Origin: Caldicellulosiruptor danielii
Lineage (GTDB): Bacteria > Bacillota > Thermoanaerobacteria > Caldicellulosiruptorales > Caldicellulosiruptoraceae
Length of the DNA: 64,000 nt
Reading direction: 5' to 3'
Assembly: GCF_034343125.1 (NCBI RefSeq)
Contig: NZ_CP139957.1
Span: forward strand, 891,001-955,000
This document shows positions 1 through 64,000 of the stretch, one piece after another. The position numbers and the translations under genes were made by a program. The notes beneath the pieces were generated by a model. The model worked only from the letters and a program-made list of their open reading frames with translations, had not been told where the DNA came from and did no database searches. Position 1 is the first letter of the stretch; the number at the start of each line of letters is the position of its first letter.

Positions 1-1
1 T

Positions 2-526
2 AAAAATCTCACATTCGAAAATAGGGGGCTTTATATTTTAAAAGGTCCAAATGGCTGTGGGAAGACCACATTTTTGAAAATGCTGTTTGGAAAAGATAAA
101 GAATATTCAGGTATAATATATAATAAGTTTAAAAAAAATGTTATGCTTCCGCAGCAGCCATATTTTTTTAAAGGAACTGTTGAATATAATCTTTCAATTG
201 CTCTTTCGCATGAGAAGTTAAAGTCTTCCCAGCAAGTTTTAAAGATGTTTGGTGTTCCTATTAAAGCTAACATAAATCAGCTCTCAGCTGGGCAAAGACA
301 GCTGGTAAGTTTCTTAAGAGCATTTTTTATACCTTCTGATGTACTTTTTTTGGACGAGCCTGATTCCTTTCTCGACAAAGATATAAAAGAATTTGTGTAC
401 AAACTTATAGAAGATGAAGCACAAAAAAGGTGTATAATAGTTGTAACTCATCATCAAACTGCAGCTTTGGAAGGCAATGTAATACATTTTGAAAATGGTC
501 AGATTATTAAAGAAGGAGAGCTTTAA
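2..526 (+). CDS. ABC transporter ATP-binding protein, 5'-truncated by window edge (possible tungstate/molybdate importer)
   Basis: The frame is already open at base 2, so the start lies outside the window. It encodes a Walker A (GPNGCGKTT, bases 44-70), a signature LSAGQ and a Walker B VLFLDEP, ending with the H-loop region (VTHHQ). It is an ABC ATPase that would power a membrane permease. The stop is 2 bases before moeA, so they are probably co-transcribed. Because the next five genes make molybdopterin, a tungstate or molybdate importer subunit (TupC/WtpC type) is the likely role, but substrate specificity cannot be read from the ATPase. Confidence 0.85.
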   Translation, partial: KNLTFENRGLYILKGPNGCGKTTFLKMLFGKDKEYSGIIYNKFKKNVMLPQQPYFFKGTVEYNLSIALSHEKLKSSQQVLKMFGVPIKANINQLSAGQRQLVSFLRAFFIPSDVLFLDEPDSFLDKDIKEFVYKLIEDEAQKRCIIVVTHHQTAALEGNVIHFENGQIIKEGEL

Positions 527-528
527 AG

Positions 529-1743
529 ATGAAAGTATTAAAAACATATTTTGAGGTTTTTGAGATGCTTAAAGATGAGTTTTGTGGTTTTAGTCTTGAG
601 TCAGAAAAGGTATCTATCCAAGAAGCAGTTTTTAGAATTGTAGCTCAAGATATTGTATCAGGAATAGATGTTCCTCACTTTGATAAGTCCACAGTTGATG
701 GGTATGCGCTGATGTGTGAAGAGACATTTGAAGCAAACGATGAAAACCCGTCCATATTTGAAATAGTAGGAGAGGTGAAAACGGGAGAGGTACCTAATTT
801 TCAAATACAAAAAGGACAGGCTGCAAAGATATTTACAGGAGGGTATGTGCCACAAAATGCAAATAGCATTGTGATGCTTGAAAATACCATTGAAGAGGAT
901 GGAAAACTCTATGTTTTCAAGCCGGCAAAACCTGGCGAGAATATACTCAAAAAAGGTGAGGATATAAAAAAGGGTAGCATTGTCATCAAAAAATATCAAA
1001 AACTTGAGCCTGCTCAAATTGGCGTGCTGGCTGCAATAGGGAAAAAGGAAGTGGAAGTTTTTAAAAAAATAAGAGTGGGTATCATCTCAACCGGAGATGA
1101 AATAATATCGCAGGATGAAAAGCTCTATAGTGCGAAGATTTATGATGTTAACTCATTTACTTTGTACACATCATGCTGTAAGGAGTATGTTCTGCCCAAA
1201 ATGTACGGAATCGTAAAAGATGATTTTGAAGATTTAAAAAATTCTCTCTTAAGAGCTTTGGAGGAAAATGACGTTGTTCTTATTTCAGGTGGAAGTTCTG
1301 TTGGCACATACGACAACACTTTAAAGGCTATTGAGAGTTTAAAAGACTCTAAAGTGCTTGTTGATGGTGTATCAATAAAACCGGGAAAGCCAACCATAAT
1401 AGCAAAGGTTGGAAGAAAGGCAGTTTTCGGGCTTCCTGGTCATCCTGTATCTTGCCTTTTTATATTTAACTTTTTTGTTAAAAAACTGATTGACATCATA
1501 TTACATCAGCAGGACACTTCAAGAAAAGTTCTTGCTAAGATGAAGACAAGCGTCGCAACTTCATCCGGCAGAACAGAGTTTGTATTTGTAAAGCTTCATT
1601 TTGGTGATGAAGTTTTAGCTGAACCTCTATATGGCAAATCAGGTTCGATAAATCTTTTGAATAATGCAACTGGATATATAAGGGTTGATGCTACAAAGAC
1701 TGGCATCAGGGCAGGAGATATTGTTGAGGTGGTATTGATATGA
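529..1743 (+). CDS. moeA: Molybdopterin molybdenumtransferase MoeA, copy 1
   Basis: A 404-aa MoeA-family protein, the usual length. MoeA inserts molybdate (or tungstate in some anaerobes) into adenylylated molybdopterin. Visible marks are the N-terminal VPHFDKSTVDGYAL motif, the MoCF-binding-like domain with ISTGDEI and ISGGSSVGTYD, and the KPGKPT...GLPGHPVSC stretch, followed by the C-terminal domain IV. ATG start 2 bases after the ABC ATPase; its stop overlaps the next gene by 4 bases, so translation is coupled. It is followed by a second, diverged MoeA, and the pair may divide Mo/W specificity or the adenylation and insertion steps (inference). Confidence 0.95.
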   Translation: MKVLKTYFEVFEMLKDEFCGFSLESEKVSIQEAVFRIVAQDIVSGIDVPHFDKSTVDGYALMCEETFEANDENPSIFEIVGEVKTGEVPNFQIQKGQAAKIFTGGYVPQNANSIVMLENTIEEDGKLYVFKPAKPGENILKKGEDIKKGSIVIKKYQKLEPAQIGVLAAIGKKEVEVFKKIRVGIISTGDEIISQDEKLYSAKIYDVNSFTLYTSCCKEYVLPKMYGIVKDDFEDLKNSLLRALEENDVVLISGGSSVGTYDNTLKAIESLKDSKVLVDGVSIKPGKPTIIAKVGRKAVFGLPGHPVSCLFIFNFFVKKLIDIILHQQDTSRKVLAKMKTSVATSSGRTEFVFVKLHFGDEVLAEPLYGKSGSINLLNNATGYIRVDATKTGIRAGDIVEVVLI

Positions 1744-2903
1744 AAGATTATCATTTTTCTGCTGTGCTTCCCCAGCATGCAAGAGCTTGTATCCAGGAAA
1801 TTCTAAGGAATTATCTGGTATTAAAAGAAGAAGAGATTTCACTGTATGATGCGAAAAATAGATTTGTTGCAGAGAATTACAAAGCTATTCACACGTCCCC
1901 GTCTGCAGATGTTGCTGCAATGGATGGATATGCTGTGATGGCTGAAGAGACATTTGATGCGTATGATACAAATCCAAAATATATTGAAAATTTCAAAACT
2001 GTCCAAACAGGGGAAAGTGTTGAGAATTTCAATACAGTTATTCCTTTTGAAGATGTTCAAGTTGAAGATGGTAAAATAAAAATTTTTCAGAGCTACTATC
2101 CACGTCAAAATGTACGGTCGCAGGGTGAGGATATAAAAGAAGGGGAGATGATAATAAAGAAAGGCGAGATTTTAACATTTTTTGACAAGGTATATTTAAA
2201 AGCTGGTGGGTGGCTTTGTGTCAGGGTTTACAAAATGCCAAAAGTTGCTTTTGTGCCAACTGGGGATGAACTTGTGGATAAAATTGAAGAAGTTGGACAG
2301 CTTGTTGAGTTCAATTCGGTGATTTTTAGTGAGCTTCTTTCCCAGTATGGCTTTGAAATTACCATTTTTAGACCGGTTGCCAACAATTTGAATGTTCTTA
2401 AAGAAACATTGAAAAAACTTATAGACGAGTTTGACATTGTGTTTGTAAATGCTGGGTCATCTAAAGGTGACAAGGATTTGACACATGAGGCAATACAAAG
2501 TCTTGGTAAAGTAACTGTCCATGGTATAGCTATAAAGCCTGGAAAGCCAACAGTCATAGGTGAGATAAATGGAAAGCTTGTAATGGGACTTCCTGGATTT
2601 CCCGTGTCCATGTTTTTTGTTCTTAAAGAGATATTTTTAAGGGCTTTCTTTGATGCATATTTGCTAAATCCAAAAGAAAAGAGCTACTTTGCTGTAGTGG
2701 AAAGAAGGATTGGTTCAGACGTTGGAGCTGAAGAATATATAAGAGTACATGTTGAAAACAAGGATGGCAAAAACCATGCAAGAGTTTTAAAAAGAGGAGC
2801 AAGCGCAATTTCAAGCTTAAAAAGAGCAGATGGATATATAATTGTGCCAGTAAATGTGGATGTTGTGGAAGAGGGAAGTTTGGTTGAGGTAAAGATGATT
2901 TGA
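1740..2903 (+). CDS. moeA: Molybdopterin molybdenumtransferase MoeA, copy 2
   Basis: A 387-aa MoeA paralog in tandem with copy 1. It keeps the domain order: ADVAAMDGYAVM near the N terminus, VPTGDEL, VNAGSSKGDKD in place of the more usual SGGxSxGxxD, and KPGKPT...GLPGFPVSM. The GG-to-AG change and the extra aspartates in the SSKGDKD loop differ from copy 1 and fall in the predicted metal/pterin-binding loop. It overlaps copy 1 by 4 bases and moaA lies directly downstream. It is clearly not a recent duplicate. A tungsten-specific role is plausible but not shown. Confidence 0.93.
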   Translation: MKDYHFSAVLPQHARACIQEILRNYLVLKEEEISLYDAKNRFVAENYKAIHTSPSADVAAMDGYAVMAEETFDAYDTNPKYIENFKTVQTGESVENFNTVIPFEDVQVEDGKIKIFQSYYPRQNVRSQGEDIKEGEMIIKKGEILTFFDKVYLKAGGWLCVRVYKMPKVAFVPTGDELVDKIEEVGQLVEFNSVIFSELLSQYGFEITIFRPVANNLNVLKETLKKLIDEFDIVFVNAGSSKGDKDLTHEAIQSLGKVTVHGIAIKPGKPTVIGEINGKLVMGLPGFPVSMFFVLKEIFLRAFFDAYLLNPKEKSYFAVVERRIGSDVGAEEYIRVHVENKDGKNHARVLKRGASAISSLKRADGYIIVPVNVDVVEEGSLVEVKMI

Positions 2904-2917
2904 AAAAGGTGATGAAA

Positions 2918-3844
2918 ATGTTTGATGGTTTTTCAAGGAAAATAGACTATTTAAGACTTTCGGTGACTGATAAATGCAACTTTTTTTGTATGTATTGCCG
3001 GACAAAGGATTTTTGTTCTGAAAGCTCAGGCCAGCTTTCAAGAGATGAGATATTCAGAATAATCTCTGCATTTAAAAAGCTTGGGATACAAAAGCTTCGT
3101 ATCACTGGCGGTGAACCTTTTTTGCGAGATGATATCTTTGAGATAATTGAGTTTGCAAACAAGATTGGTATAGAAAATATAAATATAACAACAAATGGTT
3201 GGTTAGATAGCGAAAAGATTAGAAAGATTATTAAAAGTCCACTCAAATCAATAAATATTTCTCTTGATACATTAGATAGAGAAAAATACAAGCTTGTAAC
3301 TGGAATTGACGGCTTGGACAAGGTTTTGAAAACTGTAGAAGAGCTCAAAAAACACAAAAATGTGAAGATAAACACTGTGCTCATTCGCTCTGTGAACCTT
3401 GATGAAATAGAAGATTTGATTTCCTTTGCAAAAAAGAATAATATTATTATTCGCTTTATTGAACTTATGCCAATTGGCGTGGCCAACCAAATCTTTAAAG
3501 ACGAATTTGTGAGCAAAGATGATGTTATTAAAAGATTTGAAGGGATAAAAGAAATAGATATAGTAGAGGTTTCGGCTGCCAAATATTACTATATTGAAGA
3601 TTTTGACTACATGGTAGGATTTATAAGCTCTGTGTCAGACCATTTTTGCAAAACGTGCAATAAAGTCAGGGTCTCATCAACTGGCGTGCTTTACAACTGC
3701 CTGTTTGATAAGAGTGGTTTGAAGCTAAGAGATTTTCTGCATGATGAAGTTCTCCTGCTCAAAAAGATAGAAGATTTTGTCAAAAAGAAAAAGCTGATAA
3801 GAAGTTTAGAATCGGATATGCCGATGTTCAGAATAGGAGGGTAG
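2918..3844 (+). CDS. moaA: GTP 3',8-cyclase MoaA (radical SAM)
   Basis: Radical SAM enzyme for the first step of molybdopterin synthesis, converting GTP to 3',8-cyclo-GTP. The N-terminal cluster motif is C20-x3-C24-x2-C27 in VTDKCNFFCMYC; the second, GTP-binding cluster uses C244, C247 and C261 near the C terminus. Length is 308 aa from this start. The reading frame extends upstream to a TTG at 2900, but the AAGGTG at 2906-2911 sits well spaced before ATG 2918 and gives the typical MoaA N terminus (MFDGFSRKIDYLR). The shorter start is therefore preferred. It overlaps or abuts moeA copy 2 in one operon. Confidence 0.95.
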   Translation: MFDGFSRKIDYLRLSVTDKCNFFCMYCRTKDFCSESSGQLSRDEIFRIISAFKKLGIQKLRITGGEPFLRDDIFEIIEFANKIGIENINITTNGWLDSEKIRKIIKSPLKSINISLDTLDREKYKLVTGIDGLDKVLKTVEELKKHKNVKINTVLIRSVNLDEIEDLISFAKKNNIIIRFIELMPIGVANQIFKDEFVSKDDVIKRFEGIKEIDIVEVSAAKYYYIEDFDYMVGFISSVSDHFCKTCNKVRVSSTGVLYNCLFDKSGLKLRDFLHDEVLLLKKIEDFVKKKKLIRSLESDMPMFRIGG

Positions 3845-3851
3845 TGTAAAT

Positions 3852-4778
3852 ATGGAATTTACACATTTTGATAAAGATGGCCTTCCAAAGATGGTAGATG
3901 TTACGTCAAAAGAACCAAGTTTTAGGGTTGCCAGGGCAAGTGGAAAAATCATTGTAGGAAAGAATGTTATTGAAGCAATTGAAAATGGGCTTTTACCAAA
4001 AGGTGATGTATTTGTAACCGCAAAGATTGCAGCTATAAATGCCGCCAAAAAGACATCTGAGCTCATACCTCTTTGCCACAACATATTTTTGTCTTTTGTT
4101 GATGTCTCATACAAGATAAACAGAGAAGAAGGTTACATTGAAGCGGTATCAGAGGTAAAAACTGAAGCAAAAACAGGTGCTGAGATGGAAGCAATCACAG
4201 CAGTGGTCATTTTTTTAGAGACAGTATATGACATGTGCAAAGCGGTAAAAAAAGATATGGTAATTAGTGATATAAGGCTTATAGAAAAATCTGGGGGGAA
4301 ATCTGGGCATTATATTTTTAAAAATGAAAATAAAACTGCAAAGGTTGTGTCAATCAACATCAGCAGACAAAAAGGGACGCCGAAAGAACCAGTAAGTGAA
4401 GCAGTTTTAATTGAAAACTATGGGATTGAAGGTGATGCTCACGCCGGGACTTCTCATCGGCAAGTGAGTCTTCTTGATATCTCAAGCATAAAGAAGATGC
4501 AGCAGTACGGGCTCAAGGGCCTTTGTTTTGGCAAGTTTGCAGAGAACATTACAACAGAAAACTTGGATCTGCAGAAAATTTCGCTTGGAACAAAACTGAA
4601 AATAGGGAATAATGTCTTACTTGAGATAAGCCAGATAGGAAAAAAGTGCCACGGTAGCGGCTGCGAAATTGCAAAGTCTGTTGGAGTTTGCATAATGCCC
4701 AAAGAGGGTCTTTTTGCAAAGGTATTAATAGGTGGCAAGGTCAAAGTGGGAGATAATATTGAAATTCTAAATGAATAA
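3852..4778 (+). CDS. moaC: MoaC-MOSC fusion: cyclic pyranopterin monophosphate synthase with C-terminal MOSC domain
   Basis: Residues 1 to about 158 are MoaC, which turns the MoaA product into cPMP: FTHFDKDGLPKMVDV, the TAKIAAINAAKKTSELIPLCHN segment and EVKTEAKTGAEMEA, with the conserved KxD region near KKDMVISD. From about residue 165 to the end is a MOSC domain (IEGDAHAG...RQVSLL, FAENITTENL, HGSGCEI with a conserved Cys), a family that handles sulfur or sulfurated molybdopterin. The frame is continuous, with no stop or new start between the domains, so this is a true fusion of 308 aa. It lies 7 bases after moaA in the same operon. Confidence 0.93.
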   Translation: MEFTHFDKDGLPKMVDVTSKEPSFRVARASGKIIVGKNVIEAIENGLLPKGDVFVTAKIAAINAAKKTSELIPLCHNIFLSFVDVSYKINREEGYIEAVSEVKTEAKTGAEMEAITAVVIFLETVYDMCKAVKKDMVISDIRLIEKSGGKSGHYIFKNENKTAKVVSINISRQKGTPKEPVSEAVLIENYGIEGDAHAGTSHRQVSLLDISSIKKMQQYGLKGLCFGKFAENITTENLDLQKISLGTKLKIGNNVLLEISQIGKKCHGSGCEIAKSVGVCIMPKEGLFAKVLIGGKVKVGDNIEILNE

Positions 4779-4791
4779 GAAAATTTTTTAA

Positions 4792-5286
4792 TTAGCTTTC
4801 GCTTCCACATTCTCTTTCATTTTCCAAAAGAATATTTAAGCCATGCGCTAAGATTGGTAAAACTGCTTCAAGACACTCTTTTACTGCTTTTGGTGAGCCT
4901 GGAAGATTTATTATCAAACTGTTTTTGTATATTCCTGACACTGCACGGGAAAGATAGCTTTTCTTGTTTATCTTTCCCGTTTCATATCTTATAAGCTCTG
5001 AAATGCCTGGTGTTTGTTTTTCAACAATTTCAAGTGTTGCCTCAGGTGTCACGTCTCTTGTGTAAAATCCTGTTCCACCAGTTGTCAGAATAAGGTTTGC
5101 TCCACTTTTTTGTGCATAGACTATCGCTTCTTTTATCATTTCCTTTTCATCAGGTACAATCTTATAAAATACATTTGTGAAACCCTGGGCTGATAGTATA
5201 TCAATTATTACTTTTGCGCTCAAATCCTCTCTTTCTCCTCTTGATGCTTTGTCTGAACATGTTATTACTGCGAATGTGAAGGGCAT
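4792..5286 (-). CDS. mogA: Molybdopterin adenylyltransferase MogA/MoaB family
   Basis: A 164-aa MoCF-biosynthesis-domain protein that adenylylates molybdopterin before metal insertion by MoeA. Diagnostic stretches are ITCSDKASRGEREDLS near the N terminus, LTTGGTGFYTRDVTPEAT and the INLPGSPKAVKECLEA segment. It starts at ATG 5286 with AAAGGAGATGA just upstream. It runs convergent with the moaC-MOSC gene, their stops only 13 bases apart, so it completes the pathway from the opposite strand. MogA and MoaB are hard to separate by eye. Confidence 0.92.
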   Translation of the reverse strand: MPFTFAVITCSDKASRGEREDLSAKVIIDILSAQGFTNVFYKIVPDEKEMIKEAIVYAQKSGANLILTTGGTGFYTRDVTPEATLEIVEKQTPGISELIRYETGKINKKSYLSRAVSGIYKNSLIINLPGSPKAVKECLEAVLPILAHGLNILLENERECGSES

Positions 5287-5405
5287 CTATTCATCTCCTT
5301 TCTGCAAAACTTGTGCCACAAATTTTTCGGTTAGCATTTCAAACTGAACAGGAATTTGTTATAATTATATAAGATATTTTCTTGTATTAAAAGAGGGAAA
5401 ATTTA

Positions 5406-5792
5406 ATGATTGAGCTTAAAGAAGTGCAACAGAAAAAACAACAAGAGGTCAAAAACTTTTGTAATTTGAACAATATACCTTTTGATGAAACTGCAATTTC
5501 TCACATTGTGCTGGATAGTAGCAACATAGTTGGAATTTCTCAGCTCAAGGTTGAAAATGGCATAGCTGAAATCTTGAGTATCTTTGTAAAGGAAGAATTT
5601 AGGGACATGGGATTTGGAGATGGACTTTTAAAAATGCAAATTAATTACTGTTATAGAAATTCAATAAGTTTTATTAAGGTAAAGAAGGGCCTCAATGACA
5701 ACTTTTTTAAAAGAGTTGGTTTTGTAGAAAAAGGAGATTATCTTGTTTTAGATGTTCAGGCATTCTATGCCAGTCTTAAATGTCAGCAATAA
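5406..5792 (+). CDS. GNAT-family N-acetyltransferase, small
   Basis: A 128-aa protein with a GNAT-like core: ILSIFVKEEFRDMGFGDGLLKMQI has the beta4-alpha3 acetyl-CoA loop pattern (R/Q-x-x-G-x-G/A), and NDNFFKRVGFVEKGDYLVL matches the C-terminal 'FF...GF' strand. The target is unknown. ATG start with AAGAGGG 9 bases upstream. A TATAAT at 5360-5365 may be its -10 box. It stands alone between mogA (divergent) and cheR. Confidence 0.75.
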   Translation: MIELKEVQQKKQQEVKNFCNLNNIPFDETAISHIVLDSSNIVGISQLKVENGIAEILSIFVKEEFRDMGFGDGLLKMQINYCYRNSISFIKVKKGLNDNFFKRVGFVEKGDYLVLDVQAFYASLKCQQ

Positions 5793-5815
5793 AATTCGAA
5801 GAAAGAGGGTAAGGG

Positions 5816-6597
5816 ATGCAGCTTGATTATGAATGGTTTAAAAAAAGATTTGGGAGTATGTAGGGATAAATCTTTCGTATTATAAAGAAAAACAAATGAA
5901 AAGAAGAATTGAATCGCTCATGAAAAAAAATGGGTTTGAAACTTTTGTAGATTATTACAATGCGTTGACAAAGGACCAGAAACTTTTCAACGAGTTTATA
6001 AATTATTTAACAATCAACGTCTCAGAGTTTTACAGAAACCCTCAACAATGGGAGATACTCGAAAAAGAAATTATGCCCTATATACTAAAGAGAACAAAAA
6101 GACCTAAGATATGGTCTGCTGCCTGTTCCACGGGTGAGGAGCCATATTCAATTGTGATGCTTTTAACAAAATTTTTCACTTTGAGCGAGATAAAAATTTT
6201 GGCAACCGATATTGACGATGATGCTATAAGAAAAGCCAAAGAAGGAGTATATATGAAAAAGAGCTTAGAAGGACTGCCTCAAGAATTTGTAAGAAGGTTT
6301 TTTAGAGAAAATGGAGAATTATATTACATAAGTGATGAGATAAAAAGGTGTGTTGAGTTCAAACACCATGACCTTTTAAAAGACCCATATCCTAAGGATA
6401 TGGACCTGATTGTATGCCGAAATGTTTTAATATACTTTACTGAAGAAGCAAAGGATATGGTATACAGAAATTTTAACAAGTCGCTTGTCCTCAACGGTAT
6501 TTTATTTGTAGGTTCAACCGAACAGATAATAATGCCCCAAAAATATGGGTTAAAACCCATAAAAACCTTCTTTTATGAAAAGGTGATGAATATTTGA
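5816..6597 (+). pseudogene. cheR: CheR-type chemotaxis protein methyltransferase, frameshifted near the N terminus
   Basis: CheR methylates glutamates of chemoreceptors using SAM. The natural start is ATG 5816 behind a purine-rich SD (GAGGGTAAGGG); it codes MQLDYEWFKK and hits a stop at 5858-5860. The family-like sequence continues in another frame (VGINLSYYKEKQMKRRIESL). Adding one A to the seven-A run at 5840-5846 joins the two as FKKKIWEYVGINL, a normal CheR N-terminal helix. The downstream part is intact: NVSEFYRNP, WSAACSTGEEPYS (SAM motif I), ATDIDDDAI, CRNVLIYF. The ATG at 5896 has no SD and would remove part of the N-terminal helical domain, so it is unlikely to be the real start. It is either inactivated, slippage-dependent, or a sequencing error. 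Confidence 0.8.
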
Positions 6598-7106
6598 GTA
6601 CGAGGAAAATTACATATGCAGGTATGATGGTAGCTACTACAATAATCTTTTTGATGTTTGCCTCAATCTTACCACGGGCTAATAGCATATTTTATTTACT
6701 TTGCTCTGTAAGTATCATGATAGTGGTTTGGCTCTTTGGAATTAAAGAGGGATTTTATGTATATGTTGCAAATTCTTTGTTAGCAGTATTTCTAATTCCT
6801 AACAAGCTTGTAGCAATGGTTTATATTTTAATTTTTGGTCTATATCCTATAATAAAGGCTTTGTGTGAAAAAGGATTTCCCATTTATGTAGAGTTTTTTT
6901 TAAAGCTTTTGTATTACAACCTTGCGTTAATTATTTTATATTTTATGTTCAAACTAATTATAAAAGAGATTCCGTATTTCAAATATGGGATGTTTCTTAC
7001 AGTTATTTCTTCAGAAGTTATATTTATTCTGTATGATTACCTTCTTACATTGATTTTGCAAAAACTAAAAAGCCTCAAAATCTTTGGAGGGACTAACCAT
7101 GGCTGA
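6594..7106 (+). CDS. Hypothetical polytopic membrane protein (about 5-6 TM helices)
   Basis: 170 aa, almost entirely hydrophobic: helices near residues 8-28, 32-50, 55-80, 100-122 and 133-155. The basic N terminus (MSTRKITYAG) followed by a Gly/Ala-rich helix resembles ECF-transporter S components or YybS-like membrane proteins, but no specific family is recognised. TTG start overlapping the cheR stop by 4 bases, with AAAAGGTGATG upstream. It overlaps the following transferase gene by 8 bases, so it probably belongs to that transcription unit. No function is assigned. Confidence 0.7.
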   Translation: MSTRKITYAGMMVATTIIFLMFASILPRANSIFYLLCSVSIMIVVWLFGIKEGFYVYVANSLLAVFLIPNKLVAMVYILIFGLYPIIKALCEKGFPIYVEFFLKLLYYNLALIILYFMFKLIIKEIPYFKYGMFLTVISSEVIFILYDYLLTLILQKLKSLKIFGGTNHG

Positions 7107-8079
7107 ACTTGTGATAAAAGACGCGCTTTCGTTTTTGGTAGCATTTGTCCTTGTAACCATCATCACTCCGTTTGTGCAAAAAAAATCTATTGAGCTTGGG
7201 TTTGTAGACAGACCCAATCCCCGAAAAATTCATTCGACACCTATCCCGGTGACAGGCGGCATAGCTCTTTTTTTAGCTTTTTTCATATCCCAGTTTTTGA
7301 TAAGAGGTTTTAGCAAAGAGTTCTTAGGATTTTTTATTGCTTCATGTTTGATTTTGGCAATAGGTCTTGTAGATGACTGGTATAAATCACAAGGGAAAGA
7401 ACTGAGTGCATTACCAAAATTTATCATTCAAATTTTAGCATGTTCAATAGTATTCTTTATGGGAATACAGATTGAAGGGATTACCAATCCTTTTACACAT
7501 AAATTTATAAGCTTTCCTGTTTGGTTCCAGTATATAGCAACAGTTATTTGGCTTTTTGGAGTCACAACTGTCATAAACTTTATTGATGGTATAGACGGAC
7601 TTGCGGCTGGTATTACTACAATTTCCGGAACAACCCTGTTTTTTGTTGCCCTAATGAATCTGAGCATAATATCAACTGCAAGGGTTTCAACATATATGGC
7701 AGCAGCTTTAGTGGGTGTGTCTTCTGCGTTTTTGATATTCAACCGTCATCCGGCTAAAATCTTTATGGGCGACAGTGGTGCCACTTTTTTAGGGTTTGTG
7801 CTTGGGACAATTGCTGTGGAAGGGACTTTTAAGGTTGCAACGGTAGTATCATTAATAGTACCTATTTTAACGCTTGGACTTCCTATTTTTGATAACCTTT
7901 TTGTCATATTCAAGAGAATCAAAGAAGGCAAGCCAATTTATCAAGCTGACAGAAGCCAAGTGCATTTTAGGCTTTTGGAAGCAGGTTTGAATCAGAAACA
8001 GACAGTGTTGTTTTTATATCTTGTAAGCATTTGTTTTTCCTTGACATCGCTGATTATCATGCTTCTTGCCAGAAGGTAA
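7099..8079 (+). CDS. tagO: Undecaprenyl-phosphate GlcNAc-1-phosphate transferase (MraY/WecA/TagO family)
   Basis: A 326-aa polytopic membrane enzyme that transfers a sugar-1-phosphate to undecaprenyl phosphate, starting wall teichoic acid or other cell-surface polymers. Motifs: VDRPNPRKIHSTPIPVTGG, GLVDDWY (Mg-binding Asp pair), NFIDGIDGLAAG, NRHPAKIFMGDSGA, and the HFRLL loop near residue 290, typical of WecA/TagO rather than MraY. The start at ATG 7099 is chosen because GGAGG at 7086-7090 lies 8 bases upstream; an upstream TTG at 7084 would put the SD inside the gene. About ten TM helices. Choice between TagO and WecA is uncertain. Confidence 0.92.
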   Translation: MAELVIKDALSFLVAFVLVTIITPFVQKKSIELGFVDRPNPRKIHSTPIPVTGGIALFLAFFISQFLIRGFSKEFLGFFIASCLILAIGLVDDWYKSQGKELSALPKFIIQILACSIVFFMGIQIEGITNPFTHKFISFPVWFQYIATVIWLFGVTTVINFIDGIDGLAAGITTISGTTLFFVALMNLSIISTARVSTYMAAALVGVSSAFLIFNRHPAKIFMGDSGATFLGFVLGTIAVEGTFKVATVVSLIVPILTLGLPIFDNLFVIFKRIKEGKPIYQADRSQVHFRLLEAGLNQKQTVLFLYLVSICFSLTSLIIMLLARR

Positions 8080-8188
8080 AATATATTAAAAAATTTTCAA
8101 GTTCTTTTTCTTGTTCTAAGCCGCCTAAAGATTAAATATTCTTCTTAATATGAAAGATTAACATAACTTTTTGAAAGGGTGGTTTAGA

Positions 8189-9172
8189 ATGAGAAAAAGA
8201 ATTATTTTTTTTGCGATGCTTTCTTTTCTAATCTTCTTGGCAGGCTGCAGCTGGGAAAATCTGTCTTCCACCTCACACGAAAGTACATACGCTAACAAGA
8301 GCCCTCAAGTAGACAATGGTATCAAATTTGAGGTTGTGGAAAGTGATGTTTATTTTTCTCAACAGACTGGACAAAGTGAGAATCTTACAAGTATTAAAAC
8401 CATTTTTTGCGATATAAATCACAACTTGGTGTTGGTGGAAGTCTTCTCAACCAAAACACTTGATGTTGCAAAAAGGGGGCTTGAACTTTCCACTTTTTCT
8501 GCTTCGCGACAGCGTAATCTAAGAAATTTTGGGCTTTTTTGTATTTTTCCCGACAGTGTAAAGATAAACTTCTTAAAAATTGAAAAAAACTCTGCAACCA
8601 TCGACTTGAATAGCGAGTTTTACAAGCAAAAGTATTTAGATTTTTATATCAAGGCAATAACTTTTTACTTGACATCTTTTGATAATATAGATAGAGTATA
8701 TTTTTACAATGAAGGGAAAAGTTACACAAACAAAGCTTTTGAGCGAAAAAAAGCGGGGCAGGTTATAACTTTTGTTCCTCAGAAAGTTTTATCAGAGATT
8801 TTTCTTGTTCCTAAGTGGATTGATATTCCAGAGAAATTCAAAAATATTCCAATGACATTTGCACAAAAAAGTTTAGTCAATAGTCTTAGCTATAGATTTT
8901 CTAAGTTAAATGGGTTAAAATTGAATAATGTAAAGTTAAAAGAAAATACTTTGTATATAGACCTTTCAAAAGAACTTTTAAACTTGAAAGGAAGTAGTGA
9001 AGTAGATGTTATTCTTTCTTCGATATGTTTTACTGCAAGGGGAATTGACAAAAATCTTAAGTATTTAAAGGTTTCGATAGATGGGAAAGAACCTTATCTT
9101 GACCAGTACGACTTGAAAGAAAATATAAATATGGACCGGTTCAAGCTTAACAGTTTAAAAATAAGACTGTAA
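8189..9172 (+). CDS. gerM: GerM-like lipoprotein with GerMN domain
   Basis: A 327-aa secreted lipoprotein: basic start, hydrophobic core and lipobox LAGC at about residue 19, followed by a Ser/Thr-rich linker. The C-terminal half carries a GerMN (sporulation and germination) domain pattern: TFAQKSLVNSL, then LKLNNVKLKENTLYIDLSKEL and a late IDGKEP segment. An earlier GerMN-like copy may occupy about residues 70-180. ATG 8189 with AAAGGGTGG upstream is preferred over TTG 8171. The order gerM-rph-rdgB-phosphodiesterase matches the B. subtilis gerM-rph-ysnA-ysnB cluster, which supports the name. Confidence 0.8.
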   Translation: MRKRIIFFAMLSFLIFLAGCSWENLSSTSHESTYANKSPQVDNGIKFEVVESDVYFSQQTGQSENLTSIKTIFCDINHNLVLVEVFSTKTLDVAKRGLELSTFSASRQRNLRNFGLFCIFPDSVKINFLKIEKNSATIDLNSEFYKQKYLDFYIKAITFYLTSFDNIDRVYFYNEGKSYTNKAFERKKAGQVITFVPQKVLSEIFLVPKWIDIPEKFKNIPMTFAQKSLVNSLSYRFSKLNGLKLNNVKLKENTLYIDLSKELLNLKGSSEVDVILSSICFTARGIDKNLKYLKVSIDGKEPYLDQYDLKENINMDRFKLNSLKIRL

Positions 9173-9193
9173 AAAGAAAGGAGCAAAAAGATA

Positions 9194-9970
9194 ATGAGAC
9201 AAGACCAAAGAGCTTATAATGAGCTAAGACCAATAAAAATAACACGAAACTTCATCAAATATGCGGAAGGTTCGTGTCTTATCGAAATGGGCAACACAAA
9301 AGTGATTGTCACAGCCACAATTGACGACAAGGTACCACCGTTTAAAAAGGGAAGTGGGGAAGGGTGGATAACAGCTGAATACTCAATGTTACCCCGTGCA
9401 ACCCAGCAGAGAAATGTAAGAGATATAAATAAACTGAGGCTTAGTGGAAGAAGTCACGAAATCCAAAGACTTATCGGCAGGGCTCTAAGAGCTGGTATAA
9501 ATTTTAGAGCACTTGGAGAAAGGGTAATAATCATAGACTGCGATGTAATCCAAGCAGACGGTGGAACACGCACAGCTTCCATTACTGGCGGGTTTATTGC
9601 CATGTTTGATGCTTGCAAAAAGCTTTACGATGAAAAAATAATTGAAAACTTTCCTATAACGGACTTTGTTGCGGCTGTCTCTGTAGGAATTTGCGACGGT
9701 GTTGAGATGCTTGACCTTTGCTTTGAAGAAGACTCTAAAGCTGCAGTTGACATGAACCTTGTCATGAACGATAAAGGTGAGTTTATTGAGATACAGGGAA
9801 CTGCTGAAGGAGCTCCTTTTTCATGGGATCAATTCCAGAGACTATTAGAGCTTGGAAAGCAGGGTATACAAAAGATAATAGAAGTGCAAAAAGAAGTTTT
9901 GGGTGAGGATTGCAAGCTTGTTGGGAGTGTGCCGAAAGATGAGAAAACTTCTGGTTGCGACCAAGAATGA
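9194..9970 (+). CDS. rph: Ribonuclease PH
   Basis: A 258-aa phosphorolytic 3'-5' exoribonuclease that trims tRNA 3' ends. Recognisable segments are the N-terminal [14 protein letters not shown], the [18 protein letters not shown] loop, [17 protein letters not shown], the phosphate-site region [19 protein letters not shown] and [12 protein letters not shown]. Length is normal for RNase PH. ATG with AAAGGAG about 8 bases upstream. Its 3' end overlaps the start of rdgB by 32 bases, an arrangement implying translational coupling. Confidence 0.97.
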
Positions 9971-10553
9971 GGGAAAAGCAAGAGAGATAAAACAGCTCGT
10001 TGGAAGTTATTTTGATGATGTTGTAACACTAAACGATTTTGATAACAATATACACATCATAGAAGATGGCAGTACATTTGAAGAGAATGCACTAAATAAG
10101 GCAAAAAGTATATATTTGCTTTTCAGGCAGCCCACGCTTGCTGATGATTCTGGGCTTGAGGTTGACGCTTTAGGTGGAAGACCTGGTGTAATGTCTGCAA
10201 GATATGCAGGCGAAAACGCTACAGATGAGGATAGGATAAAAAAGCTTTTGGATGAATTAAAAGATGTACCAGAAAACAGAAGAGGTGCGCAATTTGTATG
10301 TGTTCTTGTATTTATTGACCAGCAGGGTAGAATATATCAGACAAAAGGCATTTGTCGGGGCAAAATTGCCTTTGAGACAAGAGGTGAAAATGGTTTTGGT
10401 TATGACCCTGTGTTTATACCTGATGGATTTGACAAGACATTTGCAGAGCTTGACAGTCAAATCAAGAACCAGATATCTCACAGAGCAAAGGCTTTTGAAA
10501 ATTTAAAAAAGATTCTGGGTGAGATTTACAATGAAGGTACTTGTGATAAGTGA
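9939..10553 (+). CDS. rdgB: XTP/dITP diphosphohydrolase (RdgB/HAM1 family)
   Basis: A 204-aa house-cleaning pyrophosphatase that removes XTP, ITP and dITP. The family signature is clear: [14 protein letters not shown] at the N terminus, [25 protein letters not shown] in the middle, and [12 protein letters not shown]...TFAEL with SHRAKAF near the end. The start at ATG 9939, inside the end of rph, gives the canonical N terminus; an earlier in-frame start at 9903 only adds an unconserved leader. It overlaps the next gene by 23 bases. Confidence 0.96.
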
Positions 10554-11007
10554 TACACATGGAATTATATATGATGCAGAGAAAATTATAAAAAAGTACG
10601 AAAAGAATGTTCAGCTGTGCATTCACCTTGGAGATTTGGTAAAGGATGCAATTTTTCTTCAAAGCAGGTTTCCTAATCTCAAGTTTGAAATTGTAAGGGG
10701 TAACAATGACTTTACAAAGGACTTTCCATCAGAGAAAATAATTGAGCTTGGCAGCAAAAAAATACTCATTACCCATGGCCATATGTATTCTGTAAAGTCT
10801 ACATATGAGCTTATTGTAAATCATGCAAAAGCTTTTAGAGTGGATGCTTGCTTTTTTGGTCATACTCATCAGCAGGAAGAGTTTTATTCAGACAGTATCC
10901 TCTTTTTAAATCCAGGAAGTTTAGCTTTTTCAAGGGATGGTTCAAGGTCGTTTGCAATAGCAGAAGTTACTCCTTACGGGGTGGTAGCATATTTGGAAAA
11001 GGTGTGA
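10531..11007 (+). CDS. YfcE/MJ0936-type metallophosphoesterase
   Basis: A 158-aa calcineurin-like phosphoesterase. Metal-binding motifs are in order: SDTHG (residues 7-11), HLGDLV, RGNND, THGH and FGHTHQ, followed by FLNPGS. YfcE-type enzymes hydrolyse small phosphodiesters in vitro; the physiological substrate is unclear. ATG 10531 gives the canonical [11 protein letters not shown] start. It is the equivalent of ysnB in the Bacillus gerM-rph-ysnA-ysnB operon and overlaps rdgB. Confidence 0.92.
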   Translation: MKVLVISDTHGIIYDAEKIIKKYEKNVQLCIHLGDLVKDAIFLQSRFPNLKFEIVRGNNDFTKDFPSEKIIELGSKKILITHGHMYSVKSTYELIVNHAKAFRVDACFFGHTHQQEEFYSDSILFLNPGSLAFSRDGSRSFAIAEVTPYGVVAYLEKV

Positions 11008-11013
11008 AAAAAA

Positions 11014-11571
11014 TTGATAATAGCACAAGGTGAACTTGTGAATATCAGAGAGGTTAGGTGGGGAGACTTAAAATATCTTCAAAAATGGGCAAATGATCCA
11101 GAAGTTGCATACTGGGCAAGAGCAGAAACAAATATTTCAAATGTTACTATAGGAGAGTTTAGAAGATGGTATTACAGGCGTGCATCCTCTTCTGTTAAAA
11201 GATTTATTATAGAAACAAAGGAAACAAAAAAACCCATTGGTTCTATTTCTTATAGAGATTATGATTCTGTCAACAAAGTAGTAGTTCTTGGCATACATAT
11301 TGGAGAAAAAAACTACTGGGGAAAAGGGTTTGGCACCGATGCAATTAAGGCATTTGTGAAATACCTTTTTGATACACTTGATATCAATAGAATAGAGCTT
11401 GATACTTTTGATGAGAACGTAAGAGCAATTAAAGCATATCAAAAATGTGGATTTAAGATTGAGGGTATTTTGAGAGAGGCAAGGTTTATTGAAGGAAGAT
11501 TTCACGATGTTATTATTATGGGAATGACAAGAAAGGATTATTTAAAAATAGCAAACAAAACTCAAATGTGA
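11014..11571 (+). CDS. GNAT acetyltransferase of the RimJ/RimL/SpeG type
   Basis: 185 aa with the GNAT fold: VNIREVRWGDLKYLQKWANDPEVA at the N terminus, IGSISYRDYD, LGIHIGEKNYWGKGFGTDAIKAF (acetyl-CoA loop) and NVRAIKAYQKCGFKIEGILREA. The last block is characteristic of RimJ/L and spermidine-type acetyltransferases; the acceptor cannot be deduced. TTG start, with AAAAGGTG about 9 bases upstream and only 6 bases after the previous stop, so it extends the gerM operon. Confidence 0.85.
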   Translation: MIIAQGELVNIREVRWGDLKYLQKWANDPEVAYWARAETNISNVTIGEFRRWYYRRASSSVKRFIIETKETKKPIGSISYRDYDSVNKVVVLGIHIGEKNYWGKGFGTDAIKAFVKYLFDTLDINRIELDTFDENVRAIKAYQKCGFKIEGILREARFIEGRFHDVIIMGMTRKDYLKIANKTQM

Positions 11572-11621
11572 TATAATAAAAACAAACACAAAATAACCAA
11601 AACAGAATAAGGAGGACAAAA

Positions 11622-13043
11622 ATGAAGAGTATAAATTGCATCGGTGCTGATTTTGGTGCGTCAAACGGGAGGGTTTTTGTTGGGAGATTTGATGGGTCTG
11701 TTTTGGAGCTTTGTGAGGTCCACAGGTTCGAAAACAATCCTGTGCGCCTTCAAAAAGGTCTTTTTTGGGATTTTCTTTACCTTTTTAACAATCTAAAGAT
11801 TGGGATTTATAAAGCTAAAAAGCAGTTTGGGAGTATAACAAGCATAGGAGTTGACACTTGGGGTGTAGATTATGGTTTTGTAGACAAAGATGGAAATCTT
11901 ATTTCAAATCCTTACCATTATCGCGATATGAGAACAAAATCGGCTATTGACCATGTATCAAAAATTATACCGCTTGATTATATCTATAATATAACCGGCA
12001 TTCAATTTATGAATTTCAATACCATCTTTCAGCTCTACATAGATTACAAGACAAGACCTGAAATTTTAAAGAATGCATCTTCACTTTTGTTCATGCCAGA
12101 CCTTTTTGCTTATTTTTTAACAGGCGAAAAGGTAAACGAATATACTATTGCTTCAACTTCTCAACTTTTAGATGCCAACAAAAGAACATGGAGTTTTGAT
12201 ATCATTGAAAAACTTGGGTTTGAAAAAGATTTATTTAATGATATAATTTATCCAGGAAACATTTTAGGAAAGCTTTCAAAGGATGTTCAAGAGGAGCTTG
12301 AGGTGGAAAGTATACCTGTTATAGCAGTAGCAAGCCATGACACAGCTTCAGCTGTTGCGGCAGCGCCGTTTTCTGACGGAAAACAAACAGTTTATCTTAG
12401 CTGTGGTACTTGGTCTTTGATGGGTGTTGAGCTTGACAGTCCTTTAATAAACCAGAAAACATTTGAGAAAAACTTTACGAACGAAGGCGGGGTTGAGAAT
12501 AAAATAAGGTTTTTAAAAAACATTACAGGACTTTGGATTATCCAGCAGCTAAAAAGCGCATGGAGCAAAAAGTTTGAGGAAGTAAATTACAATCTCATAA
12601 GTGAACTTGCAGAGAAATCCAATGTTGATTATGCAATCGACCCTGACAGTGAACAGTTTTTGGCACCTGTTGATATCATTTCGGAAATAAAGAACTTCTG
12701 CAAAATGCACTTTGGAAAAGAACCAGAAACACTTGGCGACATTGCGAGAGCAGCTTATAATGGAATTGTCAAAAAATACCAAAACACAGTTGAAGAGATA
12801 GAAAACTTAACAGGACTTAAGATTTCTACAATAAATATGGTTGGTGGAGGCATCAGAGATAAGTATCTTTGCGAACTTACAGCAAAGTTTACGCAAAGAG
12901 ATGTTGTGGCAGGACCAGTTGAGGCAACAGTGCTTGGTAATATTCTCGTCCAGCTTTTAGCCTTGGGTGAGATTAAGAATTTGCAGGAAGGAAGAGAGCT
13001 TCTCAAAAAGAGCATACAGTTTGAATACTACAAAGGGAGGTAA
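11622..13043 (+). CDS. rhaB: Rhamnulokinase (FGGY kinase)
   Basis: A 473-aa FGGY-family sugar kinase that phosphorylates L-rhamnulose. RhaB traits are GADFGASNGRVFVG (ATP-binding phosphate 1), SIGVDTWGVDYGFVDKDG, NPYHYRDMRT, LMPDLFAYFLTG, ASHDTASAVAA, LSCGTWSLMGVE and the C-terminal NMVGGGIRDKYLC. AAGGAGG lies 8 bases before ATG 11622. A TATAAT at 11572-11577 may be a -10 box for a promoter overlapping the end of the previous gene. No isomerase or aldolase is in the window; the DeoR gene follows 8 bases downstream. Confidence 0.93.
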   Translation: MKSINCIGADFGASNGRVFVGRFDGSVLELCEVHRFENNPVRLQKGLFWDFLYLFNNLKIGIYKAKKQFGSITSIGVDTWGVDYGFVDKDGNLISNPYHYRDMRTKSAIDHVSKIIPLDYIYNITGIQFMNFNTIFQLYIDYKTRPEILKNASSLLFMPDLFAYFLTGEKVNEYTIASTSQLLDANKRTWSFDIIEKLGFEKDLFNDIIYPGNILGKLSKDVQEELEVESIPVIAVASHDTASAVAAAPFSDGKQTVYLSCGTWSLMGVELDSPLINQKTFEKNFTNEGGVENKIRFLKNITGLWIIQQLKSAWSKKFEEVNYNLISELAEKSNVDYAIDPDSEQFLAPVDIISEIKNFCKMHFGKEPETLGDIARAAYNGIVKKYQNTVEEIENLTGLKISTINMVGGGIRDKYLCELTAKFTQRDVVAGPVEATVLGNILVQLLALGEIKNLQEGRELLKKSIQFEYYKGR

Positions 13044-13051
13044 GAAGAAAG

Positions 13052-13816
13052 GTGCTTGCGATTGAGCGAAGACAAAAGATTATGGCAATGCTGAACGAAA
13101 ACAAAAGTGTGCTTGTCCCGGAGCTTGCAAAACTTTTTAATGTTACAGAAGAGACAATAAGGCGTGACCTTGAAAAGCTTGAAAAAGAAGGACTTCTGAA
13201 AAGGACATATGGCGGGGCAGTGTTGGTTGAGAACTACAATGTTGATATTCCTTTTGAGTTCAGAAATGTCACAAATATTGAGGGTAAAAAACAGATAGCA
13301 CTGAGTTTGATAAAGTACATTGAAGATGGCGATACTCTTGTGATGGACTCGAGCACGTCTGCACTTCAGGTTGCAAAGCTTTTAAAAACAAAGAAAAAAA
13401 TTACTGTCATTACAAACTCAGAGCAGATAATCAATGAGCTAAAAGTATTTGAAGACACAATAAAGGTTATCTCAACTGGAGGAACGCTTAGAAACAAATC
13501 TTTGTCGCTTGTTGGACCGATAGCTGAACAGACTTTGCGGTCTTTAAATGCAAACAAAGCTATAATATCCTGTAAAGGTTTTGACATTGAAAAAGGTTTT
13601 ACAGAGTCGAATGAGCTTGAAGCTCAGGTCAAAAAGCTCATGATTGAGATAGCAGACAAGGTTTACATGATAGCAGACCACACAAAGATGAACAAGACAG
13701 CTTTAGTTAATATTGCAACACTTGACGATGTTGATTTTATCTTCACAGACAAGATACTCCCACCAAGCCAGGAAAATGCAATCAGAGAGAAAAATGTTGA
13801 GATTGTATATTGCTAA
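13052..13816 (+). CDS. DeoR/GlpR-family transcriptional regulator
   Basis: 254 aa. N-terminal winged HTH of the DeoR family (ERRQKIMAMLNENKSV, VTEETIRRDLEKLEKEG, RTYGGAV) and a C-terminal sugar-phosphate sensor domain (MDSSTSALQVAKLL, VITNSEQI, STGGTLRNKSLSLVGP, KGFDIEKGFTES, ADHTKM). It starts at GTG 13052 behind GGGAGG. It is co-transcribed with rhaB and ends at a strong terminator, so it probably senses a rhamnose-pathway sugar phosphate and controls this unit (inference). Confidence 0.9.
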   Translation: MLAIERRQKIMAMLNENKSVLVPELAKLFNVTEETIRRDLEKLEKEGLLKRTYGGAVLVENYNVDIPFEFRNVTNIEGKKQIALSLIKYIEDGDTLVMDSSTSALQVAKLLKTKKKITVITNSEQIINELKVFEDTIKVISTGGTLRNKSLSLVGPIAEQTLRSLNANKAIISCKGFDIEKGFTESNELEAQVKKLMIEIADKVYMIADHTKMNKTALVNIATLDDVDFIFTDKILPPSQENAIREKNVEIVYC

Positions 13817-13850
13817 AAAAGGGGCTGTTAGCAGCCCCCTTTTTATATCT
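13815..13850 (+). terminator. Bidirectional rho-independent terminator
   Basis: GGGGCTG/CAGCCCC stem (13821-13827 and 13831-13837) with loop TTAG, flanked by A6 upstream and T5 downstream. It serves both the rhaB-deoR unit and the convergent aroA operon. Confidence 0.9.
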
Positions 13851-15144
13851 TTTTTGTTGACGAAAAGAGAATGTCGAAAAAATTTGGAAAAGAGATTGAT
13901 GCACACTCTGCGTCCAAAATGGTACTCTCGCCCTCGACTGCACATGCCATGATAGATGCAGCCATTGCTATTCTGTGGTCTTTATGCGAATTTACAACTG
14001 CACTATTAAGTTTTTCCTTTGAGCCTATTATCTCAAGTCCCTCTACAAGTTCATAGCACTCGGCACCGAAACTTTTTAACATCTGAACTGTTGTCTTTAT
14101 CCTGTCACTTTCTTTTACTCTCAGCTCAGAAGCGTTATTGATTGTGGTTATACCTTCGGCAAATGCTGCTGCAACTGCCAAAATAGGTATTTCGTCTATG
14201 ATGCGGGGAATATCATTTTTGTTAACCTTTACACCTTTTAGGTTACTGCTTCTTGCAACTATTTTTCCCACAAGCTCTCCATTTCTATTTTCCACATCTT
14301 CAATACTAATATCAGCACCCATCTGTTTTAGAACATCAATTATACCTGTTCTTGTTGGGTTTAAAATACAGTTTTCAATTACCACGCAACTGTCTTCACA
14401 TATGAGTGCAAGAACGATAAAAAATGCAGCAGATGATATATCTGATGGAATTTTTATCTTTATACTGGAAAGTTGACTTGGCAAAATCTCTACTGTATGT
14501 ACCCCATCTTCTTCCCAACTTTTTATATTTGCTCCCGCATGTTTTAACATCAGTTCTGTATGGTCTCTTGACTTAGGACTTTCTTTTATGACGCTTTTAC
14601 CTTCAGCTTTTAAAGACGCAAAAATTAGTGCAGATTTTACCTGTGCACTTGGAATAGGCAAAGTATATTCAATAGGATTCAAGACCTTGCGGCCTTTTAC
14701 CTTAATAGGTAGAAAATCCTCATTTTCTAAAAACTCAAACTCAGCTCCCATTTGAGAAAGAGGCAGAGTAACCCTTTTCATTGGCCTTTTTTTAAGGGAG
14801 CTATCACCTGTCAAAATGGACTCAAAGTCCTGGGTTGATAAAATTCCAAGAAGAAGTCTTGTGGTTGTTCCTGAATTTTGACAGTCTAATATCTGTTTCG
14901 GAGCAAAGAGATTAAAGTCATTTCCTTTGATAATTATTTTGTCATTTCGAATTTCTATGTCAGTGCCAAGATTTTTGAAACAATTGATGGTGGCCAAACA
15001 ATCATCCGAAAAGAGAAAGTTTTCTATCTCTGTCACACCTTTTGCCAAGCTTCCAATCATGATGCTTCTGTGGGAGATTGACTTGTCAGCCGGAACAACT
15101 ACGTTTGACTTTATTTTTCTTCTTCCGTCTATCTTAACGTTCAC
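13843..15144 (-). CDS. aroA: 3-phosphoshikimate 1-carboxyvinyltransferase (EPSP synthase)
   Basis: A 433-aa EPSP synthase, sixth step of the shikimate pathway. Visible: VPADKSISHRSIMIGSLA, LDCQNSGTTTRLLLG, the KRPMKRVTLPLSQMGA block, SAQVKSALIFASLKA, and ELRVKESDRI...HKDHRIAMAASIMA near the end. The GTG start overlaps the tyrA stop (GTGA), so translation is coupled. It is the last gene of the minus-strand hisC-aroF-tyrA-aroA series and runs into the bidirectional terminator at 13815-13850. The LDCQNSGTT sequence has Gln where many have Gly-Asn; class I or II status was not determined. Confidence 0.96.
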   Translation of the reverse strand: MNVKIDGRRKIKSNVVVPADKSISHRSIMIGSLAKGVTEIENFLFSDDCLATINCFKNLGTDIEIRNDKIIIKGNDFNLFAPKQILDCQNSGTTTRLLLGILSTQDFESILTGDSSLKKRPMKRVTLPLSQMGAEFEFLENEDFLPIKVKGRKVLNPIEYTLPIPSAQVKSALIFASLKAEGKSVIKESPKSRDHTELMLKHAGANIKSWEEDGVHTVEILPSQLSSIKIKIPSDISSAAFFIVLALICEDSCVVIENCILNPTRTGIIDVLKQMGADISIEDVENRNGELVGKIVARSSNLKGVKVNKNDIPRIIDEIPILAVAAAFAEGITTINNASELRVKESDRIKTTVQMLKSFGAECYELVEGLEIIGSKEKLNSAVVNSHKDHRIAMAASIMACAVEGESTILDAECASISFPNFFDILFSSTKKI

Positions 15145-15983
15145 TTTCTATCACTCACAATCTTATCTCTAATTAATTTTGCTTTTTCAAAATAAGAGTA
15201 AATTTGGTTATAATTTTCATTTTGTAAACTCAATTTGAAGTTTTTCAAAAGTTCTATATAAGCCTCAATAAGTTCAAGCAATACGTTCTTGTTGGAGATT
15301 GATATATCTGCCCACATCTTTGGACTAGAGGAGGAGATACGGGTTATATCTTTAAATCCTCCTCCTGCAAATTTGCAATATATCTCATTACTACTCAACA
15401 TATTCACAAGCCCTGCAGACACAACATGAGGAAGATGTGAAATAACACCTGTTATTTTGTCATGAAGTTCAAAATCAATCTCCTCAACCCTACACCCTAT
15501 CGATTGTAAAAGTTTTTTAAGTTTTTCAATGTCCTCTTTTCTGTTCAGGTTAGATGGAGTTATAAAGTAATATGCACCATTAAAGAGTGAGTCAAATGAA
15601 TAATCATAACCTATCTTTTCGGTACCTGCCATGGGATGTCCACCAATAAAATTGGAAATTTTATGTTTTATGGCAAACTGGCAAATCTGTGTTTTTGTAC
15701 TTCCAACATCTGTTATGATTCCATTTTTAATTTTTGAGGATAGTTTACCAAGAATAGGTATACTTTCTAATACAGGAACGCATATAAAACTAAAGGCATA
15801 TTCATCCTCTGCCTCATCTAAATCCTCAATCTTCTCTTTTACAATACCTTCACAAATAGCTTTTTCAACTGCACTTTTGTTTACGTCGTAAGCATGAATT
15901 TCATACCCGCATTTTTTAAAAGCTTTTGCAAGTGAACCGCCAATAAGCCCAAGTCCTGCTATGAATATCCTTTCTCTCACCAT
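15141..15983 (-). CDS. tyrA: Prephenate dehydrogenase
   Basis: A 280-aa NAD(P)-dependent enzyme converting prephenate to 4-hydroxyphenylpyruvate for tyrosine. The N-terminal Rossmann motif is IAGLGLIGGSLAKAFKK; further marks are DVGSTKTQI, FIGGHPMAGTEKIGYDYS, the VISHLPHVVSAGLVN segment with its substrate-binding His, and GGGFKDITRIS. There is no C-terminal ACT domain, so feedback through that route is not expected. ATG start 5 bases after the aroF stop. Confidence 0.95.
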   Translation of the reverse strand: MVRERIFIAGLGLIGGSLAKAFKKCGYEIHAYDVNKSAVEKAICEGIVKEKIEDLDEAEDEYAFSFICVPVLESIPILGKLSSKIKNGIITDVGSTKTQICQFAIKHKISNFIGGHPMAGTEKIGYDYSFDSLFNGAYYFITPSNLNRKEDIEKLKKLLQSIGCRVEEIDFELHDKITGVISHLPHVVSAGLVNMLSSNEIYCKFAGGGFKDITRISSSSPKMWADISISNKNVLLELIEAYIELLKNFKLSLQNENYNQIYSYFEKAKLIRDKIVSDRK

Positions 15984-15988
15984 TTTTT

Positions 15989-17003
15989 CTATACACTCTT
16001 TCCGATTGATTTTGCTATTAAAGATATCTCTTTTACAAGTTTGTCGAACTCCTCAGGTGTAATTGACTGAGGGCCGTCAGATAGAGCCTTTTGCGGGTTT
16101 GGATGGACCTCAATCATAAGTCCATCAGCCCCTGCTGCAATTGCTGCTTTTGAAAGTGCTGGAACATACTTTGCTTTCCCAGCTGCATGGCTTGGGTCAA
16201 CTATTATTGGAAGATGGCTTTTTTCTTTAACAACAGGGATTGCTGAAATGTCTAAAGTATTTCTTGTTGCTGTCTCAAATGTCCTTATTCCTCTCTCACA
16301 CAAAATAACATTTGGATTTCCTTCGCTCAAGATGTATTCAGCAGCATTTAACCATTCTTCAATTGTTGCCGCAAGACCTCTTTTGAGAAGAACAGGTTTG
16401 TTTTGTCTTCCCACATATTTTAGCAAATTAAAATTCTGCATATTTCTAAGCACCAATTTGAAAAATGTCTACATACTCATAAGCTCTGTCAACAGCGCTT
16501 TCGCTTATGACCTCTGTTATGACCAAAAGATCATATCTTTGTGCAGCTTCTTTTAAGATTTTCAATCCTTCTTCCTCTAAACCCTGGAAAGAATATGGAG
16601 ATGTTCTTGGCTTGTAAGCTCCGCCACGCAGGATCTTTGCACCGCTTTTTTTAATTTTCTCCGCAACTTCAAACATCTGCTGATAACTTTCAATTGCACA
16701 AGGACCACCAATAAGCGTAAGTGTATTTCCGCCAATCTCCACATCTTTGATTTTTATAACTGTTGGTTCAGGTTTGAAGGTTCTGCTTGCAAGTTTGTAG
16801 CTCTCGAGGATTGGTATTATTCGGTCAACACCTGGTAAAAGTTCAACAGGAACATCAGATAGAATTCTCTCATCGCCAATTACACCAATTACTGTTCTTT
16901 CAACGCCCTGTGAAATGTGGGGCCGCAGGCCCAGGGATGTAATAAGCTTCACAACTTCTTCAATATCTGACTCTTTACAGTCTTTTTTCATTACAATAAT
17001 CAT
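15989..17003 (-). pseudogene. aroF: 3-deoxy-7-phosphoheptulonate synthase (AroF/AroQ-clostridial type Ibeta), interrupted by a one-base frameshift
   Basis: The enzyme for the first shikimate step is present in two frames. The upstream part (start ATG 17003, SD GGAGG at 17012-17016) has the N-terminal ferredoxin-like regulatory domain (MIIVMKKDCKESDIEE...), then LIGGPCAIES and LRGGAYKPRTSPYSFQG, and ends at TAG 16446-16448 after DIFQIGA. The remaining part ([14 protein letters not shown]...VLLKRGL...[11 protein letters not shown]...[11 protein letters not shown]...IEVHPNP) continues in another frame to 15989. Removing one T from the TT read on the minus strand at 16448-16449 restores FQIGARNMQNF and a normal 337-aa protein. 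No classic +1 recoding site is seen. It is a sequencing error or a real knockout. Confidence 0.85.
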
Positions 17004-17080
17004 ATTCATCGCCTCCATACTACCATTTTTTATTTTACTACAGTTTGCATCCGTTCTACCATTCTTCAAATTTTCTTTTT

Positions 17081-18157
17081 CTACAGAATTTCTTTCAAAG
17101 CCTTTATGAATCCCATATTATCACCTTCCTGCCCTGTTGTAACTCTAAGGTATGTTGGCATTCCAAATATATCACCTGGTCTTACAATTATACCTTTTAA
17201 GAGAAGTTTTTTGAACACCTCAACAGCGTTCTTCTTCACATCTACCATCACAAAATTTCCATATGACTTTATATAAGGAAGACCCATCTCTTCAAAACTT
17301 TTATAGAAAAATTCGAGAGACTTTTTGTTTAAATCTTTTGCCTTTTTTATATGCTCTTCATCATCAAGGGCAGCAGAAGCTGCAATCTGTGCCAAGTGAT
17401 TAACATTAAAAGGTGGTCTTACTCTGTTTAATTTTTCAATGATCTCCTCTGATGCTATTGCATACCCAATTCTTAAAGCAGCAAGACCATAGATCTTTGA
17501 AAATGTCTGAAGAACAATGAGGTTTTCAAATTCATTGAGCCACTCTGTGGCATCTGGGTAATCAGGGTCATCAATATACTCTTTATAAGCCTGGTCAACA
17601 ACAACCGCAATGTGTAAGGGTACTGACTTTATAAAATCGTATAACTCCTTCCTTTTAACAATTGTACCGGTTGGGTTGTTTGGATTGCAAATCCATATTA
17701 CCTTTGTTCTTTCATTTATATTGTTGTAGAAAGCCTTTAAATCATGGGTAAAATCTTTTAATGGAAGTTCAATTGGCACACCGCCCATCACTTTTGTGAC
17801 TGTTTCGTATCGGGGAAAAGAAGGTTTTGCCATTATTGCATTGTCCCCTGGATTGATAAACACAGCTGCAATAAATTGAGTGATTTCATCAGAACCTGCT
17901 CCCAGAAGTATCTGCGACGGTTTTACACCCAGTTTTTTTGAAAGCTTTAGTTTTAGTTCTGTACAGTTTCCATCCGGGTAAATGCCAAGTTCATCCAAAT
18001 TTTGCGTCAAAGCTTTTTTTACATTTTCTGAGGGGCCTAAGGGATTTTCATTTGAAGCAAGTTTTATTACCTTTTCAAGGCCAAGTTCTCTTTTTACCTC
18101 TGAAATAGGTTTGCCAGGAATATAGGGTGAAATTGTATTTATAACTTCTCTGAACAA
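17081..18157 (-). CDS. hisC: Histidinol-phosphate aminotransferase family
   Basis: A 358-aa PLP-dependent class I/II aminotransferase. HisC-like features are ISPYIPGKPISEVKRELG, KLASNENPLGPS, the CNPNNPTGT loop, the Asp of VVVDQAYKEY and the PLP-lysine region TFSKIYGLAALRIGYAIA, with the C-terminal RVTTGQ. As first gene of the aromatic operon it may also transaminate prephenate, phenylpyruvate or 4-hydroxyphenylpyruvate, as some HisC proteins do. TTG start with GGGGTG upstream. A gap of about 78 bases separates it from aroF. Confidence 0.9.
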   Translation of the reverse strand: MFREVINTISPYIPGKPISEVKRELGLEKVIKLASNENPLGPSENVKKALTQNLDELGIYPDGNCTELKLKLSKKLGVKPSQILLGAGSDEITQFIAAVFINPGDNAIMAKPSFPRYETVTKVMGGVPIELPLKDFTHDLKAFYNNINERTKVIWICNPNNPTGTIVKRKELYDFIKSVPLHIAVVVDQAYKEYIDDPDYPDATEWLNEFENLIVLQTFSKIYGLAALRIGYAIASEEIIEKLNRVRPPFNVNHLAQIAASAALDDEEHIKKAKDLNKKSLEFFYKSFEEMGLPYIKSYGNFVMVDVKKNAVEVFKKLLLKGIIVRPGDIFGMPTYLRVTTGQEGDNMGFIKALKEIL

Positions 18158-18352
18158 ATTAGCACACCCCTAACTTGCGATTTTCAATAATTTTATTATC
18201 AACTCTTAGGTCTTGTCAAGAAAAAAGTGATGAATAAAAAACAATATTGAGTTAGCTCAGAAGGAATGTTTGTTAATTAGTTATAAATTTTTAGATTTAT
18301 TAGGAATTAAAAAAGTCAATTTTGCAGGGGAAAAATATAAAATTTTTCAGGG

Positions 18353-18380
18353 TTACATTTCTACAATTTATAGTTATAAT
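18353..18380 (+). promoter_or_regulatory. Candidate promoter for the oligosaccharide transport cluster
   Basis: TTACAT (18353-18358), 16-base spacer, TATAAT (18375-18380), about 75 bases upstream of the first solute-binding protein. The rest of the 297-base divergent intergenic region (18158-18454) is very A/T-rich and holds no other convincing structure. Confidence 0.45.
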
Positions 18381-18454
18381 TTATTTCAGATTCACAATTT
18401 TTTTAGTCTTTTTGCTCGTGGAAATGTCAAAATATACAGTGAGGAGGGTTTTGT

Positions 18455-20125
18455 ATGTCAAAAAAATTAAAATCTTTTGCGTGGTTTGTCTGTTTTGTAT
18501 TTATTTTTTCAAGTCTTGTTACATTCCCAAGTTTAAAATCTAATTCTGTGAAAGCGGCTTCAAGCACTCAACCCGTGAAGACATTGACATTTTTCTATGG
18601 CGACTCTAATGCAGACCCCCATCCAGACCTATTTAGCACGCCAATCGGTAAAGAGATTACAAAGCTTACAGGTGTAAAACTTAAAATCGAGTATTTAGCG
18701 GGACAGGATGAGGCAACAAAGATTGGTCTTATGTTGGCATCTGGTGATTTACCAGACTTGATTCACGGACACCAGGAGCACGGAAAATTGATTGAAGCAG
18801 GGGTATTAGTACCGCTTGATAACTATATCCAAAAATACGGAAAATATTGCAAACAAATTTACAGTGCAAAAGATTTGAAAAGACTAAAACAAAAAGACGG
18901 AAAAATTTATTTCTTATCACCGTACAGAAACGAAATAACACCAGACTTAAAACCAGATGGATTTTGGCTACCAATTGACCTTCTTGAAAAGGCAAAGTGG
19001 CCAAAGGTAAGGTATTGGGAGGATTATCAGCAGCTCATTAGAGATTATGTCAAGAAAAACCCAAAAATTGAGGGGAAACCAACCATTGGATTTACATTTA
19101 TTACAGAAAGTTGGAGATTCTTCACTTTAGAAAATCCGCCTTCATATCTTATGGGATATCAAAATGATGGTGATGTAATTGTTGATCCGAAGACATATGA
19201 AGCAAAAGTTTATTCTACAATGGAAGGTTCAAAGAGGTACTATAAAGATTTGAATAAGATGTGGAGAGAAGGGCTTATTGACAAAGAAGTATTTGTTCAA
19301 AACTATGACACATATCTTTCCAAGATTGCTCAGGGTAGAGTTGTAGGATTCTATGATCAGTGGTGGCAATTCGGATATGATGCAGAAGCTTCTTTGAGAA
19401 ATGCAAAGAAATATAACAGGATGCATATATCTTTCCCGGTAGTTTATAAAGGTGTTAAAAGAGCAAAGTATCTCATGATTCAGCCTATAGGTGCAAGAGA
19501 TGGTATTAGTATAACAAAGAAGTGTAAAGACCCTGTCACAGCATTTAAGTTCCTTGATACTCTGTGCTCTTTAGAAGCTCAAAAACTTATGTACTGGGGA
19601 ATAAAAGGTGTTGATTACAGTGTAGATAAAAACGGAAAGATGTACCTGACAGATAAGCAGAAGAAACAAAGAGAAGATCCTGTTTACAGAAAGAAACAAG
19701 GGCTTGGATACTGGTGGGTATTCCCGCATGCATATCTGAAACTGCAAGATGGAAATTACAGAGAGCCAGGATTTGACCCAGAGTACGTATACAAGAATTT
19801 CTCACCAGCTGAAAAGAAAGTTCTTGATGCTTACAAAGCTAAATATTTCATGCAACCTCCATTTACAGACCCACCACTTGAAACACCATATGGATTTGCA
19901 TGGGAAATCAATATTCCTGCTGATAGGACTGATGTAACTATTGCAACACAGAAGATGAGTGAAGTTAGAAGAAAATATCTACCACAACTTGTAATGGCTA
20001 AAACAGATGCTGACTTTGAGAGAATATGGAAAGAATATGTTCAGGCATTTGAAAAGACAAATTACAAAGTGTATGAGAAATTCAAGACAGAGATGATTCG
20101 ATGGAGAGTAAAGAATTGGAACTAA
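18455..20125 (+). CDS. Extracellular solute-binding protein of an oligosaccharide ABC transporter, copy 1
   Basis: A 556-aa LplA/YtcQ-type binding protein. A signal peptide covers about residues 1-35, ending in SVKAAS, a signal peptidase I-like site; there is no lipobox Cys at its end. The mature part starts TLTFFYGDSNADPHPDLFSTPIGKEI and contains LPDLIHG and many Trp/Tyr residues suited to sugar stacking. ATG start with GAGGAGG 7 bases upstream. A strong hairpin follows, so it may be expressed above the downstream genes. Together with copy 2 and the LplB/YtcP permeases it probably imports aldouronates (glucuronic-acid-substituted xylo-oligosaccharides), by analogy with Paenibacillus aldouronate clusters. 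Confidence 0.9.
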   Translation: MSKKLKSFAWFVCFVFIFSSLVTFPSLKSNSVKAASSTQPVKTLTFFYGDSNADPHPDLFSTPIGKEITKLTGVKLKIEYLAGQDEATKIGLMLASGDLPDLIHGHQEHGKLIEAGVLVPLDNYIQKYGKYCKQIYSAKDLKRLKQKDGKIYFLSPYRNEITPDLKPDGFWLPIDLLEKAKWPKVRYWEDYQQLIRDYVKKNPKIEGKPTIGFTFITESWRFFTLENPPSYLMGYQNDGDVIVDPKTYEAKVYSTMEGSKRYYKDLNKMWREGLIDKEVFVQNYDTYLSKIAQGRVVGFYDQWWQFGYDAEASLRNAKKYNRMHISFPVVYKGVKRAKYLMIQPIGARDGISITKKCKDPVTAFKFLDTLCSLEAQKLMYWGIKGVDYSVDKNGKMYLTDKQKKQREDPVYRKKQGLGYWWVFPHAYLKLQDGNYREPGFDPEYVYKNFSPAEKKVLDAYKAKYFMQPPFTDPPLETPYGFAWEINIPADRTDVTIATQKMSEVRRKYLPQLVMAKTDADFERIWKEYVQAFEKTNYKVYEKFKTEMIRWRVKNWN

Positions 20126-20150
20126 ACTTGGAATAAATTTGTGGTATATT

Positions 20151-20196
20151 TTATAGGGAAGACCTCATATTTTAGAGGTCTTCCCTATAAATTTTT
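20151..20196 (+). terminator. Terminator or attenuator after binding protein 1
   Basis: A perfect 16-bp stem (20151-20166 with 20175-20190) and an 8-base loop, followed by ATTTTTG. It lies inside the cluster, so some transcripts must read through it or start again downstream. Confidence 0.85.
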
Positions 20197-20236
20197 GTAG
20201 TCTAAAAAATAATACCAATAAAGGAGGAGGGTTCTC

Positions 20237-21322
20237 GTGGACTTATCTAAATTTGATGTAAAAAAATTTTGGGAAGAAAATGATTTTTGCCGGTTGAATT
20301 TTGACAAAAAGACAAGGATTCCTATACACTTTTGGCTTGACGACCATTTTTTGTTTGAGCTACTTGGTCCTTTTTCAACAGTTGATTATTACTCTGACAA
20401 ATCATACAGGCTTCAAATTCATAAAAATGCTAATGATATTTTGGAAAGAGAACTTGGAAGGAGATTTTATTCAGAAGAAGAGCTTGACCCTCCAGAGCCA
20501 GTAAGATTTGAGGTTGTAATGGGTTCAAAGGTTGTGATATCAGAAGGTGGAACGCCTTGGCTTGAGCCGGCAATTGGAAGTTTAGATGAGATAAAAAGCT
20601 TTATAGAAAAGATGGAGAGGATTGACGTAAAAAAGGTTATTACACCTGAACTTTTGAAGGCAAAAGAAGATTACGAGAATCTAACTGGCAGGAAACTAAG
20701 ATGGGGTCATATGACAAGAGGACCTGCTACAATTGCAACAAGTTTATTGGGCACAACAAATCTTTGTATGTTACTCATGGATGAGCCAGAGCTTATGGAT
20801 GAGTTTTTTAAAATATTAAAGGAAAAACTTGTGGAGTATATAAAGAATTTAAGAAGTTATTGTGAAGTTGAATATAACGGAATTGCAATTAATGATGATA
20901 ACTGCTTTTTGTTTTCGCCCAAGCTTTATGAAAGATACTGTGCACCCATCTTAGAGAGTTTGTTTAAAAACTTCGCGCCAAGAGAAAATGACACGCGCTA
21001 TCAACATTCTGATAGCAATATGCAGCACCTAATACCAATTTTAAATGAACTTGGTGTAAACAGCGTTAATTTTGGACCTGAAATTCACCCTGCTACCATA
21101 AGAAAACTCATGCCACATGCATTGATTTATGGGCAGATGCCACCATTTGTGTTAAGAAACGGAAGCGCAGAAGAAATTATTGAATATGTAAAGAGAGATA
21201 TGCAAGTTTTAAAAGAAGATGGAAACTTTATCGAAACACCTGCAGGTTCTGTTGCTTCAGGTACTCCTCTTGAGAATATCAAAATATACATGTGGGCTGT
21301 TCAAGAATTTGGGAAAATATAG
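20237..21322 (+). CDS. URO-D superfamily protein (uroporphyrinogen decarboxylase/corrinoid methyltransferase-like)
   Basis: 361 aa, recognised as a URO-D superfamily TIM barrel by overall pattern: an N-terminal cap, GHMTRGPATIATSLLGTTNLCMLLMDEPELMDEF (the 'helical pair' typical of MtaA/CmuA-like and URO-D proteins), the DDNCFLFSPKLYERY segment, QHSDSNMQHLIPILNELGVNSVNFGPE and a closing TPAGSVASGTPLENIKIY. It lacks the N-terminal substrate-arginine motif of HemE, so it is not a haem enzyme. GTG start with AAGGAGGAGGG upstream. It lies between two paralogous binding proteins of a sugar transporter, suggesting a part in carbohydrate metabolism; the reaction is unknown. Confidence 0.8.
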   Translation: MDLSKFDVKKFWEENDFCRLNFDKKTRIPIHFWLDDHFLFELLGPFSTVDYYSDKSYRLQIHKNANDILERELGRRFYSEEELDPPEPVRFEVVMGSKVVISEGGTPWLEPAIGSLDEIKSFIEKMERIDVKKVITPELLKAKEDYENLTGRKLRWGHMTRGPATIATSLLGTTNLCMLLMDEPELMDEFFKILKEKLVEYIKNLRSYCEVEYNGIAINDDNCFLFSPKLYERYCAPILESLFKNFAPRENDTRYQHSDSNMQHLIPILNELGVNSVNFGPEIHPATIRKLMPHALIYGQMPPFVLRNGSAEEIIEYVKRDMQVLKEDGNFIETPAGSVASGTPLENIKIYMWAVQEFGKI

Positions 21323-21326
21323 TTTT

Positions 21327-21354
21327 TTGACATATCAATTTTATGGGGTAAATA
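21327..21354 (+). promoter_or_regulatory. Candidate promoter before binding protein 2
   Basis: Consensus TTGACA at 21327-21332, 16-base spacer, TAAATA at 21349-21354, about 107 bases before the gene. It would restart transcription after the upstream hairpin. Confidence 0.5.
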
Positions 21355-21461
21355 TGTTAGATTTTAAGGGTTGTTTTTATCTAAATACTATGTAAAATGA
21401 ACAGTAGAGGATGATAATTGTTCATCCTAAATAAAAATTCAAGGAGAGGAGGCGTGCAAAT

Positions 21462-23138
21462 TTGAAATTTGTAAGAAAAATCTCAGTTGTGGTAGCACTT
21501 GTTTTCATTATCTCTGCGGTGCTGACTGGGATTGTACCTGTATCTTCCCAGAAGGTTGAAGGTGCATCAAAAAAGGTTGTAACATTTACAATGTTTAGTG
21601 CAGATGCAACAGTACAATATCACCCAGATATCTTTAGCACTGCTATTGGTCAGGAAATTACTAAAAAGACTGGTGTGAGACTAAAAATCGAACACTTTGT
21701 AGGAATGGACCAAGCAACAAAAATATCGCTTATGCTTGCCTCTGGAGACTTGCCAGACCTTGTGTATGGTAGCGGTGAACACAAACAGTTTATTCAGAAC
21801 AAGGCATTGGTTCCTCTGGACAATTATATTGAAAAATATGGGCAGTGGACAAAGAAGGCTTATTCTTCTGCTGATTTGAAAAAATTGCGCCAGGCAGATG
21901 GACACATTTACTTCTTGAGCTACACAAGAGGAGAAGTTTCACCGAGCTCTATGGGCGAAGGTTTATATGTAATGATTGATATGCTACAAAAGAATAATTG
22001 GCCAAGGTTAAAGTACTGGGAAGATTTAGTACCAATGCTCAGAAACTATGTCAAGAAATATCCAAAGTATAAAGGCATGCCTGTAATAGGTATGTCGGCA
22101 ATTACAGAAGGTGCAAGATTTTATGTAATTCAAGACCCGGCTACAGGGTTGAATGGTTTGATTGCAGATACAGTCCAAGTTGACCCCAAGACATATAAAG
22201 CAAGCTATGACCCTGCAGGAATAGGAATGTATAAAGCATACAAAGCGTTAAATGCTCTCTGGAATGAAGGTCTTTTTGATAAAGAAGCTTTTGTTCAAAC
22301 GTATGACCAATGGGCAGCAAAAGTTGCTCAAGGTAGAGTTGTAACAAGCTGGGGAAGGTCATGGCATTTCAACACAGCATTCAATACTTTAAGAAAGAAC
22401 AATGAAGACGATAGAATCCTTGTTCCATTTGGTATTGTATTCAAAGGTGTTAAAAAGTCAAGATATGTTATGCTTCAGTCAATCGGAACGCGAGATGGAG
22501 TAAGTATTACAAAGAAATGTAAAGACCCTGTAAGAGCGTTCCAGTTTTTAGACCAGCTTCTGAATCCAGAAGTACAAAAACTTATGTTCTGGGGTATTAA
22601 AGGAAGGGACTATCTTGTTGATAAGAAAGGCAAAATGTACAGAACTCAAGCTATGATCGACAAAGCAAGAGATCCTGTTTATCAGAAACAGGAAGGACTT
22701 GGCTACTGGAACATTTATCCAAGATGGCAGCTGAAACTTCCAGATGGAAACTATGTAAAACCTGAGCTTGATCCTAACATAGCATATATGCAATGGGCAC
22801 CCGCGCAAAAGAAAGTTCTTGATGCTTATAAGGCAAAAACCTTTGTTGAGCCGCCATTTGCAGATGAACCTGAATCTCCACCTTGGGGATATGCTTGGGA
22901 AATTAACATTCCACCAGAAAAGCAAAAAGAAATTCAAGTACCACTCAATATTGCTAACGACCTTGCAAGAAAGTATATACCAATGCTTATAATGGCTCCA
23001 AAAGGCAAATATGATGAGATATGGAACAAATATAAGGCAGAAGTTAGAGCAAAGATAAACACAAAGCCAATTGAAGAATTCTATACACAAGAAATGAGAC
23101 AGAGAATGGCAGATTGGTATGGAATTAAAGTTAAGTAA
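21462..23138 (+). CDS. Extracellular solute-binding protein of an oligosaccharide ABC transporter, copy 2
   Basis: A 558-aa paralog of the protein at 18455-20125; the two align along their whole length (shared blocks include HPD-x-FSTxIG, LPDL, GISITKKCKDPV versus GVSITKKCKDPV, and KKVLDAYKAK). A signal peptide spans about residues 1-36 with a KVEGAS cleavage region; it also has no lipobox. TTG start with AAGGAGAGGAGG upstream. It directly precedes the permeases, so it is the more likely cognate binding protein; the pair may bind oligomers differing in length or decoration (inference). Confidence 0.9.
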   Translation: MKFVRKISVVVALVFIISAVLTGIVPVSSQKVEGASKKVVTFTMFSADATVQYHPDIFSTAIGQEITKKTGVRLKIEHFVGMDQATKISLMLASGDLPDLVYGSGEHKQFIQNKALVPLDNYIEKYGQWTKKAYSSADLKKLRQADGHIYFLSYTRGEVSPSSMGEGLYVMIDMLQKNNWPRLKYWEDLVPMLRNYVKKYPKYKGMPVIGMSAITEGARFYVIQDPATGLNGLIADTVQVDPKTYKASYDPAGIGMYKAYKALNALWNEGLFDKEAFVQTYDQWAAKVAQGRVVTSWGRSWHFNTAFNTLRKNNEDDRILVPFGIVFKGVKKSRYVMLQSIGTRDGVSITKKCKDPVRAFQFLDQLLNPEVQKLMFWGIKGRDYLVDKKGKMYRTQAMIDKARDPVYQKQEGLGYWNIYPRWQLKLPDGNYVKPELDPNIAYMQWAPAQKKVLDAYKAKTFVEPPFADEPESPPWGYAWEINIPPEKQKEIQVPLNIANDLARKYIPMLIMAPKGKYDEIWNKYKAEVRAKINTKPIEEFYTQEMRQRMADWYGIKVK

Positions 23139-23151
23139 TACGGTGCAAAAA

Positions 23152-23200
23152 TATATAAGGGAAGAGGTAGTAAAATTGCCTCTTCCCTTATATAAAATTT
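23152..23200 (+). terminator. Terminator or attenuator after binding protein 2
   Basis: A perfect 16-bp stem (23152-23167 with 23179-23194), 11-base loop and a following A/T-rich tract. Its GGGAAGA core resembles the hairpin after binding protein 1. It would set the binding protein in excess over the permeases. Confidence 0.85.
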
Positions 23201-23273
23201 TAGTTGTTTAGTATTTGTTTTCATGGGTACTTACAATATAGAGGTATAAAAGTTTTCAAAGGAGGTAATTGCT

Positions 23274-24212
23274 TTGGACGCAGTATATTACACCGAGTCG
23301 AAAAAAACTTTTTGGCAGAAGGTAAAGGAGCAAAAAGAATTAGTTTTAATGATATTCCCATTTGTACTGTATGTTATACTGTTTCACTACATACCTCTTT
23401 GGTGGTGGGTCATTGCATTTAAAGAATACAGGCCTTTCCAAGGTGTTTGGGGTTCAGAGTGGGTAGGCCTGCAACAATTTAAAGATTTATTTAGTGATTC
23501 TGGTTTTTGGCTTGCTATGAGAAATACACTTGTAATAAGCTTTTTGAAATTAATTACTTCTTTTGCAGCAGCGATAACTCTTGCACTTATGTTAAACGAA
23601 GTAAAGAATATGTTATTTAAAAGAACTATTCAAACAATTTCATATCTTCCCCACTTTGTTTCTTGGGTTGTGGCGGCAAGTATTGTCATAAGTGTGCTTT
23701 CACCTGAATCTGGTATACTCAACCAAATTTTAATGTCACTTAAAATAATAAAACAACCAATCGTTTGGATGGGTGAAGGACATTATTTCTGGTGGATATT
23801 GGCTCTCTCAAATGTTTGGAAGGAAACAGGATGGAATGCTATAGTGTATTTGGCTGCAATGACAAGTATTGACCCGGAACTTTATGATGCTGCGAGTGTA
23901 GATGGTTGTGGAAGATTGCAAAAGATAAGGTATGTAACACTTCCGGGAATTGCACCGACAATTAGCATGCTTCTTATTCTCAATGTTGGTTGGCTTTTGA
24001 ATGCTGGTTTTGAACAGGTTCTTTTGCTCAGAAACCCGCTTGTTCAGGATTACTCTCAAATTCTTGACACATACGTTCTTGACTATGGTATTACAATGTA
24101 CAGATATTCATATGCTACAGCTGCTGGTATGTTTAAGAGTGTTGTAAGTATATTTCTTGTTTTATTAGCAAACAAGATTGCTGCAAAGTTGAATGCATCC
24201 ACTGTGGTATAG
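23274..24212 (+). CDS. ABC transporter permease, LplB type
   Basis: A 312-aa integral membrane permease of the MalF/LplB group with about six TM helices. The cytosolic start is followed by LVLMIFPFVLYVILFHYIPLWWWVIAFKEY, typical of LplB-type proteins, and the ATPase-docking EAA loop is DPELYDAASVDGCGRLQKIRYVTLPGI. TTG start with AAAGGAGGTAA upstream. It pairs with the permease 50 bases downstream. No ATPase is encoded nearby; such transporters commonly share a general MsmK-type ATPase made elsewhere. Confidence 0.95.
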   Translation: MDAVYYTESKKTFWQKVKEQKELVLMIFPFVLYVILFHYIPLWWWVIAFKEYRPFQGVWGSEWVGLQQFKDLFSDSGFWLAMRNTLVISFLKLITSFAAAITLALMLNEVKNMLFKRTIQTISYLPHFVSWVVAASIVISVLSPESGILNQILMSLKIIKQPIVWMGEGHYFWWILALSNVWKETGWNAIVYLAAMTSIDPELYDAASVDGCGRLQKIRYVTLPGIAPTISMLLILNVGWLLNAGFEQVLLLRNPLVQDYSQILDTYVLDYGITMYRYSYATAAGMFKSVVSIFLVLLANKIAAKLNASTVV

Positions 24213-24262
24213 TAAAGTCTTGGCAATGTTTTTCAACTATATAAACAGGAGGGATATTTGAG

Positions 24263-25162
24263 ATGTTAAAGAAAAAAACAGCCGAGGATATTATTGTTGA
24301 CTTGGTTGTTTATATAAGTTTAATTTTTGTTGGTATTGTTACTTTATATCCTTTTTTGAACGTTCTTGCAATTTCGTTTAATGATGCTCTTGACACAGTT
24401 CGAGGTGGAATTTATATCTGGCCAAGAAAGTGGACTTTAAAGAACTATGAAATTATTGTTAGTAATCCACAGATTTATAATGCAGCCTTAGTATCTGTTG
24501 CAAGAACAGTTCTTGGTACAGTGCTGGGTATTATTTGCACAATGTTTGTTGCTTATCCTCTTTCACGAAAAGATTTTGTATTAAGACGCCCGTTTTCTGC
24601 AATAATGGTTTTGACCATGTATTTTGGAGCAGGTTTAATTCCCACCTACTTATTGTATAGATCATTGGGACTTTTAAACACATTTTGGGTTTATATTGTA
24701 CCAGCCCTTTTAGGAATGTTTAATGTGGTTGTGGTAAGAAGCTATATAGAGTCGCTTCCTTCAAGTTTAATTGAATCTGCTAAGATTGATGGAGCAAGTG
24801 AATTTAGAATTTTGTGGCAGATAATCTTTCCGCTTACACTGCCGGCAATTGCGACAATAGCACTTTTTATAGGAGTTGGCCATTGGAATTCGTGGTTTGA
24901 TGTATATATCTTTAATTCACAAAGACCTGACCTGAGTACCCTTCAATATGAGCTTCAAAAAATTCTGGCGTCTGTAAGTATGCAGGTTGGAAGAAATCCT
25001 GACTATCAAATGGGAGCAATGGCTGAAACTCAACAGGTTACTCCAAACTCAGTAAGAGCTAGTATGACAATTGTTGCAACAGCTCCGATTATTATGGTAT
25101 ATCCATTCTTGCAGAGATATTTTGTAAAAGGACTTACTCTTGGCAGTGTTAAAGGGGAGTAA
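24263..25162 (+). CDS. ABC transporter permease, YtcP/MalG type
   Basis: A 299-aa partner permease with about six TM helices: LVVYISLIFVGIVTLYPFLNVLAISFN at the start and the EAA loop LPSSLIESAKIDGASEFRILWQIIFPLTLP. The C terminus (PFLQRYFVKGLTLGSVKGE) is the family's standard ending. GGAGGG precedes ATG 24263. It would form the membrane heterodimer with the LplB-type protein. A 116-base gap then leads into the two-component genes, with a TATAAT at 25252-25257 that may mark a new promoter. Confidence 0.95.
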   Translation: MLKKKTAEDIIVDLVVYISLIFVGIVTLYPFLNVLAISFNDALDTVRGGIYIWPRKWTLKNYEIIVSNPQIYNAALVSVARTVLGTVLGIICTMFVAYPLSRKDFVLRRPFSAIMVLTMYFGAGLIPTYLLYRSLGLLNTFWVYIVPALLGMFNVVVVRSYIESLPSSLIESAKIDGASEFRILWQIIFPLTLPAIATIALFIGVGHWNSWFDVYIFNSQRPDLSTLQYELQKILASVSMQVGRNPDYQMGAMAETQQVTPNSVRASMTIVATAPIIMVYPFLQRYFVKGLTLGSVKGE

Positions 25163-25278
25163 TTGAGGTTGCTTAGAGTGGGTGATTTTCGCCCACTTTG
25201 ATTTATTTTTTATGGATAAATGATTCAGTTAATCTTCTAAGAGTATTATGATATAATTAAACTTAGGAGACATAAAGC

Positions 25279-27117
25279 TTGTGGTGGAACAAAGTGTTAA
25301 AAAAATTTTTTAAATTTTCAAAAGAAAGGCTACTTGATAAATTAGATAATCTTTCTGTCCGAAAGAAGTTACTACTTGTATATATTCTTTGTGTTTTAAT
25401 CCCCACAATAGTGAGCCATTTTATTTTTACCATTTTCATTGTAAAGAATCTTCAGCAGCAGAAAATAACTCAGATAAAGAGTGCCTTTAATATCTTAAAT
25501 ACAAATGTGAAAAGGGTTATTGATGAAGCTATATTGTACTCAAATACATTGTATACCGATGATTTGCTCAACGATATGCTTGACATTGATTATCAGGGAA
25601 TGGAAGATTTTTACTCAAATTATGTTCAGTACTTAAGAAATAGGATATACCAGGGTAGAAATGTGTATTCGAATATTGCTCGCGTTACAATATATACAAA
25701 TAATCCCACAATTTTGAACAGTGATGGTTATAGAAAACTAAATGTTCAAGAAGTGAAGGATTGGTATGAAAAAGTAATTAATAATCAACAGGGGATAGTC
25801 GTAATACCTACCAGCGACAATAGTGTAAATGGAGAAGAAGGATATGTGTCACTGATAAGAAATCTCAATCAATACGAGCAAAGAAGCACGTCAACAGGGA
25901 ACAATAGCAAATATACCAAAATAGCCAAAATTGATATTTATCTTTCAAGCTTTTTCAATTCCATAAATTTTGAGGTATTTGGTGGAGAGATTTACTTGCT
26001 GGAAAGCAACAACAGAATAATTGCAGCCCATACATACAATAATCTAATTTTCACTAAGCCGTTTGTGAAATTTGAAGCGAGTAAATTTGTACCAAAAGGG
26101 TCGTACGTATTTGTAAATAATCTGGATATAACTCTTTTGAGTGGCTGGAAACTGGTGGGTGTATTTTCGCGTTCGTATATGATGGGCGAAATATACCGAG
26201 CTATAGAGTTTATATTACTTATTTCGCTTTTGAGCTTGATATTTGCAACCTTTTTGATAAGGCTTATTACTTCTTCCATATCAAATAGATTAGAGCTTTT
26301 GGAAAGGCACATAAGAAAGGTTAAAAAGCAGCGCTTCGAGATTCTGACATGCAAGGAAGGGAACGATGAGATTGGCAACCTGATAAGGGAATTTAACAAT
26401 ATGACAGTAAGACTCAAGGAACTGATAGAAAAGGAAATGCTTTCTGAAATTCAAAAGAAGACACTTGAAGTAGAAAAGAAACAGGCAGAAATAAATGCTT
26501 TGCAAAGTCAAATAAATCCACATTTCCTTTTCAATACACTGGATTCTATAAGAATGCGCTCTGTTTTAAAAAATGAACTGGAGACAGCTGAAATTATTAA
26601 GTACTTGACAAGGACTTTAAGAAGACTTATTTATTGGGGAAATGATATAACCACAGTTCAGGAAGAAATCAATTTTGTAGAAGATTTTTTGAAAATACAG
26701 CAATACAGATTTGGTGAAAAGTTGACATACGAAATATTTGTAGAAGAAGATGCTAAAAACTGTTTAATTCCCAAGATGACAATTCAGCCGCTTGTTGAAA
26801 ATGCATGTATACATGGTATAGAGGAAAAAGAAGATGATGGCAAAGTAACGGTTAGAGTAAAAAAAGAGGGTATAAAATTAATGATAGAAGTTGCTGACAA
26901 CGGGATAGGGATGGACGAGAAAAAACTTGAAGAGCTTTATGCTAATATTAACAATCCATTATATGATAAAAGTATTGGACTTAAAAATGTTTACAGAAGA
27001 TTGATGCTGTATTACAACGACAATGCTGAGTTTTATATTGAAAGTTCTATCAAAAAAGGCACAAAGGTTATTATCAAACTTCCTTTAGAGTTGCCAGCAT
27101 TTGCTTATAAAATATAG
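25279..27117 (+). CDS. YesM-family sensor histidine kinase
   Basis: 612 aa. Two TM helices (about residues 30-55 and 305-325) flank an extracellular sensor of about 250 residues; then a HAMP segment, a coiled-coil linker (KKTLEVEKKQAEINALQ) and a His_kinase domain with phospho-acceptor H415 in SQINPHFLFNTLDS. The HATPase part has PLVENACIHGIE and DNGIGMD. TTG start with AGGAG upstream. YesM/YesN pairs next to LplABC-type transporters usually control the transporter and glycosidase genes in response to oligosaccharides; here it immediately precedes its AraC-type response regulator. Confidence 0.93.
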   Translation: MWWNKVLKKFFKFSKERLLDKLDNLSVRKKLLLVYILCVLIPTIVSHFIFTIFIVKNLQQQKITQIKSAFNILNTNVKRVIDEAILYSNTLYTDDLLNDMLDIDYQGMEDFYSNYVQYLRNRIYQGRNVYSNIARVTIYTNNPTILNSDGYRKLNVQEVKDWYEKVINNQQGIVVIPTSDNSVNGEEGYVSLIRNLNQYEQRSTSTGNNSKYTKIAKIDIYLSSFFNSINFEVFGGEIYLLESNNRIIAAHTYNNLIFTKPFVKFEASKFVPKGSYVFVNNLDITLLSGWKLVGVFSRSYMMGEIYRAIEFILLISLLSLIFATFLIRLITSSISNRLELLERHIRKVKKQRFEILTCKEGNDEIGNLIREFNNMTVRLKELIEKEMLSEIQKKTLEVEKKQAEINALQSQINPHFLFNTLDSIRMRSVLKNELETAEIIKYLTRTLRRLIYWGNDITTVQEEINFVEDFLKIQQYRFGEKLTYEIFVEEDAKNCLIPKMTIQPLVENACIHGIEEKEDDGKVTVRVKKEGIKLMIEVADNGIGMDEKKLEELYANINNPLYDKSIGLKNVYRRLMLYYNDNAEFYIESSIKKGTKVIIKLPLELPAFAYKI

Positions 27118-27133
27118 TGAGGGTGTGCAAAAC

Positions 27134-28663
27134 ATGATAAAAATTCTTTTGGTAGAAGATGAAATTTTCATGAGAAAGGGTATTATCAAGCTCATTGATT
27201 GGGAAAGACTTGGATTTGAAATTGCATATGAAGCGGGAAATGGTCAGGAAGCCCTTGATATCCTCAAAAGTGAGAAGGTGGATGTGATAATAACCGATAT
27301 AAAAATGCCAGTAATGGACGGAATTGAGCTAATAAAAAGAGTTTCAGGGGAGTTTGATAACAAGCCAGCAATAATAATTATCAGTGGATACAATGAGTTT
27401 GAATTTGCAAAGGCAGCTATAAAGTATGGTGTAAATGATTATCTATTAAAACCTATAGATGAGAATGAGCTAATTCAAACCTTAGAGAGGATAAAAATGA
27501 GGATATCAAGCGAAAAGGAAGACTATAAAAAGAAAGAATTATTTGAATATGTGAGGAGGAACTCAGCCTTTATAAAAGCTCTTGAGATACAAAATGATGA
27601 TTATCTTGTAAGCTGTTGTGAAGATGGAGTAAAAAAATATTTTGGAATTTCAAAACAAGAAACTTTTCAATATGAAGACGATTTAACTATTTACGAAAAA
27701 TTAATAGAAACAGAAAAAAGTGTAAATACTAAGTATTCGAGTAGAGGTATAGAGATAAAGTGTTATTGGGATAGTTACTTTAATTTACTTTTTATAGTAA
27801 ACACCATTCAAGGGTATAAGAAAAATAGTTTAGTTAAACAGGTTTTTGAGGAGATAAGAAGCATATTAAATTTGCAGACAATAATTATGCAGGAGTATGC
27901 TTTTGCACAAAAGATACATACATTGTATCAACAGCTTTTGAGAAAATTTAACTTTGCCCAATTTTATGAAAAGAGTGGTGTAATTGAGGCATCAGAGATA
28001 GGGGAATTTGAACATTACCTTGAGGATAAAAAACTTTCAAAAGAGCTGATAAGACTAATTGAAGAAAAGCGATTTGAAGATATAAATATAAAACTTTCAA
28101 GATTTTTTAATGAATGCCAGAACAGTAAAATATCGCCAGAAGTGATAAAAGGCTATATTCTCTTTGCTGTGCTTGAAATAATAGATTACTTTGAAGTATA
28201 CCAGTTATTCGAAACTGATAGTATAAAGTTTATATTTAGAACAGATATACAGAAAAGCAAATTCATTTCCAAAGTTATGGAAATTTTAGACCAGGTGATA
28301 AATTGCATTGACCAAAATTCTAAATTTAATGGCTCGAGCTTTATGAAGAAAATAGAGTTGTTTATAAAAGAAAACTACAACAGAGACATAACAATAAAAA
28401 GTATAGCTCAACAGTTTTATATTAATCCCATATATCTTGGAAGAATGTTCAAAAAACATTTTAATATGCCGTTTAACAAGTATTTACATTTAGTACGTAT
28501 TGAGAATGCAAAAAGATTACTTTTAAAAACTGATAAAAAAATTTATGAAATAGCAAAGGAAGTGGGTTATAGTGACCCTGACTATTTTGCATTAAAATTT
28601 GAAGAATATGTAGGGAAAAGTCCTTCCAAATTTAGGAATTCTATATCTATCAATGAAGATTAA
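27134..28663 (+). CDS. YesN-type response regulator with AraC DNA-binding domain
   Basis: 509 aa: N-terminal receiver (LLVEDEIFMRKG, phospho-acceptor D55 in ITDIKMPVMDG, ISGY, KPID), a long middle region (about 130-405) with no recognised motif, and a C-terminal AraC-type double HTH (about 410-505: RDITIKSIAQQFYINPIYLGRMFKKH and IYEIAKEVGYSDPDYFALKFEEYVGKSPSKFR). ATG 27134 with GAGGGTG upstream gives the canonical start; the longer frame from 27101 overlaps the kinase. It is the probable activator of the aguA genes just downstream and of the transporter genes. Confidence 0.94.
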   Translation: MIKILLVEDEIFMRKGIIKLIDWERLGFEIAYEAGNGQEALDILKSEKVDVIITDIKMPVMDGIELIKRVSGEFDNKPAIIIISGYNEFEFAKAAIKYGVNDYLLKPIDENELIQTLERIKMRISSEKEDYKKKELFEYVRRNSAFIKALEIQNDDYLVSCCEDGVKKYFGISKQETFQYEDDLTIYEKLIETEKSVNTKYSSRGIEIKCYWDSYFNLLFIVNTIQGYKKNSLVKQVFEEIRSILNLQTIIMQEYAFAQKIHTLYQQLLRKFNFAQFYEKSGVIEASEIGEFEHYLEDKKLSKELIRLIEEKRFEDINIKLSRFFNECQNSKISPEVIKGYILFAVLEIIDYFEVYQLFETDSIKFIFRTDIQKSKFISKVMEILDQVINCIDQNSKFNGSSFMKKIELFIKENYNRDITIKSIAQQFYINPIYLGRMFKKHFNMPFNKYLHLVRIENAKRLLLKTDKKIYEIAKEVGYSDPDYFALKFEEYVGKSPSKFRNSISINED

Positions 28664-28674
28664 TTTTCTATGTT

Positions 28675-28700
28675 ATTTTTAGAAATCGTTTTCTAAAAAT
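28675..28700. promoter_or_regulatory. Palindromic LacI/CcpA-like operator upstream of aguA
   Basis: ATTTTTAGAAA, 4-base centre TCGT, TTTCTAAAAAT: a perfect 11-bp inverted repeat. The core AGAAATCGTTTTCT resembles a catabolite-responsive element (TGWAANCGNTNWCA) except that the outer TG/CA are AG/CT. It lies 22 bases before the aguA start. It could also act as a weak terminator for the yesN transcript. Confidence 0.5.
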
Positions 28701-28722
28701 CTGCAGGAGGTTGTGATTTGCT

Positions 28723-30804
28723 ATGATTTTATCAAATAGCAGTAACCCAAAATATTCTATGTGTTGGCTCTCTTATAAACCTATAGAGAAGAAAGAATAT
28801 GTCCAGGAAGTTGAAAAATTTTTAGGACAGATAGTGTTGTTAGAGAAGAATATATATTTTCAAAATGCAGGAAATGAGCTTAAAATAGCTTTAGGTGCTC
28901 TGTTTGGAACTGAACCGAGACTCAGCAATGCTGAGAATCTTTATATGGACAGTGGAATTATTCTAAGTAAAGTGACAAATGAAAAACTTAGCATTTTTAT
29001 AACCGAGGTTGAAAAGGAAGCAGTGGGAGAGGAAGGATTTTTAATAAAAGTTGTAGATGAAAATAAGAAAAAATACATTATTGTTGCATCAAAAAGTGAA
29101 AAAGGAATAATATATGGGACATTTCATTTGATAAACAAGTTTAGACTTAAAACAGGATTAAAAGAACTCAATTGTATAGAAAATCCAAAGGCACCACTGC
29201 GAATTATTAATCAATGGGATAATATGGATGGAAGTATTGAAAGAGGATATGCAGGCAAATCCATATTTTTTGCGAATGGGAGAATAAAACGCAATTATAA
29301 ACGTATATGGGATTATGCAAGGCTTCTTGCCTCAATTGGAATAAATGGTGTTGTGGTAAATAATGTAAATGTAAGAGATAAAGCCATATGGTTGATAACA
29401 CCCAAATATTTAAATGACCTTTCAAAAATAGCAGAAATATTCAGACTCTATGGAATAAAACTTTATCTTAGCATAAACTTTGCAAGTCCAATTTACATTG
29501 GAGGTCTTGACACTGCAGATCCACTTGATAAAAACGTACAAAATTGGTGGAAGGATACTGTACAAACTATTTACAGCTACATTCCAGACTTTGGTGGATT
29601 TTTGGTAAAAGCCGACTCTGAATTCAATCCAGGACCTTATGTATATGATAGAACACATGCAGATGGGGCAAACATGCTGGCAGAGGCACTCTTACCTTAT
29701 AGTGGGATTGTCATCTGGCGTGCATTTGTTTACAACTGCCTGCAGGATTGGAGAGATACGAAGACAGACAGAGCAAAGGCTGCATATGACAATTTTAAAC
29801 CACTTGATGGGAAATTTCTTGATAATGTCATTTTACAGATAAAATATGGACCGATGGATTTTCAGGTAAGGGAACCTGTCTCACCTCTTTTTGGCGCTAT
29901 GGAAAAGACAAACCAGATGATAGAGTTTCAAATAACACAAGAATACACAGGGCAGCAAATTCATCTGTGCTATTTGGGGACGCTCTGGAAAGAAATTTTA
30001 GAGTTTGACACATATTGCAAGGGAAAAGGTTCATATGTAAAGAAAATAGTGGATGGAAGCCTATTAGGAATGAAATATGCAGGATTTGCAGGTGTTTCAA
30101 ACATTGGGGATAGCATCAACTGGACAGGTCATGACCTTGCTCAGGCAAATCTGTGGACGTTTGGGAAACTTGCGTGGGACCCCGACATAGAGATTGAGGA
30201 TATAGCAAGAGAGTGGACCATTTTAACATTTGGAGACGACAAAAAAGTGGTTGACAACATTTTATGGATGCTTCTTAATTCTCACGCCATTTACGAAAAA
30301 TATACAACGCCGCTTGGGCTTGGCTGGATGGTAAATCCGGGTCATCACTACGGTCCAAACCCAGAAGGGTATGAGTATTCGAAGTGGGGAACGTATCACC
30401 GAGCAGACACAAAGGCAATTGGGGTTGACAGAACTTCAAGAGGAACAGGTTATACATTGCAGTATCACAAGCCCTGGCAGGAAATATTCGATGATATAAA
30501 TAAATGTCCTGAAGAACTTCTTCTATTTTTCCACAGAGTGCCATATGATTTTAGGCTGAAAAATGGGAAGACACTAATACAGTTTATGTATGACTCTCAC
30601 TTTGAAGGAGCTGAGATGGTAGACGAACTTATAGAAAAGTGGGAAGAACTGAGAGGAAAGATTGATGGAAAAATTTTCAACAGAGTATATGAGAGATTAA
30701 AGATGCAAAAAGAGCATGCAATAGAATGGAGAGATGTTATCAACACATATTTTTATAGAAAGACAGGAATACCTGATGAAAAGGGAAGAGTAATATATCC
30801 ATAA
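28723..30804 (+). CDS. aguA: Alpha-glucuronidase, GH67
   Basis: A 693-aa glycoside hydrolase that removes (4-O-methyl)glucuronic acid from the non-reducing end of xylo-oligosaccharides. There is no signal peptide, so it acts on imported aldouronates. GH67 features: an N-terminal beta-rich domain with the family's [20 protein letters not shown] segment, [19 protein letters not shown], the general acid E300 in [11 protein letters not shown], the catalytic Asp in [12 protein letters not shown] and Glu in ITQEYTG, and [20 protein letters not shown]. Length is normal. AGGAGGT precedes ATG 28723. It begins the unit that continues with fructuronate reductase and mannonate dehydratase. Confidence 0.97.
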
Positions 30805-30850
30805 AGATAAAATAGAAAAATTTTTTAAAAAGCGAGGTTGAAAAGCTGAG

Positions 30851-32470
30851 ATGTCTGAACTGAAGAAAAAATATATATCGACGCAAGATTTATGGGAAAA
30901 AGCCAATATTGTGTTGCCTCAATTTGATATTGAAAAAATAGAAAATGCTACTTACCAGAATCCAGTTTGGCTTCATTTTGGAGCTGGCAATATCTTCAGA
31001 GGCTACATTGCAGCAATAGTTCAGGATTTAATTGAAAGAGGAGAGCTTAGCAGGGGAGTAATCGCAGCAGAGCTTTTTGACTATGAGATAATAGACAGGA
31101 TATACAAACCTTATGACAATCTCTGCTTGGCTGTGACATCTGATGCAAAAGGAAATTTGGAAAAAAGAGTGATTGCAAGTATTACAGAAGGGCTTAAGTG
31201 TGATAAGAGCTTTGAAGCAGATTGGCAAAGACTCTGCAGAATTTTTGAAAGTACATCTCTTGAGCTTGTAACATTCACGATAACAGAAAAAGGATACAAC
31301 CTGTTTGACCTCAAAGGTGAGTATTTGCCTACAGTAAAAGAGGATATAGAAAATGGGCCGAAAAATCCAAAAAGTTCGATGGGCAAGGTTGCAGCCTTGG
31401 CATATGTTCGATACAAAAGCGGCAGAAAACCAGTTGCATATGTGAGCCTTGACAATTGTTCCAAAAACGGTGAAAAGCTGCAAAGTTCAATAGTTCAGAT
31501 AGCTAAAGAGTGGGCAAAAAGAGGTCTTGTTGAAGAGGATTTTGTTGAATACTTGAACGATAATTCTTTGGTAAGTTTCCCATGGAGCATGATAGACAAG
31601 ATTGTTCCAAGACCTTCAGAGAGAATAAAGGAGCTTTTAGAGGAAGATGGACTTGAAAATATGGATATCATCTGCACATCAAAAAATACATACATTGCAC
31701 CGTTTGTCAATACAGAAAAGGCTCAGTACCTTGTGATAGAAGATTGTTTTCCAAATGGAAGACCTCCTCTGGAAAGAGCAGGAGTGTTTATGACAGATAG
31801 GAAGACGGTAGAGGACTCTGAGCGGATGAAGGTTCAGACATGTTTGAATCCTCTTCACACGGCTTTGGCTATATTTGGCTGTTTGCTTGGGTATAAGACA
31901 ATTTATGAAGAGGTAAAAGATGAGCATTTAAAAAAGTTTATCGAAAAGATAGGGTACGATGAAGGATTGAAGGTTGTGATTGACCCAAAGATAATAAATC
32001 CGAGTGAGTATATAAAAGAAGTGATAGAAGAGAGATTTCCAAATCCATATATACCTGATACACCGCAGAGGATTGCAACAGACACGTCACAAAAGATGCC
32101 AATTAGGTTTGGAGAGACTATAAAGGCTTACGCAGAAAGCCAAGATTTAGATGTAAAAAGCCTCAGATACATTCCTCTTGTGATAGCTGGATGGCTGAGA
32201 TATTTAATGTGCATTGATGATGAGGGGAAAACTTTTGAGCCAAGTCCGGACCCACTTTTACCTGAGCTTAAAAAACATCTTGAAGGTATAGAGCTTGGCA
32301 AAGAGTATGATGATTTAGAAGAAAGGCTAAGACCAATTCTGGCAAATGAGGTTATTTTCAAGGTTGACTTATTTAAAGTGGGACTTGCAAAGAAGGTAGT
32401 GGAATATTTCAAAGAGATGATACAAGGTATTGGAGCTGTGAGAAAAACCTTGCAAAAGTATGTAAATTAA
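30851..32470 (+). CDS. uxuB: Fructuronate reductase (mannitol dehydrogenase family)
   Basis: A 539-aa polyol/uronate dehydrogenase of the long-chain mannitol dehydrogenase family, reducing D-fructuronate to D-mannonate with NADH. Visible: the nucleotide-binding stretch [43 protein letters not shown], the catalytic Lys/His region in [17 protein letters not shown], and a helical C-terminal domain. Its position between aguA and uxuA fixes the role in glucuronate breakdown. The uronate isomerase that would supply fructuronate is not in the window. Confidence 0.92.
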
Positions 32471-32502
32471 AAGATTTTCAAAAAGAAAGGGGCTTTAAAA
32501 AA

Positions 32503-33600
32503 ATGGGTTTTAAGATGACCTTTAGGTGGTTTGGTCCAAATGATGATAATATTCCACTTGAGTATATACGTCAGATTCCAGGCATATATGGTGTTGTAAC
32601 AGCCATATTTGATATTCCAGTTGGAGAGGTATGGCCGGAAGATAGGATTTTTGCGCTAAAAAAGATGGTAGAAGATGCAGGCCTTAAATTTGAGGTAATA
32701 GAGAGTGTAAATGTCCATGAGGACATAAAACTTGGACTTCCCACAAGAGATAGATATATAGAGAACTACAAACAGACCATAAGGAACTTGGCAAAAGCAG
32801 GTGTAAAGGTAATATGTTATAACTTTATGCCTGTATTTGACTGGCTGAGGACAGACCTTGCGAAAAAGCTTCCTGATGGTTCGGAGGTTATGGAATACAA
32901 CCATGAGATGCTCAAGAATCTCACACCAGATGAACTTGTAAAAAGCATGGAAAAGGGATCACAAGGTTTTTCTCTTCCTGGTTGGGAGAGCTACAGGTTA
33001 AAACAGCTGCAAAGCTTATTTGAGATGTACAAGGATGTTGATGAGAATAAGCTTTTGCAAAACCTTATCTACTTTTTGGAGAATATAATTCCTGTGTGTG
33101 AAGAGTGCGACGTTAAAATGGCAATACATCCAGATGATCCGCCCTGGTCACTTTTTGGTCTTCCAAGGGTTGTGACAAACAAGGAAAATATAGAAAAGTT
33201 TTTGAAAGCGGTTGACAGTCCGTACAATGGGCTAACACTTTGCACAGGGTCACTTGGAGCAAACAAGGAAAATAACATCCCAGAGCTTATAAGATATTTT
33301 GGCAAGATGGGAAGAATACATTTTATGCATGTGAGAAATATAAAATTTACTGGTGAGAGGTCTTTTTACGAAACATCACACCTGTCGACAGATGGTTCAT
33401 TTGACATGTTTGAGATTATGAAAGCTATATATGATATCGGCTTTGACGGGTATTTGCGACCTGACCATGGGAGGATGATTTGGGGCGAAAAGGGAAGACC
33501 TGGATATGGACTTTATGATAGAGCACTTGGTATTGCGTATTTGAACGGGCTGTGGGAGGCAATTGAAAAGATGTTAAAGAATAGAAAAAGTAGTAAGTAG
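32503..33600 (+). CDS. uxuA: Mannonate dehydratase
   Basis: A 365-aa TIM-barrel enzyme dehydrating D-mannonate to 2-keto-3-deoxygluconate. It begins [23 protein letters not shown] and has the metal-binding His/Cys/Asp positions in [28 protein letters not shown] and [16 protein letters not shown] lies about 10 bases before ATG 32503. KDG kinase and aldolase are not encoded here. The 3' flank is occupied by a structured, higher-GC segment that looks foreign. Confidence 0.95.
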
Positions 33601-33602
33601 AA

Positions 33603-33725
33603 AAGAGAGAGGTTTCTCCCGAAAACCGCCTGCTGGGGCTGGGAGACATTGAAATGGCGGACTATAAATACCCCAGCCATCTTGAGCCGTTGCTTGCTTG
33701 AGGTGGCTCAAGATGTTCTTGAGTT
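33603..33725 (+). mobile_element. Probable IS200/IS605 right-end remnant (tnpB tail plus omega-RNA-like structure)
   Basis: A short, GC-richer insert between uxuA and the GH2 gene. One frame stays open from about 33603 to TGA 33699-33701 and reads REVSPENRLLGLGD..., similar in style to TnpB C termini. The RNA strand can form a hairpin (33611-33615 with 33623-33627) and two crossing helices: CCGCC 33626-33630 with GGCGG 33656-33660, and GCTGGGG 33632-33638 with CCCCAGC 33671-33677, a pseudoknot. A perfect 10-bp hairpin (33679-33688 with 33705-33714) follows, as at IS200/IS605 right ends. No transposase body is present. It could instead be another structured RNA. Confidence 0.4.
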
Positions 33726-33731
33726 TCAAAA

Positions 33732-36164
33732 ATGCAGAAGATAAATTTGGACAGGTCATGGGAATATTTTAAGCTTGGTTTTACAAATGTATTAAACTTG
33801 ACAAGTTCAGAGTATGAGCGGAAAAAGGTAGATTTACCACATGATGCTGTAATTGAAATGGAAAGAAGTGAAGTTAATTCTTCAGGTGCTGGGGAAGGAT
33901 ATACTGCGGGATGCAGTTTGTATTATAAGAAAGAGTTGATTTTAGATAAACAATGGAAGGGCAAAAATTTAATACTCGAGTTTGAAGGAATTATGGGTAT
34001 AGCTGAGATTTTTGTAAATGGTAGGTTAGTGGCAAAACATTTCAATGGATACACGAGCTTTCTAATTGATATAACAAAACATGTAAAGTTTGACGATAAG
34101 AACACCATTATTGTGCGTATAGAAAATACTCATAAGCCAAGCTCAAGATGGTACGCAGGTTGTGGTATATACAGGCATGTGTGGCTACACATTGGCGGCA
34201 AAGTGTATATTAAACCATGGCATTTGCATGTTCAAACCAGAGCAATTGAAAATGAAACTGCAAAATTAGAAGTAAGAGCTGTTGTTGTAAATAGTAGTAA
34301 TGAGAAAGTTAATGGAGTAATAAAATTTGATGTATTTTCAAAAGAGGAAAGACTATTGCTCAGCAGTGAAGAGAGGTTTTTGATTGGTGAAAATGAAGAA
34401 AAGGTAATTGCTAAAACATTAGAACTAAAACCTTTTAAATATTGGGATATAGAAGACCCATATCTTTATAAGATTCAAGCAACTATTATTTGTGACGAGT
34501 GTATTGAAGATAGTGCTTCTACATTCTTTGGTATCCGAGCAATTTCAGTTCATCCAAAGGAAGGATTCAAATTAAATGGTAAACCACTAAAATTAAAAGG
34601 TGGCTGTATTCATCATGACAACGGACCGCTTGGAAGTGCAAGTTACGATAGGGCTGAAGAGAGAAAAGTAGAACTTTTAAAAGCTTCTGGTTTTAATGCA
34701 GTAAGACTTGCACATAATCCGTTTGCTCCAGCTTTTTTGGATGCATGTGATAGATTAGGAATGCTTGTGATAGAAGAATTTTTTGATGTGTGGCATGCTG
34801 GAAAAGTTAGTTTTGACTACCATCTATTTTTTGACAAATACTGGGAAGAAGATTTGGAGTCCACCATAATGAGAGACTATAATCATCCTTCGATAATAAT
34901 GTGGTCAATAGGTAACGAGATTACATGGGGAGTTGGCGTTGATGTTGAAGATGATAGCAACAACTCAATATACACATGGTGTGAGCGATTAGCGAAAAGG
35001 GTAAAAAGTTTAGATCAATCAAGGCTTGTAACAGCAGCACTGTGCGCAATTCCGGATGATTATAAAACGCTTTTTGCTATTATTGAAGAGGGTAACTATG
35101 TAATAAGACTACTAAAACAAGAAGCAGATATTATTGAAGATAAATGGGGCGAATTTTCAGAGAAGTTTTCGAGATTTCTGGATGTAGTTGGTTATAACTA
35201 TAAAGTAGATAGATATGAATATGATAAATTTAAATATCCTAATCGGATAATTTGCGGTACAGAAACGTATCCGTATACTCTTTTTAAAAACTGGAAACAA
35301 ACAATAGAAAATTCAAATGTGATAGGTGATTTTGTATGGACGGCTATTGATTATTTAGGTGAAGCAGGTCTTGGTAGAGTAAGTATTGAAGCAGATGATC
35401 TTAAATCTTTTTGCGGGTCTTATCCATGGTTTTTAGCAAATTGTGGGGATATTGATATTTGTGGTGAAAAGCGACCTCAATCGTATTACAGAGACATTGT
35501 TTGGGGGAACAGGAAAGATCCATATATTGTAATACTTCCACCGCAAGTTTATGGCAAAAAACTATACTTTAAACCCTGGGCATGGGAACCGGTTGAAAGA
35601 AATTACACTTTTCCTGGATATGAAGGGATGAAGGTATCGATACATGTCTATGCAGATGCAGATGAGGTTGAGCTGTTTGTAAATGGCAGAAGTTTGGGAA
35701 GAAAAGAAGCAGGGATTAATACTCAGTTTAAAACAGTTTATGACACAGTTTATGAACCTGGAGTAGTAGAAGCTGTAGCGTACAAAGATGGTAAAGAGAT
35801 TGGAAGGGACAGAATAGAAACAACAGATAAGCCGGCAGCTTTAAAATTATTTGCTGATAGAAAAATTATATCCTCTTCTTATGGAGATTTGTGTTATATA
35901 AAAATAGTGGCAGTAGATAGGAATGGGAGAGAGGTTGTTTTTGCAGATAACACAATATTTGTAGAAGTTGAAGGTGCAGGTAGACTTGTTGCTTTAGGAA
36001 CTTCTGATCCTTTGTCAACAGAACTATTTGTTGACCGAAAGAGAAAGCTCTATAAAGGTCGTGCACTCGCAATAGTAAAAAGCATTGGCAAAAAAGGAGA
36101 AATAAAATTGAAAGTTTTAGCAGATGACTTAGGTAGAGCACAGATTTTGATAGAGTGCATATGA
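33732..36164 (+). CDS. Glycoside hydrolase family 2 (beta-galactosidase/beta-glucuronidase-like)
   Basis: 810 aa without a signal peptide: N-terminal GH2 sugar-binding domain (YKKELILDKQWKGKNLILEFEGI, SSRWYAGCGIYRHVWL), immunoglobulin-like domain, TIM barrel (GGCIHHDNGPLG, VRLAHNPFAPAFLDACDRLGMLVIEEFFD) with acid/base E396 in WSIGNE and nucleophile E511 in GTETYP, then C-terminal DUF4982-like and Ig-like domains (YADADEVELFVNGRSLG). The sugar removed is uncertain; context favours a hemicellulose side chain. No SD is visible before ATG 33732, because the putative mobile-element scar ends just upstream. Confidence 0.92.
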   Translation: MQKINLDRSWEYFKLGFTNVLNLTSSEYERKKVDLPHDAVIEMERSEVNSSGAGEGYTAGCSLYYKKELILDKQWKGKNLILEFEGIMGIAEIFVNGRLVAKHFNGYTSFLIDITKHVKFDDKNTIIVRIENTHKPSSRWYAGCGIYRHVWLHIGGKVYIKPWHLHVQTRAIENETAKLEVRAVVVNSSNEKVNGVIKFDVFSKEERLLLSSEERFLIGENEEKVIAKTLELKPFKYWDIEDPYLYKIQATIICDECIEDSASTFFGIRAISVHPKEGFKLNGKPLKLKGGCIHHDNGPLGSASYDRAEERKVELLKASGFNAVRLAHNPFAPAFLDACDRLGMLVIEEFFDVWHAGKVSFDYHLFFDKYWEEDLESTIMRDYNHPSIIMWSIGNEITWGVGVDVEDDSNNSIYTWCERLAKRVKSLDQSRLVTAALCAIPDDYKTLFAIIEEGNYVIRLLKQEADIIEDKWGEFSEKFSRFLDVVGYNYKVDRYEYDKFKYPNRIICGTETYPYTLFKNWKQTIENSNVIGDFVWTAIDYLGEAGLGRVSIEADDLKSFCGSYPWFLANCGDIDICGEKRPQSYYRDIVWGNRKDPYIVILPPQVYGKKLYFKPWAWEPVERNYTFPGYEGMKVSIHVYADADEVELFVNGRSLGRKEAGINTQFKTVYDTVYEPGVVEAVAYKDGKEIGRDRIETTDKPAALKLFADRKIISSSYGDLCYIKIVAVDRNGREVVFADNTIFVEVEGAGRLVALGTSDPLSTELFVDRKRKLYKGRALAIVKSIGKKGEIKLKVLADDLGRAQILIECI

Positions 36165-36221
36165 GAATATTAAACTTTCTGAATATTTTTCTCAGCTACT
36201 CAAAAGAGTTCACAAAAACTA

Positions 36222-36250
36222 TTGCTCAACAATCTACTGTATGGTAAAAT
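36222..36250 (+). promoter_or_regulatory. Candidate promoter before cbiM
   Basis: TTGCTC (36222-36227), 17-base spacer, TAAAAT (36245-36250). A transcript from here would include the hairpin at 36302-36343 in its leader, about 45 bases in, so the hairpin could be an attenuator. No cobalamin riboswitch motif was recognised. Confidence 0.4.
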
Positions 36251-36301
36251 TAAAATCAGTGATGCAAACAAATAGACTATGGTAAATTAGATAACTGAAT
36301 C

Positions 36302-36350
36302 AAAGCCCACGAAGGGTAAAAAAAGTAACTTTTCGTGGGCTTTTTATTTT
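36302..36350 (+). terminator. Rho-independent terminator upstream of cbiM
   Basis: A perfect 12-bp stem, AAAGCCCACGAA (36302-36313) with TTCGTGGGCTTT (36332-36343), followed by a T-rich tract. It ends the GH2 transcript or attenuates cbiM. Confidence 0.88.
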
Positions 36351-36386
36351 TTCACAAATACTTTTAAAAAAGGAGGAAAGATACAG

Positions 36387-37040
36387 ATGCACATTCCTGA
36401 TGGTTATTTAAGTCCACAAACTTGTGCTACATTTTATGCTGCGTCTGTGGCAGTTGTTGGTATTGCATTTGCGAAGTTTAAAAAATCAGTTGATGAAAAG
36501 ACCTTTGTTCATCTTCCAATGGCATCAGCATTTACATTTATTGTTATGATGTTCAACTTTCCGGTAGTGGGTGGAAGTTCTGCTCATATTACTGGAATAC
36601 CACTTATAACTTATCTGTTCGGACCGTTTGCTTCAATCATAGCATCGACAGTAGTCTTGATAATCCAAGCTCTTTTGTTCAGAGATGGAGGAATTTTAGC
36701 ACTTGGAACTAATGTGTTTAACATGGCCATTGCTATTCCGCTGGTTACTATTTTTGTTGACAGCCTTCTGAAAATATCTAACCTTAAGAATGAAAAAGTC
36801 AGAATATTTATAAGCACATACATTTCTACAAATGTAGCTGCACTTTTGACGGCAGTTGAGCTTGGACTTCAACCAATTTTATTTACAAAAGCAGGAAAAC
36901 CGTTATATTTTATGTACGACTTGAAAACAACCATTCCTGCTATGATGGTTCCACACCTTTTGGTTATTGGGGTGGTTGAAGCAGTTTTGACAGTTTTGCT
37001 GTATTCACCTTTAAAAAATTTTGCTAAAATAAAAAAGTAA
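36387..37040 (+). CDS. cbiM: Energy-coupling transporter substrate-binding subunit CbiM (cobalt/nickel)
   Basis: A 217-aa membrane S component. It starts with the canonical MHIPDGYLSP, where Met1/His2 bind the metal at the extracellular face, and has the VVGGSSAHITG segment containing the second conserved His; about six TM helices follow. AAAGGAGG lies about 9 bases upstream. It is followed by a CbiN-like small protein, CbiQ and CbiO, making a full Co/Ni ECF module. Cobalt versus nickel cannot be told from the sequence. Confidence 0.95.
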   Translation: MHIPDGYLSPQTCATFYAASVAVVGIAFAKFKKSVDEKTFVHLPMASAFTFIVMMFNFPVVGGSSAHITGIPLITYLFGPFASIIASTVVLIIQALLFRDGGILALGTNVFNMAIAIPLVTIFVDSLLKISNLKNEKVRIFISTYISTNVAALLTAVELGLQPILFTKAGKPLYFMYDLKTTIPAMMVPHLLVIGVVEAVLTVLLYSPLKNFAKIKK

Positions 37041-37061
37041 TTTAAAGGGGTGATTTATATT

Positions 37062-37382
37062 ATGAAAAAAGATGTTGGCAATAACTTTAAAACGATATTA
37101 ATAATTCTGTTTTCCCTTGCTATTTTGACTCCGCTTGGGCTTTTGACACAAAACCCGGCGTTTGGCGAGTGGACTGAAGAAGAAATAAAGAAGATGCTGG
37201 GGTTTGTACCTGAGGGATTAAAAAAGTATGCTGTGGTTTATAAATTTGACCTTTTTGATGGCTATTCAGTTAAGTTTATTCACAACCAGTATATTGGCTA
37301 TATTTTATCAGCACTAATTGGAATAGCAGTTATATTCGCGGTATTTTTCTTATTAAAACATTTAATGACTGAAAGGGAGTAA
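37062..37382 (+). CDS. CbiN/NikN-like small membrane subunit (PDGLE-type)
   Basis: 106 aa with two TM helices (about residues 8-27 and 76-98) enclosing an extracellular loop, the architecture of CbiN or PDGLE-domain subunits that pair with CbiM. The loop contains NPAFGEWTEEEIKKMLGFVPEGLKKY, similar to the second half of NikM/CbiM-fusion proteins. ATG 37062 is preferred over GTG 37050 because AAAGGGGTG lies about 9 bases upstream. It sits between cbiM and cbiQ. Confidence 0.8.
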   Translation: MKKDVGNNFKTILIILFSLAILTPLGLLTQNPAFGEWTEEEIKKMLGFVPEGLKKYAVVYKFDLFDGYSVKFIHNQYIGYILSALIGIAVIFAVFFLLKHLMTERE

Positions 37383-37388
37383 GCTAAA

Positions 37389-38180
37389 GTGCTGCCAGAT
37401 TTTTTAATAGAAGAAGATAACGCTAAAGTCAAAGTTGCAAAAGAAGGATATGTGGAAAAGAGTCTTTCTGGTTACTTGAAAGTTTCTCAGTGGTTTTTCA
37501 AAAGAAACAAAAGTTTATTTACAAGGATTGACGAATGGGCAAAACTTTTGTTTTTAATATGGTTTAGTTTACTGGTGAGTGTCTCTAATAGTATTTTGTT
37601 TTTAGCAGTTGCTTTTACTTTTGTATTGGTAGTTGCAGCAATATCAAAAGCTGATATTAAGGCATTGATTGTTTCATCTTGGGCGTTTGTGCCGCTTGTT
37701 ACATTTATAATAAGCATTCCTTATATGCTTATAACAAGGAATATTATGCCAGCTATTTTGCAGGTTTTAAAGACGGGCGTCATTATAATGACAGGTGAGG
37801 TTGTAATATATAATTCAAGAATTGACAGGCTTTTTAAGCCTTTTTCTTTTTTTGGGGGATTGAAGGAATTCATATGGCTTGTGGAACTCACCATGAGGAA
37901 CATCTTTGTACTTTTGCACACAATTACAGATATTTTGTTCGCAAAAAAGATAAGGACGGTGGGTGTATCAAGAAATAGATTGGATTTTGTAAAATCTATG
38001 ATAAGAGCCATTGTTCAAAAAACCATTTATATTTCAGAAGTTACTTATGTTTCCATGAGGACACGCGGTTTTTCATCTGGCAACATTAAATTAATGTATA
38101 GATTCAAGGTTACTGTTCCAGAACTTTTGGTAGTATTCTTCCTAATTATAATGAGCATTTTGGAGAGGATTTTAAAATGA
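37389..38180 (+). CDS. cbiQ: Energy-coupling factor transmembrane protein CbiQ
   Basis: A 263-aa T component of an ECF transporter with about five TM helices. The two coupling motifs (Ala-Arg-Gly type) appear as VGVSRNRL and MRTRGFSS, where the second keeps the classic xRG. GTG start with GGGAG upstream. It overlaps cbiO by 4 bases. The N terminus (LPDFLIEEDN) matches CbiQ family members. Confidence 0.92.
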   Translation: MLPDFLIEEDNAKVKVAKEGYVEKSLSGYLKVSQWFFKRNKSLFTRIDEWAKLLFLIWFSLLVSVSNSILFLAVAFTFVLVVAAISKADIKALIVSSWAFVPLVTFIISIPYMLITRNIMPAILQVLKTGVIIMTGEVVIYNSRIDRLFKPFSFFGGLKEFIWLVELTMRNIFVLLHTITDILFAKKIRTVGVSRNRLDFVKSMIRAIVQKTIYISEVTYVSMRTRGFSSGNIKLMYRFKVTVPELLVVFFLIIMSILERILK

Positions 38181-38925
38181 GTGCAGTGTTCAGGGGAAAA
38201 GATATAACATACAAGATAAACAATAAAACCATTATTGATAGTGCAAGCTTTGAGATTGAGAGAGGAAGGGCTTATGCACTTGTGGGTTGCAACGGGAGTG
38301 GGAAAACTACGCTAATGAAAATACTTTCTGGAATCATACTTGATTTTGAAGGAGAGCTTTATTTTTATGATAAAAAAGTTGGTAAAGCTTCTTTTGATGA
38401 GCTTTTCAAAAACGGATTTTACAAAAAGGTAGGTTATATGTTTCAAGAGACAGAACTTCAGCTTTTTAATCTCACTGTATTTGATGAGATTGCTTTTGGC
38501 CCAAGGCAGTTTATGAATGATGAAAGCAAAATCCAAAAAAGAGTTTTGGAGGTAGCAGAGTTTCTAGGTATTGATAATTTACTCGAAAGTGATATACTAA
38601 CTTTAAGCGGTGGGGAGAAAAAAGAGTAGCACTTGCTTCAATACTTGCAAATAACCCAGAGGTTTTGATACTTGATGAGCCGACAAACGACCTTGATCCC
38701 AAAAGCATAAGATTTTTTGCAAAGATTTTAAAACAGCTCAAAGATGTTGGAAAAACTCTAATTGTTTCTACACACCACTTTGACTTGCTTTTTCGTTTGG
38801 CTGACTACACAATTTTGCTTTCACCAGACCACAGAATACTAAAGGTTGGTAATACAAAAGAGATTTTAGAAGATAAAAATCTTTTGATTGAGGCCGAGGT
38901 CATAGATGAAGAATTTGAAATTTAA
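38177..38925 (+). pseudogene. cbiO: Energy-coupling factor ATPase CbiO, frameshifted after the signature motif
   Basis: An ECF ABC ATPase in two frames. The first has Walker A VGCNGSGKTT, the Q-loop YMFQETELQLF and signature LSGGEKK, and stops at TAG 38627-38629. The second continues KRVALASILANNPEVLILDEPTNDLDP with Walker B, then STHHFDLLFRLADYTILL. One extra A in the six-A run at 38618-38623 rejoins them into a normal 249-aa protein. If the break is real, the CbiMNQ transporter lacks its own ATPase. It overlaps cbiQ by 4 bases. Confidence 0.88.
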
Positions 38926-38975
38926 AATGATAAGCCTACTAAACAAAAATTTTTAAGGGGAAGTGAGAAAAACCT

Positions 38976-40007
38976 ATGAGAATTAGTAGACTTGATGACG
39001 TGGAAAAGTTCAAAATCGAAGATGAAAGATTATTTTTTTCTGCCCAACATGAAGAGATTAAAATGGGTTTGACTACAGATATATACTTCATAAAAACACT
39101 TGAGGTTTTGAGATACCTTAAAAGAGAGGATGCCTATGTTAAAGCTGAAATTTTTGCAAGAAGAGAAGGGATATTTTGTGGTCTTCCAGAAGTTTTAAAT
39201 CTTTTGAAAGATGTTGATTGTAAGGTATATACTCTTGACGAAGGAGAAAGCTTTTCTGCAAAAGAGGTTGTAATGAGAATTGAAGGAAGATATGTAGATT
39301 TTGGAATTTATGAAACACCTATTCTTGGTATACTGGCAAGTTCATCTGCATGGGCAACAGCTGCACGTGAGTGCAAGCAGGCAGCAGGTGACAAGCCAAT
39401 CTTGTGCTTTGGTGCACGCCACATCCATCCTTCAGTTGCGCCTGTAATGGAAAGGGCAGCAAAAGTGGGTGGCGCTGATGGAGTAAGCTGCATATTGGCA
39501 GCCAAAATATTAGGAATTTCTCCATCGGGAACAATTCCACATGCCGCAATACTGATTGCTGGGTCAACAGAAGATGTTGCAGTAGCCTATGATAAGGTGA
39601 TTCCAGAAGACTCACCTCGCATCATACTTGTTGACACGTTCAAGGACGAAGCACAAGAGGCACTGGATGTTGCAAGGATATTGAAAGAAAGGTTGCATGG
39701 CATAAGACTTGATACCCCGGGTGAAAGAGGCGGCGTTACGCCCGAGCTTGTATATGAGGTAAGAAAGAGGCTTGATTTGGAAGGTTTTTCACATGTGAAG
39801 ATATTTGTCTCAGGCGGACTTTACCCTGAGAAGATAAAAGCTTTATCTGAAGCAGGAGCTGATGCTTTTGGCGTTGGAAGCTATATCTCTTCAGCGCCTC
39901 CAATTGACATGACAATGGATATAAAAGAGGTTGACGGCAAACCTGTTGCAAAAAGAGGAAGAATTCCTGGGGTTACAGAAAATAAGAGGCTAAAGAGGGT
40001 GAAGTGA
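38976..40007 (+). CDS. pncB: Nicotinate phosphoribosyltransferase
   Basis: 343 aa, the short archaeal/clostridial NAPRTase form, making nicotinate mononucleotide for NAD salvage. Visible: TTDIYFIKTLEVLR, EGIFCGLPEVL, ETPILGILASSSAWAT, FGARHIHPSVAPVMERAA, GTIPHAAIL, LDTPGERGGVTPELVYEVR and FVSGGLYPEKI...GVGSYIS. AAGGGGAAGTGAG lies before ATG 38976. It sits 50 bases downstream of cbiO and may be in its operon, without an obvious functional link. Confidence 0.93.
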   Translation: MRISRLDDVEKFKIEDERLFFSAQHEEIKMGLTTDIYFIKTLEVLRYLKREDAYVKAEIFARREGIFCGLPEVLNLLKDVDCKVYTLDEGESFSAKEVVMRIEGRYVDFGIYETPILGILASSSAWATAARECKQAAGDKPILCFGARHIHPSVAPVMERAAKVGGADGVSCILAAKILGISPSGTIPHAAILIAGSTEDVAVAYDKVIPEDSPRIILVDTFKDEAQEALDVARILKERLHGIRLDTPGERGGVTPELVYEVRKRLDLEGFSHVKIFVSGGLYPEKIKALSEAGADAFGVGSYISSAPPIDMTMDIKEVDGKPVAKRGRIPGVTENKRLKRVK

Positions 40008-40133
40008 TTTTAAAAGATCCAGATAACTCATAAATAGTTCATAATTGGTTCAAGAAGATTGATATATTGATGTTTAAAACGTATTTTTACCCTCTTTTTT
40101 CTTATGCTTCGTGTTGGCTAGAAAATAAAAGTT

Positions 40134-40163
40134 TTTACTTTTCATCAACTAAAGTGTTATAAT
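40134..40163 (+). promoter_or_regulatory. Candidate promoter of the BREX operon
   Basis: TTACTT (40134-40139), 18-base spacer, TATAAT (40158-40163), 80 bases before the putative brxF start. The 235-base gap 40008-40242 holds no other recognisable element. Confidence 0.45.
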
Positions 40164-40242
40164 TATAGTTGATAAATTTTAGCAAAGAATATTTTAATTT
40201 AAGCCAAAAGCTTATAATGCCTTTAGATGGGAGGTATTAACA

Positions 40243-40704
40243 ATTCTTAAGTGGGAGTCTATACTTGGTGAACTTGATAAATATTACTACAAACTTGCTC
40301 TTATTATAAGTGAAAATCCAAGCCAAACAAGTAAAATTTTGAAAGAATTATCAACAACATTTGGTATAAGATATATAAATCTTAATCTTGAGTTAGCAAA
40401 TTATTTGGTTGAAATTCCGTTTTCTGAAAGGTGGTTACATGTCAGCAAAGCAATTGACGAAATTATATTAAAAAATGAAGACCAGAGCCTTGTTATTGAT
40501 AATACAGACATACTGTTTGAAGAGCATTTAAAAATTGACCCAGTTGGAGTTTTAAAGAATGCAAGCAAGTATAAAAAATTAATTGCTTCTCTCAGAGCAC
40601 GAATTGAAAATAATTATATCATCTACGCAAACCCGCAAGCTAAGGAATACAAAAAGTATAAGATTGATAATCTTGAGTGTTATGTAATAAATCTACAGGA
40701 GTGA
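40243..40704 (+). CDS. brxF: BrxF, small P-loop-like protein of BREX type 3 (putative AUU start)
   Basis: About 153 aa, first gene of the BREX type 3 operon. The frame opens upstream but has no ATG, GTG or TTG before 40339; ATT at 40243 sits exactly 8 bases after GGGAGG (40229-40234) and gives the family-like N terminus xLKWESILGELDKYYYKLALI. The TTG at 40339 would remove the first strand and has no SD. Where BrxF proteins have a P-loop (GPAGSGKT type), this one reads ISENPSQTSK, lacking the GKT/S. A Walker B-like LVIDNTDILFE follows near residue 85, and ASLRARIEN, ANPQAKEYKKYKI near the end. Stop lies 6 bases before brxC. Confidence 0.75.
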   Translation: MLKWESILGELDKYYYKLALIISENPSQTSKILKELSTTFGIRYINLNLELANYLVEIPFSERWLHVSKAIDEIILKNEDQSLVIDNTDILFEEHLKIDPVGVLKNASKYKKLIASLRARIENNYIIYANPQAKEYKKYKIDNLECYVINLQE

Positions 40705-40710
40705 TGATTT

Positions 40711-43700
40711 TTGAGGTATAAAGATGTAATAAATTTCGAGCCCATTGAAACCTTGATTCAACTTGTAGATGCTAATGAAAAGGAAAAAGCGAAAAATCTA
40801 ATTAAAACTTTTGTCATGTCTGATTCAATGGCTGAGGTTTTGTGCGATATTGTCATTCCTCAGCTTCAATTTGAGGAATTTAGTGATAATAAAGGAATAT
40901 TTGTTGTTGGAAACTACGGAACAGGTAAGTCACACTTGATGGCAGTTATATCGGCTATTGCCGAAGATAAAGAATTATTAGATTACGTAAATAATGAAAA
41001 ATTTAAGAAAGCAGCAGAAAAAATAGCTGGAAAATTTGAAGTAGTAAGAATAGAAATTGGCTCTGTTACAACAAGTTTAAGAGATATTATACTAAAAAGA
41101 GACATTGAAAGTGATTTGAAAAGAAGAGGGATTGATTATACATTTCCATCAATGAATGAAATTTCTAATAACAAGGATTCAATTATTGAAATGATGGCAA
41201 AGTTCGAAGAAAAGTATCCTGAAAAAGGATACTTAATTGTTATTGATGAATTACTTGATTTTCTAAGAACGAGAAAAGAGCATGAACTGAGGCTTGATTT
41301 GGGATTTTTGAGGGAATTGGGTGAAGTATGTAAAAACACTCGTGTTAGAATAATTGCAGGTGTTCAGGAGTCGTTGTTTGACAGTTCAAGTTTTTCTTAT
41401 GTTTCAGATAAGATAATGCAGGTGAAAGACAGATTTGAGAATATAATAATCAAAAAAGAAGATATTGCATATGTAGTATCTCAAAGATTGCTCAAAAAAA
41501 GTGATACTCAGAAAGCCTTTATTCGAGAACATCTAAAAAAATTTAGTAATCTATACAAGAATATGGGTGATAGACTTGAAGAATATGTAGAGCTTTATCC
41601 CATACATCCTTCTTACATAGATGTATTTCAAAAGGTACTTATTGCTGAGCAAAGAGAAATTTTAAAAACAATCAGTCGAACAATTTCAAAATTGTTAGAT
41701 GAAGAGATTCCTGAAGATGATACAGGAATAATTTCTTATGATTCTTATTGGGACTTTATAAAAGAAATGCCAGCTGCAAGAGCCCATCCTGACGTAAGAC
41801 AGGTTATTGATGCAAGTAGTGTTCTGGAAAATATAATTAACAACTCTTTTCCCAAGAAAGTTTACAAAAATTATGCAATTAAAATAATAAAAGCCCTTAG
41901 TGTTTACAGACTTGCTACTGGTGACATACATGTACCGCTGGGATTGACTATTGAAAATATCAAAGATGATTTGTGTTTTAATATACCTGATTTACCAGAG
42001 AAAGAAGAGGATTTTTTGATTACCACTATTGAGTCTATAATGAAAGAGATATTAAAGACTGTTGATAACAAGTTCATTTCATTTAACAAAGAAAATAACC
42101 AATATTATTTAGATGTTGCCAAAGTAGGCATTGATTATTTGGCAAAGATTGAGGAAAAGGCTGAGCTAATAGACGACGATATAGTGAACAGACATTTCTA
42201 CAATATAATATTGAGGCTCCTGAATTGGGAAGAGAAAGCTGCAACCCCTTACGTTAAGGGACATCGAATATGGGAGTATGACCTTATTTGGGAAGATAAA
42301 AACATAGAGAGGCACGGCTATTTATTTTTAGGGACACCGAATGAAAGACCTACTGCACAGCCACCAAGAGATTTTTATATCTATTTTACAAGACTTTATG
42401 AATTTAATGACTGGGAAGATAATAAAAAAGATGATGAAGTTTTTTTCAGTTTTGCCTTGGATGATGATACACTGATAACAAAACTAAAAATGTATGCTGC
42501 AGCCCATGAACTATCTGAAGGTGTTGATACTTCAAGCAAAAGTTCGTATCTAAAATGGGCAACCAAGTTTGAAAAAGAAATATTGGAAATTATAAATAAC
42601 AACAAAAATACCTGTTTTAATGTCACCTATAAAGGTGAAACAAAATCAATGTTTGAAGTATTGCAAGGGAGAGTTCCCAGCAACAAGACAATTAAAGAGC
42701 TTGTTGATAAGGCTGCTTCTATTTGTCTTTCACAGCATTTCAGCAAACTTTACCCACTATATCCGAAGTTCAGTATAACAATTACAAGAAATAATTTAAG
42801 TGAACTTACAAAACAAGTCCTCAACTACATTGCTGGCAAAAAAACAGATACTGCTGCGAAAATCTTAGATGCTTTTGGCTTAATTGAAAATGAAAGAATT
42901 TCCACAAAGAGATCTATATATGCAAAATATTTTGCGGATTTAGTTGCGAAGTTGCCACCAGGTAAAGTGATAAATAGAAATGAGATATTTGAAAAGTGGT
43001 ATAGTGAGGAAGAAGTGGACAAAAATTTTAAATTTGAACCAAACTTTGTTGTTATGATTTTAGCTGCACTTATATACACTGGTGATATTGTTTTAATTGG
43101 TGAACAGGGTAAAGAGTACAATGCTGGTAATCTTGACGAGCTTGCATCTACCAATCTTGTGAATTTAATAAACTTTAAGTATATTACAAGACCAAAGGAG
43201 ATTCCTATTAAAGTACTTGAAAGACTATTTGAGCTATTAGACCTTCCACCAGGACAGATAAAGAATTCCTCGCAGATGGAACAGGGTATTGCTAATATGC
43301 AAAGTAAAGTAGAGAATTTAATTAAAAACACTATTCAGATTTCAGAAAGAATAACCAATAACATTTTGATATGGGACAGAGAAGTTTTCACAGAGAGTGA
43401 AAAGAGAAAGTTCAGGGAAGATTTGAGTAATTTTAAGAATTTTTTAGATAGTTTAAAAAGATATAATACCATTGCAAGACTGAAAACATTTAATTTTTCA
43501 AAGGATGAGATAGAAGAAAAATTTAAAGCATTGAAAGTGATTGAAAAAGTAAAAAAAGTACTTGATTTTAAGGAGCAAGTTGATGATGTTATAAACTATC
43601 TCAAGAATGCTGAGCTGGTTACTGATTCGGAGGAAATTAAGAAAATGATTCAAGATATGAAGGATGAATTAAACAATATATTGCAAGATATAGATAAATT

Positions 43701-44403
43701 AAATGATTTTATAATAAAAGACTTTAAGAACAAATTAGAAATGGTTAAAGAAGCATATATTCAATCTTATTTTGAGAGACATAGAAAATGCAGATTAGAT
43801 ATAAATGGCGATGAGAAAAAGAAGAAGATACTTTCAAGCAAAGAGCTTAGTAACTTGAGAAAATTAAAAAGTATAAAAGACATTTTCAGCATTCAAAAGT
43901 TTGAAGAAATTGAAAAGAAATTAAGTTCAATAAAGACATGTTTTAACTTAATAGAAGAAGATTTAAAAAATCAACCAGTATGTCCGCATTGTGGGTTTAA
44001 ACCTAATAGTGAGGAAGGAATGTCTGCAAGTATGCTATTAGAAAAGGTTGAAGATGATATATATACTATGATTGATGAGACAAAAAACAAGATTTTAAAA
44101 GCTCTTGAAGACAAGGTTGTTAGCGAGAATATAAAGCTTTTGAAGGAACAAGAAAGAAAGGAAATAGAGAAATTCCTTGAGAAAAGAGAATTTGATGAGG
44201 ATATTTCATATAATTTCATTGCTGGAATTAACAATCTGATGGAAGGTTTTGATAAAATAGAATTTGATGTGAATCAGTTGAAGAATTATATCTCTAAGAA
44301 AGGTCCTATGACAGTTGATGAATTTAAAGATACAATAGAAAAGTTTATTGAAACAATGATAAAAGGAAAAACAAAAGACAAAATACGAATTATCGTAAAT
44401 TGA
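40711..44403 (+). CDS. brxC: BrxC/PglY, large ATPase of BREX
   Basis: A 1230-aa P-loop ATPase. Walker A is GNYGTGKS at residues 67-74; Walker B is LIVIDELLDFL near 178; the long C-terminal half is largely helical and charged, with a CPHCGFKP zinc-knuckle-like motif near residue 1092. BrxC is required for BREX defence and is thought to form an AAA+ like assembly; its exact role is unsettled. TTG start with AGGAG 9 bases upstream. Stop overlaps the first bases before pglX. It is full length without frameshift. Confidence 0.93.
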   Translation: MRYKDVINFEPIETLIQLVDANEKEKAKNLIKTFVMSDSMAEVLCDIVIPQLQFEEFSDNKGIFVVGNYGTGKSHLMAVISAIAEDKELLDYVNNEKFKKAAEKIAGKFEVVRIEIGSVTTSLRDIILKRDIESDLKRRGIDYTFPSMNEISNNKDSIIEMMAKFEEKYPEKGYLIVIDELLDFLRTRKEHELRLDLGFLRELGEVCKNTRVRIIAGVQESLFDSSSFSYVSDKIMQVKDRFENIIIKKEDIAYVVSQRLLKKSDTQKAFIREHLKKFSNLYKNMGDRLEEYVELYPIHPSYIDVFQKVLIAEQREILKTISRTISKLLDEEIPEDDTGIISYDSYWDFIKEMPAARAHPDVRQVIDASSVLENIINNSFPKKVYKNYAIKIIKALSVYRLATGDIHVPLGLTIENIKDDLCFNIPDLPEKEEDFLITTIESIMKEILKTVDNKFISFNKENNQYYLDVAKVGIDYLAKIEEKAELIDDDIVNRHFYNIILRLLNWEEKAATPYVKGHRIWEYDLIWEDKNIERHGYLFLGTPNERPTAQPPRDFYIYFTRLYEFNDWEDNKKDDEVFFSFALDDDTLITKLKMYAAAHELSEGVDTSSKSSYLKWATKFEKEILEIINNNKNTCFNVTYKGETKSMFEVLQGRVPSNKTIKELVDKAASICLSQHFSKLYPLYPKFSITITRNNLSELTKQVLNYIAGKKTDTAAKILDAFGLIENERISTKRSIYAKYFADLVAKLPPGKVINRNEIFEKWYSEEEVDKNFKFEPNFVVMILAALIYTGDIVLIGEQGKEYNAGNLDELASTNLVNLINFKYITRPKEIPIKVLERLFELLDLPPGQIKNSSQMEQGIANMQSKVENLIKNTIQISERITNNILIWDREVFTESEKRKFREDLSNFKNFLDSLKRYNTIARLKTFNFSKDEIEEKFKALKVIEKVKKVLDFKEQVDDVINYLKNAELVTDSEEIKKMIQDMKDELNNILQDIDKLNDFIIKDFKNKLEMVKEAYIQSYFERHRKCRLDINGDEKKKKILSSKELSNLRKLKSIKDIFSIQKFEEIEKKLSSIKTCFNLIEEDLKNQPVCPHCGFKPNSEEGMSASMLLEKVEDDIYTMIDETKNKILKALEDKVVSENIKLLKEQERKEIEKFLEKREFDEDISYNFIAGINNLMEGFDKIEFDVNQLKNYISKKGPMTVDEFKDTIEKFIETMIKGKTKDKIRIIVN

Positions 44404-44417
44404 TGGAGGAGTTTGAG

Positions 44418-46970
44418 ATGGAGCTTACAAAAGAGATTCTTGATAGTGTTCGAAACATTGAAGGTTTTCCAATTGCAGATGATGAAGATATAATAAGACT
44501 TTCTGACCCGCCGTATTATACAGCTTGTCCAAATCCCTTTATAAAAGACTTTATTGAAAAATACGGGAAAAAATATGACGAAAAAACAGATGATTATAAT
44601 GTTGAACCATATACTGCAGATATCTCTGAGGGGAAAAACGATCCTATATACAATGCTCATTCTTACCATACAAAAGTTCCTTATAAGGCAATTATGAGAT
44701 ATATTTTACATTACACAAAACCTGGTGATATTGTTTTTGATGGATTTTGTGGGTCGGGCATGACAGGTGTAGCAGCGGCAATGTGCGAAAGTCCCGACCC
44801 AGAGTTTAAATTTGTTTTAGAAAAAGAATTTGAACAAAGGGGTAAGAAAATAGAGTGGGGTGCAAGAAGGGCAATTTTATGTGATTTATCACCGGCAGCT
44901 ACTTTTATAGCTTATAACTACAACAATCCTGTTGATCCCGAGGAATTTGAGAAAGAAGCAAAAAGGATTCTGGAAGAAGTTGAAAAAGAATGTGGCTGGA
45001 TGTATGAAACCATACATGTTAACAAATACGGAAAGCCAGAGACTGGGTTTGGTGGAGAGATTATAAAAGGTAAAATAAATTATACAGTTTGGTCTGATGT
45101 CTTCATTTGCCCAAGTTGTGGGCAGGAGATTGTGTTTTGGGATGTGGCGGTTGATAAAGAAAATGGTGAGGTTTTAGATAGTTTCAATTGTCCATTTTGC
45201 AATGCTTTGCTGAAAAAGACTATTTTGGAAAGGGCAACAGTGACCGTTTATGATAGAGCACTAAAAGAGTATATAGTTCAGGCAAAACAGGTTCCTGTTT
45301 TGATAAATTATTCAGTAAACGGCAGGCGGTTTGAAAAAAAGCCTGATAAGTTTGACCTCGAGCTATTACAAAAAATAGAAGAGATGGATATTCCGTATTG
45401 GTATCCTACTGATAGAATGCCTGAGGGTGATGAGTCAAGGAGAAACGATAAGTATGGCATAACTCATGTTCATCATTTTTATACAAAGAGGAATTTGTGG
45501 GTTTTGAGTTGTTTGTATGATAAGGTAAAAAAAAACAGACGTTTACTATTTGTTTTTACAGCTGTTAATCCAAGATTAGCTACAAAAATGTCAGTTTATA
45601 GGGTTGGTAAGGGAAAAAGCAATTTAACGAGTGGGACATTATATGTTCCATCTTTTAATAGTGATTACAATTTAATCGAAAGTTTTACAACAAAAATTAA
45701 ATCAATAAAAAATGTGTTTAAATCTTTGAATGGAAATGTAGGCAATGTTATATCTACCAATTCAATGCTTGATTTACGATTTTTACCATCAAACTCAATT
45801 GACTACATCTTCACTGACCCTCCCTATGGAGATAACCTTATGTATTCAGAGTTAAACTTTATTTGGGAGGCATGGCTGAGAGTATTTACCAACAATAAAA
45901 CAGAGGCAATAATAAACAAAGTGCAGAGAAAAGGTCTTTCTGAATACCAAGAATTAATGGAACAGTGCTTCAAAGAAATGTATAGAATACTTAAACCTGG
46001 TAGATGGATAACAGTTGAGTTCCACAATACTAAAAATGCTGTATGGAATGCCATCCAAGAAGCTATGTTAAGAGCAGGATTTGTTATTGCTAATGTCAGA
46101 GCACTTGATAAAAAACAGGGCAGTTTTAAACAAGTCACAACAACTACAGCTACAAAACAGGATTTAATAATCTCTGCATATAAACCAAAAGAAAGTTTTG
46201 AAAAGAAGTTCTATTTAGAAGTAGGAACAGAAGAAGGTGTTTGGGAATTTGTAAGACAGCATCTTGAGAAGCTTCCTGTTGTGGTTGAAAATAATGGAGT
46301 TTTGGAATATATCCCTGAAAGGCAAGCTTATTTGTTATACGATGCAATGGTTGCTTATCATGTTCAAAGAGGTCTGAGCATTCCAATGGGAGCAGCCGAG
46401 TTTTATAAGGGCTTAAAAGAAAGATTTATAGAAAGGGATGGAATGTACTTTCTTCCAAGCCAGGCTCCTAAATATGAAGAAAAAAGATACAGGCTTGAGC
46501 TAAAAAAGCAGCTTTCATTTGTTATTGTTGATGAGAAAAGTGCCATTCAATGGATAAGAAACGAGCTTGAAAAACAACCACAGACTTATCAAGAACTACA
46601 ACCAAAGTTTTTGAAGGCAAAGCATGAGTTCAAGCATGAAAAGTTACCGGAGCTTTTGCAATTACTTGAAGAAAACTTCTTACAAGATAAAAATGGTAAA
46701 TGGTATGTGCCTGATGTTAATAAGCAATCAGATCTTGAAAAGCTGAGAACTAAAAATCTTTTGAGGGAATTTGAAGGATACTTAAGTGTCAAGGGCAAGT
46801 TGAAAGTATTCAGGACAGAAGCAATAAGAGCCGGATTTAAGGATTTATGGCAAAAGAAAGATTATAAAACAATTGTAAAGGTGGCTGAAAAACTTCCAGA
46901 GTCAGTTTTACAAGAAGATACAGTTCTTTTGATGTATTATGACAATGCTCTGACAAGATTAGGTGAATAG
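44418..46970 (+). CDS. pglX: PglX-type adenine DNA methyltransferase of BREX type 3 (PglXI)
   Basis: An 850-aa N6-adenine methyltransferase that marks the host genome. SAM motif DGFCGSGMTG lies at about residues 108-117 and catalytic DPPY at 467-470; a zinc-ribbon insertion (CPSCGQ...CPFCNA) lies at about 230-275. This order (SAM motif before DPPY) and the DUF1156-like character match the BREX type 3 methylase rather than the type 1 PglX. The C-terminal 250 residues look like winged-helix modules. ATG 44418 is chosen because GGAGG at 44405-44409 is 8 bases upstream. Confidence 0.92.
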   Translation: MELTKEILDSVRNIEGFPIADDEDIIRLSDPPYYTACPNPFIKDFIEKYGKKYDEKTDDYNVEPYTADISEGKNDPIYNAHSYHTKVPYKAIMRYILHYTKPGDIVFDGFCGSGMTGVAAAMCESPDPEFKFVLEKEFEQRGKKIEWGARRAILCDLSPAATFIAYNYNNPVDPEEFEKEAKRILEEVEKECGWMYETIHVNKYGKPETGFGGEIIKGKINYTVWSDVFICPSCGQEIVFWDVAVDKENGEVLDSFNCPFCNALLKKTILERATVTVYDRALKEYIVQAKQVPVLINYSVNGRRFEKKPDKFDLELLQKIEEMDIPYWYPTDRMPEGDESRRNDKYGITHVHHFYTKRNLWVLSCLYDKVKKNRRLLFVFTAVNPRLATKMSVYRVGKGKSNLTSGTLYVPSFNSDYNLIESFTTKIKSIKNVFKSLNGNVGNVISTNSMLDLRFLPSNSIDYIFTDPPYGDNLMYSELNFIWEAWLRVFTNNKTEAIINKVQRKGLSEYQELMEQCFKEMYRILKPGRWITVEFHNTKNAVWNAIQEAMLRAGFVIANVRALDKKQGSFKQVTTTTATKQDLIISAYKPKESFEKKFYLEVGTEEGVWEFVRQHLEKLPVVVENNGVLEYIPERQAYLLYDAMVAYHVQRGLSIPMGAAEFYKGLKERFIERDGMYFLPSQAPKYEEKRYRLELKKQLSFVIVDEKSAIQWIRNELEKQPQTYQELQPKFLKAKHEFKHEKLPELLQLLEENFLQDKNGKWYVPDVNKQSDLEKLRTKNLLREFEGYLSVKGKLKVFRTEAIRAGFKDLWQKKDYKTIVKVAEKLPESVLQEDTVLLMYYDNALTRLGE

Positions 46971-46973
46971 GCA

Positions 46974-49499
46974 ATGATGGAGAAAGATCATTTTGTTTAT
47001 GTAAAAAGTCTAAAAAAGTATGCAAAAGTTTTGGATATAAAAGAATTATGGGGTTATAAAATATATGTGGTTTTAGATACATCTTCTAATGTGGTTTACG
47101 AAGTAACTGATATAGACATAGAAGAGGATGTAAAATTTAATGTGTATGAATTCAAGTATATTTTGAATGCTGCTAAGCTAAAAAATATAATCTCTGGCGG
47201 GATACTGTCACCCTTGAGTGGCAGTATTCTGCCATTACCTCATCAGATTTATACTCTGAAAAGAGCTTTGTCCAGCGATAAAGTGAGATTTGTTTTGGCT
47301 GATGAGGTGGGGCTTGGTAAAACTATTGAAGCAGGACTAATAATGAAGGAATTGAAACTAAGAGGACTTATAAAAAGAATTCTTATCTTGGCTCCCAAAG
47401 GGCTTATATTGCAGTGGCAGGAGGAGATGAAAGAAAAATTTTCCGAGGACTTCAGAATAATCCTACCCCAAGATTTAGATGTTTTAAAGAGAGTATACGA
47501 TAAAGAAAATATCTGGACCATTTTTGACCAAGTAATATCCTCACATGATTCAGTAAAGCCAATTGAAGGCAGAGCCGGTTGGACAGCTGAGAAAATAGAA
47601 GAGGTTAATACTCAAAGATTTTTAAATTTGATTAATGCCAATTGGGATTTAATTGTGATTGACGAGGCACACAGACTTGCTGGAGCAACTTCTAATGTAG
47701 CAAGATATAAGCTCGGTAAGGCATTGGCTGTAGCAAGTCCTTACCTTTTGTTGTTAACAGCTACACCTCATCAAGGAAAAAGTGATTCTTTTTTAAGATT
47801 AATGAGATTCATAGACCAGTATGCTTTTCCAACAGAAAAAGCTATAACTAAGGAGCAAGTCGCGCCTTTCATCATAAGAACCGAAAAAAGAGAGGCTATT
47901 GATTTTAATGGTAATAAGCTTTTTAAAAATAGATATACAAAACTTATAAGTATTAGATGGCAAGAGAAACATAGTTTGCAAAAATTGTTATACAAAAAGG
48001 TAACCGAATATGTTGCAAAGGGTTATAATCAAGCAGTTAAAGAGAAAAAAACTTACATTGGATTTTTGCTTATTTTGATGCAAAGGCTTGTAACAAGCAG
48101 CACAAGAGCAATAAAAGATTATATTGAAAGGCGAATTAAAATTTTAGAAAATCAGGAGTTCCTGAATAAAGATATTGATTTTGAAGAAATTTATGATGAG
48201 GCTATGGAATATGCCAAGCAGTCATTACTTCAAACTGTAAGTTTTAATATCAAAAAAGAGATAACACAACTAAAAGAGATACTCTCAGTCGCAAACCAAG
48301 CAGAGGCACAATTTATAGATGCAAAAGCAGAAGCATTGTTGGATTTAATATTTAAAATCAGGATGGAGCAAAAGGATTCAAAGTTTCTGATATTTACTGA
48401 GTTTATTGAAACTCAGGAATACTTATATGATATTTTGACAAATCAGGGGTATAACGTTGTTAAATTAAATGGTTCAATGAATATAGAGGAAAGAAAAGAA
48501 ATATTGTCAAAATTTAAAGAAAATGCAGATATTTTAATTTCAACTGATGCAGGGGGAGAGGGAATAAATCTTCAGTTTTGCAATATAGTCATAAACTATG
48601 ATATGCCATGGAATCCTATGAAGATAGAACAACGAATAGGACGTGTTGATAGAATTGGACAACAAAAAGATGTATTTGTGTTTAATTTTGTTCTTGAAGA
48701 TACTGTTGAGAATAGAGTAAGAGAAATTTTAGAAGAAAAATTGAGGGTAATATTTCAGGAATTTGGAGTTGACAAAATGGGTGATATACTTGATAGTTTT
48801 GAGGCGGGCATAGATTTTACAGAAGTATATATTAAGTCCATATCAAATCCTTCTAATTTGGAAAGATATGTTTATTCTATTGAGAATAAGATAAGAGAAA
48901 AGACAGAAATTTTACATAAAATGAAGGATATTCTTAAGGATGAAAAAGTTCTAAGTGTAAATCTGCTTGCAGAATTGCCTTCAGACAAAGTTGACGAGTA
49001 TATACGAAAGATGTATCTATATAAAGAAATCTCATTAGGTAATGAAGCAGATATTTTAAATATTTCCGAGGAAACTCTTAGTTTAGAAAATGATAAAATA
49101 AAGGAATTATTAAATATTCCGGAATATCCTATTTCAAAAAGAATACCAGTTGTTAAACTGGAAAGTAACACAATTTACGAAAAAGGTTATTGGTCATTAT
49201 GGGAAGTTGGCATAAAAAACACTCAGAGATATTGCAAAGTATTTCCAGTATTTATTAACTTAGAGGGTGACTATAGACCCGGCACATCTAAAACGGTATG
49301 GGATATTTTATTAAAAGAATCTTTTGATTTTTCTCAAGATATTGATATAGATGAAACTTTATTGGAAAAGACAAAAATTACAGCTATTGAATTAGCATAT
49401 AACCATTTTAGTGAAATGAGAAAAGAATATATAGAGCAGATAAACAAAGAAATAGAAAAATTTAAGATAGCATTTTCTTTAAAAAAGAAGCTGCACTGA
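46974..49499 (+). CDS. brxHII: BrxHII, SNF2/DEAD-type helicase of BREX type 3, C terminus frameshifted
   Basis: An 841-aa superfamily 2 helicase: Q-motif region LPHQIYTLKRAL, Walker A ADEVGLGKT at about residues 109-117, DEAH box in VIDEAHRLAG near 229, LTATPHQGKSD, then helicase C domain ISTDAGGEGINLQFCN and EQRIGRVDRIGQ. It ends early at TGA 49497-49499. Adding one A to the six-A run 49481-49486 continues the frame for about 50 residues (EAALSLGIENIKRHRLQQIE..., ending at TGA 49634-49636), a charged coiled tail typical of the family. Most of the motor is intact. It lies 3 bases after pglX. Confidence 0.92.
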   Translation: MMEKDHFVYVKSLKKYAKVLDIKELWGYKIYVVLDTSSNVVYEVTDIDIEEDVKFNVYEFKYILNAAKLKNIISGGILSPLSGSILPLPHQIYTLKRALSSDKVRFVLADEVGLGKTIEAGLIMKELKLRGLIKRILILAPKGLILQWQEEMKEKFSEDFRIILPQDLDVLKRVYDKENIWTIFDQVISSHDSVKPIEGRAGWTAEKIEEVNTQRFLNLINANWDLIVIDEAHRLAGATSNVARYKLGKALAVASPYLLLLTATPHQGKSDSFLRLMRFIDQYAFPTEKAITKEQVAPFIIRTEKREAIDFNGNKLFKNRYTKLISIRWQEKHSLQKLLYKKVTEYVAKGYNQAVKEKKTYIGFLLILMQRLVTSSTRAIKDYIERRIKILENQEFLNKDIDFEEIYDEAMEYAKQSLLQTVSFNIKKEITQLKEILSVANQAEAQFIDAKAEALLDLIFKIRMEQKDSKFLIFTEFIETQEYLYDILTNQGYNVVKLNGSMNIEERKEILSKFKENADILISTDAGGEGINLQFCNIVINYDMPWNPMKIEQRIGRVDRIGQQKDVFVFNFVLEDTVENRVREILEEKLRVIFQEFGVDKMGDILDSFEAGIDFTEVYIKSISNPSNLERYVYSIENKIREKTEILHKMKDILKDEKVLSVNLLAELPSDKVDEYIRKMYLYKEISLGNEADILNISEETLSLENDKIKELLNIPEYPISKRIPVVKLESNTIYEKGYWSLWEVGIKNTQRYCKVFPVFINLEGDYRPGTSKTVWDILLKESFDFSQDIDIDETLLEKTKITAIELAYNHFSEMRKEYIEQINKEIEKFKIAFSLKKKLH

Positions 49500-49643
49500 G
49501 TTTAGGCATTGAAAATATAAAAAGGCATAGATTACAACAGATTGAGAAGGAGGAAACCGCTGTATTTGAAAGATTATCCGCCCTTCAGGAGATAATACCT
49601 TACTTAAAATTACTGTATATGGCGTATGTGGAGTGATATAAGC

Positions 49644-51515
49644 ATGATAGAAGATGCAATATGGGAAAAAATAAATTCGAATTTATACGATTTTTTATTA
49701 GTTTACGATTACGACAATCTTTTATGTGAATTTAATGTAATAACAAAGATTTTTGATGAAGGTTACGAAGTATTTTACTACAAAGATATTGAGGAATATA
49801 GGATTTTTTATGAGACAGAAATAAGATACACAGATAAAAAAGTTATTTTGATTGTTACAGAAAATGTTTATATTCCTTGGGATGTAAAGTGTGATTATCA
49901 TGAGGTATTAATTAGAGTTAAAGATTTATTTTTTAATCTTGATGTTGATGTTATAAAACAGATTGATGTTGAATATTTCGATGTTATATATCAGAAGATG
50001 CAAAGTCTGAACAGAGTTTTAAACTTTGAGGAAACATGCAATTTTATTTTGAGGTACATTTACAATGTTGATATATCGGTTATAAACAATCTTCAAGACT
50101 TAATAAAACAGTTGCTGAGGCTTTACTTCAAAGGAACTGAGCTTCCTCAAGTATTGTCAGATTTTATAAAGAATAAGTTAGTGTTTTTACCCACTGAAGT
50201 TAGTTGCATTTTAAATTCGAAGAACGAGTTTTTTAAATTTTTTCAGACAGAATTTGATAAATTTGTAAGAAAAGATAAGTATGACGAAATGGATAAAGAA
50301 ACTTATATTGACTTTTTGGATCCCGAAATTAGGGTTTATTTGGATGATTTAATTATGGACAACATTATAAAACTCTCCAAGCCAACTGAATTAAATAATA
50401 GCCTACCAATAAAGCAATTAGGTTTGGTATTTAACCTAAAATCTCAAGAAGAGGAATACAAACATTTAAAAAATAGACTTAAGAATTTATTATGTGAAAT
50501 TAAAAGTCATAAAGACTGGTTTGAGGTGGCAGAAATATTTGGCAGAATAATAAATTTGTGCTGTATTTTAAATGATGATGAATACGAAGCATTAAGTCAA
50601 GAAATCAATGTAAAGTTTAAAGACTGGCTGCTTGAAAATTATGGTAAACTTCCCTATTTATCATATTCAAATGGACCTATTATGGTGCACCATATTCAAC
50701 CATATATAATTAATCTTTTGAAGAAGGAAAATAAAAATAAAGTGGCTTTTATTTTACTTGATGGTATGTCTGAATTTAATTGGACAATAATTAAAGAGTA
50801 TTTAGAAAATATGAATTTGAGAATTGAAAAGAAATCTTGTTTTGCCTGGATACCTACGATAACTTCTATTTCAAGACAATCTATATTTTCAGCAGAGCCT
50901 CCTTTGAGATTCAAAACTACTATGTTTTCAACAAATTATGATGAGAAACATTTTAAAAGGTTCTTTGTGAATAGTGGTTACAAGGAGAAAGAAATTGCTT
51001 ATATTAGGAGTATAAAAACATTTGAAGAGGAAAATTTAAGGAATGCTTTAGAAGAGGATTTCAAAGTGCTTTGCGTTGTTGTAGATGTGATAGATGAGTT
51101 TGTCCATGGACAAGTTTTTAATTACAAGGGCTTACAAAATCAGATAAACTTCTATATGTCTGAAAAGTATTTACAAAAATTTTTAGAAAAACTTTTTAAA
51201 AAGAATTATGAAGTATTTATAGCTTCAGATCACGGCAATGTATTAACAGTCGGACAAGGTAATGTTAAAGAAGGAGTGTATATTGAAACTCTTTCTAATA
51301 GGGTAAAAATATATCCTAAGGATATTCCAATAGAATCTCCGCCTGGAATTAAAATCATCAAATGGGGTGGAATTGGGCTGCCTGATGAGTATAATTATGT
51401 TGTATCTGATGATAATCTATCATTTCATGATAAGGGAAGGACAATTTTGACTCATGGGGGAATATCAATAGAAGAAGTAATTGTGCCTTTTGTTAAGGTA
51501 ATGCCGTCATTATAA
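49644..51515 (+). CDS. pglZ: PglZ, alkaline-phosphatase-superfamily protein of BREX
   Basis: 623 aa. The C-terminal PglZ domain shows the metal-binding pattern of the alkaline phosphatase superfamily: LLDGMSEFNW near residue 370, PTITSISRQSIFSAEPP, VVDVIDEFVHG, and SDHGNVLTVG near 528, then ILTHGGISIEEVIVPFV at the end. PglZ is an essential BREX component, with reported nuclease activity in some systems. ATG 49644 is preferred over ATG 49626, since GGAG at 49630-49633 sits 10 bases before it; the restored brxHII stop would then be at 49634-49636. Confidence 0.92.
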   Translation: MIEDAIWEKINSNLYDFLLVYDYDNLLCEFNVITKIFDEGYEVFYYKDIEEYRIFYETEIRYTDKKVILIVTENVYIPWDVKCDYHEVLIRVKDLFFNLDVDVIKQIDVEYFDVIYQKMQSLNRVLNFEETCNFILRYIYNVDISVINNLQDLIKQLLRLYFKGTELPQVLSDFIKNKLVFLPTEVSCILNSKNEFFKFFQTEFDKFVRKDKYDEMDKETYIDFLDPEIRVYLDDLIMDNIIKLSKPTELNNSLPIKQLGLVFNLKSQEEEYKHLKNRLKNLLCEIKSHKDWFEVAEIFGRIINLCCILNDDEYEALSQEINVKFKDWLLENYGKLPYLSYSNGPIMVHHIQPYIINLLKKENKNKVAFILLDGMSEFNWTIIKEYLENMNLRIEKKSCFAWIPTITSISRQSIFSAEPPLRFKTTMFSTNYDEKHFKRFFVNSGYKEKEIAYIRSIKTFEEENLRNALEEDFKVLCVVVDVIDEFVHGQVFNYKGLQNQINFYMSEKYLQKFLEKLFKKNYEVFIASDHGNVLTVGQGNVKEGVYIETLSNRVKIYPKDIPIESPPGIKIIKWGGIGLPDEYNYVVSDDNLSFHDKGRTILTHGGISIEEVIVPFVKVMPSL

Positions 51516-51537
51516 GTAGCAGAAAGGATGAAATTTT

Positions 51538-52251
51538 GTGAAGGCAATAGGCTTTTTAAAACCAGTTCGAGTTGAATGGTTGAACATAACTGTTGAAGAA
51601 CTTATTAAAGGAAAAGAGAAGAATGAAATCAGGGATGTGTTAAAGAGAATTGTGTCGAACTATTATAAAAGTGAGGATACAATAAGAAAAATTTTAGCAA
51701 TATTAATGAGCACATGGGTAAATGTCTCAGAAAAAAATATGTGTCTAAGAGATAGGGGAGTTGATTTGTTTAAAATAGCGAACCCAGACGAAAAAATAGC
51801 GTTGCATTTTGGCATGCTGATGGTCACTTATCCAATATTCAATGATGTTGTCTTTATTATTGGAAAAGCTTTTTATCTCGAAAATAAATTTAAGCTGGAA
51901 TATCTAAAGAAGAGAATATTTGAAAAGTGGGGAGAAAGAGAAACTCTAAGATTTTCAATTGATAGAATAATTAAAACTCTCAAAGATTGGGGGCTGATTG
52001 TCAGTAAAAATTCTGGTGTATATGAACCAGGTACAAAAGTGACAATTACTAGTAAAGAAATAAAAGCATTTTTAATTGCTTGTTATTTAAAAGCAAATGA
52101 AAGAAATTATATTAACATCAACGAGATTGAAAATTTATATTCTTTTTTTCCGTTTAACATAAGTGTTAACTTAAATGAACTAATGAATGTCGATAATTTA
52201 AGTGTAAATAAAATTGATTCTATAATAACAGTTGCTGTGAATAGGTTGTAA
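51538..52251 (+). CDS. brxA: BrxA (DUF1819) protein of BREX
   Basis: 237 aa with the mixed helical, basic character of BrxA/DUF1819, a small DNA-binding BREX subunit: an N-terminal EWLNITVEELIKGKEKNEIRDVLKRIV, RDRGVDLFK, DEKIALHFGMLMVTYPIFNDV and a winged-helix-like RETLRFSIDRIIKTLKDWGLI. GTG start with AGAAAGGATG upstream. Its place at the end of the operon after pglZ matches the type 3 order (brxF-brxC-pglX-brxHII-pglZ-brxA). Confidence 0.88.
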   Translation: MKAIGFLKPVRVEWLNITVEELIKGKEKNEIRDVLKRIVSNYYKSEDTIRKILAILMSTWVNVSEKNMCLRDRGVDLFKIANPDEKIALHFGMLMVTYPIFNDVVFIIGKAFYLENKFKLEYLKKRIFEKWGERETLRFSIDRIIKTLKDWGLIVSKNSGVYEPGTKVTITSKEIKAFLIACYLKANERNYININEIENLYSFFPFNISVNLNELMNVDNLSVNKIDSIITVAVNRL

Positions 52252-52309
52252 TGTTTATTTAGATATATGTTAGGTCATATAGGGGGAAAAGAAATATCTA
52301 ATATGTAAG

Positions 52310-52943
52310 ACAAACCCGAATATAACATAAATGCTTTATGTACATTATCTCCAGAGAAAATGTTTGAAATTATTCTCTTTATGCTTTAAGAAAGGCAATA
52401 ATAAATGCATTAATTCACAGGGATTATTTAGATCTTGCAGACATTCAGATAAAAATTTTTGACGACAAAATAAGATTTTACAATCCTGGTAAATTGCCGG
52501 ATGAGTTAACCATTGAAATGCTAAAACAGAACCATGAATCTAAACCACGTAATAAGCTCATTGCAATGGTTTTTTATTTTGCAGGATTAATTGAAAAATG
52601 GGGAAGTGGGACTAAAAGAATGGTTGAGCTTTGCAAAGAATCAGGATTGCCAGAACCTGAGTTTAAAGAAGAAAGTGGAGGGTTTGTTGTAGAGTTTTAT
52701 AAGGATATTTATAGTGAAGAAATATTGAAAAAAATGGGGCTAAATGAAAGGCAGATAAAGGCTGTTATGTATGTGAAGGAGAAAGGAAGAATAACGAATA
52801 AGGAGTATCAGGAACTCAATAAGATATCAAGACAAATGGCAACTATTGATTTAAAAGAACTTGTTGATGCAGGTTTGCTTAAGCAGGTAGGAAAAGCAGG
52901 AAGAGGAATAGCCTACGAATTGCCCAAAATGACTAACAATTGA
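52310..52943 (+). pseudogene. Remnant of an AlbA_2/Schlafen-type ATP-binding regulator
   Basis: Only the C-terminal part survives. The longest intact frame (52494-52943) codes LPDELTIEMLKQNHESKPRNKLIA..., GLIEKWGSGTKRMVELC and a C-terminal winged helix (RITNKEYQELNKISRQMATIDLKELVDAG). Just upstream the same protein continues in frame as NYSLYALRKAIINALIHRDYLD, but a TGA precedes it; adding one A to the GAAAT at about 52362-52366 joins it to PEKMFE. The N-terminal AlbA_2 domain is missing. Full-length homologues are usually 450-500 aa. It is a decayed gene in the defence island. Confidence 0.75.
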
Positions 52944-53055
52944 CTAATATGATATTCATTATGTTTAGAGGGTTTTAAATAGTAGGCAATAGAAATTTAA
53001 TAGATAAAACCCGCTATTAGTGGAAGGAAGTAAAATTGAGAGAGAGGGAAGAAAA

Positions 53056-53346
53056 ATGGAAAGGGATATACAAGTAATTTTAAAAGAACATAAAAATTAT
53101 CTGGTGGAAAAGTTTGGAGTAGCTGAAATTGCTCTTTTTGGTTCCTATGCAAGGAGAGAACAAAGAAAAGATAGTGATGTAGATATCATTGTTGATTTTA
53201 AAGAGGGTTACAAAACTTTCGACAATTATATGAATTTAAAATTCTACCTTGAAGAACTTTTTGGTAAAAAGGTTGATCTTGTGATTAAATCAGCTATAAA
53301 TCCACGTCTAAAACCTTTCATAATGGAGGAAGCAGTATATGTCTAA
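53056..53346 (+). CDS. mntA: MntA-type nucleotidyltransferase antitoxin (MNT domain)
   Basis: 96 aa with the minimal nucleotidyltransferase motif GSX10DXD: G29-S30 in FGSYARREQRKDSDVD, catalytic D41 and D43, followed by the third strand acidic region near KVDLVIK. In MNT-HEPN modules this protein neutralises the HEPN toxin, shown for some pairs to be by AMPylation of a Tyr. ATG 53056 with GAGAGAGGGA upstream is chosen over GTG 53020. It overlaps the HEPN gene by 8 bases. Confidence 0.9.
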   Translation: MERDIQVILKEHKNYLVEKFGVAEIALFGSYARREQRKDSDVDIIVDFKEGYKTFDNYMNLKFYLEELFGKKVDLVIKSAINPRLKPFIMEEAVYV

Positions 53347-53686
53347 AAAGCGTATACTAAAAGTAATTCTTGAAGACATCATTGAAGAGATTGACCGCAT
53401 TAAGAAGTTTACACAAGGAATAGAAAAATATGACAATTTTATTGAAAATGAACTGGTTTTTTATGCAGTTTTAAAAGCACTTGAAAACATTGGTGAAGCC
53501 GTTAAGCAGATACCAGATGATAAAAGAAAACTTTATCCAATAGAATGGAAGAAAATCGCTGGGTTAAGAGATATTCTTATTCATGAGTATTTTGGAATAG
53601 ATGCTGAAATAATCTGGGAGGTTGTAAAAAAGAAGCTGCCGGAACTTGAAAAAGCAGTAAAATTCCTTCTTGAAAATGAGAACTAA
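53339..53686 (+). CDS. hepT: HepT-like HEPN ribonuclease toxin (DUF86)
   Basis: A 115-aa all-helical HEPN protein. The RNase motif R-x4-H with the following Tyr is R77-DILI-H82-E-Y84, in GLRDILIHEYFG; Y84 corresponds to the residue AMPylated by MntA in characterised pairs. HEPN toxins of this class cleave RNA. ATG start overlapping mntA, so the two form one toxin-antitoxin unit within the defence island. No inactivating change is seen. Confidence 0.9.
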   Translation: MSKKRILKVILEDIIEEIDRIKKFTQGIEKYDNFIENELVFYAVLKALENIGEAVKQIPDDKRKLYPIEWKKIAGLRDILIHEYFGIDAEIIWEVVKKKLPELEKAVKFLLENEN

Positions 53687-53815
53687 AAATAACAAAAAAA
53701 TAAAAAAACATATTGTTCTCAATATAGTTCTTTTTGTAAATGCTTTGCTGCTAATTAACGAAATAGCTCAAAAACTAATAGAACTTGCATATCACCACTT
53801 TAGGAAGTGAGATTA

Positions 53816-54490
53816 ATGGTTGACATAAAGATTGAAAAAATAATTCGCTCAAAAAGAAAGACCATAGCCTTGCAGGTTACAGACAATGCAACACTTATCA
53901 TCAAGGCTCCATTTAATGTAAGCGAAAAGACTATCTGGGAGGTTATAAATAAACATAAAAACTGGATTTACAAAAAGAAAAAAGAAATAGAATCAAGAGA
54001 CCCCAAAGCCTTGCCAAAGGAATTTGTAAGTGGAGAAGGATTTTTGTATCTTGGCAGGTATTATAAACTGCATATAGTAGATAACCAACAGGAGCCGCTT
54101 AAGTTTGAAAATGGATTTTTTCTTTCTAAAAATGCTTTGCCCCAAGCCAAAGAGGTTTTCATAGATTGGTATAAAAGGGCTGCTTACGAGAAAATTGTAG
54201 AGCGAGTAAACTGGTGGGCGCAAAAAAGAGGTTTTAAATATAGTAAGGTAAATATCACAAATGCCCAAAGAAGGTGGGGGTCTTGTTCTTCTAAAGGGAA
54301 TTTGAACTTTTCATGGAGGCTCATTATGGCACCCCTTTCTGTTATAGATTATGTAGTTGTGCATGAGCTTGTGCATCTTGAAGAAAAGAATCATGGCAAG
54401 GCTTTTTGGACAAAGGTAAAACTTCTCATACCTGATTACAAAAAATATGAGGATTGGCTGAAGAAAAACGGGTATTTATTGAATATATAA
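53816..54490 (+). CDS. YgjP/SprT-like zinc metallopeptidase (DUF45)
   Basis: A 224-aa DUF45 protein: the metal site is VVHELVHLEEKNHGKAFW (HExxH plus a downstream His), preceded by NAQRRWGSCSSKGNLNFSWRL, the family hallmark. The N-terminal half (IRSKRKTIALQVTDNATLIIKAPFNVSEKTI) also matches. YgjP-like proteins are often found beside restriction-modification and other defence genes. ATG 53816 is chosen because AGGAAGTGAG lies immediately upstream. The substrate is unknown. Intergenic 53687-53815 shows no feature. Confidence 0.85.
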   Translation: MVDIKIEKIIRSKRKTIALQVTDNATLIIKAPFNVSEKTIWEVINKHKNWIYKKKKEIESRDPKALPKEFVSGEGFLYLGRYYKLHIVDNQQEPLKFENGFFLSKNALPQAKEVFIDWYKRAAYEKIVERVNWWAQKRGFKYSKVNITNAQRRWGSCSSKGNLNFSWRLIMAPLSVIDYVVVHELVHLEEKNHGKAFWTKVKLLIPDYKKYEDWLKKNGYLLNI

Positions 54491-54538
54491 AAGAATTAAC
54501 GGTTAAAAGTTGTAAGTAACTACATTGCGTTATTATGA

Positions 54539-54584
54539 CAAAAAATAAAGGGTTGTCAGATAACTTATATTTTCTGGCAACCCT
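54539..54584 (-). terminator. Terminator for the YARHG protein gene
   Basis: A 12-bp stem with one G-U pair, AGGGTTGTCAGA (54549-54560) with TCTGGCAACCCT (54573-54584), and an A-rich tract at 54540-54548, which is the T-run on the minus strand. Confidence 0.8.
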
Positions 54585-54617
54585 ATTACTACTTTCCTAT
54601 GAAAAATTTAAAGAAGT

Positions 54618-55679
54618 TTAGTCAGCATAACATAATCCTATTAATGCATCTCGCGCATCCATATTGTTATCAACAAGAAAAGAGAAATTTTTTAAAAGAA
54701 GCCATCCTTTTTTGCCAGTAGATGTTTCAATCAAGCACCATTTTTTATTATCACAGCCAACTATATTTATGATTTGTCCTTGCTTAAGAGTGAAGCATCT
54801 ACTTTTTTCACTTCTTGTGGTGTGAAGTTTTATATCTTTTTTTACAAAAACGTAGAAGTTCGTTTTATAAATATCTTGATGAATTGGTTCAAGTTTATGA
54901 TTTTTCAAAATATATCTTTGATTGAAATACCATGTTTGAAGAAGTTTTGCACGAATCAATCCTTCGACAATACCGTTACCATAAACATGAAGTCCAATAT
55001 TATAAATTCCCCCTACACTTCCTATTTCAATGATTTTATTATTGTAGAATTGATAAAAAATTGATGTGTAATCATTACTTGGACCTTCGTCAAAAATAAC
55101 AATTTCTTTGTAGTTATCAGATTTATAAATATCAACAATTGCAAAATTTTTCTGTAGATTTGTATACAGTTCGTTTGTTATCGATTGATTATTTACTTGC
55201 AGAGTAAAACCTTTATTAGAAGGTTTATAAATGATAGATTCACTTATACCGTCATTGTTAAGATCATAATGTACTTCTTTATTTGCTGGGAAGAAGGGTA
55301 TTTTATCTTTGTAGTTTTTCTCAATGAATAATTTGCTTTTATAATAGTATTTTTCAAAGTATGAAATTAGAATAACGTTGTATTTTTCTATGCTATTGAG
55401 TTCATCAAAAGACACTTTTTTGATAGGTTTGTACCACTTTTTGGATAGAAAATAGCTTCTTAACTCTCTGTTTTCAAAAATATGACCATGTCTTGCAAAG
55501 ATTTCATTTCGTGCAATAGACAATTTGTTATATACCTCGGGATTAAAAAAGACGTCTTCGGATAATTTTTTGACATGGCTTTGGGGAAAAACAAAGTCAT
55601 TATTTGCAATTGACTTAACTGGCCAGCTTAGCAGAAAAATAAAAATTGATAATAAAACAAAAGTATTTCTTTTAAACAT
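54618..55679 (-). CDS. Secreted YARHG-domain protein with SH3-like C terminus
   Basis: 353 aa with a signal peptide (MFKRNTFVLLSIFIFLLSW...SIANND). Residues about 50-90 form a YARHG domain (IARNEIFARHGHIFENRELRSYFLSKKWYKP), a presumed extracellular module in Firmicutes. The middle has a beta-propeller-like repeat region (DLNNDGISESIIYKP), and the end (LHTTRSEKSRCFTLKQGQIINIVGCDNKKWCLIETSTGKKGWLLL) resembles a bacterial SH3 domain. ATG 55679 with GGAAGGGGG upstream is preferred to an earlier in-frame ATG at 55718. The role, perhaps binding wall or envelope stress sensing, is unknown. Confidence 0.8.
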   Translation of the reverse strand: MFKRNTFVLLSIFIFLLSWPVKSIANNDFVFPQSHVKKLSEDVFFNPEVYNKLSIARNEIFARHGHIFENRELRSYFLSKKWYKPIKKVSFDELNSIEKYNVILISYFEKYYYKSKLFIEKNYKDKIPFFPANKEVHYDLNNDGISESIIYKPSNKGFTLQVNNQSITNELYTNLQKNFAIVDIYKSDNYKEIVIFDEGPSNDYTSIFYQFYNNKIIEIGSVGGIYNIGLHVYGNGIVEGLIRAKLLQTWYFNQRYILKNHKLEPIHQDIYKTNFYVFVKKDIKLHTTRSEKSRCFTLKQGQIINIVGCDNKKWCLIETSTGKKGWLLLKNFSFLVDNNMDARDALIGLCYAD

Positions 55680-55702
55680 ATTATACCCCCTTCCAACAGC
55701 AT

Positions 55703-55733
55703 CATCAATGATATCCAAGACACATCATTGATG
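55703..55733 (-). repeat. Inverted repeat in the leader of the YARHG gene
   Basis: A perfect 10-bp inverted repeat, CATCAATGAT (55703-55712) and ATCATTGATG (55724-55733), 11-base spacer. It lies between the promoter and the SD, so it could be an operator or a stabilising 5' hairpin. Confidence 0.7.
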
Positions 55734-55751
55734 TAAAGTACTTACTTGATA

Positions 55752-55780
55752 AGTATATACTACTTACATAGAAAAGTCAA
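55752..55780 (-). promoter_or_regulatory. Promoter of the YARHG gene
   Basis: Read on the minus strand: TTGACT (55780-55775), 17-base spacer, TATACT (55757-55752), near consensus. The remaining upstream stretch 55781-55970 is A/T-rich and shows nothing else. Confidence 0.7.
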
Positions 55781-55970
55781 TATATAACAAAAAATACTGC
55801 AAAAAATACAATTATAAATAACTTTCACTTAATAATAAAGATTTTACAAAGTCTTTTATAATCAATCTGCCTATAAAGTTTCAATTATGCTATCTTGAAT
55901 TAGGGAATATCAAAGGAAAGGAGAAAAGATTTTTATAAAGATTTTTCAGAAAAGGCTAAAAAAGAATTAA

Positions 55971-56047
55971 TGGTGCGCCCGAGAGGACTCGAACCTCCGG
56001 CACATGGTTTAGGAAACCATTGCTCTATCCTACTGAGCTACGGGCGC
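55971..56047 (-). tRNA. tRNA-Arg, anticodon CCT
   Basis: 77 bases including an encoded CCA. The 7-bp acceptor stem is GCGCCCG/CGGGCGC; D-loop AGCTCAGTAGGATAGAGCA; anticodon loop TTCCTAA on a stem ATGGT/ACCAT, giving anticodon CCT that reads AGG; T-arm GGAGG-TTCGAGT-CCTCT. It lies on the minus strand, divergent from serS. Confidence 0.97.
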
Positions 56048-56071
56048 ATCTTTTTGAATTTTGCAAATAAT

Positions 56072-56100
56072 ATAATACAACATTTCTTAGGGTTTGTAAA
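56072..56100 (-). promoter_or_regulatory. Promoter of tRNA-Arg
   Basis: Minus strand: TTTACA (56100-56095), 17-base spacer, TATTAT (56077-56072), 24 bases before the tRNA 5' end. Its -35 box overlaps that of the serS promoter on the other strand. Confidence 0.65.
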
Positions 56101-56123
56101 GTGGCAGCTTTTTGTGATAAAAT
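56094..56123 (+). promoter_or_regulatory. Candidate serS promoter
   Basis: TTGTAA (56094-56099), 18-base spacer, TAAAAT (56118-56123) with a TG just upstream. The leader to 56222 shows no T-box. Confidence 0.5.
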
Positions 56124-56194
56124 ATTTACAAGCTCTGAAAATGCTGATAAGATTTAAACTGTAGATAACTTTGTAATCAACCTCAGAAAAATAA

Positions 56195-57484
<1,290 letters not shown>

Positions 57485-57492
57485 AAAGCCAG

Positions 57493-57534
57493 AAAAGGTA
57501 GCAGCCTTTTAATAGACTGCTACCTTTTTTTATG
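57493..57534 (+). terminator. Bidirectional terminator after serS
   Basis: AAAAGGTAGCAG (57493-57504) with CTGCTACCTTTT (57517-57528), 12-base loop, then T-rich. The converging TVP38-like gene ends within this element. Confidence 0.9.
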
Positions 57535-58218
57535 AACAAGAGAAGATATTTTTTCCAAAATTTTTTCATGGTAAACAAAGCCGATTATAAAAAGAACAAT
57601 TGCGACCACTGCGACTGTGATTGCAACTCCATAGTTTTTCTTTTCCAAGTTACTACCAAAATAAGATGAAAAGAAAATTCCAGGAAATCTTGCAATAGCT
57701 GTAATTATAAAGAAATTAATAGGTTTAATTGGAGAAAGCCCTGCGATGTATACCAATACATCTTTTGGTATTCCAGGAATTAAGAATAAAAGAAATATCA
57801 ATGCCTCAATTTTTGGCGAGTTTATTACAAAGTAAAATTTTTCTAAACTTTTCTCTGATACAACTTTTTTAATTAAGTTATATCCTAAAAGCCGGGCAAG
57901 ATAAAATACTATTACTGAACCTATCATTATCCCAGTGAGTGAGTAAAGAGTGCCTGCAAGAGTCCCATAGATGTATCCACCAGAGACCTGAACAGCTTCA
58001 CCTGGAATGACTGATACTATAACTTGTAAAATTTGAAATAGAATAAAAACAAGTACTCCAAAATTTCCGAAAGAGAGCACCCAATCTTTAAACTTACTTG
58101 GGCTTGACGTAAGCAATATTATTTGTTTTGAGTACTTTACTCCAACTAAGACAATTACAATTACAAAAAGAAATATTGCAATAATATTTAATACAATTTT
58201 ATTATTTTTGCTTTTCAC
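57520..58218 (-). CDS. TVP38/TMEM64 (DedA/VTT) family membrane protein
   Basis: A 232-aa polytopic protein with the SNARE-associated/VTT domain: VIPGEAVQVSGGYIYGTLAGTLYSLTGIMIGSVIVFYLARLLG, followed by FLLFLIPGIPKDVLVYIAGL with the conserved PGxPxD pattern, and an RFPGIFFSSYFG segment. These proteins are linked to membrane lipid handling such as undecaprenyl-phosphate or lipid flipping; the role here is unproven. GTG start with GGAGGG upstream. Confidence 0.88.
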   Translation of the reverse strand: MKSKNNKIVLNIIAIFLFVIVIVLVGVKYSKQIILLTSSPSKFKDWVLSFGNFGVLVFILFQILQVIVSVIPGEAVQVSGGYIYGTLAGTLYSLTGIMIGSVIVFYLARLLGYNLIKKVVSEKSLEKFYFVINSPKIEALIFLLFLIPGIPKDVLVYIAGLSPIKPINFFIITAIARFPGIFFSSYFGSNLEKKNYGVAITVAVVAIVLFIIGFVYHEKILEKISSLVHKKR

Positions 58219-58333
58219 TTTTACCCTCCATAAGCACCTTTAAATTTCTCGCCGAAAATAACTATACCCTAAATACAAAAACAAATCAAGCCCTTTAACA
58301 AATAATTACAATTATGGTGTATTCAAAAATATG

Positions 58334-58362
58334 TTGATTTTTTAACATTCAAAATATATAAT
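58334..58362 (+). promoter_or_regulatory. Promoter of the por operon
   Basis: TTGATT (58334-58339), 17-base spacer, TATAAT (58357-58362), about 80 bases upstream of porG. Near-consensus, as expected for a highly expressed operon. Confidence 0.7.
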
Positions 58363-58443
58363 AAAAAGGTAAGTGGCCTTATAGTGGTGAGTTTTTATTT
58401 TTCAAATAAAGTTTTCAAATGTTTTTTTAAGGGAGGTTTGAAC

Positions 58444-59019
58444 ATGGGCAAGATGATTGAAATAAGATGGCATGGCCGAGGTGGCCAGGGTGCAAAGACA
58501 GCTTCTCTTCTTTTAGCTGAAGCTGCTTTCAACACAGGTAAGTACGTTCAAGGTTTTCCTGAGTATGGTCCAGAACGAATGGGTGCTCCTATCACAGCTT
58601 ACAACAGAATAAGCGATGAGAAAATTACAATTCACAGCAACATTTATGAACCTGACTATGTAGTTGTTGTTGATGAGACATTAATCGGAAGTGTTGATGT
58701 AACAAAAGGGCTTAAAAAAGATGGGGCGATAATTGTCAACACTTCAAAGTCTCCTGAAGAAGTAAAGAAGATGCTTGGGAACTTTGATGGAAAGGTTTAC
58801 ACAATTGATGCAAGAAAGATTTCAATGGAGTGTTTGGGCAAGTACTTCCCCAACATCCCTGTACTTGGTGCAGTTATAAAGGTAACAGGTATTATTCCCG
58901 AAGAAGAAGCAATAAAGGATATGGAAGGGTCGCTTCATCACAAGTTCGCAACAAAGCCAGATGTGATTGAGGGTAACCTCAAAGCGTTTGTTAGAGGAAT
59001 GCAGGAGGTGCAAGGATAA
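58444..59019 (+). CDS. porG: 2-oxoacid:ferredoxin oxidoreductase, gamma subunit (pyruvate type)
   Basis: A 191-aa gamma subunit: EIRWHGRGGQGAKTASLLLAEAAF (a nucleotide-loop-like start), YVQGFPEYGPERMGAPITAY and NIPVLGAVIKVTGI. It belongs to a four-gene heterotetrameric enzyme that oxidises pyruvate, or a related oxoacid, to acyl-CoA, CO2 and reduced ferredoxin. ATG 58444 with GGGAGG 7 bases upstream is preferred over the earlier in-frame start. It overlaps porD by 3 bases. Order gamma-delta-alpha-beta is the usual archaeal/thermophile POR order. Confidence 0.95.
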   Translation: MGKMIEIRWHGRGGQGAKTASLLLAEAAFNTGKYVQGFPEYGPERMGAPITAYNRISDEKITIHSNIYEPDYVVVVDETLIGSVDVTKGLKKDGAIIVNTSKSPEEVKKMLGNFDGKVYTIDARKISMECLGKYFPNIPVLGAVIKVTGIIPEEEAIKDMEGSLHHKFATKPDVIEGNLKAFVRGMQEVQG

Positions 59020-59318
59020 TGAGAAAGATGAAAATAACAGAAGATGTTACATGGAAGGAAATAACTCCGGCAGGTGTAATTATCGACCCGGGTAATGCAG
59101 AGGACTTTAAAACAGGCGACTGGAGAACAATGAGACCAGTATGGCATGAAGATAAGTGCAAGCAGTGTCTGTTCTGTTTCTATGTATGTCCAGATTCATC
59201 AATAAAGGTTGAAAATGGAAAGATGGTAGGAGTTGACTATGACCACTGCAAAGGTTGCGGGGTTTGCACAGAAGTTTGTCCATTCAAGGCTTTTGATTTT
59301 GTAGAGGAGAAGAAATAA
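59019..59318 (+). CDS. porD: 2-oxoacid:ferredoxin oxidoreductase, delta subunit (2x[4Fe-4S] ferredoxin)
   Basis: A 99-aa ferredoxin-type subunit. Two cluster motifs are CKQCLFCFYVCP and CKGCGVCTEVCP, each C-x2-C-x2-C-x3-C, binding two 4Fe-4S clusters that pass electrons to ferredoxin. The N-terminal extension WKEITPAGVIIDPGNAEDFKTGDWR is typical of PorD. ATG start with AGGAGGTG upstream. Confidence 0.97.
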   Translation: MRKMKITEDVTWKEITPAGVIIDPGNAEDFKTGDWRTMRPVWHEDKCKQCLFCFYVCPDSSIKVENGKMVGVDYDHCKGCGVCTEVCPFKAFDFVEEKK

Positions 59319-59350
59319 GAATTTTGAATTTTAAGGAGGGGAAACTACAG

Positions 59351-60532
59351 ATGGCTATTCGTGATAGACTTTCTGGTAACGAAGCGGTAGCTTTGGCAAT
59401 GAAACAAATAAATCCTGACGTTGTTGCTGCTTTCCCAATTACACCTTCAACAGAAGTTCCACAATATTTTTCTCAATATGTTGCAAACGGTGAAGTAGAC
59501 ACTGAGTTTGTTGCTGTTGAGTCTGAGCACAGCGCAATGAGCGCATGTATTGGTGCATCAGCAGCAGGTGCAAGGACTATGACAGCAACATCATCACAAG
59601 GCTTGGCTCTCATGTGGGAGATGCTCTACATTGCAGCGTCAATGAGACTTCCAATTGTTATGGCAGTTATAAACAGAGCTCTTTCTGGACCTATCAACAT
59701 TCACAACGACCATTCAGACTCAATGGGTGCGAGAGACAGCGGCTGGATACAGATTTACTGCGAAAACAACCAGGAAGCTTACGACTCTTTGATTCAGGCA
59801 ATAAGAATTGCTGAGCACAAGGATGTAAGACTTCCTGTGATGGTTTGTTATGATGGATTTATTACAAGCCATGCTGTTGAAAATATAGAGCTTTTGGAAG
59901 ATGAACTTGTAAAGAAGTTTGTAGGTGAATACAATCCAGAGTTTTATCTTTTGAACGAGCAAAACCCTATTTCAATGGGTCCGTTAGATTTGCCACCATA
60001 CTACTTTGAGCACAAAAGACAGCAGGCTGAAGCTATGAGAAATGCTAAAAAAGTAGTACTTGAAGTTGCAGAAGAGTTTGCTTCCTTGACAGGCAGAAAG
60101 TATGGTCTATTTGAAAGCTATAAACTTGACGATGCAGAGGTTGCAATAGTTGTGATGAATTCAACAGCAGGAACTGCAAAGGCTGTTGTTGACGAGTACA
60201 GAAGCAAAGGGTACAAAGTAGGTCTTTTGAAGCCAAGACTTTTCAGACCATTCCCTGTTGATGAGATTGTAGGGGCACTCAAGCACTTAAAAGCAGTTGC
60301 TATAATGGACAAGTCAGATGGATTTAACGCAGCTGGCGGTCCACTTTTCACTGAGATTACAAGTGCTCTTTATGGAAGAGCAGATGGCATAAAGGCTATC
60401 AACTACATCTATGGTCTTGGTGGAAGAGATGTTAAGACAGATGACATCGCAAAGGTTTATGACAGACTTCTTGACATTGTCAAGACAGGCAATGTTGGAG
60501 AAGTTTACAACTACATTGGCGTGAGAGAATAA
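59351..60532 (+). CDS. porA: 2-oxoacid:ferredoxin oxidoreductase, alpha subunit
   Basis: A 393-aa alpha subunit: GNEAVALAMKQINPDVVAAFPITPSTEVPQ, VESEHSAMSACIGASAAGARTMTATSSQGLALM, and PRLFRPFPVDEI near the C terminus (domains I and II of the PFOR fold). ATG 59351 with AAGGAGGGG upstream is chosen over TTG 59324. It contains the ITPST motif involved in pyruvate recognition. Assignment to pyruvate rather than another 2-oxoacid is likely, not certain. Confidence 0.95.
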   Translation: MAIRDRLSGNEAVALAMKQINPDVVAAFPITPSTEVPQYFSQYVANGEVDTEFVAVESEHSAMSACIGASAAGARTMTATSSQGLALMWEMLYIAASMRLPIVMAVINRALSGPINIHNDHSDSMGARDSGWIQIYCENNQEAYDSLIQAIRIAEHKDVRLPVMVCYDGFITSHAVENIELLEDELVKKFVGEYNPEFYLLNEQNPISMGPLDLPPYYFEHKRQQAEAMRNAKKVVLEVAEEFASLTGRKYGLFESYKLDDAEVAIVVMNSTAGTAKAVVDEYRSKGYKVGLLKPRLFRPFPVDEIVGALKHLKAVAIMDKSDGFNAAGGPLFTEITSALYGRADGIKAINYIYGLGGRDVKTDDIAKVYDRLLDIVKTGNVGEVYNYIGVRE

Positions 60533-60549
60533 GGAGGTGTGCATTTAAA

Positions 60550-61488
60550 ATGGCATACAATATAAAAGAGCTTGCTGCAAGACCTGAAAGATTCACAGGT
60601 GGCCACAGAATGTGCGCGGGATGCGGTGCTCCTGTTGCGGTAAGAGCAATTCTTCGTGCGCTAAAGCCAGAGGACAGAGCAGTTGTTGGTGTTGCAACAG
60701 GTTGTTTAGAGGTTTCAAGCTGTATTTATCCATACACAGCATGGAAGGATTCATTCATCCACAGTGCATTTGAGAACGCTGCTGCAACAGTTGCCGGTGC
60801 TGAGGCTGCATACAAGGTTTTGAAGAAAAAAGGGAAAGTCCAGGGTGAGTTTAAGTTCATCGCGTTTGGTGGTGACGGTGGAACATACGATATTGGTCTT
60901 CAATCTCTCTCTGGTGCAATGGAAAGAGGACACAACATGGTATATGTTTGCTATGACAACGGTGCATATATGAACACAGGTATTCAAAGGTCATCTGCAA
61001 CACCACTTTATGCTGATACAACAACATCTCCGCAGGGAAAAGTGCTTCCAGGTAAGATGCAGTGGAGAAAAGATTTGACAGAAGTCATGGTTGCGCATGG
61101 TATACCATATGTGGCGCAGACAGCTTTCATCACGCCAAACCTCAAAGACTTAATTGAAAAGGCAGAAAAGGCACTTTACACAGATGGGCCAGCATTTTTA
61201 AATGTTTTGGCTCCATGTCCAAGAGGTTGGAGATATGAGACATCAAAGTTAATTGAAATTTCAAAGCTTGCAGTTGATACATGTTTCTGGCCACTTTATG
61301 AGGTTGTAAATGGTCAGTACAGGCTTACTTACAAGCCAAAAGAAAAGCTTCCTGTTGTTGAGTTTTTAAAGACTCAGGGAAGGTTCAGACATCTGTTTAA
61401 AAAAGGAAATGAACACTTAATTGAGCAGATTCAGCAGGAAGTTGATAGAAGATGGGAAAGGCTTTTGGAACTTTGCGGTGAAAAATAA
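60550..61488 (+). CDS. porB: 2-oxoacid:ferredoxin oxidoreductase, beta subunit (TPP-binding)
   Basis: A 312-aa beta subunit that binds thiamine diphosphate and a proximal 4Fe-4S cluster. The cluster cysteines are C22 and C25 (MCAGCGAP), C50 (GCLEVSS) and C216-equivalent in LAPCPRGW; the TPP motif is GDGGTYDIG...YDNGAYMNTG. AGGAGGTG precedes ATG 60550. It closes the operon and is followed by a strong terminator. Confidence 0.97.
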   Translation: MAYNIKELAARPERFTGGHRMCAGCGAPVAVRAILRALKPEDRAVVGVATGCLEVSSCIYPYTAWKDSFIHSAFENAAATVAGAEAAYKVLKKKGKVQGEFKFIAFGGDGGTYDIGLQSLSGAMERGHNMVYVCYDNGAYMNTGIQRSSATPLYADTTTSPQGKVLPGKMQWRKDLTEVMVAHGIPYVAQTAFITPNLKDLIEKAEKALYTDGPAFLNVLAPCPRGWRYETSKLIEISKLAVDTCFWPLYEVVNGQYRLTYKPKEKLPVVEFLKTQGRFRHLFKKGNEHLIEQIQQEVDRRWERLLELCGEK

Positions 61489-61512
61489 GCGGTATAATGT
61501 GTAGCAAAAGCT

Positions 61513-61567
61513 AAAAGGCTCTCTGCCTGAAAAGTTTAAAGTAAATCTTAGGCGGAGAGCCTTTTTG
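61513..61567 (+). terminator. Terminator of the por operon
   Basis: AGGCTCTCTGCCT (61516-61528) pairs with AGGCGGAGAGCCT (61550-61562) with one G-U pair, followed by T5. Confidence 0.92.
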
Positions 61568-61636
61568 ATATGTTTGTCTTTTATACTTTCACAATCAATG
61601 TTAAAATATATAAAAAGCAGGTTATGAGGTGAAAAG

Positions 61637-62455
61637 GTGAAGATTGCATATTTAGGTCCTATTGGTTCATATTCATATGAAGCCACAAGAAGATTTTTTA
61701 ATGAAGAGAGAGAAGAACTTGTTGCATGTGAAACTATAGATGATGTGTTTGAAAGTATCGAGGAAAATAGAGCGGAGTTTGGAGTTGTTCCTGTTGAAAA
61801 CTCCATTGAAGGAAGTGTTTCAACCACCTTTGATTATCTGTTAAAATCCCAGGTTTATATAATAAAAGAGATAGTTTTGAAAGTAGAGCATTATCTTTGT
61901 GCTAAAGAACAGATGCAAAGAATTTTAACAATTGCCTCACATCCGCAAGCATTTTCTCAGTGCCATGACTATTTGAGAAGAAATTTCAAGGATGCAAAAC
62001 TGATACAAGTTAGCAGTACATCATATGCTGCAAGGATTTGTGCAGAAGGAGAAGTAGATGCTGCAATTTGTTCACCTTTGGCAGCGCAGCAAAATAACCT
62101 CAAAATCTTGACTGGACCAATAAACCATGACAACAATTATACCAGATTTTTTGTTATAACCAAGAACCCTAACTTTGAAAAAGGAGAAAAAAACAAGACA
62201 TCAATAATCTTTTCAACCTATGACAAGCCAGGAAGTCTTTATAAGATTTTGGCTATTTTTAATCTTTACGATTTGAATTTGACAAAGATAGAGTCACGAC
62301 CGGCAAAGACAAATCTTGGTGAGTATGTGTTTTTTGTTGATATAGATGGCTTTGTGGATGAAGAAGATGTAAGTGATGCGCTGAAAGTTGTTCAACGAAA
62401 ATCAACATTTTTTAAGCTATTAGGTTCATATTCTGTTATTTGTCCAGATAAATGA
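61637..62455 (+). CDS. pheA: Prephenate dehydratase
   Basis: A 272-aa enzyme making phenylpyruvate for phenylalanine synthesis. The catalytic domain has AYLGPIGSYSYEATRRFF, VVPVENSIEGSVSTTFDYL, SHPQAFSQC and STSYAARICA; residues about 190-270 form an ACT domain (IIFSTYDKPGSLYKILAIFNLYDLNLTKIESRP) for feedback by phenylalanine. GTG start with AGGTG a few bases upstream. It stands apart from the aromatic operon at 13.8-18.2 kb. Confidence 0.95.
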   Translation: MKIAYLGPIGSYSYEATRRFFNEEREELVACETIDDVFESIEENRAEFGVVPVENSIEGSVSTTFDYLLKSQVYIIKEIVLKVEHYLCAKEQMQRILTIASHPQAFSQCHDYLRRNFKDAKLIQVSSTSYAARICAEGEVDAAICSPLAAQQNNLKILTGPINHDNNYTRFFVITKNPNFEKGEKNKTSIIFSTYDKPGSLYKILAIFNLYDLNLTKIESRPAKTNLGEYVFFVDIDGFVDEEDVSDALKVVQRKSTFFKLLGSYSVICPDK

Positions 62456-62490
62456 GAGGATAATAAATTGAGGATGGATGTGAAAGATAG

Positions 62491-63399
62491 ATGAAAAATA
62501 AACTTTTAAAAGAAGGGTCTATTTTAATTGCTTTTGGAGTTTTTCAAGTTGTTTTATTTTTATTTCAGTTTAATCCCATTTTGGCTGTGGTAGGTTTTCC
62601 TCTTTATGTTGTAGCAGTAAAAGAGAATTTTGTAACAAGGATGGCTATATCATATGTTATTTCTGCTCTGGTTCTTATGATTATTGGGAAATCTCCAATT
62701 AATTTGCTTTTTCTCTTGATTACATTTATCTTGCCCATATGCGCATTTTTTCTTTTGCGAATTTCAAAGACCACTGCTATGGATTTTGCAACGCTAACAG
62801 CAGGATTTTTGCTCTACCAGGTGCTTGTTATAAAAGCTATAAAGGTTCTTTACAAGATAGATATAATTGCCCAAATTCTTTTTCTTTTAAAGGGGATGTT
62901 TGAAAGTTCTTTAAGAATGGTTGGTGATGATAATCTCTCAGATAGGCTAATTGAATTTTTAAAACTAATGATGCCCGGATTTGTAATTGTTGAGGCAATC
63001 ACATTAGCACTTGTGGGATATTATATTACCAAATTTATAGCAAACAGAGTTAAAATTCAAAAGGAATTTTTGCCTTTTTCAAAACTATTTATGCCTAAGG
63101 AAGTGACATTTGGAGTTGTGGTATTCTTTATTCTTTCTCTATTTTTGACAAACATAAATGCACTTTATGTTGTTGTGAGCAACATGACAATAATTCTTTC
63201 GTGGCTTTTGTTTATTCAAGCGCTTTCTTTGATATATTCAGTAATAGCCGAGAAGATTTCATGGTCTTTTATTAGAGGCTGGCTTTTCGCAGTATTAATT
63301 ATATTCAGCATGCAATTTTTGTTTTTGATGATATTCATTGGTTTTCTGGACCTTGTATTTGATTTTAAAAAACGCAAATCAAAGAGGGTGGAATTGTGA
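62491..63399 (+). CDS. YybS-like membrane protein (DUF2232)
   Basis: A 302-aa polytopic protein with about eight TM helices. The pattern (LLKEGSILIAFGVFQVVLFLF... and a C-terminal LVFDFKKRKSKR) and the position directly before a GdpP homologue match DUF2232/YybS, usually found with gdpP and rplI in Firmicutes. It overlaps gdpP by 4 bases. Function is unknown. Confidence 0.8.
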   Translation: MKNKLLKEGSILIAFGVFQVVLFLFQFNPILAVVGFPLYVVAVKENFVTRMAISYVISALVLMIIGKSPINLLFLLITFILPICAFFLLRISKTTAMDFATLTAGFLLYQVLVIKAIKVLYKIDIIAQILFLLKGMFESSLRMVGDDNLSDRLIEFLKLMMPGFVIVEAITLALVGYYITKFIANRVKIQKEFLPFSKLFMPKEVTFGVVVFFILSLFLTNINALYVVVSNMTIILSWLLFIQALSLIYSVIAEKISWSFIRGWLFAVLIIFSMQFLFLMIFIGFLDLVFDFKKRKSKRVEL

Positions 63400-64000
63400 A
63401 AGATAAAAAGTCTCACTTTAGATTTGATTTTTCTGTTTCCCAGGCAGGTTTTGTACTTTCTTTGCTTTTTGATTTTATAATCCTGTATTTTAATATCAAG
63501 ATTGGCTTGATTTGTCTTTCACTGATTGTTCTGCTTGCCATCTACAATTTGAGGCTCAACAAAAAAAAGAACAAACAGCTTTTAGAATATATAGAAACTC
63601 TCACTCTTAACATAGACACAGCATCAAAAGATACACTCTTGAAGTTTCCATTTCCAATTCTTATTTCAGAGTACAACGGAGATATAATATGGTACAATCA
63701 CAAATTTCTAAATACAGTAAAGAATAAGAAATTGATAGGCAAAAATCTCAAGGATGAGCTTCCTGAGCTTTATTCAGCTGTTTTAGAGGGAAAAAGCAAA
63801 CTTGAAAAATTTGAGTATGAAGGTAATTTCTTTGATGTTTTGATAACTATTGTTGAGGTAGAGGAGGGGAAAAACGAAAAGAGGTTTTTGAACCTGTTTT
63901 ACTTTGTCGATGTTACTGCTTTTGTTCTTCTTCAAAAGAAATATGAAATACAAAATGTTGTTTTTGGTTATTTGACCATTGACAACTATGAAGATGTTCT
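63396..64000 (+). CDS. gdpP: GdpP-like cyclic-di-AMP phosphodiesterase, 3' truncated by window edge
   Basis: The frame is open from GTG 63396 to the window end (201 codons). Two N-terminal TM helices (SQAGFVLSLLFDFIILYFN and IGLICLSLIVLLAIYNL) precede a PAS-like domain (LKFPFPILISEYNGDIIWYNHKF...) and the start of a degenerate GGDEF domain (FGYLTIDNYEDVL). This is the layout of GdpP, which degrades c-di-AMP; the DHH-DHHA1 catalytic part would lie beyond the window. Overlap with the YybS-like gene supports it. Confidence 0.88.
   Translation, partial: MKDKKSHFRFDFSVSQAGFVLSLLFDFIILYFNIKIGLICLSLIVLLAIYNLRLNKKKNKQLLEYIETLTLNIDTASKDTLLKFPFPILISEYNGDIIWYNHKFLNTVKNKKLIGKNLKDELPELYSAVLEGKSKLEKFEYEGNFFDVLITIVEVEEGKNEKRFLNLFYFVDVTAFVLLQKKYEIQNVVFGYLTIDNYEDV

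What the first reader, a model, noticed from the sequence alone, without database searches (positions are those of the whole stretch)
40225..40345. brxF appears to start with AUU
The BrxF-like frame has no ATG, GTG or TTG before 40339, yet homology-like sequence extends well upstream. ATT 40243 sits 8 bases after a strong GGGAGG and gives the expected N terminus. AUU is a rare start known from infC, where it enables autoregulation. As the first gene of a costly defence operon, a weak start could keep BREX low until induced. A single-base error is the alternative.
Basis: partly seen in the sequence, partly recalled or inferred. Interest (0 to 1): 0.72.

Follow-up and report, generated by a model that had tools for sequence, protein, structure and literature searches.

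The report
Defence gene starting with AUU
The first gene of an anti-phage (BREX) operon appears to begin at the rare start codon AUU in two related bacterial species, most likely so that little of its protein is made; the start is not a sequencing error, but it is of a known kind and has not been tested by experiment.

Summary
From stop TAA 40195 to TTG 40339 the brxF frame has no ATG, GTG or TTG. ATT 40243 lies 8 nt after GGGAGG and coincides with the initiator Met of BrxF relatives and of the NCBIfam BrxF model. TTG 40339 has no Shine-Dalgarno (SD) sequence and would delete helix 1, core strand 1 and part of helix 2. A second species of the genus (G011) has an intact BREX operon and the same ATT; there the upstream ATG is ATA and an in-frame TAG lies five codons upstream. 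This excludes sequencing error and the ATG-40227 indel. About 60 other brxF genes of the phylum all have a canonical start, so AUU is specific to this lineage. The SD is among the strongest in the window and equals that of infC, which starts with ATA or ATT in these genomes. The SD also lies in a 10-bp hairpin. Best reading: brxF (type 3 BREX) starts at AUU, a weak start partly rescued by a strong SD, giving low BrxF. 'Kept low until induced' is not shown: no inducer, no evidence on IF3, and downstream genes have their own start sites. This is a new member of a known kind.

The parts
40134..40163 (+). predicted promoter of the BREX operon: TTTACT, 18-nt spacer, TATAAT (40158-40163) preceded by TG (extended -10)
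   Evidence: consensus scan, 10 of 12 matches with TG; both hexamers identical in G011. Not tested.
40144..40173 (.). inverted repeat ATCAACTA-N14-TAGTTGAT spanning the -10; possible operator
   Evidence: perfect in the window, one arm has a mismatch in G011. Weak evidence.
40215..40239 (+). predicted RNA hairpin UAAUGCCUUU-AGAUG-GGAGGUAUUA that pairs the Shine-Dalgarno sequence
   Evidence: same stem in G011; only 9 of 500 shuffled leaders pair the SD as well; 3 of 38 other gene starts are as occluded. Marginal at 70 C in the model.
40229..40234 (+). Shine-Dalgarno GGGAGG (AGGAGG in G011)
   Evidence: duplex energy -14.2 kcal/mol with the assumed anti-SD; only 4 of 52 window starts are as strong; infC of this genome -14.2
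40243..40245 (+). proposed start codon ATT (AUU) of brxF
   Evidence: same codon in G011, no canonical alternative, aligned with Met of relatives
40243..40704 (+). brxF, 153 aa, type 3 BREX BrxF
   Evidence: PADLOC BrxF E=1.2e-57; NCBIfam BREX_3_BrxF E=9.7e-41; AF2 pLDDT 92
40339..40341 (+). first canonical codon (TTG) in the frame; rejected as start
   Evidence: no SD (0.0 kcal/mol); would remove residues 1-32, i.e. helix 4-11, strand 18-23 and part of helix 26-40; 22 to 34 bits lost against BrxF models (vs 10)
40711..44403 (+). brxC (TTG start, own AGGAG)
   Evidence: PADLOC BrxC; Pfam DUF6079
44400..46970 (+). pglXI methyltransferase (start may be ATG 44418)
   Evidence: PADLOC PglXI
46974..49499 (+). 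brxH helicase (BrxHII position of type 3 BREX)
   Evidence: PADLOC BrxHI|BrxHII
49626..51515 (+). pglZ
   Evidence: PADLOC PglZ
51538..52251 (+). brxA
   Evidence: PADLOC BrxA

Best explanation
brxF, first gene of an intact type 3 BREX operon, is translated from AUU 40243. Shown by sequence: no canonical start exists, the AUU sits where relatives have their initiator Met, and the same AUU is present in a second species with an intact operon. Inferred: the ribosome is placed by an unusually strong SD (GGGAGG/AGGAGG, 8 nt away) and initiates at AUU with formyl-Met at low efficiency, because IF3 discriminates against AUU as at infC. A hairpin over the SD may lower initiation further at moderate temperature. 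The result is constitutively low BrxF relative to BrxC and the rest, which have their own start sites. BrxF, the counterpart of type 1 BrxB, is a non-catalytic partner protein, so a low ratio is tolerable and may be adaptive.
For: No ATG/GTG/TTG from 40198 to 40338. G011: same ATT, in-frame TAG five codons upstream (four sense codons between), upstream ATG lost, SD AGGAGG. G011 operon has all six genes open, brxF dN 0.045 / dS 0.259. Met of relatives and profile position 1 fall on this codon. SD among the strongest of 52 gene starts and equal to infC of this genome. infC starts with ATA in the 12 genus genomes examined and ATT in related genera, so such starts are in normal use here. AF2 fold needs residues 1-32. 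SD paired in a 10-bp hairpin in both species. Measured precedent for AUU plus strong SD, first gene of an operon, about 10% of AUG: cvfC1 of S. aureus (PMC13009471). BrxF-like proteins are inactive STAND proteins (PMC12839542); best PDB fold match is BrxB.
Against: No experimental data (ribosome profiling, N-terminal peptides). Only two genomes carry it, and lower BREX dS (0.20-0.37) than nadC dS (0.60) suggests the operon was shared after the species split, so they are not two independent origins. At this DNA identity an unchanged ATT is not in itself evidence of selection on the codon. The hairpin is marginal (9 of 500 shuffles, no compensatory changes) and near melting at 70 C in the model. 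The 16S 3' end of this genome could not be found, so the anti-SD is assumed.
Confidence: 0.85

Rival explanations
1. The true start is the internal TTG 40339 and BrxF of this genus is a 121-aa shortened protein.
For: It is the first canonical start codon and automatic annotation would pick it.
Against: No SD at TTG 40339 (0.0 kcal/mol) while a very strong SD sits 8 nt before ATT. Homology upstream of it aligns with relatives and adds 22 bits (NCBIfam) and 34 bits (PADLOC). It would remove core strand 1. Both species keep codons 2-32 open and without indels. A B. burgdorferi gene mis-annotated in the same way was settled for the AUU start (PMC13398362).
Confidence: 0.05
2. Sequencing or assembly error: the genome really has ATG/GTG/TTG at 40243, or an indel links the frame to ATG 40227.
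For: A single base would suffice in one genome.
Against: G011, a separate and diverged genome, has the same ATT, no ATG at 40227 and a TAG in frame just upstream. The same error would be needed twice.
Confidence: 0.01
3. The ATT is a decayed start: an ancestral ATG mutated to ATT and BrxF is no longer made or needed, the operon being on its way out.
For: About 60 other brxF genes of the phylum have canonical starts, so ATT is derived; the SD is predicted to be paired too.
Against: dN/dS of about 0.17 in brxF across the two species, no indels or stops; all six genes intact in both; the SD is kept at top strength and reads AGGAGG in G011.
Confidence: 0.05
4. The AUU is a regulatory switch: brxF (and through coupling the operon) is repressed by IF3 and induced when IF3 or initiation changes, for example on infection, as sigR of Streptomyces is repressed by IF3 through its GTC start.
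For: AUU is an IF3-discriminated codon; the same genome uses ATA at infC; first cistron of the operon; sigR precedent for a first cistron whose weak start sets the ratio to a coupled partner (PMC5472188); SD-pairing hairpin.
Against: No evidence that IF3 varies or that BREX is induced; brxC has its own SD and TTG; only two genomes.
Confidence: 0.12

Closest known systems
cvfC1 (AUU), ccpN and citZ (AUA) of Staphylococcus aureus (PMC13009471)
   Same: AUU or AUA start; strong or extended SD for cvfC1 and ccpN; cvfC1 is the first gene of an operon; cvfC1 and ccpN starts conserved in related species
   Different: tested by ribosome profiling and reporters; not a defence gene; an SD-pairing hairpin was not part of what I read there
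infC (IF3) with AUU/AUA start
   Same: AUU/AUA start after a strong SD, almost the same SD energy and spacing in this very genome
   Different: product is IF3 itself, giving autoregulation; BrxF has no known role in initiation
bbe22/pncA of Borrelia burgdorferi (AUU start; PMC13398362)
   Same: AUU start upstream of a mis-annotated start; the lost N terminus is needed for the fold
   Different: verified genetically and by crystal structure; metabolic gene
sigR-rsrA of Streptomyces (GTC start repressed by IF3; PMC5472188)
   Same: non-canonical start in the first cistron of an operon whose product works with a downstream product
   Different: GTC, regulation by IF3 demonstrated, transcription factor system
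Type 3 BREX (brxF, brxC, pglXI, brxHII, pglZ, brxA)
   Same: all six genes, same order, BrxF model hit
   Different: start codon of brxF; eroded Walker A in BrxF (a known feature of this protein class)

Membership tests
Type 3 BREX system | six core genes brxF, brxC, pglXI, brxHII, pglZ, brxA together | tested here: met
   PADLOC hits for all six in order, helicase called BrxHI|BrxHII; NCBIfam BREX_3_BrxF above cut-off
Type 3 BREX system | phage exclusion and host methylation activity | not testable with these tools
   needs phage and methylome assays
genes with a non-canonical AUU/AUA start | no ATG/GTG/TTG that could give the full-length protein | tested here: met
genes with a non-canonical AUU/AUA start | start present in more than one genome | tested here: met
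   G000 and G011; only these two of the 12 genus genomes have brxF
genes with a non-canonical AUU/AUA start | strong or extended SD at proper spacing | tested here: met
   -14.2 and -14.3 kcal/mol, spacing 8 nt; window median -10.8; anti-SD assumed
genes with a non-canonical AUU/AUA start | initiation demonstrated at the codon | not testable with these tools
   needs ribosome profiling or N-terminal peptides
IF3-regulated start (infC, sigR type) | expression responds to IF3 level or IF3 mutants | not testable with these tools
   no expression data held
SD-sequestering leader hairpin (thermosensor-like) | SD paired at low temperature in a conserved stem | tested here: inconclusive
   same 10-bp stem in both species; 9 of 500 shuffles as paired; folding energy about 0 at 70-75 C; no covariation possible with two near-identical leaders

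The most novel reading that the evidence does not exclude
The AUU start together with the SD hairpin makes BREX assembly depend on the state of the initiation machinery (IF3 level, free 30S, temperature), so that brxF translation rises when infection or stress disturbs initiation: a defence operon gated at the start codon of its first gene.
Probability: 0.07. Interest if true: 0.75.

Novelty: new member of a known kind. Interest (0 to 1): 0.42.

Why it matters
Genes with AUU starts are rare in bacteria, and in the literature that could be searched here none was reported in a phage-defence operon. Gene callers will shorten this BrxF to the TTG and lose its first strand, so the annotation matters for anyone studying type 3 BREX. 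It gives a simple test of whether defence genes are held low at the start codon.

Tried and rejected
1) Sequencing error or indel to ATG 40227: rejected by G011. 2) Mini-ORF ATG 40227 (MGGINNS, stop inside brxF) as a leader peptide or coupling device: the ATG is absent in G011. 3) TTG 40339: no SD, breaks the fold. 4) Other codons (TTA 40237, ACA 40240, CTT 40246, ATA 40258): wrong distance from the SD or poorer start codons. 5) More genomes with the same site: scans of genome contigs, viral contigs and plasmids gave no close relative; records near the window's own genome may be left out of those. 6) AUU in other brxF: none clear among about 60; G257 (L112) is ambiguous (GTT or ATA after GGGGGA, but an in-frame ATG nine codons upstream). 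7) SD-plus-ATT as a motif by itself: not more than chance. 8) The 16S 3' end of this genome could not be retrieved, so the anti-SD is the usual Firmicute one, assumed. 9) Rfam search of 30000-64000 found only a tRNA. 10) A first pairwise alignment with G011 used the wrong strand and was redone; the minus-strand rows are likewise superseded.

Full report
WHAT IS THERE. The window is part of a 2.82-Mb single-contig genome (G000:C1:891001-955000). Downstream of nadC (38976-40007) lies a six-gene operon, brxF, brxC, pglXI, brxH, pglZ, brxA (40243-52251), identified by PADLOC, NCBIfam and Pfam. This is the gene set of type 3 BREX as described in PMC12839542. The island edge is close to 40010: nadC is found in most other genomes of the genus, but the stretch 40011-40242 with the promoter and leader is shared only by the two genomes that carry brxF (the one other hit, 28 bp in G008, is treated as chance).

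THE START. The brxF frame is open from 40198 to 40704 and contains no ATG, GTG or TTG before TTG 40339. ATT 40243-40245 lies 8 nt downstream of GGGAGG 40229-40234. The motif SD plus ATT is by itself not unusual (5 in the window, 10 expected), so the argument must come from elsewhere. (a) Register: NCBIfam NF033453 aligns residue 6 with profile position 6 and residue 147 with 147 of 149, so the first profile position falls on the ATT; in a MAFFT alignment the initiator Met of several relatives stands in the same column. (b) A second genome: G011, the only other genome of the genus with brxF, is 92% identical in BrxF and reads TAG GAG GTA TTA ACA ATT CTT GGG TGG: same ATT, an in-frame stop five codons upstream, no canonical codon, and ATA in place of ATG 40227. 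This excludes a sequencing error and the indel alternative. (c) The gene is kept: all six BREX genes of G011 are open and under purifying selection (brxF dN 0.045, dS 0.259). (d) The alternative TTG 40339 has no SD (0.0 kcal/mol), loses 22 to 34 bits against the BrxF models (against 10), and by the AlphaFold model (pLDDT 92) would remove helix 4-11, the core strand 18-23 and about half of helix 26-40.

CONTEXT OF THE START. With an assumed standard anti-SD, the SD duplex energy is -14.2 kcal/mol in G000 and -14.3 in G011; 4 of 52 window starts are as strong, the median being -10.8. infC, the textbook gene with a non-canonical start, appears to begin with ATA in all 12 genomes of the genus examined and with ATT in related genera; its SD energy in this genome is also -14.2, at 9 nt spacing. 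So this genome already shows a weak codon paired with a strong SD. In S. aureus, AUU and AUA starts were mapped by ribosome profiling, with extended SDs at infC, cvfC1 and ccpN, and reporters gave about 10% of AUG in poor medium; one of them, cvfC1 (AUU), is the first gene of an operon (PMC13009471).

PHYLOGENY. About 60 other brxF genes, from the relatives and from 399 genomes of the phylum, have ATG, or less often TTG or GTG, in frame near the aligned start (one ambiguous case, L112, and one, L097, with ATG seven codons downstream). AUU is therefore a derived trait of this genus. BREX genes differ less between G000 and G011 (dS 0.20-0.37) than nadC (0.60), so the operon, start codon included, was probably shared after the species split; the two genomes exclude error but are not two origins, and at this identity an unchanged ATT does not by itself prove selection on the codon.

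POSSIBLE SECOND LAYER. The leader is predicted to fold UAAUGCCUUU-AGAUG-GGAGGUAUUA (40215-40239), pairing the SD core; P(unpaired) of GGAGG is 0.03 at 37 C. Only 9 of 500 shuffled leaders pair it as well, and only 3 of 38 other starts in the window are as occluded. Averaged over the longer SD-anti-SD duplex region, which includes the loop, accessibility is ordinary. The stem is identical in G011; the one change falls in the loop. At 70-75 C the isolated stem is at about 0 kcal/mol. The growth temperature of this organism was not established here (from memory the genus may be Caldicellulosiruptor, a thermophile; not tested). This layer is suggestive only. An extended -10 promoter (40134-40163) and an inverted repeat around it (40144-40173) may add transcriptional control; an Acinetobacter BREX operon is controlled by BrxR at a palindrome overlapping its promoter (PMC9122589), but no BrxR gene was identified here.

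MECHANISM. Most likely the AUU is a fixed brake: ribosomes are recruited by the strong SD, IF3 discriminates against AUU, and BrxF is made at a fraction of the AUG rate. BrxF is described as an inactive STAND protein and the likely counterpart of BrxB (PMC12839542); its AlphaFold model best matches BrxB in the Acinetobacter BrxC-BrxB-PglZ complex (9zll, TM 0.58), and its Walker A motif is eroded. A low ratio of a non-catalytic partner to BrxC and PglZ is plausible, as with SigR and RsrA, where a GTC start repressed by IF3 sets the ratio (PMC5472188).

VERDICT. Observation confirmed. Interpretation supported for the AUU start, plausible for low expression, unsupported for induction. A new member of the small class of genes with AUU starts; no earlier case in a phage-defence operon was found in the papers that could be searched, which is not proof of absence.

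Noticed in passing
L067 and L056-L066 (infC): infC appears to start with ATA after AGGAGG/GGGAGG in all 12 genomes of the genus examined, and with ATT in seven related genomes (L070-L076).
   Followed up: yes
40312-40341 (about BrxF residues 24-33): The Walker A motif of BrxF is eroded in both genus members (SENPSQTSK, SGNPNQTSK) while several relatives keep GxxGSGKT.
   Followed up: partly
40227-40250: Mini-ORF ATG...TAA (MGGINNS) overlaps the SD and the start of brxF in another frame; its ATG is ATA in G011.
   Followed up: yes
40144-40173: Perfect 8-bp inverted repeat with 14-bp spacer around the extended -10, possible operator; one mismatch in G011.
   Followed up: partly
38976-52251 vs L078: BREX genes have dS 0.20-0.37 between the two species but nadC has 0.60, suggesting later exchange of the island.
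   Followed up: partly
52494-52943: Downstream of brxA, an ORF matching only the C-terminal part (HATPase_c_4, RecG-C-terminal type) of a larger protein; looks like a remnant.
   Followed up: no
L112 (G257 brxF): Another brxF in which the well-spaced codon after GGGGGA would be GTT or ATA; an in-frame ATG nine codons upstream makes it ambiguous.
   Followed up: partly
44400-44420: pglX may start at ATG 44418 (after GGAGGA) rather than at TTG 44400.
   Followed up: no
G000: No 16S rRNA match by Rfam model or by the conserved 3' end pattern; possibly masked in the held copy.
   Followed up: no
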